DNA of 64,000 nucleotides from Thysanoteuthis rhombus (Eukaryota; Mollusca; Cephalopoda; Oegopsida; Thysanoteuthidae), in assembly GCA_963457665.1 (NCBI GenBank), contig OY735206.1, positions 26,983,710 to 27,047,709 on the forward strand. Reading direction: 5' to 3'. This document shows positions 1-64,000 of the stretch, piece by piece. Below the pieces are notes generated by a model. It did no database searches. It saw only the letters and a list, made by a program, of their open reading frames with translations, and had not been told where the DNA came from. Every line of letters begins with the position of its first letter. Position 1 is the stretch's first letter. Position numbers and translations under genes: made by a program.

Positions 1-650
1 CAATTTTATTAAAAGGTGTGAACCGCCATTTTTAGTGGTATGTTGGTCATTTGGGGTGCTATTTTGGCCGTCTTTCATCTTTTTCTATTATGACATGATT
101 AGCAGCTGATGAAGAAGATCAGAATATTTCTTGTGATTGTTTCACTCCTTTTGATGAGGTCACACCTTTAAATGGCGTTTCATCTCATCCCCCAATGCTC
201 CCTATTTCTGTTTTTCGACGTAAAATGAGCTGACAGACCGACCAAATAGTGTATAATAGAGATGGCTGGACACACCAGGAAAGAATTTACCGTAAAGTCA
301 GAAGAAGATTACATTAATCAGTAGATATTCCCATTGTTTCGAAATCCAACTTTTCATATGAATATAAATCTTAATCAACTAAAAGTGAACAAACGTTCAA
401 ACTGGAAACTATGATTCTCTCAGTTGAGTTGCTATTGACGAATCAATTTAAGTTCTTATGGGACAGGGGCAACAAGTGTTGAAAGTATCTGATATTTGCT
501 AAAAAGTTAATTTTAACATACTTTGACGGATTTAAATCTGACAGAATTTGGGCCAAAGATTTCAGGTTGTAACTTTTCAAGGTTCAATTTATTCTTCATT
601 ACCTACAGTAATATCTAATATATGAATTTGTAACTGAAACTGATGCTGTG

Positions 651-653
<3 letters not shown>
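1..653. other. Non-coding AT-rich stretch
   Basis: I see no sustained reading frame, RNA gene or recognisable transposon here. It is ordinary AT-rich sequence that runs into the compound microsatellite at 654. Confidence 0.6.
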
Positions 654-710
<57 letters not shown>

Positions 711-723
711 GTGTGTGTGTGTG

Positions 724-797
<74 letters not shown>
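654..797. repeat. Compound (AT)n-(GT)n-(AT)n microsatellite
   Basis: Two long AT runs flank a short GT run, all read directly. The AT parts are self-complementary and could extrude as cruciforms. Length is probably polymorphic and hard to assemble. Confidence 0.95.
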
Positions 798-799
<2 letters not shown>

Positions 800-1825
800 C
801 TACTTCAAATTATAGTTTAATGAATAATAATTGATGACATTTTAATAATTCATTTGAGTATTAATAGATTGCCGACTTGATCGGATGAATCTGGTTTACT
901 CTTGATATTTCTGAAAATATATTTAAGTATTCTGTGTTGTATATAAAATTTACATGAATCAGCTATTTTCAGCAAAATGATATTCATATTTACTAAAAAT
1001 GGACCGTATGGACCATATTTCCATTTAATACAGTCAATTTTGAAGCTGTATAAGCACGTGGAAATGTTGTGTTTTTTTGTTTTTTCAATTTATCAGATTC
1101 CTTTTTGCCCTCATTGTATTTTTGTTGTTTTCCTCCAAACTTTAAATTCATAAGACGTTTCTCCTCAATCATCATCTTGCATTTGAATATGTCTGGCCTC
1201 AAATACAGTCATAATATAATTTGAGTAATGAGAATACGCAACAAACAAAGGAATCTGATTTTGTTCAGACGTCTGCTAAGAATGCTTTTTTTTTCTATTT
1301 TTGAAGACACGCTCCAGACAGAAGAACGTTGTTTTTTATTTACCAATGAATTGAACAAAGATCGTTAGATTTCATCAAGTTCTCAATTACATTGAATTAC
1401 AGAGGAAAATTATTACATCGATATTGGCATGAGAGAGTTAAGCTATAAGAATTGACTTTAAAAGTTGGTCTTGGCTGCTTTATCTAAGGGGAGGGTAAGG
1501 AGTAACTTAATAAAAACTTTCAAAATAATAAATGGTTTCATGATTATTGAAGTCTAGCGGTTAGAAAACAAAAAATGGACAGAAAATTCTCAAGCCAGGT
1601 CAATAGTCAGAAAACAAAGTCCCGAGGGCAAATTCGGAATTTCTGGAAATTTAGTAATTAAGGTAAAAAAACAAGTAAATAAATAATAATTTAAATAAAA
1701 ACAAGACAAATTTAGATCATCTGGAATAGATTTTAACATCAATATGCATTGCAAATTGACCCCCATCCGTTAGTAGCCTGTTTAGGGTGGGATATTAAAA
1801 CAGTAAAGCCTTTTATCAGATATAA
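798..1825. other. Non-coding stretch, nothing recognised
   Basis: Short spurious frames only. No RNA gene, no clear transposon and no splice-flanked exon was found. Confidence 0.55.
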
Positions 1826-2240
1826 TCATCATGATAACTCGTTCATCGTCCGTTGTTGGACATACACCTGCCCAAGGATTCACCAAATCTCTTTATCCTG
1901 TGCATTGAGGAGCCAATAACCTCTAAACTTATCCATTTTTTCTTGCTATCTCATATTTTGCCAGCTTCGGTTCTGCATTTGATCTCTGGGGATCCATGTT
2001 TTGAGTCCCGATATCTATTGAGTGCTTGTCATTCTTGCATCATGACCAGCCGTTTGCAATTTGTGTGTCCTAAAATTTTCAACGTGTCGCACACTTGTCT
2101 TCCCCTTCGTATACTGTGCTGTCTTGTGGTCTCTCCTAGTGATGCTGAACATGATCTTACTACGTGCACATTGGTTAGTTTTCAGTTTGAGGGTAGGTAT
2201 CTTAGGTTCCACGTTTCAGCTCCATAGATATTATACGGAA
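1826..2240 (-). mobile_element. RTE-like non-LTR retrotransposon, 3' end remnant
   Basis: Read on the minus strand, the translation around 2212-2015 is the C-terminal tail of the endonuclease/reverse-transcriptase polyprotein of RTE-type LINEs. It has the Arg-Asp-His-Lys-Thr-Ala-Gln-Tyr core, then a Gly-Lys-Thr block and an Ala-Gly-His/Ala-Arg-Met block. The 3' sequence at about 1826-1850 carries ATGATGA-type repeats, the usual simple tail of this family here. The piece is 5'-truncated, well downstream of the RT catalytic region, and has stop codons and frame changes, so it is dead. Family assignment rests on remembered sequence style and on similarity to the better copy at 53600-54620. Confidence 0.8.
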
Positions 2241-3149
2241 TTTTAAGTTTTCTTGCTCAATTAATGATTTGATATACGCATAGCCAGCGAGCAAGACCAA
2301 TTCAAAAACTGGAAAAAAAAGTATTTTGACATGGAATTTTTTGATTGTTTTTTTTTCTTGCATTTTTGAGAACTAATGACGAGAATTTGATGAAGAACAA
2401 AATAGTCTGTCAATAAATTTCAACGAAACTTGATGGCCTACAAAAAAGTGATTAAATTTTGGAAGAAGATTAGTACTGACTCACCACCCTTGAATCCTAG
2501 CTATAAATAACAACACACAATATCTGCAAAGGTCTCAATAAACCCTATTAATATTTTGTCAAAGGATTGGCCATTGACTGAAGAAGGCTTGATTAGATTT
2601 ACGGACAGATCCGGGATGCCTTTTTTTTTAATAATTATTTTGGCTGCATCTAACTTACTTTGATTTATTTTATAGTGACAATGTGATCAACAGAATTAAA
2701 CTATCTCTGGGTGCTTTTTTTTTGTTTGTTTTTCGCTTTGTGTGCTCTTCTTTTGATGTCAATAATGGATCGTTCAGGGAAAAGCATTTCATCTGCCTTT
2801 ATCCGTTGTTATTACGTGGCATTAGTAAAAACCCTTCTCTCAACTGTTCATTCAAGTGAGGGGTGCCACAACATGTATTTAATTATCACACTATAAAAGG
2901 GCTTCAATATGGAAGCAGCCAAACCAAAATTTCACACCTATACTCTATCAAAGTAGAGTAATGTTTTTAACAAATTATTCTCTGAGCCTACCCACCCAAT
3001 ATATCTTTTGGGAGGATTGGATTTACAATGAATTTTTATGGACACAAATTTTTTGTGGACTCATATTTTGAGAACGTTCTTCAAGGGACGTGATGGGATG
3101 TTAAAAAGAATATTAGATTAGTTCTAGCTTAAATCGATTTTCGAAATTA
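2241..3149. other. Non-coding stretch, nothing recognised
   Basis: AT-rich sequence with homopolymer T runs. A 61-codon frame at 2711-2896 has no splice or motif support. Confidence 0.5.
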
Positions 3150-3484
3150 AAAATCGACAACACGTTCAGCGCACAGGAGTGAAAGATACCATGGAATCAA
3201 ATCGAGAACTCAAATTGCATGAGAATTTTGAACGACCGATGAACATCACAACTCACGACATGGATATCCAAAGATTATGTGCCAAACTGTGGCCGGTAAA
3301 ATATCAAATGACGTGACTAACTACACAAATTCAGAGTGTATTGGCTCTGCAATGCCCACGATAGAGAGGTATGACGAATGTTCGGGAAAATCTCTGATTG
3401 TCGACAAAGATATCCGACTAGCAACGATAAAAGGCAGATGATCACGATGATAATGCTGCTGCTGCTGATGATGATGATGATGTT
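3150..3484 (+). mobile_element. RTE-like LINE, extreme 3' remnant with trinucleotide tail
   Basis: The sequence from about 3150 matches the 3' end of the RTE-like family: a decayed C-terminal tail, then the conserved non-coding 3' part with ACTCACGACATGG and CCCACGATAGAGAGG. It ends in CTG/GAT trinucleotide repeats at about 3450-3484. The same 3' part occurs at 9130-9310, 13820-14030 and 56440-56600. No coding capacity remains. Confidence 0.78.
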
Positions 3485-4734
3485 TTTTAGAGGCCTTTTA
3501 ATCTCTTAACCGTATTGAATCATTTTTTAAATAAATTGTGTTCCTGTTCAGCCAAGACAATTGCAATATTTCAAAGTTACGATCATATTCAGTCTTTTGA
3601 ATATTGTTCCTATAAGTGAACAATACGCAGGAATTCATTTCGCTATATAAACTGTACAAGAAACTGTAGATCAAAAAGTTCTCATACATTGTTCCCCCTA
3701 CTATCATCTTTTTTTTATACATTTCCCATTTTTCTCCTGCACCAATTAATTTCTTAGTTATACATTATCCTTTTTTCATCTCCATACAAAAATATTTACA
3801 GACATTTAGTTCTATTTTAAAAAAATTCACGAGTTGATTAAAGGTCTAAAGAGCAAGTGATTGAATTTTGGTCTTATGTACGGAGAAAATTATGCAAAAT
3901 TATATAGATAGAGAGGTAAACATAGATATTGGGTGCCCGAAAATATATATAATTGGGAAACTCTTTTTTCCATTTTGCTTGTTTGTTTGATTTTCCGAAT
4001 GTAACTAAAATTGATTTAGCTTTTTTTGGTATGCAATGAAAGTGAGCATTTATATTAAAAACTAGCATGTTTCAATTTATAACATTTGTGTATAAATTTT
4101 AATATTATAAACTTGCATACACGAACAGTTAAAATACACGTTATGGGTAAAATAGGTCGGATGGGCTACTGGAAGGTCATTAGTAAAGAGGAGCAATAAC
4201 AGAAGGTATCCATTCTGTTTACTCTATAGCTACGAAACCCAACATAAACGGGTATTTCAGATAGTCAAATTACATTACAAGGATATTTTAATGCTGATAA
4301 TAAGGGAATAACATAGACATGTCCCGTTGCATTCAGCTACATCAGTTGGAATGGTTAACTGTAAGTTCATCTTGTCTTTCCATCAGGAGAATTTAGTTGG
4401 TCGCCTGGGGAGCAAAGGCCCGAAAGGCAACTCCAAACTGGAAAAAATAGTTGTCGGAACAAATCCAGGTAGGCAAATTTTAGTGTTGCTACGGCACATG
4501 AAACTCTTGTGGCAAATTTTAAGTCTTGCCAGCCCTATCTATAAGTGCATGAGATAATCTATAGTTATTAAGATAAATACATGTATTTTGTCTGTATTAC
4601 ATTTACGCTAACAAAGAGTCTGTTCTCAACTACTAATTAGTGAGCAAATCTCAAATCCATAAACGGTGACTCCAACCTCCATCGGGCGCCAAATTATAGA
4701 AACATATTTCTGATAATGCAAAACTGATCACTCT
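3485..4734. other. Non-coding stretch, nothing recognised
   Basis: Mostly AT-rich sequence. The 76-codon frame at 4327-4557 has no recognisable motif and is probably chance. Confidence 0.5.
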
Positions 4735-5330
4735 TGAATCGAGAAAAGGTCTGCTTTGCCATTTAATAGGAACCGTTACATGATCATTTTTTCTTTGGCA
4801 GTATGTTGTGTTGGGGATGATCAATTAAAAAGATTGCGCATAGAAGTGATTAATGAATAAGCTACTTCTCTACTACTTTTTCTGGAGCAGTGATAATTTT
4901 TTTTTTTGAGTCCGAGCATTCAAGAAAATGGTGTGAATGCTGCCAGACAGAAATTAAAAGATTCGTTTTCCATGAACTGACATTATTCATTGAAGCTTCA
5001 ATTAAAATCTTATTTAGAGGGAGAATTTTTTTTTTTTTTTCGAAAAATCAAATGAAAAAACCTTTTATTTTCATGTAAACATAATTAGGATTAAATTTTT
5101 CCAGCTCCATTGATGTGGACTGTACGTGTGATACACGCGTACACACATCGACAGCTTGTCCAACTTGACAACTGGAGAGATCTATGTTGGGATATATGGA
5201 TGATGGTGTCTATAACTAGCATGCAAGTCGGAGCGCTCCAGTCCAAGTCAAAGATTCTAACTTCACTGGCAGTCACAGGCAGCTCGAAAGTTCCTTTTTC
5301 GTTTGCTGCAATCCTCTTCGAATGAAAATT
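4735..5330 (+). repeat. Dispersed repeat family A/B, copy 1 (plus orientation)
   Basis: Module A (about 4765-4840) contains GTTACATGATCA and TGTGTTGGGGATGATCAATT. Related copies lie at 10505, 16200-16380, 16770, 21785, 24655-25125, 25560-25740, 48725 and 61770. Module B (about 5120-5200) is a weak match to the GATACACGCGTAC ... GAAGAAACCTATGTT segment at 49020-49090. No protein is encoded. It is probably a non-autonomous transposon (SINE or MITE), but the ends are not defined by eye. Confidence 0.6.
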
Positions 5331-6390
5331 GTGCAACTCCATTCCAGATCCTTAGAACCTAATCCCACAATTCGAGGAATATTGGGTGCACCGGGAAATT
5401 TATTGTAATGGAGAGTTTTCAACACCGTTCGCTCATATCGGGAACCTGAGCTAATCTTTCTTTTCCTCACAAGAAAATTCCTGGTTGTCACAAATAGAAA
5501 AGGACAATCAACTCTATTAACAATTATTAGCGAAAAAAGGCATATAATTTCTCTCCATGCCCATGAATAAAAACGTTATAAAACTAAGGGCCTACATTTC
5601 CTGGAGTGCACCACTGGCAGCGTAGTCTGAACCAACATGAAAGAAAGTACGAATGATCTAAAAGTTTTTTTTACAACATTCAGAAGGGAAATAATTGGAT
5701 ACTTTGAATCTACCAGTGAAAGGGGAGTCGGTTTTACACCATAGTTACATTGTAAATAAACCCACTTTAAAACCTGAAAAATAACTCCTTTCAAAAATTG
5801 TATGTAAGCACAATACACACTATTGAGACACACCAATTAGTTGAAAAACTATTGAGAAGCGTTGCAAAAAAAAAAAACGCGATAAGAATCAACGAATGAA
5901 TAAATATACATGAAAGGGCGAGAATAGTGTGCTTTTGAATACACAATCGCACTTATACTACGTAGAAAAAGCAATGTTTCTGGAAGGAGAACTGCTCTCT
6001 GTTCTTGTTGCTCACTTTCAGCAGAAGTCCACTCGGATTCTGAAATGGTTAGCACGTTTACTTCACACGCAAAGAGATTTGGATACGAATCTCGTGGGTG
6101 AGCGAATGGTGTCGGGGTAATCTACAGCAGCTAATTGAGTACATTCTATAATGTGTAATCAGGTTGGAGACATCTCTTTGCTCAGCTTACATTCTGCCAA
6201 GTATGATGTCCTAAAATTGTGTAACAAAGTCCTAGTTCACGACTAGAATTGACACTTGCTCCAACCACAACGGTTGAAGAATGCAATATAAACGGGAACT
6301 TCATTCCAGGCCTCTTTGGGGTTGTCTGCTAAGATAGGTGACACTTTACTTTACCGTTCATTTCCATGCACGAACACATATGTACAATCA

Positions 6391-6391
<1 letters not shown>
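5331..6391. other. Non-coding stretch, nothing recognised
   Basis: Several overlapping short frames on both strands without motifs or splice context. No mobile-element signature was seen. Confidence 0.5.

Positions 6392-6456
<65 letters not shown>
6392..6456. repeat. (CT)n(AT)n microsatellite
   Basis: A run of CT dinucleotides passes directly into AT dinucleotides. Apparent proteins of Leu-Ser and Ile-Tyr repeats across it are artefacts. Confidence 0.95.
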
Positions 6457-6460
<4 letters not shown>

Positions 6461-8044
6461 ATGTGCGTTGGAGATGTATGTTTCTGAGAGCGTCCATGAT
6501 GGTTATCAGACGAAGTCCATATCAATATTTGGTCTGTTGAGTGGGTTGTTTGAGCATGCAAGTAGCTTCTTTCAGACGTCCTATTTGCCAATTTTTACCC
6601 GATTCCGTAGGGGGTCTATGTGCGCTGTTCTCCACCAGGAACTGGACAGCCATAAATAGCCTGTCTAAATCGCACACCATGATTTGATTACTAATTTCAA
6701 CTCGATCCATACTTTTTCTCCTGACACTTGCGTATTCTTCTTTGCCTTCCTCTCTCATATTTCATGTATCATATTTATCCCTCTCTGGTCGTATGGGTCG
6801 AGAAAGTTCTCTCTCATTTAATGTCCTTCATCAGCGTTCTTTTTCAGCGGGAATTTTGAGATACTGTCTCATCTAATATCCTAAAACTATCTGATATTCT
6901 CAGTATTCTTCTGACAAATCACAAGTGTCTCAAGATTTCTGGTGTTATGCACCGAAATTATGTTCCGTGGTTAAACTTTCAAAAAATATTCTAATTTGTT
7001 ACCCATGATTTAATTAGTTAATCTCGATATAAATCTGATATATAATCATGAATTTACTTAAGATCATACTAATGAATCAAAATTGTAATTTTCTGGAACA
7101 ATGTAATTTTTTCAAGTCAACAGAAAGACATTTTTTTCCATCGTCTCATCTTCGACTGCATACAACGAGAGCTTTGAATGGCATATAAACCTGTTGGCTT
7201 GGCTCGCTAATCTGTCCGTTCGACAATCTTCTAGGACGAAAACAATAAATACGTAAAAGTTTCGGTATTTATTTAATTGACTTTTGCTTTGCTCATTTGG
7301 TTAATCATACTCCAAGTTTATTTCATTCTTTCACATTGTCAATATATATTTTTCCGGCTTTCTTTTTCAGGGATTTCCAGGAAAACAGCTTTGTAATCAA
7401 GGACATATTATTTCGCACATTCGGATGACATGATCCGATGATTCAAGTTTTCTCCAAGTTGATGTTCTCAGTAATAATCTTTGCTTTGCTAGGGATTTAT
7501 AATTCAGTAGTAATTGTTACTTCTGCTGCTTATAAGTTCCCGTGGCGTTTTTGGGTGTTACACTGATCTTGAGACAAGAACTACAAATGTAAGGTTTCGG
7601 TGCCTTCTAGAAGTTGTGTATCTGATTGGTATCTCGTCCGCAATAGTTTATCATTAAATTTGATTTCATTGCGGCAAGCATCATTTGGGTAAATTCTTCT
7701 GTCTTGAGGTTTATTCTAGACGTGAGTCCTGTCAAAAACAGGAGCCTAATGATAACTAATTTCTATTTCCGAATTCGTCTTTTCAATCAGGAATAATCAA
7801 TATTCTCCCTGTCTACTCTTTTCACCTCAAGAACCACGGACAATGATTTAAACATCTCGTCAAACACAATTTAGACGAGAAAAGGACAGCTAGCTAGTTA
7901 GTGCCCTTAGGCTTGCAATGAAATCAGATGTCCCTACCTGAGCATCTCTTTTCACGACAAGTTTCCTTTGTCTCAGTTTGTGATATAAGATGTGCGCTGT
8001 TTTTAACATTGAGAAGCTGATAGGATCATTATTATTCAATTTGT
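6457..8044. other. Non-coding stretch, nothing recognised
   Basis: No supported gene. An acceptor-like pyrimidine tract ends near 7374 (CTTTCTTTTTCAG), but the frame after it closes quickly. A short inverted repeat (GTCCTGTCAAAAACAGGAGCC) lies near 7726. Confidence 0.5.
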
Positions 8045-9320
8045 GGAGCCCCGGAAGAATGAACACTGCGATGATAATACTGTTACTAATGGAAAAAAGG
8101 AACCTGGAAGACTTCAATAAGAGACTGAAAGTCATTAACTGCATTTACAAAATAACAGAAGATATCACCAACCAAATTTTCAAGAGCCTCGATTAAATCC
8201 AACCACGGGAGCAAGCTAGCTCTAGAAGAAATTACTCCACCATAGAAGATTTTCATTCGATGAATCAACTGAAAGAAAAAAGCAACAGAATACATAATGC
8301 AACTTGTCGTAGCATTTGTAGACTTCAAGAAAGCTTTCAACTCTTGAAATTCCAGAAGTCATATGAAGCTATAATTCTACAAGATGTCGATCTACTATAA
8401 GTCAGAGTACTGCAACATATATTCAGTTGCAGCAGGGTACATAAGGACTCAGAGCCTTTCCAGCTCCAAAAGAGGATAAGACAAGGTGATACCAGTTCAC
8501 TTTAACTCTTTACTGCCCACCTCGAGATTATCTCCGAAAATTAGACAGGGTAAATAAAGGAAACAGAATAGACAGTGAATAGCCAAGCAACCTCAGATTT
8601 AAAGACCTTTCCGTAGAGAGCCTATGCAATATCCAACAAATGCAAGATAAACTGAATGAAGAAAGCAAGAAATTTGGCTTTCGCATGAACTTCCACTAAA
8701 GAAAAAAGTCATGTGTAATAATTACATCTGAAATAAACACATTGGGGTCAAAATCGAAAACTCAGAACTTGAGAAAGGAAACAATATATCTACTTAAGGA
8801 AGCGCATATCCAAAAGGAGAAAAATCATACAAAGAATCACTGTAAGATGGCAAGCCTTCGGCAGAGCAAGCTCAACCTTCAAGAACAAGAAATTCATACA
8901 GTCCTGAAAAGAAGAGTCATCTACGAAGCTATAGCATGGAACTCAACCAACACATTGACTCTCAAACCGAGAACGATGCAACGCACACATGAAAAAAATC
9001 ATGCTCAACTTCAGGTGGAGAAATCCCAAGACAGCACGGTACATTAGAGAAAAACAAGTATCTGTGACATCATAGAATCCATTGGAGAATCTGAATGGCA
9101 ATGGGCTGATTATGTTGAAAAAAATTGCAAACAACCGATGATCATCACCACTCAAAACATGGATCTCCAGGGATCACATGCAAAACTGAAGCCGGTTCAG
9201 AAACAAGTTCAGAAAGTATTAGTTCCGCAACGCCCACGATGGAGAGATATGGCAAATCCTTGGGAAGTTTCATGTCTAATGACGGACTATGATAGACTGA
9301 TTGTGATGATGATGAAGCGG
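8045..9320 (+). mobile_element. RTE-like LINE remnant, RT palm through 3' tail (degenerate)
   Basis: Translating the plus strand piecewise gives decayed reverse-transcriptase blocks in the right order. They are an early block with 'VINCIYKITEDITNQIF' (about 8125-8195), 'STIEDFHSMNQL' and the Phe-Lys-Lys-Ala-Phe-like palm block (8240-8345), and a RIRQGDTSSL block corresponding to the RT motif around Arg-Gln-Gly-Asp (about 8470-8500). The C-terminal tail (8845-9130) and the conserved 3' non-coding part follow, ending in a short GATGATGATG tail near 9303-9313. Stop codons and frameshifts are frequent, so the copy cannot make a functional polymerase. The upstream endonuclease domain is missing, as expected from 5' truncation during target-primed insertion. 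Confidence 0.85.
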
Positions 9321-9640
9321 CGGTGTGGAACTTGACAATGTGTGATCCAGGGAGTCATTTCATTGCCAACCCAAATTTGGTCACGTATTGATACGGACTA
9401 GCAAGTAATCGGTTCTCAGCCGTTCCATTAAATTTAATATAACTAATGGATGATGTCCTTTGTTTTTTTTTTCTTCACTTTCACACTACGCAGCCCGTGG
9501 ATCGGCGAAAACAACAAATCAGACTCTTTGTTCGAAGTTTTCAGATTTAATTAAATCTGATCGATTTCAGTCTCTTTTCATCTAGTTGTCTTGGAAGATA
9601 AATCAGGTTTAATTTTCCTAAAGTTGGATTTACTCACACA
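9321..9640. other. Short non-coding spacer
   Basis: Nothing recognised between the LINE tail and the CA-rich block. Confidence 0.5.
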
Positions 9641-10180
9641 CATGTGCACACACACACACACACACACACACACCAATAGATACTTATGTGTTAACATACA
9701 CACACATATGCACACATGTATACACATACACCTACGTATACACACATATGAACACACATTCATACACATGCAGACACGCATGCATACACATATACACACA
9801 TTCATACACGTTCACGCATGCACACATACATACACACACACACACACCAATAGATACTTATGTGTTAACATACACACACATATGCACACATGTATACACA
9901 TACACCTACGTATACACACATATGAACACACATTCATATACATGCAGACACGCATGCATACACATATACACACATTCATACACATTCATGCACGCACACA
10001 TACATACATATACATACCCACATATGCATATACATACACACACGCATGCACACACACAGACACACAGACACACAAACACAGATACAAGCATACACATATA
10101 AGCACATACACATACGCGTATAAACACATAAAAACACAAGTGCACAGGCACACACACACACACACATGCACACACACATT
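9641..10180. repeat. CA-rich block containing a 174-bp tandem duplication
   Basis: An imperfect (CA)n region with interspersed TATG/CATACA words. The segment beginning CACCAATAGATACTTATGTG at 9671 recurs at 9845, a spacing of 174 bp, with almost the same sequence afterwards. So a complex unit, not only the dinucleotide, was duplicated. Because 174 is a multiple of three, a 222-codon His/Thr-rich frame stays open across both copies. I regard it as non-coding. Confidence 0.9.
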
Positions 10181-10504
10181 AAAGATAGGGTGCCTGAACC
10201 TTAACAAGTTCACCACCATTGCGTTTTTTCTTCTTTTAAGTTGGGTTGGTGGGTATTAAACAAAAGAACTTCAACATCAAGGAAAAACAGAATACAAAAA
10301 CAATCAAAGATATTTGTTTAAAAGTACTCTTCTCTTTAATTGATTAAGCGATTCTTGCGTAAATACCAAAGTACTTTTGATCGACTTTGTCATGAAGTTA
10401 CCAAAAGTGACGGACACGTGGAGGGTGTTCGAGGAAGTCACGACGGAGGTTAAAACGTTGTGATGGACAACAAATACACGAAAAGTGACTTGAAAGAATC
10501 AATG
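10181..10504. other. Short non-coding spacer
   Basis: Nothing recognised. Confidence 0.5.
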
Positions 10505-10715
10505 CGTCTGGTTACTCACTGAATTTAAAGCGTCATGTGACCAATGTCTTTTGGCCAAACTCTATGTTGGGGGTGATCAATTGAAAAATTGGATGAGGTG
10601 ATTATCAGATTAAAAAAAGGGATTTTTCTTGCTCTTTTGAAAGCACTAAAAAGTCCAGAATTAAAAAAATAAACGTGAATGCTTCCGGACACAAACTAAA
10701 GGACTAGTGTAAACT
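10505..10715 (+). repeat. Dispersed repeat family A/B, copy 2 (module A)
   Basis: Contains CATGTGACCAATGTCTTTTGG followed by the TGTTGGGGGTGATCAATTG core. An AT-rich part with GTGAATGCTTCCGGACACAAA follows, which corresponds to GTGAATGCTGCCAGACAGAAA in the copy at 4735. Module B was not found. Confidence 0.65.
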
Positions 10716-12894
10716 ATCTTACATTATTTTAACCCCCGCCAAAAAATTTTCAAAGACAAACAAACTTTTTCCTCTAGATATGACAGAGAGTAAATATTTA
10801 CATTTTTAGTTGTATCATGTGCGCAGGACACGTAGATAGATTGATAGCCAACAAGACCCGTGGATTTCATACTGGGGTCTGCTGACCATTGGGGGTCCGA
10901 GAGATAGTGCCGTATTCCATCGCTGTGTTCAGAAGCACTTTTGCAATGCAGAATGACGGTTGTCAATGCAGCTCTCATATATTTGGGTAATATACAAAAC
11001 AGGCAAAAAATACGGCAAATGAGTATCGGTTGTTGGTGAACATGAGGAGAGGCGATGAGCCCGGCTGTAAGTCGGAAAAGGTCTCTCATACAAAGCCAAC
11101 TTATCAAATAAATAAATACTTTGACTCAAGGACAAAATAATAATGAAAATAGAATATATACTTTTATCTGCATTGCGGACCCTATGTCCCGGCAGATTCA
11201 GTTGAATAGAAGCAAGAGTTGAAGTTGATCCGGCCGCAGACGGATGATCAATAATGATAATAATAATAATGATAATAATAATATTTAGATCTTCAGTAAC
11301 ATCTTTTTTACGTGACAAAATAAATAACTCGTACAAAACATCGAATTAGATTCCAATTACTTCTCTTTACGAATGTTATTTTTCCTACGATGAGAAAATT
11401 CATCGCTTTGAAGAATAAGTAACTTCGAGGAGACGATACAATGAAGAGAGTTGCGAAGATACGAAAAAAATGCTTGCTCTGATGAGGCTGATCGTTAAAT
11501 ACGACAGAATATCAATGATAAAAAAAACATTTTGGTGAAGATTGTATAATTTATCACTATTGAGTTTGGTTTTTTTTACGTTAGTAATTGGTGACTTTCA
11601 CTAGAAATCAGTGTTTGCAATTTTTCTCAAAATTTTTTTCCTCATACTTTGTATCTAAGTTGACTAAAAAATGATGTAAGAAAAAGTTTGGATAGATTCC
11701 AATTTGGATGATATGTCCAATTTACCCAGTCACATTTTTAATGTTTTTGGCACAATTTCAAGCATGGTCGCCAATTTAGATGTGATATTTTGAATTTTTC
11801 GATTGTGAAAGTCATTCTCAGATTCAAAAAAAGATCTCAATTGGCGACACTGGACTTTAAAACATTTTTCACCAAATACTGTCAACACTGAACAACAAAT
11901 TCGGAAAAAAAATACCCAAACTGGTAACTCCGATTACTAGTGCGTCGATTATCATTAGAAACAGTCAAAATCACCAACAGTTTAACACAAGTTCCTTCAG
12001 TTATGAGAAAGTCCCGCTTTCCTGGCTACGTTAATAGAGCTAGAAATGGAATTTTATGCATTTACCCCTTGTCATGCCTGGAAAAACTTCTTCCTTTCAA
12101 CTCTCTCCTCCAAAAAGATTTTAATGAGGATATTAATTTATACTGTCAGTAAGTATTCAAGAGCAATCACTTTGGTTTACTTTGAAAATTTACAACTTTT
12201 AGTGGGCACTCTCAAACAAGTGAGTACATGAGAAGAGACTTTTTTACTGATCACCCTTTCTCCAATGTGACATAAGTTTGATTCAAAATGGGGACCCTAC
12301 TGCGTACATGCAGGCGGTATAAAACAGCTCCCGTCCTTGCAATTTGTACCTCAGAAGTGTTGGTGCAAGTAGGGACCACTCCCCTTTTCGTACAATGGGG
12401 AAGTGCTATCTACAGAAGAGAACTGACCCCATGAGAATTACTAGAGCAGATTGTGCGCCTAGATTCCTCGACGACAAGCAATACCAAGCCTTAGAAATTC
12501 TCGGTGCCTCTGGCATCGCCTCCGGAATGTTAAAGACTTTTTTTTCAGATTTTAAATGAGCTGCCGTCTACAACATTAATTGTCCTCGATGCCTGACTCA
12601 CCGAAATGTTGATTATGTCTTCTTGCTTTAAGTATTTCATGTGAATTTTAGTGTTATTGGTTGCATTTAGGCGGCAGAAATTGCTATTCAGATGATTTTT
12701 GATTAAATGAATGTTCTAATTTTATCCATAGAAATAAAATAATATGTGTATTCAATTCAGAGTTATAAAAAAAGAAATATGTATTTCATTCATTGTAATA
12801 AAGGGAGTAATACTATTATTTCATTTATAATACGAATAATGACGTTTCTGTTTTAATTGATATCAGTAAATTAAGTAATATTTGAGATACTTCG
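10716..12894. other. Non-coding stretch with an (ATA)n patch and one GC-richer patch
   Basis: An (ATA)n-like microsatellite lies at about 11249-11282. Around 12300-12540 the sequence is less AT-rich and has a TATAAAA word at 12319-12325 ahead of a 71-codon frame. No motif or splice support was found. A weak module-A-like word (TGATCACCCTTTCTCCAATGTGAC) sits near 12248. Confidence 0.45.
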
Positions 12895-14035
12895 ATTAAT
12901 GTTTGAAAGAAACCCAGAAAACCTCAATAATTACTGACCAATAAGTCCAATCAACTGCATCAACAAACATTCCACCAAGGTAATCACCAACGGAATTACC
13001 AAAAAAACGTTTGACGAAAACCAACCATGGGAACAAGCTGGCTTTAGAAGAAGCTACTCGACCATGGGCCATTTCCATTCGATAAACTAACTAAAAGAAA
13101 CAGCATTAGAATAAAGAATGCTACTTGCAGTAACACTTACAGACTTCAAGAAGGCCTTTGACTCAGTTGAAAACCCCAAAGTCATTGATGCTATCACCTG
13201 ACAAGGAGTAGACACCGTATAGTCAGAGTATTACATTATATATACCGTTACAGCAGCGCTTTTATCAGGTTACATAAAAACTCAGAGCTCTTTTAGCACC
13301 AAAAAGACCAGCTCTTTCAAACTTTTTACAGCCAACCTTAGGATGATCTTTAGAAACGTAGACTTGTAAAACAAAGGAATAGTTAAGCAACCTCAGTTTT
13401 ATACACATTGTTCTTTTTGAAGGAAACTTCTACGACCTCGAACTAATACCAGATGAACTGGACAAAGAAAGTAAGAAAGCGTCCATGAAATCCTCAAAAG
13501 GAAAGGGAATCAAGTGGAGAATCACTTTATGAAGGCAAACCTTTGGTAGGCCAAGCTCAACATTGAAGAACGAGAAATTCCTATAGTTCTAAAAAGGGAC
13601 ACATACAACAAATGCATCTTCCCAATAGTCTACTGTAGAGCTAAAATATGGAATCTAACCAAGAGACTGACCTACAAACTAAGAATCATGCAACGTGCAC
13701 GTGAAAAAAATCGCGCTCAACATCACATAAAGGGCCCACAACACAGAACAGTATATTAGGAATCTGAGATATCATAGGGACCATTAAGAAAGTCAAATGG
13801 ATATAGGCTTGCCATGTTGCAAGGATGGGAGAAAACTGATGGATCACACCACATGGATCCCCTGAGATGAAATGTGGAACCGGAGCCGGCAGACAATGGG
13901 ATGGTGGGACTAACTGTACAGGATCAGAAAATGTTGGTTCAGCGAAGCACACGATAGAGTAATGTAGCGAATGCCTGGGATGGTCATTGTCCAATAACAG
14001 ACAATAAATGACTTACGATGCTACTGATGATGATG
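12895..14035 (+). mobile_element. RTE-like LINE remnant, RT palm through 3' tail (degenerate)
   Basis: Plus-strand translation shows the same ordered blocks as the copy at 8045: a Pro-Glu-Asn-Leu-Asn-Asn-Tyr-like start, a DFKKAFDS-type palm block near 13145-13170, then the C-terminal tail (13640-13830). The conserved 3' non-coding part follows, with CACACCACATGGATCCCC and GCACACGATAGAGTAATG. It ends in (GAT)n from about 14020. Many stop codons and indels make it inactive. A (GAT)n/(CAT)n junction follows directly. Confidence 0.85.
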
Positions 14036-14085
14036 ATGATCATGATCATCATCATCATGATCATCATCATCATCATCATCATCAA
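14022..14085. repeat. (GAT)n-(CAT)n inverted trinucleotide block
   Basis: A run of GAT triplets meets runs of CAT triplets around a central ATGATCAT, so the block is nearly self-complementary and could fold as a hairpin. The left half is the expected tail of the upstream LINE copy. Confidence 0.85.
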
Positions 14086-16195
14086 AATTAATCCAATATT
14101 AGTATGTTATATATTTCCTAGATTTTAAATATCTATTTGGAAAATGTAAATGTTCTTAGGTGTTATGAAATGTCTCTTGACTGAATGTTGGATGGAAATG
14201 AATTGCAAGGTTTACATGCAGGAAAAGAACTAGTGTATCGATGATCTGACTTTCAGGGTTTTTTTTCTTTCTCATATCTCCCATTTTCCTTTTCCACCTC
14301 CTTTTTTTCCATCCCTTATCTCTCGCCCCTTTTATTCCCATGTTGCCTTAAAAGACAGAATCACAGCTTAGCGTTCACGTCCATGTATTTCAAAAAGCTT
14401 CGCTCGTCACAGCGTTTTCGTTTTCCAACGTGTGTCGAACAGTATTGTGATGAGATGATTCTGAAACTCTCTGGTGTCTCTCTTTATCGGTTTGATTTTT
14501 TTTTTTTTTTTTGATTTCTTTCGGAGAACGGGAAGAAGTTTTACCTTATTTAACCCTCTCTTTTTCCTTTTCCACATCTCTCTCTCTCCCTCTTTTTCTG
14601 CCTCTTTTTCCCACTAACTTTCTCTTCCCCGGCACTACCAGGAAAATAGCTGCTAAAAGACAGACAAAGGACCATTCCTGGCATCTACTGAATACGCAGA
14701 TTCTACAAAAGTCTCCGTTACTGTTTCGTAAAACTGGTATGTAAAAAAAATGTTGTAAACTTTTCGTATTTTGACCTTTTGGTCTCTCTTTCTCGAAAAA
14801 ATAATCGTTAATTATACATTGGAGCGGCGTAAACCATGTTTATCCAATGTATTTACGTTACATAAACTAGTTTGACCATTTGAAAGCATACATTTAAAAA
14901 TATTAGACTACAAAGGATACAAGTCTCTTTCCGGAAAAATGAATCGAAGAAACATACATAGAGAAATGAGCTTGAGTGGGTATTTTTCAGCTGTTCTATT
15001 CTAGAGTAAATATTCTATGAATTCGTTGATAGACAACACATCTTGTATGAATCTGTGTGCGGGAGTTAAACAGCAATGTGGATAATATATCATTAAATGT
15101 TATTCTACAAATCGTATCATAATCAGCGTGCTACCCGAATGAAAATAATGTGTGAGGAATCATTAAAAAAATGTTGTTGCTGAGCATCAACGAGATGACA
15201 TGGATTAGTTCCGTGTATCTCATCTGGTAGCGACTTTCCAGAGCTTTTGAAAAATCACAAGTTGTCTATATACATCACTTCATGATAAATCATGGTCTAT
15301 GTGTATGTATCTGCTCGAGTTGTCTTATGTTTATCACGTTCAACTTGTATGCAGAAGGTCACTATTTCGATTCCCAGTACGTGCGAAAATATAGGTCAAA
15401 TCCCTCGGTGCAATTACCAGCCAAGTGAATACACCAAAGCCGTGAGATTGGGGTCTGCGGTCACGTCTTCCCCGGAAAACGTGCATGACCTTACACAAAA
15501 TTCCTCTTTCGCTGTGTGCTGGCACCGTTTTAAAAGTCATAGCTTTAGGGCAGATCAACCTACAATGTTAATGGTCTGATGAAGTAAGTATCTGCAAGCA
15601 TCTATTCTCATACACATTAACCACAGTATACACGGACACTTGATTCCGATTTATATCATTTATTTATCATTACTGATCTTTGGAAAAGAGCGCTATCGCG
15701 AATGGATACTAAGTAAGGTAAGGCTAAACAGGATATTACGGTATGTTCATTTGAAGCATGAATGCATTCGCTTTTTATCTCTATGTATTACAGACAAAGT
15801 ATTTAACTCATCATTTCTGTTCGGAGGAATCTCATTTTAAGCTCATATACCAATACCGTGTTTCCTCATATTTTTAATAGTCAGTGTGCTGAAAAGGTGG
15901 TAATTATTTGGAATGAGCCCGTAAACTCAAGGCGCTCGAAGGGAGATAACTTTATTTCAATCCTAATCCAATCCCTGACCCCAATTCTCACCCTAATCCC
16001 AGATTAGATAGAATAGGTATGTTATCATTGTGTTTAATATGCGGAATAGGCTAGCAACAGCATGAATAAGCGTTTCGATTGATGTTATATTCCTTTTAAA
16101 ATTTGAACGTTGTATCACGCGTACAAGTTGTAGCTAGAAGGCTGAAAAAATTTAAATATTGCTCCTGAAGTCTAAAAAAGAAGGACTTTTTCTGT
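14086..16195. other. Non-coding stretch, possible old SINE at 15290-15400
   Basis: A T/C-rich tract lies at 14500-14630. At 15355-15385 a TTTCGATTCCCAGTACG word resembles a tRNA B box, but no convincing A box or cloverleaf is visible. AAGGGAGATAAC at 15939 is a word I associate with molluscan repeats. A degenerate CCCTAA-like patch spans about 15957-16010. Confidence 0.4.
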
Positions 16196-16400
16196 TGTTT
16201 GAACCCTTCTCCAATAGGATTTTATTCTAGTGTTCAATTTACAAAGTAGGATTATGCCAAATAGGTTTGCGCTTGTTTTTCAGAAATTCCGACTTTTTAG
16301 TGATGCAACAAAATGTGATAGAAGTATTACATCCATTGATCACCCCAACACGGCATGCAGCTAAAAGACATTGTTTACTATCGACTGACTAAATTCTATT
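16196..16400 (-). repeat. Dispersed repeat family A/B, copy 3 (module A, minus)
   Basis: The minus strand carries the family order: AATGTCTTTTAGCTGCATGC, then GTGTTGGGGTGATCAATGG. The upstream flank TTCAATTTACAAAGTAGG is shared with the copy at 24655-25125. Confidence 0.6.
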
Positions 16401-16584
16401 TCTATTGTGTGCAAAATTCTCGTGTTGTGCATTTTCCTTATGTAAATGAGATCTTTTTTCTTGTTAATAATGACACTACCTATCCCCTATCATTAATGAG
16501 ATTGTATAGACACATTATAATATAATACAAGTATCATTACATTAACTAATATTGTATTAGAACATGATAGCTAAAAATGTCATC

Positions 16585-16870
16585 AAAACTGTCCAAATCG
16601 GTTTCTTCAGTTTTTAAGTTGATTAGTTACCCCACCAACCGAAAAATGATTTTTAGGGTTATAGATTCGCAATGTAAGTTCATGCTAAATAAGTTCCTCT
16701 TTTGCACTGCTTTGTTTTTTGGAAATTCAGACATTTTACCGATTCAACAAGATTGACTTATTCATTGATCACCCCTTTTTCAATTTTTTTCATTGATCAT
16801 CCTCAATGCGACAAACTGTTTTTTTCTATTGAGTGAATAACTAGACATAGACTTCGTTTAGTTTGTCGTT
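16585..16870 (-). repeat. Dispersed repeat family A/B, copy 4 (minus)
   Basis: Module B (AAAACTGTCCAAATCGGTTT, 16588-16607) is followed by module A in inverted orientation, with a decayed TTGATCACCCC core near 16760-16805. Order and orientation match the minus copy at 24655-25125. Confidence 0.55.
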
Positions 16871-18424
16871 CCATCAAATGAAACATGAATGAGTTGAACA
16901 ACCATAGCCATCGAATGTGGCGAAGAGTTCTATCTACTTTTATATATGCGTTTGCTTATGTGTATGCTTGTGTGTTTATGAGTGTCTGTCCTCTTGGCCA
17001 TTCAGTTTTGCCTCAGACTTGAAAATTAGGATCAGTACTCCACTAGACCCGTTCTAAACGAAAGGTTTTTAATTTGGGGGAAAAGAGCTTTTTAGACCTA
17101 GGGGAAATTGACGGGTTTATCACTAACGTCAGGGTTCTCTATAATCTTGATGTTTATTGTTTTTTGTTTTTTTTTACTCGATTTTAGATGTTTCCCACCG
17201 GAACACGTCACAAGTGTTTTCATTGGAATTCATTCTGACTGAATTTATTCTCCAACGGCATCTTTTTTTTACCTGACTCCAAATCTTGAAGTTAAGATTC
17301 AATTATTTACTGAGATTGCAATTATTTCTTATCTTTATGCGATGCAAAATTGAAGTGAATTTATAAAGATATCACCAATTGATTCACAGATTTATATTAT
17401 CAGAGTTGTTGGAGATAATTGAATCAAAATTCATTTATATCATTCAATACTACATCGGTTTATGCAATCAACCTTCACTAAAGTAAACTGGTGCTTTTAT
17501 GCTGGCTACGACATCAGCTGTCCCTAGCGAGGCTTTACATATCACGATTTTTCGGTCTCGGCTAATCGTTCGAGGCATCGAGGCTACTTGTTCGAGGCTT
17601 GAAGACAACGATACCCGTGATTGGGATCATATACTTCGACATACGCCATTTCACAAATAATTGAGGAGGGCAGGAGACGGATTCATACTTTTCTAAAGGG
17701 AATTAGTCTGGGTCCGAATTTGAAATGCACTCTTTCCATATTCCAAGTGATTCCCAACCATGTATACGCACATCTTGAAGAGATCTGTGCCCTTCTGACG
17801 TCCCATGACACGAATCGTTTGCAATTGCTTCATCGATTTATCTCCATAAGCAGAAGCTGCAGGATACATGTTGATATACACGTCAGTTTTTTTTAGTAGG
17901 AGTGACAGAATCTCACCATTCGTGTTCATCGACAAAGGAATTGTGGCCATTCTATTTACACTCAAGGAACAGGCTTGAAAGTCAGACCAGAAATGCACTA
18001 GTTATTTTCAGTTGTTTTAATCTTACAAGAGCAGTTTTCTCAACTTCATATCGAAATCAAAATCTAGAATTGCGACAAAAACATCTAGATTCCCCAAATA
18101 TATATGTAAATCTTAGATATGTTATCAATTGTCAATAAATTAAATGTAACTTATTGTTCAATGTTTATAATATTATTGTATTGTTTAATGATCAAGTACA
18201 TTACTTTTCTTTTTACACTAAATTGAATGAAAATATTTCTTATCGTATCAAAAGTTATCAAAATAGCAATTTGTCGCATTTGATTGCGGTGAAAGACGTG
18301 TAAATTGGCTATAGTAATCAAGGGACGTAACTTGGCAACATCTAAATTGGCAACACTCTACAAAAAACGTAAATAACACTTTGATACGTCTGTTAGTCAC
18401 GGCAATCGATGCTACCGCATTGAA
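16871..18424. other. Non-coding stretch, nothing recognised
   Basis: Only short unsupported frames, the longest about 100 codons on the minus strand at 17693-17998 with no motif. The word TTCGAGGC repeats near 17568-17598. Confidence 0.45.
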
Positions 18425-20075
18425 TAATGAAAGATACGTTACTTTTATAATGAAGGAAGAAATTTTACGTTAGTTCTTACTAAAAAAAGAAATGATACGT
18501 TACGTTTTGCTAAAAAATAAAATAATACGTTATATTTTGTAAAAGGAAGGAATTATACGTTACTTCTTACTAAAGGAAAAAATAATACGCTATTTTTCAC
18601 ATAAGAAAGAAATGAAACATATTTTTTTACAAAAAAAAAATGACGTGCTACTTTTACTAAAAAAAAGAAAGAACTTTCACCAATGAAAGAAATGATACCT
18701 TACTTTTCATCTGAGAATGAAATGATACTCAACTTTTTACTCAAGAGAAAAATGATACGTTACTTCTTATTTGAGAAAGAAATGATACCTTACTTTTTAC
18801 TTAAAAAAGAAACAATACGTTACTATTTACTAAAGAATGGAATGATATGCTACTTCTTACGAGAAGAAAGTAATGATACGTTACTTTTTACTAGAGAGAG
18901 AGAGATGATATTACTTTCCAGATGAAAGAGATAATGCATTACTTTTTCTAAGGAAAGAAATGTAGGTTACCTTCAATTCAAGAAAAAAATTATACGTTTC
19001 TTCCTACCACGGAAAGGAATAAAAAGTTACTTTTTATTGAATAGAGAAATGATGTTACTTTCTTACTGGGAAAATAGATGATACGTTAGTTTTTACACGA
19101 AAAAAGAATACGCCACTTTTTCCCAAAGGTAGGAATGATGCGTTTCTTCTCACTAAAAAGAATTATACGTTCTGTCTTACTCAAGAAAGAAATGATAATT
19201 ATTTTTTACTAAAAAGGGGAATGATACGTTACTTTCTGAAGAAAGAAATTGTCTGTTACTTTTTACTAAGTAGAGAATTGGTATGTTACTTTTTTACCAA
19301 GGGAAGAAATAATACCTTATATTTAACTAAAGAAAGAAATGATATGCTATTTTTCACCAAACATAGAGACGATATGTTACTTTTCACGAATGAAAGAAAT
19401 GATAAGTTATCGTTCATTATAGAGAGAAATAATTGTTTACTCCTTACAAAAGAATGAACGACACGTTATCACTTATTCAAGACAGAAATGATACGTTACC
19501 TATTACTAAACAACGGAATGATACGTCATGCTCTACTTAAGAAAGAAATGATAATTGATTTTTTCACTGAAGAGAGATATAATACGTTACTGTCTTCTAG
19601 CAAAAGAAATGATAGTTACTTTTTTTCGAAAGATAAATGATACAGTACCTTTTATTCAAGAGAAAAATGATACATTACTTTTTACTAAATGAAGAAATGA
19701 TACGTTTCTTTTTACTAAGTACAGAAATGATAGGTTAATCTTTAATAAATAAAAAAGGAATGACACATCACTTTTCTTTACTAAAGAAAGAAATGATACG
19801 TTACTTCTCACTAAAGAGAAAGATAATACGTAACTTATTATCCCCCCAAAATGATACGTAACTTCTTACCACAGAAAGAAATGATACCTTACTCTTCACT
19901 CAAGAAAGAGAATGATACATTACATTTTACTCAAGAAAGAAATGATCCCTTACTTTTCACTAACGAGAGAAATGGTGCATTACTTTTTACAGACTGAAAA
20001 AAAATACGTTACATTTTACTGAAAAAAGAAATGATACGTTGTTTTACACAAAAAAAGGACAAAAACGTATTTTCA
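18425..20075. repeat. 30-bp minisatellite, about 55 diverged copies
   Basis: A tandem array with a consensus unit close to AATGATACGTTACTTTTTAC followed by TAAAGAAAGA. Six consecutive units at 18689-18868 are exactly 30 bp; later units vary by a base or two. Individual units differ at many positions, so the array is old or was not recently homogenised. Because 30 is a multiple of three, frames of 60-80 codons repeating about ten residues appear in it. These are by-products, not genes. Confidence 0.95.
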
Positions 20076-21098
20076 TATACTTGTGCAACCTTCGTTGTCC
20101 TTATTTTGTGAAATGTCCGATATCCTGAGCCAAACCGTTCCATTCATGCATTCATTAAAGATATTTTCATTTCACTGGCTTGATCAGACTGTCAAAAGTG
20201 CCCTGCACTCACTGATTGATGTCTAGTAACCAAACAAGACAAATACATTGAAATATTATGAGTGACAGTGTTTATGTGTTTGTAAGTATATAACAGAGAG
20301 GCTATTGTGTGCTTATCACGCTATAAAAAAAAGTATTTGAGGATGGGTGAAAATGTGACATGCCTACTTGATAGAGCTGAGGATGTTTTGAAACAAAAAG
20401 TTTTGAGAAAAAAATTGTGGAGTTCTAGAGGGATGAGAGCTCCAATCACTATGTAACAATAATGCCAACGCAGAACGTACTTTCTGCCCATATACATACC
20501 TTTCATTGTGATATAATTATTCAAGTAGTGTGAAATGAAGAGAAAACTGCCTTCTCAGATTTAAATTAGAATAGAATTTTGTAGGAAGAAAAATATTTTT
20601 GAAAGTTTTTGACGGCTGCACTCATATTGTGGCTATAATGTAAAATGGACACTTATTTCTCGTTTAATACACACCCGTCTTATGTATGAACCACATGAAT
20701 ATATTATCACTTGGCCACACTGCAATGCGCTTCAGATACAAGTATGTAGATATGTTATGCATGTAGTTCAAAATCGCATGGACTCTGGTCTGGTCTTGGC
20801 ATTGTTGTACGCACAAAGACCGCAAACCAGTAGAACGTGTCTTATTATGTAGTTGCACACGATTGATAAGGCTGCATGTTGCATTGATGTAGTGCTATGT
20901 TATCGTATCTATCTGTGCTATACTCCTTGAACTATTTTCATAATCATACATACGTATGGTACATATTCTGACACATGTGTAATTTTCCCAAGACACAAAT
21001 TGAGGACAAAAATGACCCTCACACGGAGAAATTAAAGGAACCAAACCTTGACAACACCTCGACCCTCGTGAATATACTGCAAACAATATAGATATGTT

Positions 21099-21103
<5 letters not shown>
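20076..21103. other. Non-coding stretch, nothing recognised
   Basis: No exon, RNA gene or transposon signature seen. Confidence 0.5.
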
Positions 21104-21140
<37 letters not shown>

Positions 21141-21178
21141 AATGTGCACGCGTGTGTGTGCGTGTGTGTGTATGTGCA
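21104..21178. repeat. (GT)n microsatellite
   Basis: A direct GT dinucleotide run with a few interruptions (GCGTGAATGTGCACGCGTG). Confidence 0.95.
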
Positions 21179-21769
21179 TTTTTTCTTTTAAACATATTTC
21201 GTTAAAGAAGACGGATAGAGTTTGTTTGGTCAATCTTTGTAAGCTTTTCTTGTTTGCAAATCCGGTGTTTTATCGCGGGATCACAGGTGTGAAGGGACTG
21301 TCCAAAGTTCAATGAGTTCACACGTGTGCATCATCACTATTTTCTGAATTCTGAGAAGTGTTACAGTTCATTCATTCCTTTCTCTCTCCCCCCTCTCTCT
21401 CTCTCTCTCCCACTCACTCTATCTCTCCTTCTTTCTTTCCACATAGCAACGTTATAACTGACCCATTCATCAGCCGTCAATTAGAATTATTAATTAGTTT
21501 TCTGCAAGACTCAAATCTGAATCCAGTAGCTTGGGAACTCGTCTTCCATTAGATAACTGAAAATATCATATTCTATCACGGTTATCATTCATTGTCATTC
21601 TGCCTCTTGGGTTAATGTTACCTTAATCATCGTGAATTTGAGGTGATGGTAATCCGTGGTCTTACGAATGTAAAATATGATAGTCAAATACAGTATACTA
21701 TGCCCCCAAAAAGGGATATAAAAGCTCAGAAAAGTATTACTCTACAACGAAGATATTAACACGAGACCT
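21179..21769. other. Non-coding spacer with a C/T-rich tract
   Basis: A C/T-rich tract lies at 21378-21440. No other feature seen. Confidence 0.5.
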
Positions 21770-22000
21770 GGTTAGTTGCTAAATCGAAACTGTTACACGA
21801 TCATTGTCTTTGAAAAGCATCCTGCGTTGGGGATGATCAATTTGAAAATTGGAAAAGGGGCTTCTTCCACGTTTTATTGGCCAGTGGGCATTTGTAAAGA
21901 CTTTTTTTCTTTTAAAAGGGGGTCGAATGCTGCTTGACATAAACTAGTGATCAACTTTTGCCTTAACTTAAATTGCAAATTGAATCCCCAATTAAAATCT
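21770..22000 (+). repeat. Dispersed repeat family A/B, copy 5 (module A)
   Basis: Contains CTGTTACACGATCATTGTCT, then GCGTTGGGGATGATCAATTT and GTCGAATGCTGCTTGACATA, in the same order as the copies at 4735 and 10505. Confidence 0.65.
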
Positions 22001-22997
22001 ATCAAGTAAGGTCTTTTAAAGAGAATAAACTTTTTTCCAGTTAAAATGAGGAGTTGATGCCTAAATTTTCAGCCCTCTATCCCAAGACCCTAAGTACGAT
22101 GAATCAATATATAACCAGCCAGCCAGACACGAATGAAAGATGTCGATAGTTTTAGTGATAGTTTTGATTGAAAATTTCTAATTCTTGCAAAAAAAACAAC
22201 ATAAATCTTGTCTTCATTTGAAACCTGGATTGTCATTTTTTAACTGGATGAGCCTCAATAAGAGATTATTACGACAATTTGGTGCATCAGGTGCACTATT
22301 TCCATCGTACGTAAACGAAACCATGGTGCGTAATATTTTGATAAAGTATAAATCAATATTTTTAAAGGGGGAAAATTACACCTGATGTATCTTACACACC
22401 GTTAATTTCGACAGTTATCATCATGATGTTTGATTATCTTGAAAAACATTTATTCTCAATTTTGGTTTATTTGGGGGGGTATTCTTGATTTGGCACGTTA
22501 GGAATATAGGATAGGGAGAGAGAATCTAAGTTTGAATATACATCATTCAAACATATATTATGTTATTTTGCAAAGAGATAATCTCCTGAAGGAAAAAACA
22601 AAATAAATATTCAAAATCCTGAATTTTTTTAAAAACAATTTGGAAAAAAAAAATTTTTATAATTTTTCTCAACGCGTCTTGTCAACACATTTATCCAGAA
22701 GAAAAGGATAATGTCTGTTTCAAGAAGATCAGTTCCTGAATAATGGAGGAAAGTTCATTTAAATTTTTAAAATATAAGTTTGAAAAATCAAGTTTAGTTT
22801 TTTTATAACCGAAACATTCCATTTATGACATAACATCTATTTATTTTTTACTTTGAAAGTACTTACATTATGTATATTTTGCTTTCGATACCTACATGAT
22901 GTACTTATACAATATGTATGATATACTTGATATGTTTTTTAGATATATGTGACTGCTGCTGCTGCCTGCCTGTGGGGGCACCCACTGCCATGGAACT

Positions 22998-22999
<2 letters not shown>
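22001..22999. other. Non-coding stretch, nothing recognised
   Basis: AT-rich with short frames only. Confidence 0.5.

Positions 23000-23082
<83 letters not shown>
23000..23082. repeat. Pure (AT)n microsatellite, about 41 units
   Basis: An uninterrupted AT dinucleotide run of roughly 83 bp, read directly. It is preceded by GC-richer sequence (CTGCTGCTGCCTGCCTG). Confidence 0.97.
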
Positions 23083-23085
<3 letters not shown>

Positions 23086-23194
23086 GTTGGAGAATACAGC
23101 AACAGGAATATATATTTTAGCATAAAATTTCAAATAGTCACTTACTTTGATGGAAAGCACAGTAACCAATAATACAGTAACCCCATATTTATCC

Positions 23195-23211
23195 GTATAT
23201 ATATATATATG

Positions 23212-23279
<68 letters not shown>

Positions 23280-23361
23280 TGTGTGTGTGTGAATGTGTGT
23301 GTGTGTTTAAATGTATATATATATATATGTATATATATATATAAGTATGCTTATATGCATG

Positions 23362-23394
<33 letters not shown>

Positions 23395-23525
23395 TTGTGT
23401 GTGTGAGTGAATGTGTGTGTGTGTTTAAATGTATATATATATATATGTATATATATATATAAGTATGCTTATATGCATGTATATATATGTGTGTGTGTGT
23501 GTGCGAGCGTGTGTGTACACATATA
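23195..23525. repeat. Compound AT/GT block with a 118-bp tandem duplication
   Basis: Alternating (AT)n and (GT)n runs. TTTAAATG at 23306 recurs at 23424, and AAGTATGCTTATATGCATG at 23343 recurs at 23461. Both are 118 bp apart, so a complex unit was tandemly duplicated. Confidence 0.92.
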
Positions 23526-24654
23526 TATAATTTAGATGTATTTATATTTGTTCACACTTTTTGCTAATCACACAGAAAGTAAGTACATAATGTGAATGTA
23601 TGTCTGATTGCAAAACGAATCCGCTATAGATTTTTTCTTTATGCTAACTGACATTCAAAAAGGTGTTGTTCGTTACACAGAAAGAGATGTCAGAACTTTT
23701 CCATTTACTCTGAAACTTTACAGCCAGGATTCTCGAATATTTTTCTGGCATTTCCCTGTGGATATTACGGGTTGCTCTTTGTGGATAACATGTTGAGATG
23801 CCGGCGAGACAACACCATTAGAGGCAGCTGATGAGGAATATTAGTTTTTTGGCAAACGCTTTTATGCATTTATGTGAGTGTTTCCTCGGGGTAATCGTTA
23901 CTTTTAGCGTATGATATTCTTATCATTTCTCAATTCTCAAAACGGAAGTCATTATAAACTTGAAAATTACCTCCCTTGATAGTCTATTTCATTGGAAATT
24001 GAACGAAATTTAGGCAAAATGTTCAGTTGTATTTGTACAGGCAAAATTTAATAATTACTGGAAAAGATAAAACTTTAGAATTTGATGTAATTAAATGAAA
24101 CGAATTTAAATCAATATTTTATGGAAGGAATAACCCTGAACCTCACCCTTATAACCCAACTCAAATTTAAACTCTAACCCATTACTTAATGTGATTCAAT
24201 ATTAATTCTATTTCAAGTTGAAACTGGAGATGATTCCTCTTAGATACATGAAACTGATCTAATCTGACGATTGAAGAAGAATATAAGACGCTTCAAGTAA
24301 CAGGATTTCCATCACTTCGGATCAGTGCATGATAAGGGAACGGCTCTGATTTTGATTCAATGAGCTTTTCGAAAAAGACTCCGATATTTTCAAATTTGAA
24401 ATTGCTTGAATCGAACAACTGATAGTTTCCAAAGGGTCAGGCCAATTGAATGTGCCACGTGTAGAAGAAAGTCTCGTTCCAGCTCCTCGATGGTTTGCTG
24501 TGTCATATTTGCAACAAGAAGATGGTGTGTTGTAATACAACAAAATCACCAGTCGACATCCTTACTCAAAATTTGGGTTTATCTCTTCCAACTCCTCTTT
24601 CCAACAAGTTAATTTCTCACTTTAATGCAACAACTCTTTGTTCATGGTCCAGGT
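23526..24654. other. Non-coding stretch, nothing recognised
   Basis: Short frames at 23608-23796 and 24322-24612 have no motif. A degenerate TAACCCTGAACC/CTAACCC patch lies at 24129-24182. Confidence 0.45.
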
Positions 24655-25125
24655 ATTGAAAAACGTCAACCAGAACCGTCAATATAGGTTTCTTCAGTTA
24701 TTAAGTAGGTTTGGTTGTCCGGCAGGCTGGCTGGCTGACCATCTATTTATGTGTGATGCATCCTGGGCACATCAAAGGAGCGAGAGAGATGAAAAATTGA
24801 TCTTGTATGCCTTATTAGCTCTAGAAAAAAAAGGTTTCTTTTTAGTTTTAGAAAAAATTCCAGTTCTGAATATGTTTTAATTTCTTGGGGGCGGGGGGTT
24901 CAATTTACAATTCATTCTTTACTTCGTGTTCGGTAGTGCTCAGGCTTCCTTTATGAAAATTAGAACTCTCATTAGAGATCAACGCCCTAGAGAAGTGAAT
25001 GATGTAATTAATTCATTGATCATGATTTTTTTCATTTTTCTCCAATTGATCACCCCCAACACGGGATGCTACCAAAAGATATTGGTCACATTGTAGTTTC
25101 TATTGAAAGACAAACAAGACCCTTT
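24655..25125 (-). repeat. Dispersed repeat family A/B, copy 6 (longest minus copy)
   Basis: Module B comes first (CCGTCAATATAGGTTTCTTC near 24677). About 350 bp later comes inverted module A, with TTGATCACCCCCAACACGGG near 25047 and CAAAAGATATTGGTCACATT just after. The full element is therefore roughly 450-500 bp. No coding capacity is evident. Confidence 0.65.
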
Positions 25126-25559
25126 TTCTAATAATGATTTTGAAGACATTTTCACCGCTTAATTAATTGCTGTGCTGATTAAAACAATTATGTCTCTCTT
25201 CCTTACTCCCCAGGAAGGAAAGAAGTAATAATATCAAGAGATGGAAGCTTATATGGGTAAGTTCAAATCTTGCACACACTTATAACTAAATGAATATGCA
25301 CCTTATACATCATCAATTTAGTAATTTGGTCATGAAAACTTACGTATTCCACCAAAAAATGTTGATTTTCAAAGTATTAAAGGTTAAAAATTATTTTCTA
25401 ATTTTTGCTAATTTTTTTTTGAAAGGATACAGTAGAGTACTGATGTCAATTCCCAGGTTTGTTAACAAAAATGTACGAACAGGTGTGCTGAAACACAAAC
25501 CCGCGTGTGATTTTATGCTGAATTGGTTCTTTAGTTTGTGTGTTGCAATTTAAACGCTT

Positions 25560-25740
25560 GTTTTTCGAAAATTTAAATTCTTAGTGATTACCGACCAACA
25601 GAGGGCATGAAGAGTAAATAATCCCAAAATCATCATTTTTTTCCATTTCTTTGATGTATCATCAAACAACACAGAATGATGCAAAAAGAGGTTGGTCACG
25701 AGAGAATTTCTATTGAGTAACTATCAACCTGGATTCCATT
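25560..25740 (-). repeat. Dispersed repeat family A/B, copy 7 (decayed)
   Basis: Shows AACAACACAGAATGATGC, AAAAAGAGGTTGGTCACGAG and TTTCTATTGAGTAAC in the inverted family order, but the GATCA core is damaged. Confidence 0.45.
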
Positions 25741-26954
25741 GACATATGGAAGCCACGCACCAAAGTGGCTAACAAAACCAAACTAGTGCAATTGATTGTC
25801 AGTGTTTGCTTTGATGAATATATTGGTATCTCGCATGACGTATATTACGTATATGACGTATTAATTATTTTAAAATAATGTCTTCCCTTGATTGCATTCA
25901 ATCTCAACTGGTCAACCCAATCATGGACCACTGGTCAACGAAAAGCTTACAGCACTAAATCTCTAGCATCGCTTTAACACTTTCCATCAGTACTCTCTCC
26001 ATAAAAGGCACAAATTTGTTTCCATTAGAGCCACATTTTCACATTTCGTGGAATTTTTGAAAAAAGCATAAAATACTGCTAGTTTTTCAAATTGATCATA
26101 ATGAAACTGTCAGAGTACAAGCAAAAGCGTTCTTTTTAATCAAGTTGAAACTAGACGCTCCTAATGCCATCAAGCAACAAAATTAGACGGAATATTTTCC
26201 TTTGCACAATAGAAATACCCGTTTATATGGCAACTTTTGATGTCTAGAAATTAAACTCTCCAAATGCAACAAACAACGAAACAATAATGAGACTTTTGGC
26301 CAACTCAATATCTCCACAATAAAACAATAAGCCTAAAAGACCTGATTCAAGTCGGTGGGAAGGTTCAGAGGAGAGGGTTCGTTGGCTTACGTCTTTGAAT
26401 AGAATGTAAATACCGGTCCTTTCCTCATGGTCATCGAAGATGTTTGCTCTATAATCATCCAACTGCTCACCGTGCCTATTATTCTAAGACAGTCACCCGG
26501 CAAGGCTCTGACCAGGCTCAACATTGCTCAAATCCGGTGATTGTGTGTTGGCCATAACATAGTACCAGTGCTCTCCGTGATGTAAGTTTTTATCTGCTAT
26601 CTTTTGTGATAAGATGATTGCCATTGTTGCTATATATTGATTATACATAACATGTACTTTGCAGACAAATGTGTGTGAGACAGTATGACGATAATGGATG
26701 ATAATTTTAAGAATACTTGAGAAATGATAAATGATGAAATAATGCCATACATTGAATTGTGTGATTTTGAAAAGCGCTGATTTTGATGTAATGTGGTTAA
26801 GGCATTGTTGTAAAAATCGATTTAACTTAATATAGACTGAAAACAAAAACTCGTGAATAAAAAGACCTTGGACAGTGGATTTTTTAATGTACGGAAAATA
26901 TAGTGGGAATCTTTTTCATTCTTCAATGTATTTGTGTAATCACTTTACTAACTC
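25741..26954. other. Non-coding sequence upstream of the giant ORF
   Basis: No upstream coding exon for the 27141 ORF could be identified. A 117-codon minus-strand frame at 26493-26846 has no recognisable motif. Confidence 0.45.
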
Positions 26955-26962
26955 TATATAAA
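26955..26962 (+). promoter_or_regulatory. Candidate TATA box of the giant ORF
   Basis: TATATAAA matches the TATAWAAR consensus and lies 179 bp before the ATG at 27141. A start site about 30 bp downstream would give a 5' leader of about 155 nt. AT-rich DNA yields chance TATA words, so this rests on position. Confidence 0.4.
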
Positions 26963-26996
26963 CTGACCAGAACTGACAGAGGGTAAAAACAAGATT

Positions 26997-27050
26997 CGCT
27001 CATTTGTTCTCGCTCACTTGTCATCGCTATTTTGTACAACGCTCATTTGT
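26997..27050 (+). promoter_or_regulatory. Four CGCTCATTTGT-like direct repeats
   Basis: Copies start at 26997, 27011, 27025 and 27040 (spacing 14, 14 and 15 bp): CGCTCATTTGT, CGCTCACTTGT, CGCTATTTTGT and CGCTCATTTGT. Three of four contain a CANNTG (E-box-like) hexamer. They lie between the TATA box and the ORF start, so they would be in the 5' leader or proximal promoter. Confidence 0.5.
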
Positions 27051-27071
27051 CGACCAACAATTACCTGAGAT

Positions 27072-27087
27072 CTCCTTCTCTTTGCAG
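27072..27087 (+). other. Candidate 3' splice site before the giant ORF
   Basis: A pyrimidine tract leads to TTTGCAG ending at 27087. The reading frame of the 27141 ORF stays open back to 27069 (the in-frame TGA is at 27066), so an exon starting at 27088 could add coding sequence before Met1 if an upstream exon exists. A possible donor (AGG then GTAAAA, near 26980-26986) would make an intron of about 105 bp removing the CGCTCA repeats. Transcript data are needed to choose. Confidence 0.4.
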
Positions 27088-27140
27088 ATATCCCTTACCT
27101 GGAGCTGTACGGTTCTCCATCGTTCCCGTTACACTTAAAC

Positions 27141-30100
27141 ATGCCTTATTTACCTTTTACCCACCTGATGGATCCGAATTTCTCGCCTGTTTTTCTTTCC
27201 TCTCCAAATAACGATCCGTCTCTCCTGATGGCGCTCTGTTTTCGATGCCTCTCAACGATGTCAATTTCCCTCTCTCTGTCGAGTCACATCCGCCTCAGCC
27301 TCTCTCTCACACTATACCGGATACCAGCGATCTCTTTCTCTCTCACTGTATTCAACATTTTTTCGATTTCTTTCTGCCGTTTGATACCACTCATGCCAAG
27401 AGAGCTTCAGTCAACAAGCACCTCAGAAACCGAAGATTTTTCTCTTCCTCTACTTAGCTTAAAGTCAAAGGATTCATGCCCTGAAATTTCCTTGGCCACT
27501 CCTAGCCAAATGAAGACCCTTCACTCTCGATCCGATACTACGACTGAAACACAACTGCCTTTTCTCTGTGACAATTTGTCCACTACTGCCTCAACACTAA
27601 AGCCTGTATATCCCTCGGGTGCATCGCTTCCATTGCCTACAACCAAAACAACGACACGTGCTCGGCATTTCCACAATCTTTCTACTCCAACTAAAAGCAC
27701 CACTTCAGCAACCACTTCACACATAGATAGTTCTTTTACTACCGCTTCAAAGCCACCCGTTGCTCCTTCCAGGAATCTCTTTCATTCTCCCCAAACCATA
27801 ACACCCCAAATCAATAAACTCAATGTTGAAAACCTAACTGCACCAACAGTTAATTCTACCTCGATTTCTCCTTTGCCTACTCTTTGCACTCCTAGCCAGT
27901 CGGTTTCAAACGATTTCATATCTCCCCAATCGTCCTCGCTTCAAAATTCATCATCTCTCGCAACCGTCACGCTCTCGGACGCTCCTCTTACTTGCAAAGC
28001 ATCCTCTACATTCTGCACCTGTGTCGACACAATACAACTTCCTGTTTTTTCGACGATAAAGGTATTACCTCATACGTCCCCTCCTTCTACTTCACCTTCT
28101 ACTGCTACTGCCAACATTACTTATAATAATACTTCTTCGACTCATCCATCTATTCCGGATTTGCCTAGCGTCGAGCCTCCTGTTTCTATTTCTTGTTATG
28201 TATCTCCATCGCCGCTGAGAATCATTCGTAAAAGCCACGAGGGTCATTCCCCTGATTTGCCTGGCTCCTCAGATACGGATTCTTATTCTACAAGTGGATA
28301 TCAGAAAACTTATAGCTCAGATTTTATGAAAATGTTCAAATCTCCTTCTGAATCATCTTCAGTTCCAACTCAAACTAGTACAGAACTTTCTATGAAACGC
28401 ATTAAATCTATCAATGAAAATCAAAATCCGCCTCACGCTAAAGAAGAACTTCCTATGAAACGAATTAAGTCTATTGGTAAGAATCAAAATCCTCCGAACT
28501 CTAATAAAGAATTTTCTATGAAACACACAACATTTGTAGGTAGAACTCGAATTCCTCTTCAATCCAATAAAGAACCTTCCATGAAACACACTAAATCCGT
28601 TAGTAAAACTCAAAATTCTCCTCACACAAATATTGAAATTCCTATGAAATACACTAAGTCAAATGGTAAAAATCTATGTCCACCTCACGTTAGTACAAGA
28701 CTTCCAAAGAAAAGTATTCCTAATGTTGAAAATCAAATTTCTCCTCCCAATTCTGTAAATACTACTGCTTGTTGTCACTCTCCTACTTTTTATCGGCATT
28801 CCTCGTCTAACTCCAAATCCACTAGTCTCCGAAATTCAATTAAAAAGAATTCAGTTCCATCTTTGACCAAACACCATACTGTTCCTACTTTTACTATTAC
28901 ATCTACCACTTCAAGTTACAATTCTCCAATCATGTGTCCATCTGAACACCACCAATCCAAACATCGAGATCGAAAATCCCCACTACTCTCTTGTTATGTC
29001 TCTACGCCAGAGTTATCTCTCCTCTCCTACTGTCGCTCTTTATTCAATTCTCTGAATGGCACAGTCTCTTCTCTTTCTCCTTTTTCTCTCTTTCATCATG
29101 CTTTGACACAATCTCCGAACTCTAATCACCACATTTCCCCCGATTCTGGTCTCGATGATCCAAACTCAAGTGATTTATCCAATTGTGGAGAAACTGCAAC
29201 TACTTCCAACCCAACCCTTGCAAGTACTAACGGATGGAAATCATTTTCATCCTCGGATGACAACAGCGACAGAGGTTTGAACGCCTTCCTACGGTTTCAA
29301 AAGAAAATGACTGCCCGTTCCAGTCCATCTCATTCAACGGAATCCCAAACTCCAAGATATTCTCCCACGTTGTCTTTAATTCGTGCAACTATCTCTGTAT
29401 CTTCTCTGTCCGTCTCTTCAGATTCCTTATCTTATTTTTCTCTGTCCTCCCCTCCCGTAGAGTCTCATGCTTCGTCTATATATTCATCTGCTCTTCCATC
29501 GGTTCAAACGCATTCTCCGTCCACTTCTTCGTCTTCTTCTTCTTTGTTGTCTCAAGGGGTTCAATCACTTAGAGGCCCATCAAAATCATCTGGAGCTTCA
29601 ACTTCTGAATGTCAGTCCCATAAAAGCACCAGTTCTCGCTTCGCTGCGAGAGTAGCGTCCCCGGCTGATCAAAAGAAATCACCGACCTTCTTTAAACCAA
29701 GTCAAAACGCTAGAAAAGTCCCTGCCAAAAACGCAGAGCACGCAACTGTTCGCACATCTCCGGCAGCAACTGCGACTGTTAGAGATCGTTATTCGCCATT
29801 GTCATCATCAGCCAGGAAAATATCTCGCTACAATAAAAACGTATCTGCATCTCCCAAACCTACCACTTCTATGATTTCCCTCGGTTCATCGCCTTCTTCT
29901 TCCACATTCTCATCCGTATCAGGCTCTTCGCTTTCTGTAACCACCGACTCGACTCTTGCTGTTTCGGTGAGTGTTTCCTCAATCGACACAGAATCAGAAA
30001 GCGACACTTCTCTTACAACTTCGACCACTTCCTTCCATGTATCTTCGGATTCTGCCAGTCAATATTTTTCTAGCTCTTCTTGTACTTTTAATAATCCGAA

Positions 30101-33100
30101 CCATCCTGAGAGTAAAAAGAAATCCCAAAATCAAGCTCCCGAAACGAATACTTTTCCCCTTTCTGAACCTTCTGTTTCTACCGAGTCAAATCCTTCAGCT
30201 TCGTCTACAATATCTTTTCCATCTACTTTATCTCCCAGCAGTCAAACGACAGAAACCATATCATCTTCATCTAATCGTAAACACGAATCCAACTCCTCCC
30301 AAAATGATACGTCTCACACATTTCGAGTTACTTGTAAACTGAAGTTTCCTCCTGAACTCTCGAATATTGTTCCCTCCTCTCCATCGTCTGAAGTGGACAC
30401 TTCCTCCGCTCGTACCAGTGATATCAACGCGGCTAGCACCGATTCTAATCCCCGTCCGGCCAAAACCTTTGTTTTCCCCTGTGATCCATGCAATTGTTCA
30501 GGGGTTTCTTCAACCCATTCATTGAAAACCCACTCGTCTTCTTCAACCGTCTATCCCCACTCCTCTTTCTCCTCAACCTCTTCCCACCCACCAGAAAGAC
30601 ATAACTCTGCCTTATCGCTAACAACAATTATATCAACCCACTCTTGCACACAACCAATGGTAACATCAGCTGTTACAGTAAAATCTACGACAAGTTTAAA
30701 GACTTCCTTTTCCAGCCCACACTTGGTGCCTTCTTCTTCTGATTCTTCCTTCCCAATGAAAACAAAGGTCACTTCTCGCGTCTCAGTACCGAATGTCTCT
30801 TCGCATGATACAGCTCCAACGACATCTTGTCCGTGTTCAAACGAAATTAAACTTGTTAACAAGGTCAGCGCTTCTACTTCTCAGTCAGGTCTGCATAAAA
30901 CACGCACAAGTGTCAGTTTGAATCAGTTACCTCCATGCTTGCGCGAAACTATTTTACATGCCTGTCACCCTCAACACATTCCAGCTTTTTCTCCCATTAC
31001 ATCTAACACAGTGACTTCCATTACTCCAACGACTGCGTCTTCTGTTAATCCAGCCACAGCTACTTCCACAACTCCGGTCACTGCTACCTCCAGTATTACA
31101 ACCACAACCACTTATACCATTACTCCAACCACAGCTACTTCCATTTCACCGGTCACTGCTACTTCAATTAGTCTCGTTAGTACAGCATCCATTACTTCAA
31201 CAAAAGCGTCTCCTATCATTCCATCCACTGTAAATTCCACTGCTCCGGTCATAGATACTTCTATGACTCCGGGCACTGCTACCTCCATTACTCCGGCAGT
31301 TGCACCCTCCAATAACCTGGCCAGTACGACTTCCATTACTCCGACAGCTGAGTCTTCTATTACTCCGGTTATTGTTAATTCCATTACTTCGGCTACTGCT
31401 AATTCTACCATTACTCCAGACGCTGCTAATACCACAATCCCCGTCACTACTACTTCCATTCTTCCGGCAACTGCTAATCCGACCATTACTTCAGTCACTG
31501 CAGATTCCACTAATCTGGCCACTGAAACTAGTAAAATAGTTGGTTCTCCTACAAGCAAAGCAATGGACCTTGACCATGTCGACCCTCCCATCCCGCACAC
31601 CTCTTCCTCATCTGTCTCTTCCTCTCAAGCTTCCTCATTCTTTTCCTCTTCTTCGATTCCCTCATCACTTCCTTCCTATTCTGCTTCTTCATCACCTATG
31701 GCCCCTTCAGCTTCCTCATCACTCCCTTTCTATTCATCTTCCCCATCCCTTCTTTCATCTTCGTCTTCCATCAGAGCTGACCCTGTGCAACCTCCCTCAC
31801 AACCAATCCCCACCACAAGACCCTCCCCCGGCCCACGTCCTTCAACTTTTGAAACTACCGTTTCGTTTAGCTCTCACGGAGCTGTCCCCTCTGTAGTGAT
31901 GCCTTCACAACCGGCTGTTAAATCAGCAGCTGCTTCCTCATCTCTCTCTTCAAGGACAATCAAATCAACTAATCTCCCTTTCACCCGAGCTATAACTTCC
32001 TACTCTTCCCCAATGGCCGCTGAAATGAGTTTGCCGCGCTCGGTTGTAACAACTTCCTCTCTACCAGCTGCAGTTACTTCCATTACTCCAGCCACAGCCA
32101 CATCCATTACTCCAGTCACTGCAACTCTTACGTCAGAGCCTCGACCATCTGTTTTCGATAATACTACACCGCATAGTGTCCAGATCTATTCCCAAATCCT
32201 CACTCCAATACTGCAACACATGCCTTCACTACTGTCCCTTGCTTACCCACCAGACGAAGATTTCTTTACAGACCTCGACTTTGCTGATACAATCATCCCT
32301 GTAGGACGAGACACTTCCTCAACGCCCGACGATAAACATACAGGCCCCTATTTGGCTGATAGGGTCTACCCTGCAAGAGAAGATACGTTCGTTGATCTCC
32401 CAAGTGTTTTAGCAAAACTCTCATACCAACGATGTACATATGCTGACTTGAGTTACGCCCCAGTACCCCATCCATCACAGCAATTTACCTACATAGACCT
32501 TAGTTATGTGGTAGCAGCACGTTCTTTACTACGACCAAACTACACAGACCTCATTCATTTTATAGCACCTCATATTTCACAACGATTCGGTTATATCGAC
32601 ATAAGTTACGTCCAAGCAACTCTACCTTTACAAGGACCCAGATACACGGATTTACTGTACATTCCAAGTCACCATCCTTCACAACACTTCTCTTATGTAG
32701 ACATGAGTTACGTTCAGGCAACCCGACCTTCCCGAGGGCCAAGATACACAGATTTATTTTATCTTCCTGGATACCCTCCATCACTAAATACTTATGTAGA
32801 TATGAACTACGTTCTAGCCACCCGACCTTTCCAAAGGCCCAGTTACACAGATTTATTTTATTATCCTGGATACCCGCCATCACTAAATACTTATGTAGAT
32901 ATGAACTACGTTCTGGCCACCCGACCTTCCCAAAGGCCCAGTTACACAGATTTATTTTATATTCCTGGATACCCTCCATCACAAAGCACTTATGTAGACA
33001 TAAACTACGTTCTGGCCACCCGACCTTCCCAAGGGCCCACATACTCAGATTTATTTTATGTTCCAGGATACCCTCCATCACAAAACACTTATGTAGATAT

Positions 33101-33866
33101 AAGCTATGTTCAGGCCACCCAACCTTCCCAAGGGCCCTGTTACTCAGATTTATTTTATATTCCTGGATACCCTCCATCACAAAACACTTATGTAGACATA
33201 AGCTATGTTCAGGCCACCCAACCTTCCCAAGGGCCCAGTTACACAGATTTATTTTATATTCCTGGATACCCTCCATCAAAGAGCAATTACGTAGACATAA
33301 GCTATGTTCAGGCCACCCGACCTTCCCAAGGGCCCAGTTACACAGATTTATTTTATGTTCCAGGATACCCTCCATCACAAAACACTTATGTAGACATAAG
33401 CTACGTTCAGGCTACCCGACCTTCCCAAGGGCCTGGATACACTGACTTATTTCATATTCCCAGACACGACCCATCGCTACACTTTTCGTATGTAGATATA
33501 GGTTATGTTTTAATCCTTGAACCTTGGGTCAACACAGACCTACGTTATACTCACCGAGCTCCTTCTGGGCGTCCTTATTTATCGGCTCCTTACGGAGGTG
33601 CAGACCCTACTTACTTAGTATCGTTCACCCTTGTTTTTCCCCTACCTTCTTTACAAGCAAGCATTTTGCCCCAACCAAATATCCACCCCCAACTGTATAT
33701 TTGCCCTTTCCCCTATCCACGAGTGATTTTAATTCCACTTTCTCCTGACACAGTCATTGAAGATGATTCCGATCCGTCGTTGTCCAACGTTTCTTCCAAC
33801 GTTTCTCCAGCCACGAACAGCCCCCTTCCTTTCCTGATGCCACAAATCACAGGAATAATCCATTAG
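27141..33866 (+). CDS. Giant Ser/Thr-rich, repeat-containing protein of unknown function (2241 aa)
   Basis: I do not recognise the family. The frame is open for 2241 codons with no stop, which is not credible by chance in this AT-rich DNA. The ATG at 27141 has A at -3; later starts at M10 and M85 are possible. Order by residue: hydrophobic stretch about 55-83 (possible signal anchor, or translated CT-rich leader); Ser/Thr/Pro-rich region to 414; six exact 21-residue basic units with a Met-Lys-(Arg/His/Tyr) core at 415-540; long Ser-rich stretch with a basic Ser-Pro segment near 834-910; Thr-rich repeats of about 8 residues (ITPxTATS type) at 1294-1460, with an echo near 1645; poly-Ser about 1487-1543; eleven 33/34-residue Tyr-rich units at 1768-2133. 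Cys is sparse and no enzyme domain is visible. The make-up fits either a mucin-like secreted or surface protein, or a disordered intracellular scaffold. An AATAAA follows the stop directly. Confidence 0.8.
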   Translation: MPYLPFTHLMDPNFSPVFLSSPNNDPSLLMALCFRCLSTMSISLSLSSHIRLSLSLTLYRIPAISFSLTVFNIFSISFCRLIPLMPRELQSTSTSETEDFSLPLLSLKSKDSCPEISLATPSQMKTLHSRSDTTTETQLPFLCDNLSTTASTLKPVYPSGASLPLPTTKTTTRARHFHNLSTPTKSTTSATTSHIDSSFTTASKPPVAPSRNLFHSPQTITPQINKLNVENLTAPTVNSTSISPLPTLCTPSQSVSNDFISPQSSSLQNSSSLATVTLSDAPLTCKASSTFCTCVDTIQLPVFSTIKVLPHTSPPSTSPSTATANITYNNTSSTHPSIPDLPSVEPPVSISCYVSPSPLRIIRKSHEGHSPDLPGSSDTDSYSTSGYQKTYSSDFMKMFKSPSESSSVPTQTSTELSMKRIKSINENQNPPHAKEELPMKRIKSIGKNQNPPNSNKEFSMKHTTFVGRTRIPLQSNKEPSMKHTKSVSKTQNSPHTNIEIPMKYTKSNGKNLCPPHVSTRLPKKSIPNVENQISPPNSVNTTACCHSPTFYRHSSSNSKSTSLRNSIKKNSVPSLTKHHTVPTFTITSTTSSYNSPIMCPSEHHQSKHRDRKSPLLSCYVSTPELSLLSYCRSLFNSLNGTVSSLSPFSLFHHALTQSPNSNHHISPDSGLDDPNSSDLSNCGETATTSNPTLASTNGWKSFSSSDDNSDRGLNAFLRFQKKMTARSSPSHSTESQTPRYSPTLSLIRATISVSSLSVSSDSLSYFSLSSPPVESHASSIYSSALPSVQTHSPSTSSSSSSLLSQGVQSLRGPSKSSGASTSECQSHKSTSSRFAARVASPADQKKSPTFFKPSQNARKVPAKNAEHATVRTSPAATATVRDRYSPLSSSARKISRYNKNVSASPKPTTSMISLGSSPSSSTFSSVSGSSLSVTTDSTLAVSVSVSSIDTESESDTSLTTSTTSFHVSSDSASQYFSSSSCTFNNPNHPESKKKSQNQAPETNTFPLSEPSVSTESNPSASSTISFPSTLSPSSQTTETISSSSNRKHESNSSQNDTSHTFRVTCKLKFPPELSNIVPSSPSSEVDTSSARTSDINAASTDSNPRPAKTFVFPCDPCNCSGVSSTHSLKTHSSSSTVYPHSSFSSTSSHPPERHNSALSLTTIISTHSCTQPMVTSAVTVKSTTSLKTSFSSPHLVPSSSDSSFPMKTKVTSRVSVPNVSSHDTAPTTSCPCSNEIKLVNKVSASTSQSGLHKTRTSVSLNQLPPCLRETILHACHPQHIPAFSPITSNTVTSITPTTASSVNPATATSTTPVTATSSITTTTTYTITPTTATSISPVTATSISLVSTASITSTKASPIIPSTVNSTAPVIDTSMTPGTATSITPAVAPSNNLASTTSITPTAESSITPVIVNSITSATANSTITPDAANTTIPVTTTSILPATANPTITSVTADSTNLATETSKIVGSPTSKAMDLDHVDPPIPHTSSSSVSSSQASSFFSSSSIPSSLPSYSASSSPMAPSASSSLPFYSSSPSLLSSSSSIRADPVQPPSQPIPTTRPSPGPRPSTFETTVSFSSHGAVPSVVMPSQPAVKSAAASSSLSSRTIKSTNLPFTRAITSYSSPMAAEMSLPRSVVTTSSLPAAVTSITPATATSITPVTATLTSEPRPSVFDNTTPHSVQIYSQILTPILQHMPSLLSLAYPPDEDFFTDLDFADTIIPVGRDTSSTPDDKHTGPYLADRVYPAREDTFVDLPSVLAKLSYQRCTYADLSYAPVPHPSQQFTYIDLSYVVAARSLLRPNYTDLIHFIAPHISQRFGYIDISYVQATLPLQGPRYTDLLYIPSHHPSQHFSYVDMSYVQATRPSRGPRYTDLFYLPGYPPSLNTYVDMNYVLATRPFQRPSYTDLFYYPGYPPSLNTYVDMNYVLATRPSQRPSYTDLFYIPGYPPSQSTYVDINYVLATRPSQGPTYSDLFYVPGYPPSQNTYVDISYVQATQPSQGPCYSDLFYIPGYPPSQNTYVDISYVQATQPSQGPSYTDLFYIPGYPPSKSNYVDISYVQATRPSQGPSYTDLFYVPGYPPSQNTYVDISYVQATRPSQGPGYTDLFHIPRHDPSLHFSYVDIGYVLILEPWVNTDLRYTHRAPSGRPYLSAPYGGADPTYLVSFTLVFPLPSLQASILPQPNIHPQLYICPFPYPRVILIPLSPDTVIEDDSDPSLSNVSSNVSPATNSPLPFLMPQITGIIH
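28383..28760 (+). repeat. 63-bp coding tandem repeat (6 units, 21 aa each)
   Basis: Units start at 28383, 28446, 28509, 28572, 28635 and 28698, each exactly 63 bp apart. The core is Glu-(Leu/Phe/Pro)-(Ser/Pro)-Met-Lys-(Arg/His) ... Lys-Ser ... Asn-Gln-Asn-(Pro/Ser)-Pro. The last unit is the most diverged and has lost the Met. All units keep frame despite base differences, which supports a translated protein. Confidence 0.92.
31020..31520 (+). repeat. Thr/Ser-rich coding repeat, about 24 bp (8 aa)
   Basis: Degenerate units of the type ITPVTATS run in one frame through residues 1294-1460, with a short second patch at about 32075-32135. Mucin PTS domains look like this (dense Thr/Ser with Pro), which would make it a target for O-glycosylation if the protein is secreted. 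Confidence 0.8.
32442..33540 (+). repeat. 99/102-bp coding tandem repeat (11 units, Tyr-rich)
   Basis: Unit starts (the codon after the first Tyr) are at 32442, 32544, 32646, 32748, 32847, 32946, 33045, 33144, 33243, 33342 and 33441. The first three are 102 bp and the rest exactly 99 bp. Each unit has two halves, YTDLFYIPGYPPSQNT and YVDISYVQATRPSQGPS, sharing Tyr-x-Asp-(Leu/Ile/Met)-x-Tyr and Pro-Ser-Gln. Central units are near-identical in DNA, so recently homogenised. Outer units differ in DNA but keep the Tyr-x-Asp core. Degenerate half-units continue on both sides (from about 32388, and to about 33550). Confidence 0.95.
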
Positions 33867-33867
33867 A

Positions 33868-33873
33868 AATAAA
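33868..33873 (+). terminator. Candidate polyadenylation signal
   Basis: AATAAA begins one base after the TAG (33864-33866) of the giant ORF. If used, the 3' UTR would be only about 20-40 nt. No second AATAAA was seen in the next few hundred bases. Confidence 0.4.
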
Positions 33874-34774
33874 TGGTCCCCACTTTCTTCTTACCAACAT
33901 TATAAGCTCATTTTGAAAGTAATGTTATTCCTAAACGTCTCAATTTTAATCAATCTAATATTCTTCAATTTTAAATGGAGGTATTTTTTTTTAAACTTAA
34001 TTTATTTTTGTCCTGTTTTTAACATCGAGTGAGTGAAGGTGTGAAACTTCACGATCTACAATTGGGAACGTTGTGCCAAATTGGATTGTTCTGTTTCGAA
34101 GGGAACATTCTTATATCTATCACCTCCTTTGATGGTTAGAGGATAAATGAATTTCGCAATTTTAAAAAATCAACATTACCGTTTTTAAAATCCTCTATTC
34201 TGAACAAAAGTATCTAAATTCCTAACCTAACCAAGTTCTCAAAAGATCTCATTTTAGTTTTGTTAGATGGGGTGTTTTAGTCATCGGATTCAATCAAGTG
34301 GGACTATTTTTCTCGTCTATATTACTCAATTTTTTCACAATATTTCGGCCATGTAACTCTCGACCATTGCCAAGAGTTACAGAAACTAGTTTTCAAATTC
34401 CAGAAGAAAGAACGCCAATAGAAGGCCGGAGAGGTCACAACTGAAACATTGTAAAAAATATATATATATATAACACCAGGGGAGGCAAAACCGCATACAA
34501 TGATTAAATACTCGACAGTTAAATACTTACAGATTTATGGGGTACTGGTGTACATGTGCCATGAATGTAATGACGTACATAACATACATAGATACACATT
34601 TTCTTTTAAATGCGTGGAGAAACAGGTAAAAAACAAATGGTGCAACTTTTCTGTGTTGCTATTAAGTATGTTGTTTACCTTTAAAAAACAATTTTTTTTT
34701 AATTGAATTGGGGGTGAGAGTGTTTCGATAGGGGACAGAACAGACATTTAAGTTAATTTATAAAATCTATGATT
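33874..34774. other. Non-coding stretch with a 9-bp hairpin
   Basis: TGTAACTCT (34352-34360) pairs with AGAGTTACA (34373-34381) across a 12-base loop. No gene supported; the 68-70 codon frames at 34500-34747 overlap on opposite strands. Confidence 0.45.
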
Positions 34775-35195
34775 TCATCGTAGGTATAGTAATGATTGAA
34801 AAGCATGAGATGTTGACCAAATGATTTGATCCTCAATGGGCTGCCCATAACTGAAGTTTTTTTTTTTTTTAATTAAGCTAAACTAAGTGCTGAATGAATA
34901 TGCTTGATGGTTACAAAGTTTAGTTTAGTTTTATAAATTTAGGCACAATAATAATGGTAACAATCACAATTGTGTTAACCATTACTGCACTAATTAGAAA
35001 ACTAAGGATTACATGAAACGTTTGTGAGATTCACTTAAATACTAGTTTCACAATATTAGCATGACATATCGAAACCTTACACTAACTAAACCGATTCTGG
35101 AGTTGAAAATGAAATTATTGAAATTATTGAACTCCTCGGGGACTTTACAAAATCCCTGAGAATTTCACGAAATCACTAGTTACTCAATCGCTCAA
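34775..35195 (+). repeat. Dispersed repeat family C, copy 1
   Basis: Shares an ordered set of words with 40077-40365: GTAATG near the start, GATCCTCA(C/A)TGGG, GAATATGCTTGAT, a TGTTAAC segment, and an end with AATTTCACGAAATCA and a (T/C)CAATC terminus. No coding capacity. It is probably a non-autonomous mobile element. Confidence 0.5.
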
Positions 35196-35500
35196 CAAGA
35201 GACGGAAACGATCGTTTCTCTACTATCCACTTTAACCACGCGCTTCTATTTTATGTGGGTTTTGCCTTCCATACTTGCAACAACCTAACATTGTCGTTTC
35301 ACAATGACCTTGAACTAGTTTCTTTGTATTCAATTTTTTTCTACGGCTAATTTTCTTTGGATAGTGTAAAGTCTATTTCCCTTGTTTTAACACCAACTCA
35401 TAGATTGCATTGTTATGTTTGCTGATATGTTCATAATTGAATACACACCTGATGGGTATATCGATAAGAAAAAATGTCACGTACAAAAATAAAGAGCAGA
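35196..35500. other. Non-coding spacer
   Basis: Nothing recognised between repeat family C and the CA/TA microsatellite. Confidence 0.5.
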
Positions 35501-35529
35501 ACACACACACACACACACACACACACACG

Positions 35530-35612
<83 letters not shown>
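35501..35612. repeat. (CA)n(TA)n microsatellite
   Basis: A CA run passes into a TA run of about 80 bp. Ile-Tyr and Thr-His frames across it are artefacts. Further GT tracts lie at about 35810-35833 and 35884-35914. Confidence 0.95.
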
Positions 35613-35613
<1 letters not shown>

Positions 35614-35799
35614 TGTATGCATGTGTGTGTATGCAAACATATACATTTGGATATACAGATATATTACACCGTCATGTATCATAAGAAAAATTATATAATA
35701 TCACGTTGAATAATGTTTTGATACATCACTTTCAAATGTTTTTTAATAAGTTTTCAATTAAATGATAACCAAATTATATACACACACAAATGTATATTC

Positions 35800-35831
<32 letters not shown>

Positions 35832-35877
35832 ATTTATTTCAAGTTTGAAATATACTTATATTCATATATATTTATAA

Positions 35878-35914
<37 letters not shown>

Positions 35915-35916
<2 letters not shown>

Positions 35917-37954
35917 CGATTCTGTATTCCAAATTTCAACGTCAAAAATTGTTACTTCATTCCTGAAGAATCTGACACATTTTATTTCGAGTCACTTCAG
36001 GATTGTCGAGTTGAAGAATAACCTTTATTATTCACTAAGTTCTTTGGACGAGGGTCCTGGTTTTGATTGTTTTTACCGCAACGTTCAGTCTCTCGAACCC
36101 CTTGGCCTAATTCAGGTGTTTGTTTTGGTAATTATCTATTATTAGTTAATCAACTGATATAGATTCACATTTTGTTGTCTATTTCTGGCAGTACTATCTC
36201 GTATTGGTATTTCTTACATTGAATAAAAACTTAAGTTCGAAATTCTATGAAGGTTACCGACAAAAGACAAACACTGGAAGAAGGCCGACGTGTACTACAG
36301 TCAGAACGTTGTAGTAAAAACAACCAACAAGTTCAAAAATTCAGAAATCGATATTGATGATTCCCCATCTTCTGAACTCTGAACAGACTTAAAATGAAAA
36401 GTGTAAATTCATTGGGCATGACATAACGATTGTGGACGTTAGATCTACTGAGGTAAGATAACATTCAAAATGTTGAGAGAGTAAATGAAATGGACATAAT
36501 TCTGATAAGTCCAGTAAGTAATAATTTTACGTCGGATATAAACCCTGTGGATCTTCTTTTCGTCAATATCTGTTGAGCAATTGGACAGGCCACTCGTCCC
36601 AATTAATCGCACAATAGGGTTCAGCTACGTTCTTGCTTCCGTGGGCCCGATCGCCTATCAGTACGTGGACAAGGGCCAACGTATGTTTTAAAAACTTTAC
36701 AATTATCCATACGAATGACCCTCGTAGTTATATGTAGCCTCAAATCGAATAACGCATTTTAAAGAATCGCTTTTGCTTACCTAAGAATGTCCAAAGTAAT
36801 CATCAAAATCAACAAAGCCTCAATTTATTTAAATCAAAGTATCTTTTGAATCAATTAAAAAGACATAGAAAATTTAAAACATGAAAATTGACACAATATC
36901 AAAATATTTGCTTGCAGACCAGAGAAAATCCTTTAAGCAGACCGGATCCAGCCCTCAGGCAGTAAGTTGCAACCTCCCCGACCCTCAAGTCATATAACTT
37001 AACCCAGCAACATTCTTCAACACAGACAAATTATAGCCTTTGGTCTTTTCTCACTTCCTGAACCATTCTTTGTTGTTTCATCTATTTTCTTCATTATTTT
37101 CTATCGAGCCGGCCGACCTCGACCCCAACACTATTCTTCTTGTCTCAAAGACAATTCTCCAAGACAATTTGTTCCTTTCCTCGGTGTTGCTTCATAAATA
37201 TATTTCTTTCTTTCTTTCACACACATACACTAATCTTTTTGTGGTCCGGTGAACTATTTGTTCTTTTCATCTGATTGATATTTTAAAGGCATTATTTCTT
37301 TCTTTTTCCGCATTCAGACTCATCAAACCACCGAACTTTACAAAAAGTTCCTCTAACCCCCTTCATTTTCATTGACTTTTTTGCTGCCCTCGGGATAGTA
37401 TTAGAAAAATCCCGGAAATTACAGAAATCAAGAGAAAAAGAAAAACGAAAACCAGACTAAGACAAGGATTTTCCTTTGGCAACAAGAATGTCTATACAAT
37501 TTTCTGTACAAACAAATTGAGATTTCAAAGAATTCCTTGGAAACTAAAATGGCGGAAAGTGGTGAGAAACCGTTGAGGCAAAAAACTGGCTCCCTCCATG
37601 AATTCTTCCTTAATTATTTTTCTCTAAAAGCAATACATTGCTCCAGCAATTTTTTTTTCGTTGGAAAAGATTCTAAGGGAGATAACTACCGGCAAAAATC
37701 TCCATCTTTGATTAAGTGAGAGCTGTTTTTTTTTCTTTTCTTTTTTTCTTAACGTAAAAAAAAATGTACGCAGCTAGTTTATAAAACCCTCCTTTTGGAA
37801 CATCATTTGAAGGACTTCTTTGAATGGCGGCTTTTTTTCTTAATTTGAAATATTCCATTAGTTTATATTTCTTCTCAATGATTTCGAAATGCATGTTAAA
37901 AGAGCATTTAGGCTATAAATCTTGGTAACAATGATTCTTTGTAAACGTTTATTT
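35915..37954. other. Non-coding stretch, nothing firm
   Basis: The AAGGGAGATAAC word is at 37675-37686. Short frames (35888-36145, 37040-37252, 37537-37719) lack motifs and splice context. Confidence 0.45.
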
Positions 37955-38360
37955 TTCCGGAAATAAGCAGAATATATCTTTCCAAACTAAGGAAGTCAAA
38001 AAACGGAAATCAACAAAAAAATGCGAACATTGAAACAGTATAAGTGGTGAGAAGTTGTTAAGAGAGAGATCAAAAATTCAAAATTGAGAGTATTCTTGGA
38101 AAGAAGTACGCAGAATATACCTTTTCAAATTAGAGATGTCAAAATGGAAGCAAAAAACATTCCAGGAGTGCAACAATGATAGAGAGATCGGGAGAAATTG
38201 AAACGCTCGAGAGAGAGAGGGGGGGGGGGAGAGAGAATTTGAATTGAAAACTGTGGCCTGAAAGTAAGTACACAGAATATCCTTTTTCAAAGTACAGAAA
38301 TCAAGATGAAAAAATGTCAAAAAATGTAAAATGGAGACATTGATACGCTATAAATAGAAA
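37955..38360. repeat. Diverged tandem repeat, unit about 145-160 bp
   Basis: CAGAATATA-type words at 37968, 38111 and 38273 are each followed by a pyrimidine-rich CTTTTTCAAA word and a GTCAAAA or ATCAAGA word. A GA-rich patch with a run of nine or ten G lies at about 38205-38235 inside the second unit. About three units are visible; similarity is modest. Confidence 0.5.
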
Positions 38361-39273
38361 GATTGAAAAAAAATCGGAAGTTTGATTGGAAGGAAGAAAA
38401 ATTACGAAGCGAAGCATATGTATTTAAGAAAATGAACTTGAACAGCAATTATAAGAGAAAAGGAACGTTATATTTTGGAAACCAAGTAGCAGGAAAGAGT
38501 TTCAGAGAAAAAGAAAGAGATTTTAGCTGTAATTTCACAAAACGATTGATGCTGCTCCTGGTACTCCTCTGTGAATACAATGAAAAATAATGGAGCCCTC
38601 AAGAGGAAAAAAAATGATTAATTTTCTTTTAGTGACGTGGAAAGGGTGTAACTTTAATCATTACTTACTCCAGTTTATCATAACATTCAAATCACTTATA
38701 TGAATTAAAGAGTTAACGAAGAGCAACCAACACATTTAGATGATCACGTACTACAAATTTTAGCTGGAAGAATTAGATAAAATATGATCATAAGAGGAAG
38801 AGATAACGAAAAAATATTTTTATTAGAGACCAAAAACAAGTATTGATCTAGTTTACAATCAAAAGACGAAAAAAAGAAAGGTATGGAAAATGTATCTTGA
38901 ATTTGAGGAAAAATGCTCGAGGGAAATTTTATGCTTTATCACAGGATATAAAGAATAAAAAATACAGATATTCGTTTCCCTGAAAAAAGATTGCAAAAAG
39001 ATTTACAGCGAATCCATTTGAGAGTCCAAAGTCTAAAGAATACCTGTAACAATATTTCCCTAAAAAATGATGAAAATGTGCTGCTCTGTTTTCGGTATAC
39101 GACTGAAAAAAAATCTGGCTTGTACGAAGGCGTTCCTAACATTTGGCACATAAATAAAGATTATTCCAAAGAGCAGACGATAAAAAAAGATTTGTACAAA
39201 TCAATGATTATTTCTTCAGAACCAAGAACGGAAATATCAAACAGGAATGTCAAAGGACAAATATGAAGGCCAC

Positions 39274-39278
<5 letters not shown>
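38361..39278. other. Non-coding stretch, purine-rich
   Basis: A-rich on the plus strand; Lys-rich frames such as 38363-38590 and 38991-39266 reflect composition. No motif. Confidence 0.45.

Positions 39279-39338
<60 letters not shown>
39279..39338. repeat. (TA)n(TG)n microsatellite
   Basis: A TA run passes directly into TG dinucleotides. Confidence 0.95.
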
Positions 39339-39339
<1 letters not shown>

Positions 39340-39969
39340 GAGTGCAAAAATCATACAATGCATTCCAGAGAGCTTATTTCTAAAATTGAAAGAATTTGTA
39401 CAAAATTTTTTTTTTAAATTTAGATTTATGATTTTTCTATTTTCCAAATAGCACAGGTCTATTCTAAGAAGAACAAAAAAAGGTATGAATCTATTGAGAG
39501 ATGTTCCTGATTTAGAAGGCAGCATAAGCAACTTTTTGAAATAGGGAACGCTGACCTAAGGAAGAGACGGAAAGAGGAAGAAGGAGAGAGAGAAAAGGAG
39601 AAGGGGAGCAAGGGGAGACGGAACGAGAGGGGTGCCATGCTAACTTGGAGAGCAAGGATAAAACAATGATAAATAAAACTCTGAAACCGAAATATAAAAT
39701 CAAATTTCAATGTCTGAGCTGAAGAGAGATGTATGCAGAGGATGACGCCTTTTTAAGGGACTGGAATCAAAGAGAGAGCTTTATATCAGAAACTCAACAA
39801 GAAAATCCAAGAATTTGGTTTCCATGTTCTGAGACAAAGAGAGGGGAGAGTGTAAGGGAAATTATTGATAAATGATACAAAGCACAAACCTCAGAGTATA
39901 AAAATGAATTCAATATTGTCTTGATCTCGTTCATGTATGTTATAATCTCGTGCCTTTTCTTCATACTAA
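39339..39969. other. Non-coding stretch with a GA/AG-rich tract
   Basis: A purine-rich segment lies at 39556-39630 (GGAAGAAGGAGAGAG type). No gene supported. Confidence 0.5.
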
Positions 39970-40365
39970 TATTAGAGCAAAATTGTGAAACTGGTGATTT
40001 CCTGCAATCCCTAGAGTTTTAGGAAAATTCTAGAATATTTCAGATATTTCAGGAAATATTTAGTTTCTCAATCCGTGCAGTAATGGGTAACAAACTTGCT
40101 GTGCTGATCATTACAACTGTAATTGAATTCGATCCTCACTGGGTACTCCACCACTAACGGTATATACATCGTGAATAATAAATCAGAATATGCTTGATAT
40201 TTACTTAATCTAACATAGATCTAACTCATTACAGTCGTGATGGTCACCAGCACAGGCCTGTTAACAATTTCAACATTGATTGTAAAACAGGAGATTTCAC
40301 GAAAATCTTCGGGAATTTTATAGAATATTTAAGGATTTCATGAAACAGTTTGTTTCGCAATCTTA
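39970..40365 (+). repeat. Dispersed repeat family C, 3' piece plus copy 2
   Basis: 39970-40075 resembles the 3' end of family C (GATTTCCTGCAATCCC ... TTTCTCAATC). It is followed at once by a second copy, 40077-40365, starting GTAATGGGTAAC and ending TTTCATGAAAC ... GCAATC. So two elements, or a duplicated end, lie head to tail. Confidence 0.5.
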
Positions 40366-40388
40366 CCCTTATAAAAAATGAATACTGA

Positions 40389-40443
40389 TTATCCGAACAA
40401 GATAGGCAGGGGGTATACTGTTCGGATAATAGATTGTTCGGAT
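40389..40443. repeat. Inverted repeat resembling pogo/Tigger DNA-transposon ends
   Basis: TTATCCGAACA (40389-40399) is the exact reverse complement of TGTTCGGATAA (40419-40429), with 19 bases between. A further TTGTTCGGAT follows at 40434. TTCGGATAA-type ends are typical of pogo/Tigger-like elements. No transposase is present, so at most this is a terminal relic or a MITE. Confidence 0.35.
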
Positions 40444-41199
40444 CACAGATCCAATCATAAAAGATTGAGCAATGCTGAAAAAGTGTGCGTAAAATATGTC
40501 CGAAGTGTATGATTTCGTTATATCAATAACATGTATAGAAACACAAGATATTCTTTGAAGGATCATGATATTTTGATTCATTAATACTAATTCATGCGCT
40601 GAATTGAGACACCACTTCACGGGTTTTCATGTACTTCAGCTTGTCTTAATCTTCTATTTCTAGATGCTTTTAAGTTCGAACTTTTCTGTAATCATATTTA
40701 TGTAAGATACGCTAGCAACTCTGGTAGCTATTGTAGTCACTAACTGACACACCGAAATGTGCATTATTCCCCTTCGCTCAGTCGTGCCGGTTTAGATTCT
40801 ATTTATTTGAATATACGTGTTTTCGTTACGCCCAAAACGATATTCACACGATGATAAAGTGAGTATTATTTTTCTCTGATAGATAAGTAATATTTCGATG
40901 AATTAAATGCGTAAGATTCAAATAACATTCAGTATCTCAATATTTTGTAATACATTTGCTACTTCTTGAGTACATTTCTTGTGAAGCTAGATGTTTTTAG
41001 CTATTTTGGACTCATTCGTAAATGTAAAATTCAAGTTGGCAACACTGCTCTTGCTATACTTCCTGTCAGGGAAAGATTTAGCACACCTATGGTGCGATTT
41101 TCTAGCTTGTTTATATTTAAAGATCACGTAAAGATAAGTTACAGTACAATTGATGAATAAATCCTTAATTAAACAGTTATTTTCATTTAAATATTGACT
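40444..41199. other. Non-coding stretch, nothing recognised
   Basis: A 64-codon frame at 40966-41160 overlaps one on the opposite strand; neither has support. Confidence 0.5.
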
Positions 41200-41720
41200 G
41201 AAAAGCACTGCGTGGACACACAGGGATCAATCGTTGTGATGTCCTACAGATGCCTGATATTCTTACTACATGACCAGCGTATTGTCATTCGATTTCTCTA
41301 ATGGATTCTATGAAATCCCTGGACTCTGTTTTTCTTGATATACTCTGTGGCCTTCCGATTTCATGTGATATTGAGCATGATTCCATCTTGTGCACGTTGT
41401 AGGGTTCTCAGTTTGATGGACAATCTTTTGATTACGTTCTATGTTTCAGCCTTATCGGTCAATATCGGAGATGCATCGATTGTATACCCATCCATTCAGA
41501 ACTAATAGGATTTGCTTGTTCTTCAAGGTTGAGCTTGCCCTTCCGGAAACATTCCATCCTAGAGTGATTCTTTGCTTGATTTCTTCTTTTAAGGATTTCA
41601 TGGAAATTCGTTGTCCGAGGTAGATGCCATGGTGTACTTTTTTCGGCTTTGTGTTTTCTACATCGCTGTCTTTGTTTTCAACGTGTTTGAGATTGGAATA
41701 TTCCAGTTTTGCATTTTTTT
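41200..41720 (-). mobile_element. RTE-like LINE, C-terminal and 3' remnant
   Basis: The plus strand carries the reverse complement of the family tail in the same order as 53820-54260: a decayed GGGATCAATCGTTGTGATG, then ACATGACCAGCG, GGTTCTCAGTTTGATGG, GGTTGAGCTTGCCCTTC and TTTCATGGAAATTCGTTG. Read on the minus strand these are the YLG-type thumb block, the tail after it and the 3' end. Stops and indels are present, and no trinucleotide tail is visible. Confidence 0.78.
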
Positions 41721-42132
41721 AGAAACTGATTTATCATAAAGAGTGCATAGCTTGAAACAACAAATGGAGAATAATTCTAACGGCAAAATTCTCGCTATTG
41801 AGGATGTTACAAGCAAAGCACACTGTATTAGTCAGCATGATTTCGTATCAAACCATCTATACTTTGAGATTCAATGAGAATCGCACCCATTAACATCAAC
41901 ATCTACCCCTGTCCCTCTATACCGATATTTGTAGATGCTATCTTTAGATGATGACGTCTTGTAGGTTTAATAAAAGTAAATCTTGGGCTTTTTGGCATAT
42001 AATACGGAATGGAGATATCAGAATGCTTACAGTAGGGATTTTAATTTCGATGTTCTGCAATTTTAGGTGAATTGTCGAAATAAACAATCAATAGCACAGC
42101 AATTCCAATACATTGATTATATAAATATACAA
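41721..42132. other. Non-coding spacer
   Basis: Nothing recognised. Confidence 0.5.
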
Positions 42133-42192
42133 ACACACACACACACACACACACATACACACACATATATATATATGTATATATATATATAT
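42133..42192. repeat. (CA)n(TA)n microsatellite
   Basis: A CA run passes into a TA run with one TG interruption. Confidence 0.93.
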
Positions 42193-44449
42193 TCCTGCAT
42201 CAGCCCAATGTTCCTTAATCGCTTGTTCTATTAACGCCGTCTAGGCCAAGTAATACATTGTCCACGTAATGTCGGGATATTATTTTAAGTTGGAGTTTCA
42301 ATGTAATATAAAGCACTTTATAATCAAATATATACGTAAATGTAGAGTTATTGTTCGGGTTATTGAGAATATGGAAATGGAATGATAGAAAGCATCTCGG
42401 AATCATTATTGTTAAGATAAGTGCTTGATGCATTTTGTTCGCAGGCCGAGCGAAAAAAAGATGTGTTTGGTAAAGAAGACCTAATCGTCAGCCACCAAAA
42501 AACTTATGCACACATATCATAGCCTAACCACACACGCGCACCCTTTTTCTGGCCTACTCTTCTGCGTCGGCTGGAACCATTTTTGAAGGGATATTCTTAT
42601 TTCTTCCCACATTAAGCCCGACCTTGTGTCATATATTGCTGTGGTGGGACAGTAGATAAATAGCACATACACACACACTTACACACACTCACATACACAA
42701 ACACATACGAGTATCAAAAAACAACTAATGTTATATAACTTTTACATAACATCATTACGATTTTAGACATGAACATTAATTATATAGGTAAGAACCACAG
42801 ATAACTCTGTTCAGTTGCACTTTTGACCAAGGTCTTTTTGGGGCGGACGCCAAGGTTTCTTCAACCAAGCATTTCTGTTTTTGCTTTTAAAATGTGTCAT
42901 TGATTTTTTCTATCCACTCAGCATCGGAAGAAGTTTTTGATACAAACAAAATACATAAGGCACTAATTTTCAGTATAAAAATTGTTAGATGTGACTAAAT
43001 TAGATATTTTCAGTCCTGTATTGTCTGTTACATCCTCCAACTTGACGGATATTTTCTATAGCCACTCAACGAAGACTCACAAACGCATACACATACATAA
43101 GAATATAGATATATATAAATAGATGAATAAATTCCTCAACGAAGGTTCCATGAATTTAAGAGGAGAGTGAAAAAAGGGAAGCAAAGTCTTTATATGCAAT
43201 CTTTACGTAGTAAGAGCATTATATCAAAATATTCTTATACATTTCTAAATGACAAACGAATATCCCGGTTGATAAATCAAACTAGGTCTGAGACAGAGAA
43301 AATAAACAGAAAAATTTCAGAAAAAAATCCATACAACATAGAAAAAAAATCAACTAAAACTCGATGGATCAATATAAGAAAGGCCATAGACTGGTTTACA
43401 AACATACCAGTTGCTTTTACCATGAAATTGATTTTCGAGAAATCAATTTTATTCTTCTTCGTTCTTTAAAACGTTTGTCAGGTTAAAGGAGTTAGAGGAT
43501 TAACTGGAGTCAGTCGGCGTAAATCAAACTGGCGTGAAAACCGAACAAAAACCTAAAGACAGGATTCAAGTAATGAAAACTAAACCGGGGGAGAGAATTA
43601 CGGAGAGAAAATAATATAAACGGAAAGAAAAAATGAATTTTCCAGTAAATAGTGAACTAGTAACTTGATTTACAAAATCATAAAAAGAATTCTATGATCA
43701 AACATTGGATGTCATTGAAGTGGCTACCTTATCGATTGCAGGCTCAATTTTTTCAGCGTTTATGATATATATAAATATAAAAGATTATGAGGGATTCTCA
43801 GTAATGCCCAGGGATTATTTACAACACAATACAATCTAGTTGTTGTTGCGAACACTCGGGCAGGTCTTGTGCTGACTCCCGAGCAAACCTGCGCACACCC
43901 TGATGCACTGTTGGACTGGTAAATGAAGTTCGCACAGCTTTTCCTAAGACCGTTCTTGAAACGTTTGAAAAGGGAAAATCGGATTCGTAATTCTGATAAT
44001 ACTAAATTCACAAAAATACTCTTTCGATCCTAAATGATATTTGGCAATCTTTCGTCTTGCAGAGGCGAATTTTTTTAGAAACGTCAAAATCAAAGTACAG
44101 ATGTAGAAAAGGGCAAAAATAAATCAACTCAATTGAAATCATACAAATGGTCTGTTGTACTATTGATATTGTAAACTACCATGCGCTCACTCATTCAATG
44201 TGGAAAAAACGCACAGGAATTGCAGATGACTGATGTTTCAGTAATTGCAGTCCTATACCTCAACTGCTAATGGCAATAAATTCCATTCTTCACACAATTT
44301 ATCCTTTTACTTGGAGTTACAGAAAAACATTTCTGTCTGTTTCTATGTCTCTGTGTCTCTAACTTGACTTGATTGGAAGCGTGAAGAAACTGTGTTGCTT
44401 ATTTTGTTCCATTAAGTATAATCAAAGTTATCAGCGCATTTAGTGGACG
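42193..44449. other. Non-coding stretch, nothing recognised
   Basis: The 100-codon frame at 43167-43469 is A-rich with Lys/Ile/Asn bias and no motif. A less AT-rich patch at 43850-43925 contains two CTCGGG/CCCGAG words. A CA-rich patch lies at 42665-42705. Confidence 0.45.
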
Positions 44450-44454
44450 GCAGA

Positions 44455-44705
44455 CTAGCTATTCCAGCCGCGGGCAATGGGTTAATTTTAATTCCGATCT
44501 CCTCTTATTGATCAGCTCGAGAGGTATACTCAAATTAAATTCTGGATTGCTTGACAGCTGGAATACTTGACCAATCAACTTTTTTCCGGGAGAGAATAAA
44601 CCAATTTTGCTTACACAAGTTCCTTCATTTCCGACGGATCCTGATTACGGTGACTGAACTCATTTTTGACTTTATACAGCTTTAATATAGTTTTATATCT
44701 TTTGG
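44455..44705 (+). repeat. Segment related to 45285-45530, member 1
   Basis: Contains GGATTGCTT, TTGACCA and then TCCTTCATTTCCGACGGATC followed by CTGATTACGGTGACTG. The matching words occur in the same order and spacing about 827 bp downstream. Confidence 0.6.
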
Positions 44706-45284
44706 GGGCCTCAACGGGGTTGTTACTGGGGGGTGGGGGTCTATGAACAGACATCTCGAAAGCCTAACAAGTGATCCATTCCACAACCTGAGATTTCCTG
44801 GATCCCTGGAGATCCAGAGAGGCACGTTTGGAAAACATTTCAAACGCATCGTGCCCATGAGTTATTTAATTTGTTGTCATTGATTCAATTTGATTCAATT
44901 ACAAAACTTCGTTTCGATTGATTATAACCTAATTATCGTGTTATCCAAAACGGCACTCCTACTCTCATTATAGAAGTAGAGGTCTATCTTTACCAATATG
45001 CAATTAAAACAAGGAAGCAATAATTTTGCTTCTTATCAATAAAGCTGTTTTTAGGAGTGAAATCACAAAAACTTACAAAAATATAAATTTCCTTGTTCAA
45101 AAGATCATCTTCATTTTCCGTGTAAAATCATCGCAGCACTTAGTGTTTTTTACACTCTCTGGACTCCCATTATTTGGGGTCTTGGAATGTTGGAATAATT
45201 TATATATAAATGGATGGTAACTGATTTTTCACGCCATTCTGGTTGATAAATTATCTTTATAAAGGACCTCTAAATCTAGATAGC

Positions 45285-45530
45285 AGGGGAATTCTGTATC
45301 AGCATTTATCCCAATCTCAACTCACCGGTCAGCTAAATAGGTGTATCGAAATTAAGTCCTTGATTGCTTCGAGGACAAATCACTTGACCATAACTTGACT
45401 AATCAGTTCTCCTCTGAACGTGAATGGACTAGTTTCTCTTTACGGGCTCCTTCATTTCCGACTGATCCTGATTATGATGATTGGACTTATTGTCGGCTCT
45501 ATACAACTGCGCTAATGACCAGCGTACTTA
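45285..45530 (+). repeat. Segment related to 44455-44705, member 2
   Basis: Has TTGATTGCTTCGAGG, CTTGACCATAAC and TCCTTCATTTCCGACTGATC followed by CTGATTATGATGATTG. A 100-codon frame at 45395-45697 crosses it, but the partner segment is not open in that frame. It is probably a duplicated or dispersed repeat rather than an exon. Confidence 0.6.
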
Positions 45531-47984
45531 ACCATAGCAGAGGTAGGCAACTAACGGCTCTTGGGCGAGATTTGGTCTGCGAAGAGAGTTTCGTAGGCTT
45601 GCAAGCAAATATTATAGTACTTTGTTTACATTTTTTTTTCAATATTTCAAATATTCTTCATATCCTTTCGGATACATTCAAAATATGCCTTGATTGAATC
45701 TTTGACTTAATCTTTGATTTAATTGAGCTCTTGGATTACTCATTGATATTGTTGGCTAAGTATAAATGATCTCTTAGCATGCATTAATCGCTGAGTTGAT
45801 GTGTAATATAATAAATATTTGAATGAAAAATCCCCATATTTCAAGCGTTTTATGGCAATTGTATGGCCAACTGTCTCTCCATTGATGCGTGATCTGACCC
45901 CCAGGAGCCAACGGGCTGCAGATAAATTTCTCAGAAAGGATTTATAGAGTTTCATGAATGTGCCTATATTAGATAAAAAAACTAGTGGTTTTGACTATTA
46001 TCTTGCCATACCCCTTGGAGCACCAAACTTGCTTCACACCCCATTGCATCTTAAACTAGAGGATGAGAATCGTAAATATGTGGAGAACATGAATTTTGAT
46101 ATATAATGATCAGGCAAAATGTGCAGAAGTTGGTTCCACACCATCGTTTGCTTGGCGTTAAAAACGGTTAACAAGTTGAAACATATAATTTATTCAGGGC
46201 TATGGAAATAAAATGTTTGTTTTTATTTCTGTTTTTCTTTCATTGGTCCTTTATTTCTTTTGATTTGGGCGCTTCCCTGACATCAAATGTGGGAGGGAGT
46301 ATGGCACTTGAAGATTTACGATCGACCTGACCTTTCCAGCAATGTTTCCATGTTCAGCAAAATGTTATGTAAATGCTAGTCAAGAGAATTACAAAAATGG
46401 TAACAAAAATTCTCAGATCTTATTGCTTGTGTTCCTTCTTCAAATCAAAATGCATCCCTAGGCGTGTAACCCTGATTTAGACCCACTAATATAATCATGA
46501 ACTGTTAGCATTTGTATGTGCTTCACTAGCCAACAAAAAGGACGATGCTCTGATTTTGGAGAAGTTTTTTCTTCATCATGAGTGGACTTGTGGTTTCGAA
46601 ATTTCATGAACCCCCTATTTTGGAGTTGACTTTATTCCCCACTGATGAAAACAATGGACATGACACCGACAATGACCTTCATCGAAATTAAAACCCTTCA
46701 ACACAACTGAGAAAGTTGAAATTTAGCATACAACCTCATTTCAACCCCACTCGAAGGTTAACAAAAATAAATAATATCATTTGATCCCGATTAGGTGACA
46801 AGCTGCCTCATTTTCCTTAATCCATATCTAAACTTACTCCAATGGGTAATTTCATGATTTTAGACAGCATTTTGACGACATTCGTCAACGTTTGTGTCCG
46901 TAAAAAGACCATCTGTTTCTCACTGAGTTAATCCTTGTTAAACATCCGAAAAATAAATAAAAATCATTGCATCTAAAATAAAACGAAAAATATCGTCTAG
47001 AAGTAATATACTTTAATCGAAAACGAAAATGTTATTATCATATAGATGACCTCTATACATAATTTTTCAATGCAGTCGAGTCTTTCTTCCTTTTTTCTGC
47101 TCGTTGTTCATTTCGTTCTTTTTTTTTTCTTTCATTTTCGTATTTTTTTTATGTCATGAATCGATTTTTAAAAGAGGAATAATATTGTTGGATGTTAAAA
47201 AAGTTTTCCTTCACCAAATCCCTCTTCCTTTCCTTTCTTGTGAACGCTTGGCGTGAAAAGAAAGGTTTTTGATGTTTACAATTCTGTTGAGATTCGTCAC
47301 AGGTGAAAATGAAGATATGTATTCATAATCCCAGTAGTTACCTCCCATACAGAGCCGATCTCAGATAATCAGCCTGTATTGTTTGCCCTTCATTGTGTTT
47401 TTCCAAGTTATACGAGGCCTGTATGGGGGATTACTTCGACTCTGGGGTGGAGAGAAACTCTAGTTTAGGTAGCAAAGTCACGAATTCAATCAGGAAGACG
47501 TAACAAATTTCTTCTGAAAATTGTTTTCATATATTTTAGTCGTCAAATGATACATGAACGAACGACATGGAATGATAGTGATGCTAATTAGGTTAACGTT
47601 TTCATCGCAATTAGCTGAAAACCATCTCAATAAGGCTGATTTCCCGCTAGTTTCCTGTGGAAGGGCTACTGATATTTAATCTGGGGAATATATATATATT
47701 CAAACAGTTCATTCCTTGCTTTGATTGTTTGAAATTTGTTTTCCTTTCGACATACTGCAAATTCATTCAAGTCCATTTCGAAAATGTTCTCATCAGGGAT
47801 AGGACAGGCTTCTGATACTCTGGGAAAATATAATGTACAGAATGTTTTCATGTTTGAGTGACTATTAGTGATACTATTTACCAGGGACTACTACTACTAT
47901 GTCATTCGCCCAACACAGAGAACTGCCCTGTCAAAGCTATGATTAACAGATTGAAAGATTTCATCATACTTTTGCACTACTTAT
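45531..47984. other. Non-coding stretch, nothing recognised
   Basis: A long AT-rich interval with only short unsupported frames and T-rich tracts (47090-47160). Confidence 0.5.
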
Positions 47985-48640
47985 TTCTGCAATTGAATGT
48001 ACATTATCATTATTATTATTTGCAATATCACACCAGTTTCCTGGTGGTTACCACTGGAGGATGAGTGACAGCAAGTCTCCTCAATTCTCCAGCCCTCCTC
48101 TCTACATTCTCGTACTCTCCTCAGTATCAATGCAGTCCCTAACAGTGCTGTGGTCTGTACAGTCTGAATCATTCCTTTTATCCTCATCTCCTCCAGTCTC
48201 GCCCTTGGTGTCTTTGCAACAGTTTTTAGTGCACCTATCATTACTGGTACAACCCTGACTTTCATGTTCTAAATCTTTTTCAGTTCTCTTGAAAGATCTT
48301 GGTATTTTTCCAGTTTTTCACTCTCCTTCCACTTTACTCTATGCTCTGTAGGCACAGCCATGTCTAATGTTAGGCAGGTTTTCCTCTTCTTGACCACAAT
48401 AACCAGGTCCAATCTTCCTGCCTGGATGAGATGGTTGGTTCGGATGTCAAAGTCCCTATGTAATTTGTTGGAGAGTTTGATTCCTTCTGCCATTGTGAGC
48501 CTTCCTTTGTGCATTACCATAATTGCACATTTTTTCTATTCACTCAAGGATTTGCCATTTACAATGTTATGAGATGTGAGCATTGTTTGCAGTATGGAAT
48601 CACAACCTGCATATTTGGGTGTGATCCTTTGAGCTGGTGA
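47985..48640 (-). mobile_element. Non-LTR retrotransposon remnant of a different class (R2-like C-terminal region)
   Basis: On the minus strand, 48520-48269 then 48265-47981 (different frames) read as the C-terminal region often annotated as type-2/R2-like Pol. The order is a Phe-Asp-Ile-Arg-Thr-Asn-His block, a Leu-Asp-Leu-Val-Ile-Val-Val-Lys-Lys block followed by Asp-Met-Ala-Val-Pro, then EKLEKYQDLSREL, then VRVVPVMIGALKTV and QTTALLGTALILRRV. In intact relatives the Pro-Asp ... Asp pattern here belongs to a restriction-like endonuclease; this copy has Leu where the Pro would be. A frameshift and 5' loss make it inactive. It is not related to the RTE-like copies elsewhere in the window. Confidence 0.72.
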
Positions 48641-48699
48641 TACATTCCAAACAACATATTAAAATCATCAAAAAGATTTATTGATCGAAATCATCAAAG

Positions 48700-49110
48700 A
48701 AGATGGATGAGTGAATAAAATAAGTCTGTTACTCAATAAAAACCGTCCCATGATCAAAATCTTTTGGCGCCATGCCATGTTGTGGTGATCAATTTTCTTT
48801 GGAAAGAAAAAATACTGTTTATTAATGATAAATCATTTCTTTCATATTCTGAAATTCTGAATTTTAAAAAAATAACAAAACGAACTAGGATGCCAATTTA
48901 CCGCACATTCACATTGTAAATTAAAGAAACCACAAAAAAAAACACAGAAACGTTTTCGTAGACATAATGAAAAATAAAAGTCTAATTGTTCAGTCTTACA
49001 ACTTCGTTTATGAGGTATGTACGCGTGATACATGCATACAGAGACGAATAGAGGGACGCATCAACTTAAAAACTGAAGAAACCTATGTTGGTAGTTTTAG
49101 GGACTGTTTT
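48700..49110 (+). repeat. Dispersed repeat family A/B, copy 8 (both modules)
   Basis: Module A (ACCGTCCCATGATCAAAATC, then TGTTGTGGTGATCAATTTT, 48748-48800) is followed at about 49020-49100 by module B (GTACGCGTGATACATGCATAC and AAACTGAAGAAACCTATGTT). This copy fixes the order A then B and a length near 400 bp. Confidence 0.65.
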
Positions 49111-49234
49111 GTTCGATAGTCTACGATATAACAGGAACAAATAAAATTGAGAGTCAGACCATAGATGCACAAGTGTTTTTCATGTGTAAAGATCGAGTAA
49201 GAACAATGATGCCATCTTGATTTTCAAGTTTCCT

Positions 49235-49236
<2 letters not shown>

Positions 49237-49285
<49 letters not shown>

Positions 49286-49312
49286 ATATATATATATATA
49301 TATATATATATA
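49237..49312. repeat. (TC)n(TA)n microsatellite
   Basis: A TC run of about 46 bp passes via CAG into a TA run. A second, GA-rich tract lies at 49658-49709. Confidence 0.95.
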
Positions 49313-49671
49313 ATCTGGAAAATATACATCATTTCATTGGATTTATTCTTCAAATTTATCAAAATATTACTTGATTTAGTAAAATATTACCCAATGTTGT
49401 AGGGAAATTATTCACCTTACTAGATAAAGATAGTATCATTCTTTTAATTTCAAATGTTCAAAAAACAATCAATGTAAGTCAATGATTTACACGGAAAAAC
49501 ATCTAGATTTGCAGTATAACATGAAGGAATTCGCTCACATTTTGGTATGCCAATCAGTTATTAACGGCGTTCGATAATACAGAGGCTAGCAAATATATGA
49601 TAAACAAAGTGATTCTTCTGATAACAAAATTTGTTGCCAAAAATGAACGTATGGATGTGTGTGTGTGAGAA

Positions 49672-49712
<41 letters not shown>

Positions 49713-50454
49713 AACTGTGCACGTTGCAGAATAGCGAAATTTGATATGCTTAGTACTTCATATTTTGCTACAAATCTTTTTCTTCGTGTAATTCAATTGT
49801 AGTCTGAGTGGAAAATGGCAAAACTTGCTTGAGTTTAGCGTTCATGTGGGCGTATGATGATATGTTAGATTACTGATTGATATGATTATCTACTTTTAAA
49901 AATCGCATTTTACTTTCGAGCAAGGCCACAGAAGTTGAAAAAATATCAGTTGAAAAATTTGTACCTTGAAACAAATGCTGGTATCAAAGGATCTTGAGAA
50001 CTCCTTCGACCCCAGTTAAAAAAAAATGTTACGACTACATCTATTCGTGTTCCAAAATTTGCATTAAACTACGAAACATTTCACACTTCAAAACGGTGGC
50101 ATTTTATCATGTTACTAAGCAAACATGGACTTTTCTATCAAAGATTTTGTCACTTTTTGAAATACTGAAATGTTCAGTTTTTTTCCTCTTCCATGAATTC
50201 TCTAAATCCTTTATATGGGGATAAATTTCACATCCGTGTACACCTGGTGTGAAGAATGCCTCATGGATAAAGAAAAATGACAAAAAAAAACTTGAAAGGA
50301 AAATAGAACATTTCAAAATTTGAAAAAGACGATGGAATGTCAAAATGAAATTTTTGTTGTTGTTGCTGCAGCTGCTGCTGTTGTCATTGTACTTGCTGCC
50401 TTGTTCTAGCTGAGTTTTCCACTTGTCATACCTGGTTGCTTTCACTATCATCAG
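49313..50454. other. Non-coding stretch, nothing recognised
   Basis: Contains the GA tract at 49658-49709 and a TTG/CTG trinucleotide patch at about 50353-50385. The 132-codon minus frame at 50107-50505 runs through it and into the LINE remnant; no motif of its own. Confidence 0.5.
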
Positions 50455-50952
50455 TATCAGCCTTTTAGCGTCTGTCGTTCGATAAAGACCTTCCCCAAGA
50501 TTCACCAGACATCTCTATCGTGAGCGTAACGGAGTCAGTACTTTCTGAAGTAATCTACCTTATCATGCAATCTTATATTTTGTCAGCCCCGGTTTCACAT
50601 GTGATCTCTGGGGATCCATGTTGTGAGTTGTGACATTCTTGCAATATTAGTAGACCAGTACCATTAAGTTTTCTTACAAACTCTATGATATCTTGTACTC
50701 CTGTCTTTCCTGTAATATATTGAGCTGTCCAGTGATCTCTCCACGTGAGAATGATTCTGTCTTGTGCATGGTGTATGATTTTCAATTTAAAGTTCAGTCT
50801 TTTGGTTGACTATCAGGGATGTGCATTGGTTGCAAACTTTTCTCTTTAGAAATAGTCGGGTATTCTCATTCTTGCAGGTTGTGCTTCCTCTACCGAAAGC
50901 TAACCAACCTAGTATGATTATACGCTCGATTTCTCCTTATCTTAAGGATTTC

Positions 50953-50955
<3 letters not shown>
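50455..50955 (-). mobile_element. RTE-like LINE 3' remnant ending at an (AT)n tract
   Basis: The plus strand shows the reverse-complement family order: 3' non-coding part with GATTCACCAGACATCTCTATCG and GTGATCTCTGGGGATCC, then the C-terminal tail in several frames and the GCTCGATTTCTCCTTATCTTA block. Similarity stops at the (AT)n run at 50956, at the element's 5' side. Dead copy. Confidence 0.82.

Positions 50956-51027
<72 letters not shown>
50956..51027. repeat. (AT)n microsatellite at the LINE breakpoint
   Basis: A pure AT dinucleotide run of about 70 bp starts where LINE similarity ends. Confidence 0.95.
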
Positions 51028-51028
<1 letters not shown>

Positions 51029-52880
51029 GTACTTTTTTTTCCTTATTTCAAATATCAGGGAAATTCATATCAGACAATAGTTGAACGTTTGAAAAATCTT
51101 TTGAAATTGAAACTGAACTCCCAATTATTATAGCGATGACACTTGCATTACAACTGTGGTGCAAAATTGTGAAGGCTTAGGGTTAATGATTTCTTTTTCG
51201 GGAGGCCGGATCAAGAGCAAGATTTATGCAGCAAAATCATTTATGCGTATTTTCGTATTTTAAATTGCAATTTTACGGTAAACGAAGACAAATTTTATTA
51301 CTGATTGTATAAGCGCCAGACTACAAAAATGAAAAATAAGGTCGATTGTAAAAGGAGGAACATTTATTTGTTTTAAGACAATCGTTACATGACAAATCCC
51401 ATCAGCGAAATGAGATATAAGAACATCTGCTATGTGGAATAAATCATCTTATGAATGCTTTCCCTACGAGTACAATTTACACATTTTCAAATCTAGGTTG
51501 AACAAGCGCTTTACCTAATGTTTTAGTGTTTCTAACTCTTATAAGTCATTAGAAGCCTACTTTTACAATTTAAACATCAACACACTATCTCAACGTGTAT
51601 CATATAAGTCGTTTCAACTCTTTTATTGCTTTTTCAGTCATTTATAGTCCTCACTTTAAATATGTAGTGTTTTATTGTTCCAACTTTCACAATTTCAACG
51701 TCAACACACTATTTTAACCTGTATTTACTGGTGTTGTCCTAGGTTTAGAATAGGCCCCTTTTACTAACATTTTGATGAGAAAAATGGCTGAAAGTCGTTG
51801 TTTGGGGCAACCAAAAGTGAATGAATAAAAAATAAGAATGGAACAATAATCAATTCGCACACAAAATGGTTCACTGACAGCTCGGAAAGTCGGAACGGTA
51901 CTGAAAGAGGGAATCGATCAAATATTCATCGAGCACTCAAAAGTGAAAGTCCTTGACATTTACGTACATCTTTCATGGAGGATCTGAGGTATACTTTATC
52001 GATGAAGGAAGTGCAGTTGACCCGGAGGTTAGCGGCTAGAAAATCAGGATTTCTTTTAGGCGTAGCTGAAGTGGGAAGTTTCAATACGCCTCAGACCCCA
52101 AATGGAGCGGGGGCGAACACTTTATGAATAGTACTTCACTTACTGTATGTCTGCTAGCATTATATGATAACAAGGATATATATGTGCATATATGGATTGT
52201 TAAGTAATATTCAAGTTTGGGTTTTTCACCGATTAGATGATAGTGCATGTCTACTTACTGCAAACTTTCCTTCCTCATCAAATCTCACTGAATATTGAGG
52301 GAGCCCCTCGAGGAGCCAAGCCCCTTAGGGTCCAATGAAAGGTGCCCTATAAATCTATCACATTTGTTCTTATCTACTTACATGAATTGCATACATAATG
52401 ATTGGTCCTTAGGATTTTTCTCATACACCAATTAGACGATATGGAATGTCTATCGCAAATAGTCTTTTTTTTTATCAAATTGCACCAAGTTTTGAATGCC
52501 TTATGCTGAAGTGTATAGAATAGGCTGGTCTCTGAAATCGCAATTCTGTTTACATGTGTCAAAGGCTGCCAGGAGTATTCATGCGAAGGCAGCTCAGTGC
52601 TACATAGGGTGCTGTTGCACGGGACTGGCAACTAAATGCAATATGATATAATGCACTAAAACCCTTACAAACATTGACGGTAGTAGAGACTCATTAAAGT
52701 ATGAAAGCAAAAAGTGTGTTTACATGAGCAAATTCACTCAAATAGCTACAATGCTACTTCAAAGGATACAGAATTTTTTTTTTTTTAACATTGTACGTTC
52801 ATATTCTTTGGGATTAACGTGTTTAGGATGACAGTCAATGCAAAGGGTTGCTTTCTTTTAGAGTGGTGCTCGGGTTGTCA
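51028..52880. other. Non-coding stretch, nothing recognised
   Basis: AT-rich sequence. GGTTAGCGGCTAG at about 52028-52040 resembles the A-box word of the tRNA-like segment at 53320-53395, but no B box was found nearby. Confidence 0.45.
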
Positions 52881-53080
52881 CCTTTGGAGCACATCATTCA
52901 TTTCCAAAGCTACTTATGTCGTTGAGCCTTTTGCAACCGATGACCCAGCAAGAAGAATCAGTATTTGTTTGAGTAGTTCCTTTTGGAGCACAGAAACCCC
53001 ACTCAAAGCTAGTGATGTGGCTGGGCCTTTTGGAAACACTGACCAAGCAGGAACAGTTGGTATATTTATGACTGTGAAGA
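52881..53080 (+). repeat. Two-unit 99-bp tandem repeat with an open frame
   Basis: TTTGGAGCACA at 52883 and 52982, and GCCTTTT at 52926 and 53025, are each 99 bp apart. Translating 52819-53127 gives two 33-residue units that share Trp-Ser-Thr, Lys-Ala and Pro-Phe. The region is less AT-rich than its surroundings. It may be a fragment of an unrecognised mobile element or an old coding exon; no splice sites were identified. Confidence 0.6.
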
Positions 53081-53319
53081 CCATGAGGAGGCCCTGCCCT
53101 AGGGAAGTCTACGTTGATCCAGCATGATGGGTTGGTAGGCGATCTAGTCGATCGGATACAACAGATTTTAAATTTCCACCGGTCTGTAGCACCAATATTT
53201 GACGGGTATATGCTGGTAAATTGTAGAAACAGTATCGGATAATTTAAGACTATTATCAATTTTGACCAGTTCCCACCCTAATCTCGAACATTAACAGCTT
53301 TCATCACAACAGTGATTAA

Positions 53320-53395
53320 ACAGCTTAGTCGGATCAAGAGTGACACTATCATGCACTTGGCTTGTTTTAACCACTAGGCCGCTAACCCCTATGAT
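53320..53395 (-). repeat. Possible tRNA-derived SINE head
   Basis: On the minus strand GGGTTAGCGGCCTAGTGGTT fits a pol III A box (TRGYNNARNNGG-like). CTCTTGATCC about 50 bases later could be a decayed B box. No cloverleaf and no anticodon arm can be defended, so this is not called a tRNA gene. Confidence 0.3.
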
Positions 53396-53599
53396 TATAT
53401 GGAAGCTGATTTGCATTTATAAACGTATCTCCTTAAAACCGATATCCGACACTCGTTGATGATTGAAGATATTTGAAATATACTATTCTTTAATACAGCA
53501 ATATATATATATATTTTTGATTTTAATGCTTTCTTATCCATGTAACATTTTTTAGTGTCTTAACATTTCTATTGATTTCATTCAGCTCTCATCCTCAAC

Positions 53600-54620
53600 T
53601 CAATCTGGCTTGATAGTGTGAGCTCAAGTCACACCAAGGGTTTACTCTTTATTTCCGACTATGCTGTCTTTCAACATCCGTCATTGTACATGGATCTTTA
53701 CCAGGATTCGCCACACTTCTCTATCGTGGGGGTCACGGAGCCAGCATTTTTTCTGAATTTGTCTGGCTCGTCCCTTCATTTAATACTCTGCCGGCCTCGG
53801 TTGCGCATGTGATCTCTGGGGATCCATGTCGTGAGTTGTGATGTCAATCAGTTTTCTGCCAGTCTTGCAACATGGCCAGCCCACTGCCATTTGAGGTTTT
53901 TATTGGATTCTGTGATGTCCCTGACTCCAGTCTTCTTCTGGATGTACTGTGCTGTCTCTCAATGGGAGTTCCAGCATGATTCTTTCATTTGCATGTTGCA
54001 TGGTTCTCAATTTGCGGATTAGTTTCTTGGTTAGGTTCCATGTTTCACTTCCATAAGTGACAATTGGGAGGATGCATTGGTTGTACACAATTCTGTTAAG
54101 ATTAATGGGATCTTCTTATTTTTGGATATTGAGCTTGTTCTTCGAAAGGCTTGCCATCCGAGCGATATTGCTTGATTTCTTCTTCTTTTGAGGGTCTCAT
54201 GGAGATTTGTTTTCCTAGGTAGATGTAGTGATCTACTTTCTCCATTTCTGTGTCATCAATTTTGATCTTAGTGTTTTTATCTCCCATGTGGTTGATGCCG
54301 ATGATCTTGCTGATGTTCATGTGAGGGCTGACTTTCTTGCTCTGTTCATTTAGTTCATCTAGCATTAGTTGAAAGCCGTGTGCGTTCTCAGCAAAAAAAG
54401 GCGATGTCGTCTGCAAATTTGAGGTTGCTCAGATATTTGCCGTCTATTCTCATTCCTGTACTCTCCCAGTCTAGTCTTCTAAAGATCATCTCTACGCAGG
54501 CTGCGAAAAGTTTTGGTGCGCTGATATCACCTTGTCTTACCCCTTTCTGAAACTGAAAGGAGTTCAAGTCTTTATGTATAGTCAGAGTCAAAGTTGTGAT
54601 AAAAAAAGCAGCCAAAAACT
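53600..54620 (-). mobile_element. RTE-like LINE, best-preserved copy (RT palm to 3' end)
   Basis: On the minus strand 54615-54388 translates to the reverse-transcriptase palm with FQKGVRQGD, then a Leu-Phe-Ala-Ala-Cys block, the LDWESTGMRIDGKYL block and FADD. Phe-Ala-Asp-Asp is the polymerase active-site variant used by RTE elements. A change in a T run near 54394-54400 shifts the frame. The protein resumes through the thumb block with YLGKQISMRPSKEEE (54416-54102) and the tail with LPIVTYGSETWNLTKKL (54088-53900). Everything upstream, including the endonuclease and the first palm motifs, is absent, as in 5'-truncated insertions. Inactive, but the best reference for the other fragments. Confidence 0.92.
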
Positions 54621-55014
54621 TGGAGGGGTAATGAGAACATTGAAATTAAAAATAAATCTCAAACTGCTCTATCTTATTACTGCAAGGCTGACATAAGCTG
54701 CTGAAATGAAATGGAAGAATGACTAGTAAACTATCTACTCAGATAATGAACTGAGTGATTTTCTTGGTTTGCGGTCTGTAACAATTCAACTCAGCGATAT
54801 ATATGTTTACTTCCTACTCATCATTTCAAACTATTGGCCCATTAGTTGAAACATATCTATTATTCTTTTTTCTTTCTGAAAAAGAAATTTTCAGGGTAAT
54901 TCAAATGTACCCGAGAATTTTTTTCACAACAATCAAATAGCCATACATGCAAATTTCATCTCTGTTTGCGTATTGATCTCATTGGTTAATTTGCCTGCCT
55001 ATAATGACTTAACA
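54621..55014. other. Non-coding spacer
   Basis: Nothing recognised between two minus-strand LINE fragments. Confidence 0.5.
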
Positions 55015-55500
55015 ATGAAGGATCATCATTATCATCATCATCCTCAGCAACAGAATCTTCCTTGCCACTGTCGTTGGACTTTGACCTTCCTCAAGATTCA
55101 CAAGACCTCTCTATCATGGACATTACTCAACCAGTACTTTCTGAATTTATCTAGATCGTGAAGTCATCTTACTTTCCGTTGGGCATAGTTTAGCGTATGA
55201 TTTTCAGGGATCTTCGATGTAAATCGCGATGTCCAGTGGTTGTTTGACATTCTTGCAACATGTCCAGCCCGTTGTCATTTGAGTTTCCTAACAGTTTCTA
55301 TGATGCCTCGAACTCCTGTCTTTTTCTCGGACAGTGCTGTCTCACGGTCTTTCCATGTGAGATCAAGCCTGATTATTTCATGTGCATATTGCATGATTCT
55401 AAGTTTGAGGGTCAACCTTTTGGTTAGGTTCCATGTTCCAGCTCCATAGGTGACTATCGGTAAGATACATTGGTTGTTCACGCTTCCTTCAAGACTTCAT
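55015..55500 (-). mobile_element. RTE-like LINE 3' remnant with (CAT)n tail
   Basis: Starts on the plus strand with ATCATCATTATCATCATCAT, the reverse complement of the family's GAT tail. The 3' non-coding part, then the C-terminal tail follow; 55481-55275 minus reads ILPIVTYGAGTWNLTKRL, matching 54088-53900. 5'-truncated at about 55500. Confidence 0.88.
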
Positions 55501-56134
55501 GTCCAATCATCTTTTAAATCAGCTTGAGATGAGTAGACACTTAGAAAAAAATTAAAATTAGAATACTTGAATCATTAAAAACGAATCATCAAATATCATA
55601 GCTTTGGGCCCCTTAGGGCTGACCAACGCATAAATAGCCTAGTCATTTTACTTATTAGCAATTGACAATGCTTCATAAAAAATCGAATACTATTACATCT
55701 TTTGACCTATGCCACTGTTTATCTCCACAACATGAAACCGTTAACACTTCTCAATACTTATCGTTCCTTCCAGCTGGCTCACATTTCTCTCGCCAATACT
55801 ATCATCATCATCATCTCTGTCTTTTTTTTATTTATGTTAACTTATATTATTTGCCATTCATAGCAAGAACCGTCAATTACAAATGCAAAATTTGGTTAAT
55901 TTCTCTCCAATTCCAGCTGCGTTGCTCGAAATTTTAAATGTTAAATAGTGAAGTTTATTTGTTCAAAATTTATCTTTACTGTTCAAAACGTCACGGTTGA
56001 AGACATTATCATAATTTAATATGCTTTTTTTTTATTCTCCTTAATCACATCAATATGTACAGCAATCAATTAACCATGTATCATCTAATCTGCATTAATC
56101 TGCACTATTCAGGCTGATTTAAAGCCCACTTATC
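55501..56134. other. Non-coding spacer
   Basis: A CATCATCATCATC patch lies near 55802-55814. No gene seen. Confidence 0.5.
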
Positions 56135-56620
56135 TAGGATGGCAAGCCTTCGGCAGAGCAAGCTCAACAAGAAGAACCCATTAAAACTTATAAGAATTGT
56201 GTACAACCAGTACATCCTCCCAGCTGTCACATATGGAGCTTTAACATGAAACATAACCAAGGGACAGACCTGCAAACTGAGAAACATGCAACGAGCACAT
56301 GGGACAACCATGCTCAACCTCACATGGAGAGATCACAAGACAACACAGTATATCAGAGAGAAAACAGGAGTCCGGGATATCATAGAATCCAATAGAAAAC
56401 TCATATGGCAATGGGCTGGTCATATTGAAAGAATGGCAGACAACTGATGGACATTATGAATCACAACATAGATCCCCCATCAAATGCGTAACCGAGGCCG
56501 GCATAATACAAGATGGAGAGACGAACTACACAAGGTCAGAAGGTACTGGCTCTATAACGCCCAAGAGGTGTGGCAGATCCTGGAGAAGGTGATCAGCAGT
56601 CGTATCTTTTATTGACTGAG
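56135..56620 (+). mobile_element. RTE-like LINE C-terminal and 3' remnant
   Basis: Plus-strand sequence from GGCAAGCCTTCGGCAGAGCA (shared with 8849) through the tail block reading in pieces like YNQYILPAVTYGA, then the Trp-Arg-Asp-His-Lys-Thr-Thr block, and the 3' non-coding part with GCCCAAGAGGTGTGGCAGATC. The trinucleotide tail is missing. Several in-frame stops. Confidence 0.88.
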
Positions 56621-57092
56621 ATAAATTGAGAAGTCTTCCTTATGAACAAGATATTTGCTAAAAGTGTGCAAGGGCTTATTTCATTCTAATATATGTAAAT
56701 ATTCAAAATTTGCATGTACATACTGTGATTTTAACGTATGACCAAGTGATTATTAGCAAGGTCTCTTGTCAAAATTAAATGAAAATTGAACTTATTTGAA
56801 TTCTGTAATTTGTTCCTAATGAAAATATCGGACCCATAAACACTCGAAAAAAAAAAGATTGTAAATAATTTATAATGTAATAGCTACTCTTTAGTTAATG
56901 TATAAATGCAAATAAACTTGTGAATGTTGCAATAAAGAAAATAATCTTATCATAATTCTCAAAATGTCAGCCCGGTCTTCTATCCGTCTAGAGATAATAA
57001 TATGGATACTAGATATAAATGTAGATAATTAAAAATGCTATCTAGATGATTTTGGATAATTTTATCAAATTTTGTCCTTTTTTCTCTTACAG
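56621..57092. other. Non-coding spacer upstream of the candidate exon
   Basis: AT-rich with TAGATAAT-type words. Nothing recognised. Confidence 0.5.
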
Positions 57093-57278
57093 ATGACAGA
57101 AAATTTTCTTTTAGAGATTTTATTCCTTGCAACTCTTGTTGAGTGGAATTTTGTCATGAGATTCTTTCGTTATGAGTCACCAGTTCATATACCGGTGTTT
57201 CTAAAACTTTTCAAGCCCAATGCAACCCTAACACCGAGCTACAAGTCAACGTTGCAGTATAGATATGAGAAGTTCTGA
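57093..57278 (+). CDS. Weak candidate exon, 61 codons, unknown product
   Basis: A clean pyrimidine-rich acceptor (CCTTTTTTCTCTTACAG) ends at 57092 and the next base starts an ATG. The frame runs to TGA at 57276-57278. The peptide has mixed, protein-like composition, with a hydrophobic first third, then a basic and aromatic end (Lys-Leu-Phe-Lys-Pro and Gln-Tyr-Arg-Tyr). No family is recognised. It could be a terminal or alternative exon of a gene whose other exons lie outside the window, or chance. No AATAAA was seen directly downstream. Confidence 0.25.
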   Translation: MTENFLLEILFLATLVEWNFVMRFFRYESPVHIPVFLKLFKPNATLTPSYKSTLQYRYEKF

Positions 57279-60220
57279 ACACACATCTTTAGACGTATCT
57301 GGTAGCTTGTAATAATGAAGGAAAATATCAACACTGAGTGCAAAGGCTCATTGAGTGAAATGTATATCAATGAATTTCTAAGCAAATACTTCAAAACAAC
57401 AGCCATTTGTATATCAGAATCATAGATGTTTATGGAAGCTCCAAGATACCCCCTCTACAATTTCAAACACCCCTTTGAGGCCCTGAACTATCTCAGCGCC
57501 CCTTGAAACAAACCGATTTCCACAGGTGGTGCTAGTGTTCACATTGAGAAGAGCTGGTATATACAAAACAAATGTGGCTGTAAACGCCTTGTCGTAGGAA
57601 AGTCAAAGTAAAGTTTGACCCAGTAGCAGCCAGGTTTGCTTATCCGCGTTATAGGGAAACTCAGCCTGATCTAGCTCCAAAATAGCTCATTTGGCAACCC
57701 TATTTTTCGCATACTTCTCGCCTCTACTGGCTTCCTGCTCCCAGTTAAACACTCACGAGAACTGTCTGTTTAATAATAAAGGAGTTTTCCATTGTCTTCT
57801 TATCGATAATTGGTAATGGCTTTCGTGCGCTTCAAGATGCTAACACAGCAGTCACTTTCAATAAAAACTGAACACACAAATTACTTTAGAGCCTGCCAAA
57901 CATCAGTCTAAATTTAGATATTTTTTCGTTAGTCTCAATCAAAAGCTAACATTCATAATTTAGAAGTAAAAAAAGGAAAGAAAGGAGAAAAGATTAGGTT
58001 GCATTTTTTCTCGCAAACAAGACTGAAAATGCTCAGTCATTTTCGTCATTCCCCACAACAAGATGATGACCCTAACCCGTGACCATAACCTTTAGCCCCT
58101 CACCAAAGGAGCATCAGTGGCTACAAAAATAAATTCAACATAACAATTCCCACTGGATATGCAAATTTTGATCAAGTAAGTACTAAGGAGAAAGTTTCCA
58201 AATACCATACCCTATATTGATATGTTCTGAATACGTCCAGATGCATCTCTGAAAGACACCTTCTGGTCGGTCGGTATGTCGATCTATACAATAGTAAAAG
58301 GTAAGAAACAGCGTATTCCGTATATATACCAGATGCTTTTATGTCATGTGAGAGGTTATGATGACGGCGGTGGACGTATCTTTGAACTTCGTGTTCCTTG
58401 ATTCCAAACATTTAACAGCATCGGTCTCTTCTTCAGGCAATACTGTGAAGATCTGGGAGTTTAACTGATCTGGAACCCGACTAAAAAGTACACGCAAGCA
58501 TGAAGAAAAAATAAAGGCTGAAATGGTTCCAAGATCAAACTTCAGTTAAAATTTCACTGCAAACTCTAACGCCAATATTTGAGTTTTTAGTCGATAAGAA
58601 AGAGAAAATGCAACTTTGGATATACATATTGTCTAAATCCTCTGGCATCATAAATAAGGAGTATTTTATTCTCGAAGCAAGGGCAAAGATCGAAAAATAA
58701 TCACACGGTATTATCTCTGCAGAACCATAACAGCTGGGAGAAACTGAAGAGAAGGAAAAAGATATTTTTTTTTACTTTTGAGATTATCATTGATGTTATG
58801 TCAAAACTTCATGAAACAGAGGTCACTTACATATAACGGAAATGTATAATAAAAGAAATTACTTATCCAGCGTCATCACTCTCAAACAACCAAAGGCAAT
58901 AAAGATGCCGAAGGTTTCTATCCGGTTTTATATGTGCCAGTGTTTGACTGTTTAACTGTTTGTTTGTGTGTCACATTATCCTTTTCCTTTATTATTTATT
59001 CATTTGCAAAGACAAATTCTTGGTACACAGACGATTGACAAAATTTATTCACCAATTTTTACGCATAATGATTTTTGTATAGATCTGCAATCCAAACTTG
59101 CTACCTAGAGCTAGAATGATATGATGGTGTTCGGCAAATTGAATCTTTTTTCTGAATTAGAAAATTTCAAAACTCGTGCGTGGCATTAAAATTGTATTGT
59201 TCAGCATAGGTTTAGATGAGCTAGCATCTTGAGCATCTATTACCATCGCTGACTGACATAGTGACATGTTAATTACGTCCCTAGCTCAGAGTATGCCTAT
59301 CTAGATGTTGTTTTCATCTAAATCTAGAGTTTCTTATTAAATTTAGATGAACAGCGATTTAGATGATATTAATTAAAAAAAATAAGTGGTATTTTCATTC
59401 AATTTATAGTAGTAAATTAAGTATTATTTTTTTTTTATTTTAGTGATAAAACATGTAATATTTTTTATAAATTAGGTAATATTTTAATGAAATAGATGTT
59501 GAAGAATAAAGTCGAATTTGTAATAATATTAGTTTAGCCGATCTGTCAAAAATACCACCATGTATGAAATTTACATTTATATATTCGCTGTTACTAGATA
59601 TTTGAATTGCAGTGAGCTTGGAGTCTTGAGCGTTTTATCAACCACGAACGGATATTCTAAGATTTTTCATCTCTTTTCATGTTTCTATATCATTCTATCA
59701 ATTCAGAATTCTTTTTACATCAATAGAAAATGCTAGATTTTCTTTTTTAGTAAGTCCCCCTGTGATAGAAGATACTATACATGTTGATGTAATACGTTCC
59801 ATACATTTTAGATAAATGTATATCTGGAAAATCAAGCATATATATTGTAACACTTTCAAACTAGTTTCTCGTGCAGGGCAGCGTCCACATGCGCACATTA
59901 AGGGGACACACTTATGCAGTGTAATGTGGTGATAAGAATCTCAATTATGTAGCGAGGTTTAGTGAGAGTCTTTAGCGACAAAAAATCTTCCTAACCCCGC
60001 AGGTGTACTTCCAAGGTCTTCTTCAGACAAAGGAGATTAATTAAGACTGGTAGGCTATGTTGACCTGGAGTGTTTAGATGAAACAGCAACGATAATAAAA
60101 TAACAAAAAACAATAAAATGATTATAATAATGAATGCGTATCATCTGAGAAGGGGAGAAATATTTCAAAAAGCTTTTTCAAGTACTCTATCTCTGTGTAA
60201 TATGTAAGCTTGAAAGCATC
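57279..60220. other. Non-coding stretch, nothing recognised
   Basis: AT-rich. A CCCTAACCC-like patch lies at 58069-58105. Only short unsupported frames (58172-58411 and 59698-59898, minus). Confidence 0.5.
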
Positions 60221-60243
60221 ACACACACACACACACACACACA
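60221..60243. repeat. Short (CA)n microsatellite
   Basis: About eleven CA dinucleotides, read directly. Confidence 0.95.
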
Positions 60244-60601
60244 TTCATATTCCTAGAGATATATGGTAAAACATCTGCGAGATCCGTTCGGAAACGATGT
60301 AGCCTATTTGAATAACTGGAAGACTGGTTGTGTGACCTTGATGTAACTAGGCAACCAATCAGAGGGCGCATTTCTGTGCATACATTAAATCCACTGAGTG
60401 AGTTCAGGCACAACCATGGGAAGATGAAATAGATAAAATCAGGTATGTTAATAGAAAGAGGAGTCAAATTTGCAATAAAATCTGATTCTTCTGCGCTCAA
60501 GGGCTATTAGTGGACAGCTAGTCGGAGTCGGTCTCTTCTCTATCAACTACGTTCTCTCACCAACAGGAAAGAAAACAAAGCTGGCCAGAAACCACAGTAT
60601 A
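60244..60601. other. Non-coding spacer
   Basis: A minus-strand 93-codon frame at 60219-60500 runs into the CA tract; no motif. Confidence 0.5.
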
Positions 60602-60935
60602 ATCATAACAGTTGATTGCAGGCTTGCAGAGTACAGTAGAAAACGATGTTGAAGCGGACACTGCAGTAGAAACTAAATGATAGACCCTATACTGCAGTAC
60701 AAACTTAATGAAAGATCACATAATACAGTGAAAACATTTAGGCAGACTCGATAATAAAGTGGAGACTTGATTGTAGACCCAATAAAACACAAAAGAACTT
60801 TAGAGCAGACTTCATATTACAGTCGCCACCTAATAGAAGATTGCATACTGCAGTAGAAACCTAAAAGTAAGCTGCTTACTACAGTGAAAAAATGAATCTT
60901 AAATTGTATATTGCAGTGAGGGTTCAAAAGTCGAG
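60602..60935. repeat. 31-bp tandem repeat, about 10 copies
   Basis: The word CAGT(A/G/C) or its variant occurs at 60634, 60664, 60695, 60726, 60757, 60788, 60820, 60851, 60882 and 60914, a steady 30-32 bp period. The better units read ACTGCAGTAGAAACTTAAT plus a GATAGACC-like part. Copies are strongly diverged. Confidence 0.88.
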
Positions 60936-61764
60936 TTCAAACTAATGTATAGAAAATCATTATAAAATGCACACTGTAGCAACATCAATTTCTCTTTTGA
61001 TTTGACGTATTAATACATGTCTTGCTTCAGCCAATACCCAAGTTACCTCATGTTTGCTGACAACATCTTCTTTACCAATAACATTTCCAATCTCTGTATA
61101 ATGTTTATTTTTTCTTAGCTCAGCAGAATCTATTATTGCCTAACATCTGACTAATCAAAGAAAATTAGTAATTTTAATAAATTTAGATGAACAATTAGAA
61201 AAAATATGACTATGACTCTAAAACAAATTATCAAAAAAACTTTGCTCAAGGTAAAATAGCTGGGCAGGTTGGGCTTCCTAGTTTTGGGAAGGCAACCAGT
61301 CTAGGTAAAAGACACCTCTGATTCCAAACCAGAGAGTGAACCCCCCTAAAAATGGTTTTATGCTCAATTTGATGACCTACTACCGAGCTGATATTAGATG
61401 TGTCGCCCTCTGCTTTCCTCAACAGTATAACCAGCAAAAGCGGGATTCTGACGACCGGGAATCCCACGATCTCCATACTCTTCGCCCGAGCACCCGTCCC
61501 GTGGTTGGGTGTGTTCCATTCTCTGTATAGACTGAACAGAGTTCATTCAAACTCGACAACAATGTCGAGAACGCTGCCTAATTAAAAACGTCAGCTGGTT
61601 ATTCATCTTGGAGAAGCAACCAATTAAGCAAGTGATGATGATTGTTAGATTGAAGTTACTTCCATCAACTCTGAACTTGTAAACATGTTGTAATTTACAG
61701 TCTATAATTAGAAACCAACAACCATTAAGCATCACCTTTGCCTGCAACGGCTACAGGAAGGACA
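60936..61764. other. Non-coding stretch; less AT-rich patch at 61255-61520
   Basis: The patch at 61255-61520 has overlapping frames on both strands (76, 64 and 61 codons) and may be an old mobile-element fragment, but I cannot name it. Confidence 0.45.
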
Positions 61765-62140
61765 TTGCACAATCAAAACTGTCAATATAGGTTTCTTCAG
61801 TTTCTAAAAGAAGCTCGCTGACTATATCAGTTGAGTGCATACGGGCCATGCCAACGGAACTAGAGAGCTGAAAACGAATTTTTGCTTTGTTTTTGAAGAA
61901 ACAGCAAGCAACCTAATACGTACTTTCCTTGGGGGATGATATTTTCAACGTAATAAATTGGTCCTGGCAGCATTTACACTCTTTTTTCATTTCTTTCTTA
62001 ATTTCAGTCTTTTTTTATGATTACTGCCCAACTAAAGGCGGAAGGAGTGAATAACTGATCGTTCACACATTTTTTTTTACCAAATTATAAAAAGACGTTG
62101 GTCATTTGACAGTCTATATTTTTCTCTCTCTTTGATCTGT
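61765..62140 (-). repeat. Dispersed repeat family A/B, copy 9 (minus, decayed)
   Basis: Module B is clear (AACTGTCAATATAGGTTTCT at about 61779, then TCAGTTT). Module A is reduced to AAAAAGACGTTGGTCATTTG near 62090. The order matches the minus copy at 24655. Confidence 0.55.
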
Positions 62141-63835
62141 TTTCAAGTACTGTGAGGAATTATTTTTTGGTCTCTTAAATACCTTTATTAACGGTGTTGG
62201 AAGGGCTGTAAGTATTCTCTAATGTCTGCCTATTTTCCCATCGTATTCTGTAATGTATTTCATACAGTTGTATATTCAAATGTGTTTGTTTACACAATAT
62301 CTCCAAAAGTTCTCAATGAAATCCGATAAGTTCCAATGGAAGGATTTTCTTTGCGCTGAAAAAGAATCAGTCATATTCAGAGGCTTATCAAGGAATTATT
62401 GAGAAATACTTTTCATGTTATATGACAATAGTCCTACAATTGAAAAAGAAATAGAATTATATTCATCTCCCCTGTATCTTAGCTATATAGGAATTGATTT
62501 TCATTCTGTTTTTAACTGGTGCGTGGCGTTGACAGAAGTATGCACTCTGTTTGTGCGTTCCTGTTTGTAATGGAAAGGTCACTCTCTTCGTCAAAAAGAG
62601 TGGTGCAATAATTACTATCAATCGGAACTACTTCATAACAAGCCTCGTCGATTAGTTTGTTCTTTGAGCATGTGGAGAACTAACAACAGTAGAGTTGCTT
62701 GGTTTATTTTTAAGTTTGCATCTAGAATTAGGTCTTAGAAACAACTCGAAATACCTGCAAACATCAAGATTCAGCAGATACATACCTAAAATCTAAAAGT
62801 CTATTACATATTATTCATAACTTGGACGTAAAGCTAATCTTATAGATTTTTTATTTATATTTCTAGCAGATACCTGTAGAATACAAGGCTATATACGGAT
62901 CGGCACAAAGAAGCCATAGTTAATACATTAGGTAATTCATTTATATAATTCAAGTATCCTAATTTTAAGTTTTTTTTCTTAAAGTTTCAACCCAACTCAA
63001 GCTGTTTCAATGTACGATCTGAAATAAAGTCATAAGGGTTTTTTCGATGATGTAACCTTCATTGTTATGTCATATTATGCTAGTGAAGAAATCAATGTGC
63101 TAAAAAGCAGAAAATAAATTTGTTCTTATGCCGAATACTAGTTTTCATTACTTAATTTATTTGAAAATATTCCTCATTCTATTACTATAAATTAAATTAT
63201 TAGAGTATAAATTGAATAAAGATATCGAATCACCGTAGCCCAACAAATGGCTGACCAACCAATAAATAGCGTACTGATTTGTCTCCCTTTGAGTGTCTGT
63301 GTGTTTCAGTCAGTGTACCTAGGTATTTTCAGTCACATTCTGGGGATTTACATCATTGGAGAAACGCATTACTACACCACTAGACGCCATTTAAAGACGT
63401 TTTTATAATATCAAAAAACTACTTTGGGGTGCTATGGTCATATATGGTCTTTTCCTTCATTGCACTATTTTTTTTTTCTAGGTTAATGTTAGTTAAAAGA
63501 TCTATAGTTTCATATACTTCTTTGGATAATTTTGGATATCTATAGCTTAAGATTTATTTTAGATCCTTTTAGATAATTATTTAGATAACTAGTAATGGTA
63601 AAACTCGCTTTATACGTAGGGAACCTGGCTCCAAATCTTGGTTATAAAGTTAAACGTGTCAAAAACAAGTGATAGTTGAAATTTTTTTATGAAATCTAAA
63701 TGAAATAAAAGTTCCGCCAAACACATTCTTCCTCTCATTTTATACACTTTTGCTGTTGAGAGAGGGAGAGAGGGGGAAGAGTGAACATGAAGAAGGAGAA
63801 GAAGAAGAGATTAGCAACGAGCTTCAAAGTGAGTT
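62141..63835. other. Non-coding stretch, nothing recognised
   Basis: AT-rich with TAGATAATT-like words (63540-63600) and a GA-rich tract (63755-63810). No gene seen. Confidence 0.5.
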
Positions 63836-64000
63836 TGGCCAAGCATCGTAGCCAAACAGTCAGAGCAAATGTTTGAATCTAATCTAGCCAAGAGTAAAAT
63901 AATATTCTCAAATTATGTCTTGCCGACTGCAGTGGTCAAAAGGTTAAAGATAATGTTAAAATCCAATCTAGCAAACCACTGTAGCCAAAAAGTCAATAAA
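63836..64000. repeat. Possible start of a tandem repeat cut by the window edge
   Basis: Related phrases recur: CGTAGCCAAACAGTCA (about 63848), GCAGTGGTCAAAAGG (about 63930) and CTGTAGCCAAAAAGTCA (about 63980), and CTAATCTAGCC beside CCAATCTAGC. Spacing is irregular in the part visible. Confidence 0.35.

Follow-up and report, generated by a model that had tools for sequence, protein, structure and literature searches.

Lineage-restricted repeat proteins of this sort are already a known kind, and mucin-like and silk- or suckerin-like repeat proteins are often lineage-restricted. MAP1B-type giant exons carry imperfect short tyrosine-containing repeats, and Xin repeats are 16 residues long and lie in one exon. 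The substrate domain of p130Cas/BCAR1 has 15 YxxP motifs in 306 residues (PMC3983058), and the simple repeats of nebulin are 35-40-residue modules with the motif SDxxYK (PMC7109182).

The locus compared here with these systems lies in a 64-kb stretch of DNA from Thysanoteuthis rhombus, which was analysed at its full length and is referred to as the window. An open reading frame of 2241 codons extends on the forward strand from an ATG at position 27141 to position 33866, exactly at the coordinates and with the length of the original prediction, and its frame is stop-free upstream as far as 27069. We consider it very likely that this ORF is a genuine protein-coding exon of very large size, whose product belongs to no recognised family. 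The features of the locus are collected in Table 1.

Table 1. Features of the giant ORF and its immediate flanks (window positions).
Feature	Positions	Strand	Basis or description
TATA-box-like TATATAAA, putative	26955..26962	+	sole TATAWAWR match on the strand, 25.5-27.4 kb
3' splice-site-like pyrimidine tract ending CAG, putative	27072..27087	+	sequence pattern; just 5' of the ORF
Doubtful 5' part of the ORF, candidate 5' UTR or portion of another exon	27141..27392	+	negative positional scores
Best-supported coding part	27393..33866	+	ATG 27393 to TAG, ~2157 codons; positive frame scores, non-array stop counts
63-bp array	28386..28763	+	six diverged in-frame 21-aa units, Lys-rich, [PS]MKxxKS-like
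~24-bp repeats, two stretches (30994-31170, 31355-31478)	30994..31478	+	~8-residue units, Thr/Ser/Pro/Ala-rich, TSITPxTA-like
27-bp repeats	31660..31769	+	tandem finder
17-residue repeat array	32388..33539	+	23 contiguous 16-17-residue units, core Y-x-D-[LIM]-x-Y, residues 1750-2133
99-bp array as first detected	32591..33460	+	tandem finder
AATAAA, candidate poly(A) signal	33868..33873	+	directly 3' of the stop codon

Within 27069-33866 the main frame contains its terminal stop only, whereas the other two forward frames contain 83 and 112 stops. About 70 stops per 2241 codons are predicted from the positional base composition, and the longest open runs in simulated sequences were 292, 569 and 366 codons (Markov orders 1, 2 and 4; 200 sequences per order). 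From 27393 on, the four parts outside the arrays (1524 codons) hold 0, 44 and 82 stops in frames 0, 1 and 2, respectively. Translation is therefore well supported, and we regard it as almost certain that the ORF is translated. The selection for translation proposed originally thus stands, the argument being carried by these non-repeat parts and by the Asp column of the 17-residue repeat, but the proof offered for it, that all array periods are divisible by three, does not. Such periods are weak evidence of translation because a stop-free 99-bp unit stays open however often it is copied, and because frame-specific constraint was not found in the 63-bp array (pN/pS 0.66 in frame versus 0.61 and 0.93 off frame, six units). 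Indeed, two more frames, one forward (32504-33445) and one reverse (32560-33411), run open through most of the 99-bp array.

From about 27396 onward the main frame is the one favoured by both codon and positional scores. Positional scoring gives it -11.9 bits over 27211-27300 and -8.6 bits over 27301-27395, and all frames are non-positive there. The models behind these scores took 27600-33863 of this very ORF as training data, which makes scores beyond 27600 circular; 27396-27600 is the independent part of the positive signal, and the 5' segments lie outside the training range. Although the predicted ORF starting at 27141 is exact, its first ~84 codons are thus doubtful, with the composition against the frame over 27211-27395, and ATG 27393, the first ATG with coding support behind it, is the safer start. 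In the region 27210-27456 another forward frame is protein-like over ~80 codons where the main frame loses its coding signal. A frameshift reading of 27210-27395 is disfavoured: the alternative frame has positional scores of -0.6 and -2.8 bits, and its codon score is positive (+1.1) in a single 135-nt window at 27216, the neighbouring windows being negative. We prefer to regard 27210-27395 as non-coding rather than frameshifted; 27210-27456 may be 5' UTR or record an old change of frame, and exons upstream of 27393 are possible.

The putative splice-like tract and the TATA-like TATATAAA are opposed hints that would correspond to alternative readings of the gene start, and the ORF may represent either a single-exon gene or a giant last exon. 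The first ATG downstream of TATATAAA at 26955 is 27141. The octamer occurs eight times on this strand of the window, and the pattern of 11 pyrimidines, one base and YAG occurs four times. At the other end, AATAAA has a background of 1.2 per kb of strand, and the signal after the stop codon is weak taken alone.

The 2241-residue product contains 20.1% Ser, 11.8% Thr and 10.9% Pro, with Ser and Thr reaching 48% per 150 residues. This composition suggests that the protein is mostly disordered, in line with the large disordered protein envisaged in the original prediction; the TOP-IDP disorder composition scale is above zero in 15 of 15 segments, which is weak evidence. The mucin-like character envisaged as well found no specific support: N-x-S/T sites are close to expectation (24 versus ~27 estimated from composition), Cys amounts to 1.4%, and by hydropathy neither ATG 27141 nor ATG 27393 is followed by a hydrophobic, signal-peptide-like start. 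Two hydrophobic stretches inside the first 80 residues (residues 28-46 and 61-79; KD 1.70 and 1.71) would fit a membrane protein, if the doubtful 5' part is translated.

That the protein belongs to no known family was borne out by searches of Pfam, NCBIfam, PHROGs, PDB sequences and a large protein set. Pfam gave no family for the whole ORF at E≤1, and no match was obtained with NCBIfam or PDB sequences at E≤1, or with PHROGs at E≤0.1. When four pieces (27393-30989 and 32388-33863, each halved, with 30990-32387 left out) were rescanned against Pfam at E≤10, four matches were returned, all under their cut-offs (best E 0.89). In the large protein set, relatives were absent for residues 1850-2241 at E≤10 (3369 candidates), for residues 85-760 at E≤1 (7980 scored) and for residues 85-2241 at E≤0.001 (7956 scored). 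Residues 1708-2241, the part compared with viral and prokaryote genome contigs, gave 3 and 16 pattern-matching stretches, respectively, of which none was confirmed, and a tblastn search with the protein found nothing elsewhere in the window at E≤1. The orphan status refers to the collections searched, which may hold few or no mollusc proteins. A mobile-element polyprotein, a match to which had been named as grounds for refutation, is not indicated: for domains such as RT, integrase, protease or transposase Pfam gave nothing at E≤1 and only sub-cut-off matches in the four pieces, the window's dispersed repeats all lie outside the ORF, and its 51 self-matches (at least 70 bp, E≤1e-6) include none that pairs the ORF with a site elsewhere.

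The three in-frame tandem arrays predicted (63, ~24 and 99 bp) are all present, together with the 27-bp repeats. For the 63-bp array the tandem finder gave 28382-28688, and the sixth unit was added by manual extension. The 99-bp unit is an amplified dimer of an older 17-residue unit: within residues 1750-2133 units follow each other at a spacing of 16 or 17 residues. Those at the outside have diverged, and those inside have been amplified as 33-mers. Conservation is concentrated in the core, with Tyr in column 1 (22/23), Asp in column 3 (23/23), Leu, Ile or Met in column 4 (23/23) and Tyr in column 6 (20/23), and most columns outside the core drift. The motif Y-x-D-[LIM] was observed 22 times in the array; shuffling the array 2000 times gave 0.46 on average and never more than 4. 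The 384 residues comprise 51 Tyr, 50 Pro and 40 Ser, the stretches between the tyrosine motifs being Pro/Ser-rich, and charged residues are 2 Lys, 16 Arg, 25 Asp and 1 Glu.

The Asp column of the 17-residue repeat is under constraint. The invariant Asp uses both of its codons (GAT 13, GAC 10), and the changes inferred for this column, counted on a single neighbour-joining tree of the same units, are six synonymous and no non-synonymous (P=2.1e-5; 3.6e-4 after correction for 17 columns). Columns 1 (P=0.027) and 6 (P=0.052) are both non-significant after correction, column 4 lacks a synonymous excess (P=0.67), and the non-core column 16 has P=0.016. For core versus other columns pN/pS is 0.21 versus 0.82 in all 23 units and 0.25 versus 0.88 in the 9 outer units; the core columns were picked from the same data as tested, and the motif used for finding units fixes D and [LIMV]. 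The outer limits of the array were set by the motif and are hence biased, and within residues 1750-2133 every register was included. In the 33-residue register the values (0.79 in frame, 0.91 and 1.04 off frame, 10/11 anchored units) are unreliable because 34-residue outer units are cut ungapped at 33 and slip by one residue; the 17-residue analyses used a register with a gap.

By analogy, the product may be a disordered scaffold with a multivalent docking array, a reading that we favour tentatively. The large coding exon, perhaps the whole gene, would encode a mostly disordered Ser/Thr/Pro-rich protein of ~2150-2240 residues, in which the 23-unit C-terminal array would display short tyrosine-based motifs in a multivalent manner. 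The array could bind many copies of one partner domain or bundle the protein with itself, and the disordered body would serve as a phosphorylatable spacer. The docking reading derives from the analogy with the p130Cas substrate domain. p130Cas/BCAR1 (PMC3983058) and this product both have a Pro-rich region with repeated tyrosine motifs (disordered in p130Cas, presumed so here) and a Ser-rich region, but the motif is YxxP there and Y-x-D-[LIM] here, and the units here are clear tandem duplicates. The N-terminal SH3 and other Cas domains were not found in this ORF (Pfam, no family at E≤1). Compared by description, MAP1B-type giant exons are likewise very large and disordered with short tyrosine-containing repeats towards the C terminus, but KKE-type blocks were not seen here and no Pfam family matched. 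ITAMs are defined by Y-x-x-[LI] pairs 6-8 residues apart; the array was rejected as an ITAM, with no pair at this spacing and five if 6-12 is allowed.

Nearly as likely as the docking scaffold is a structural material, and it is quite possible that the protein is a secreted or extracellular structural or adhesive one, in which the Tyr/Pro-rich 17-residue units self-assemble by beta strands and tyrosine cross-links and the Ser/Thr body is glycosylated in a mucin-like manner. The 51 Tyr and 50 Pro of the array and the local Ser/Thr content of up to 48% would agree with such a protein. AF2 without an alignment (C-terminal 534 residues; mean pLDDT 51.5, pTM 0.61) also placed a 10-14-residue strand in the majority of the 33-residue units, with 10-residue block means of up to 81. 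This pattern was not given for every array of the protein, residues 1285-1500 with the 24-bp arrays (30993-31640) showing no confident structure (pLDDT 37.2, pTM 0.26), although this is a single control with more diverged repeats. On the other hand, the N terminus lacks signal-peptide-like hydropathy, N-x-S/T sites are not in excess, the Lys-rich 21-residue units look cytoplasmic or nuclear to us, and a PDB fold search with the C-terminal model returned 19 matches at E≤10 and none at E≤0.001. The AF2 models are uninformative. A Ser/Thr/Pro-rich low-complexity body and tandem arrays are shared with mucin-like, silk-like or suckerin-like proteins. In contrast to these, neither an export signal nor a Pfam domain was seen, and the 17-residue unit bears no apparent resemblance to silk or suckerin units.

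A nebulin- or Xin-like role, in which each D-x-x-Y unit contacts one cytoskeletal filament subunit, is unlikely. The 16-17-residue pitch is regular and the array holds 20 D-x-x-Y, eight of them as [ST]-D-x-x-Y, so that tandem units with a D-x-x-Y core recall the SDxxYK of nebulin (PMC7109182), whose modules are 35-40 residues long, against 16-17 here. The array is almost Lys-free, and its charge composition (2 Lys against 25 Asp) speaks against filament binding. Membership of the nebulin repeat family was rejected, with neither SDxxYK nor D-x-x-Y-K anywhere in the protein and no nebulin family listed by Pfam for the array at E≤10, a search whose filters drop most matches above ~0.1. That the open frame arose as a side effect of a C-rich, repeat-expanded strand and yields no functional protein is highly improbable: the strong strand asymmetry (GC skew down to -0.47), the two extra frames that run through most of the 99-bp array without a stop, the 63-bp array without frame-specific constraint and the empty homologue searches of protein collections would suit it, but the 1524 non-array codons hold no stops where the other two frames of this strand have 44 and 82, simulated open runs reach 569 codons at most, and the Asp column has changed synonymously only.

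Returning to the docking scaffold, a more specific and rather doubtful version is that it is a lineage-specific giant protein whose 23-fold array is a new docking repeat, its copy number tuned by expansion of the 33-residue dimer and its motif held by selection. The 17-residue unit matched nothing in the collections searched, and the age layers of the array, with diverged, older 17-mers flanking younger dimers of 33 residues, would show which residues selection holds. If expressed, the gene would contribute a giant orphan to the repeat proteins, one whose motif array matches no Pfam family; without expression or relatives it stands as a well-supported gene.

The region had been called AT-rich, but the ORF region itself has a GC content of 0.40-0.45 and is less AT-rich than nearly all of its flanks. 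The description as gene-poor was checked by one Pfam scan that took in 10 of the remaining 132 stop-to-stop ORFs with 70 or more codons. No tRNA was found in the window by ARAGORN, and Rfam gave no matches there at gathering scores. A 112-codon ORF at 43131-43466 matches DUF7626 below threshold (E=0.0047; 17.1 bits against a cut-off of 27). Positions 54105-54428 on the reverse strand, without a Pfam match, resemble a decayed non-LTR reverse transcriptase. Diverged dispersed-repeat copies (~64-76% identical, in both orientations) lie at 1822-2227, 3235-3388, 8096-9316, 12906-14015, 41233-41640, 50441-50807 and 53666-56590. Microsatellites are present in the flanks of the ORF, and a 1.6-kb minisatellite at 18423-20058 consists of ~45 copies of a ~30-bp unit, ~65% alike, with one frame open for 134 codons.
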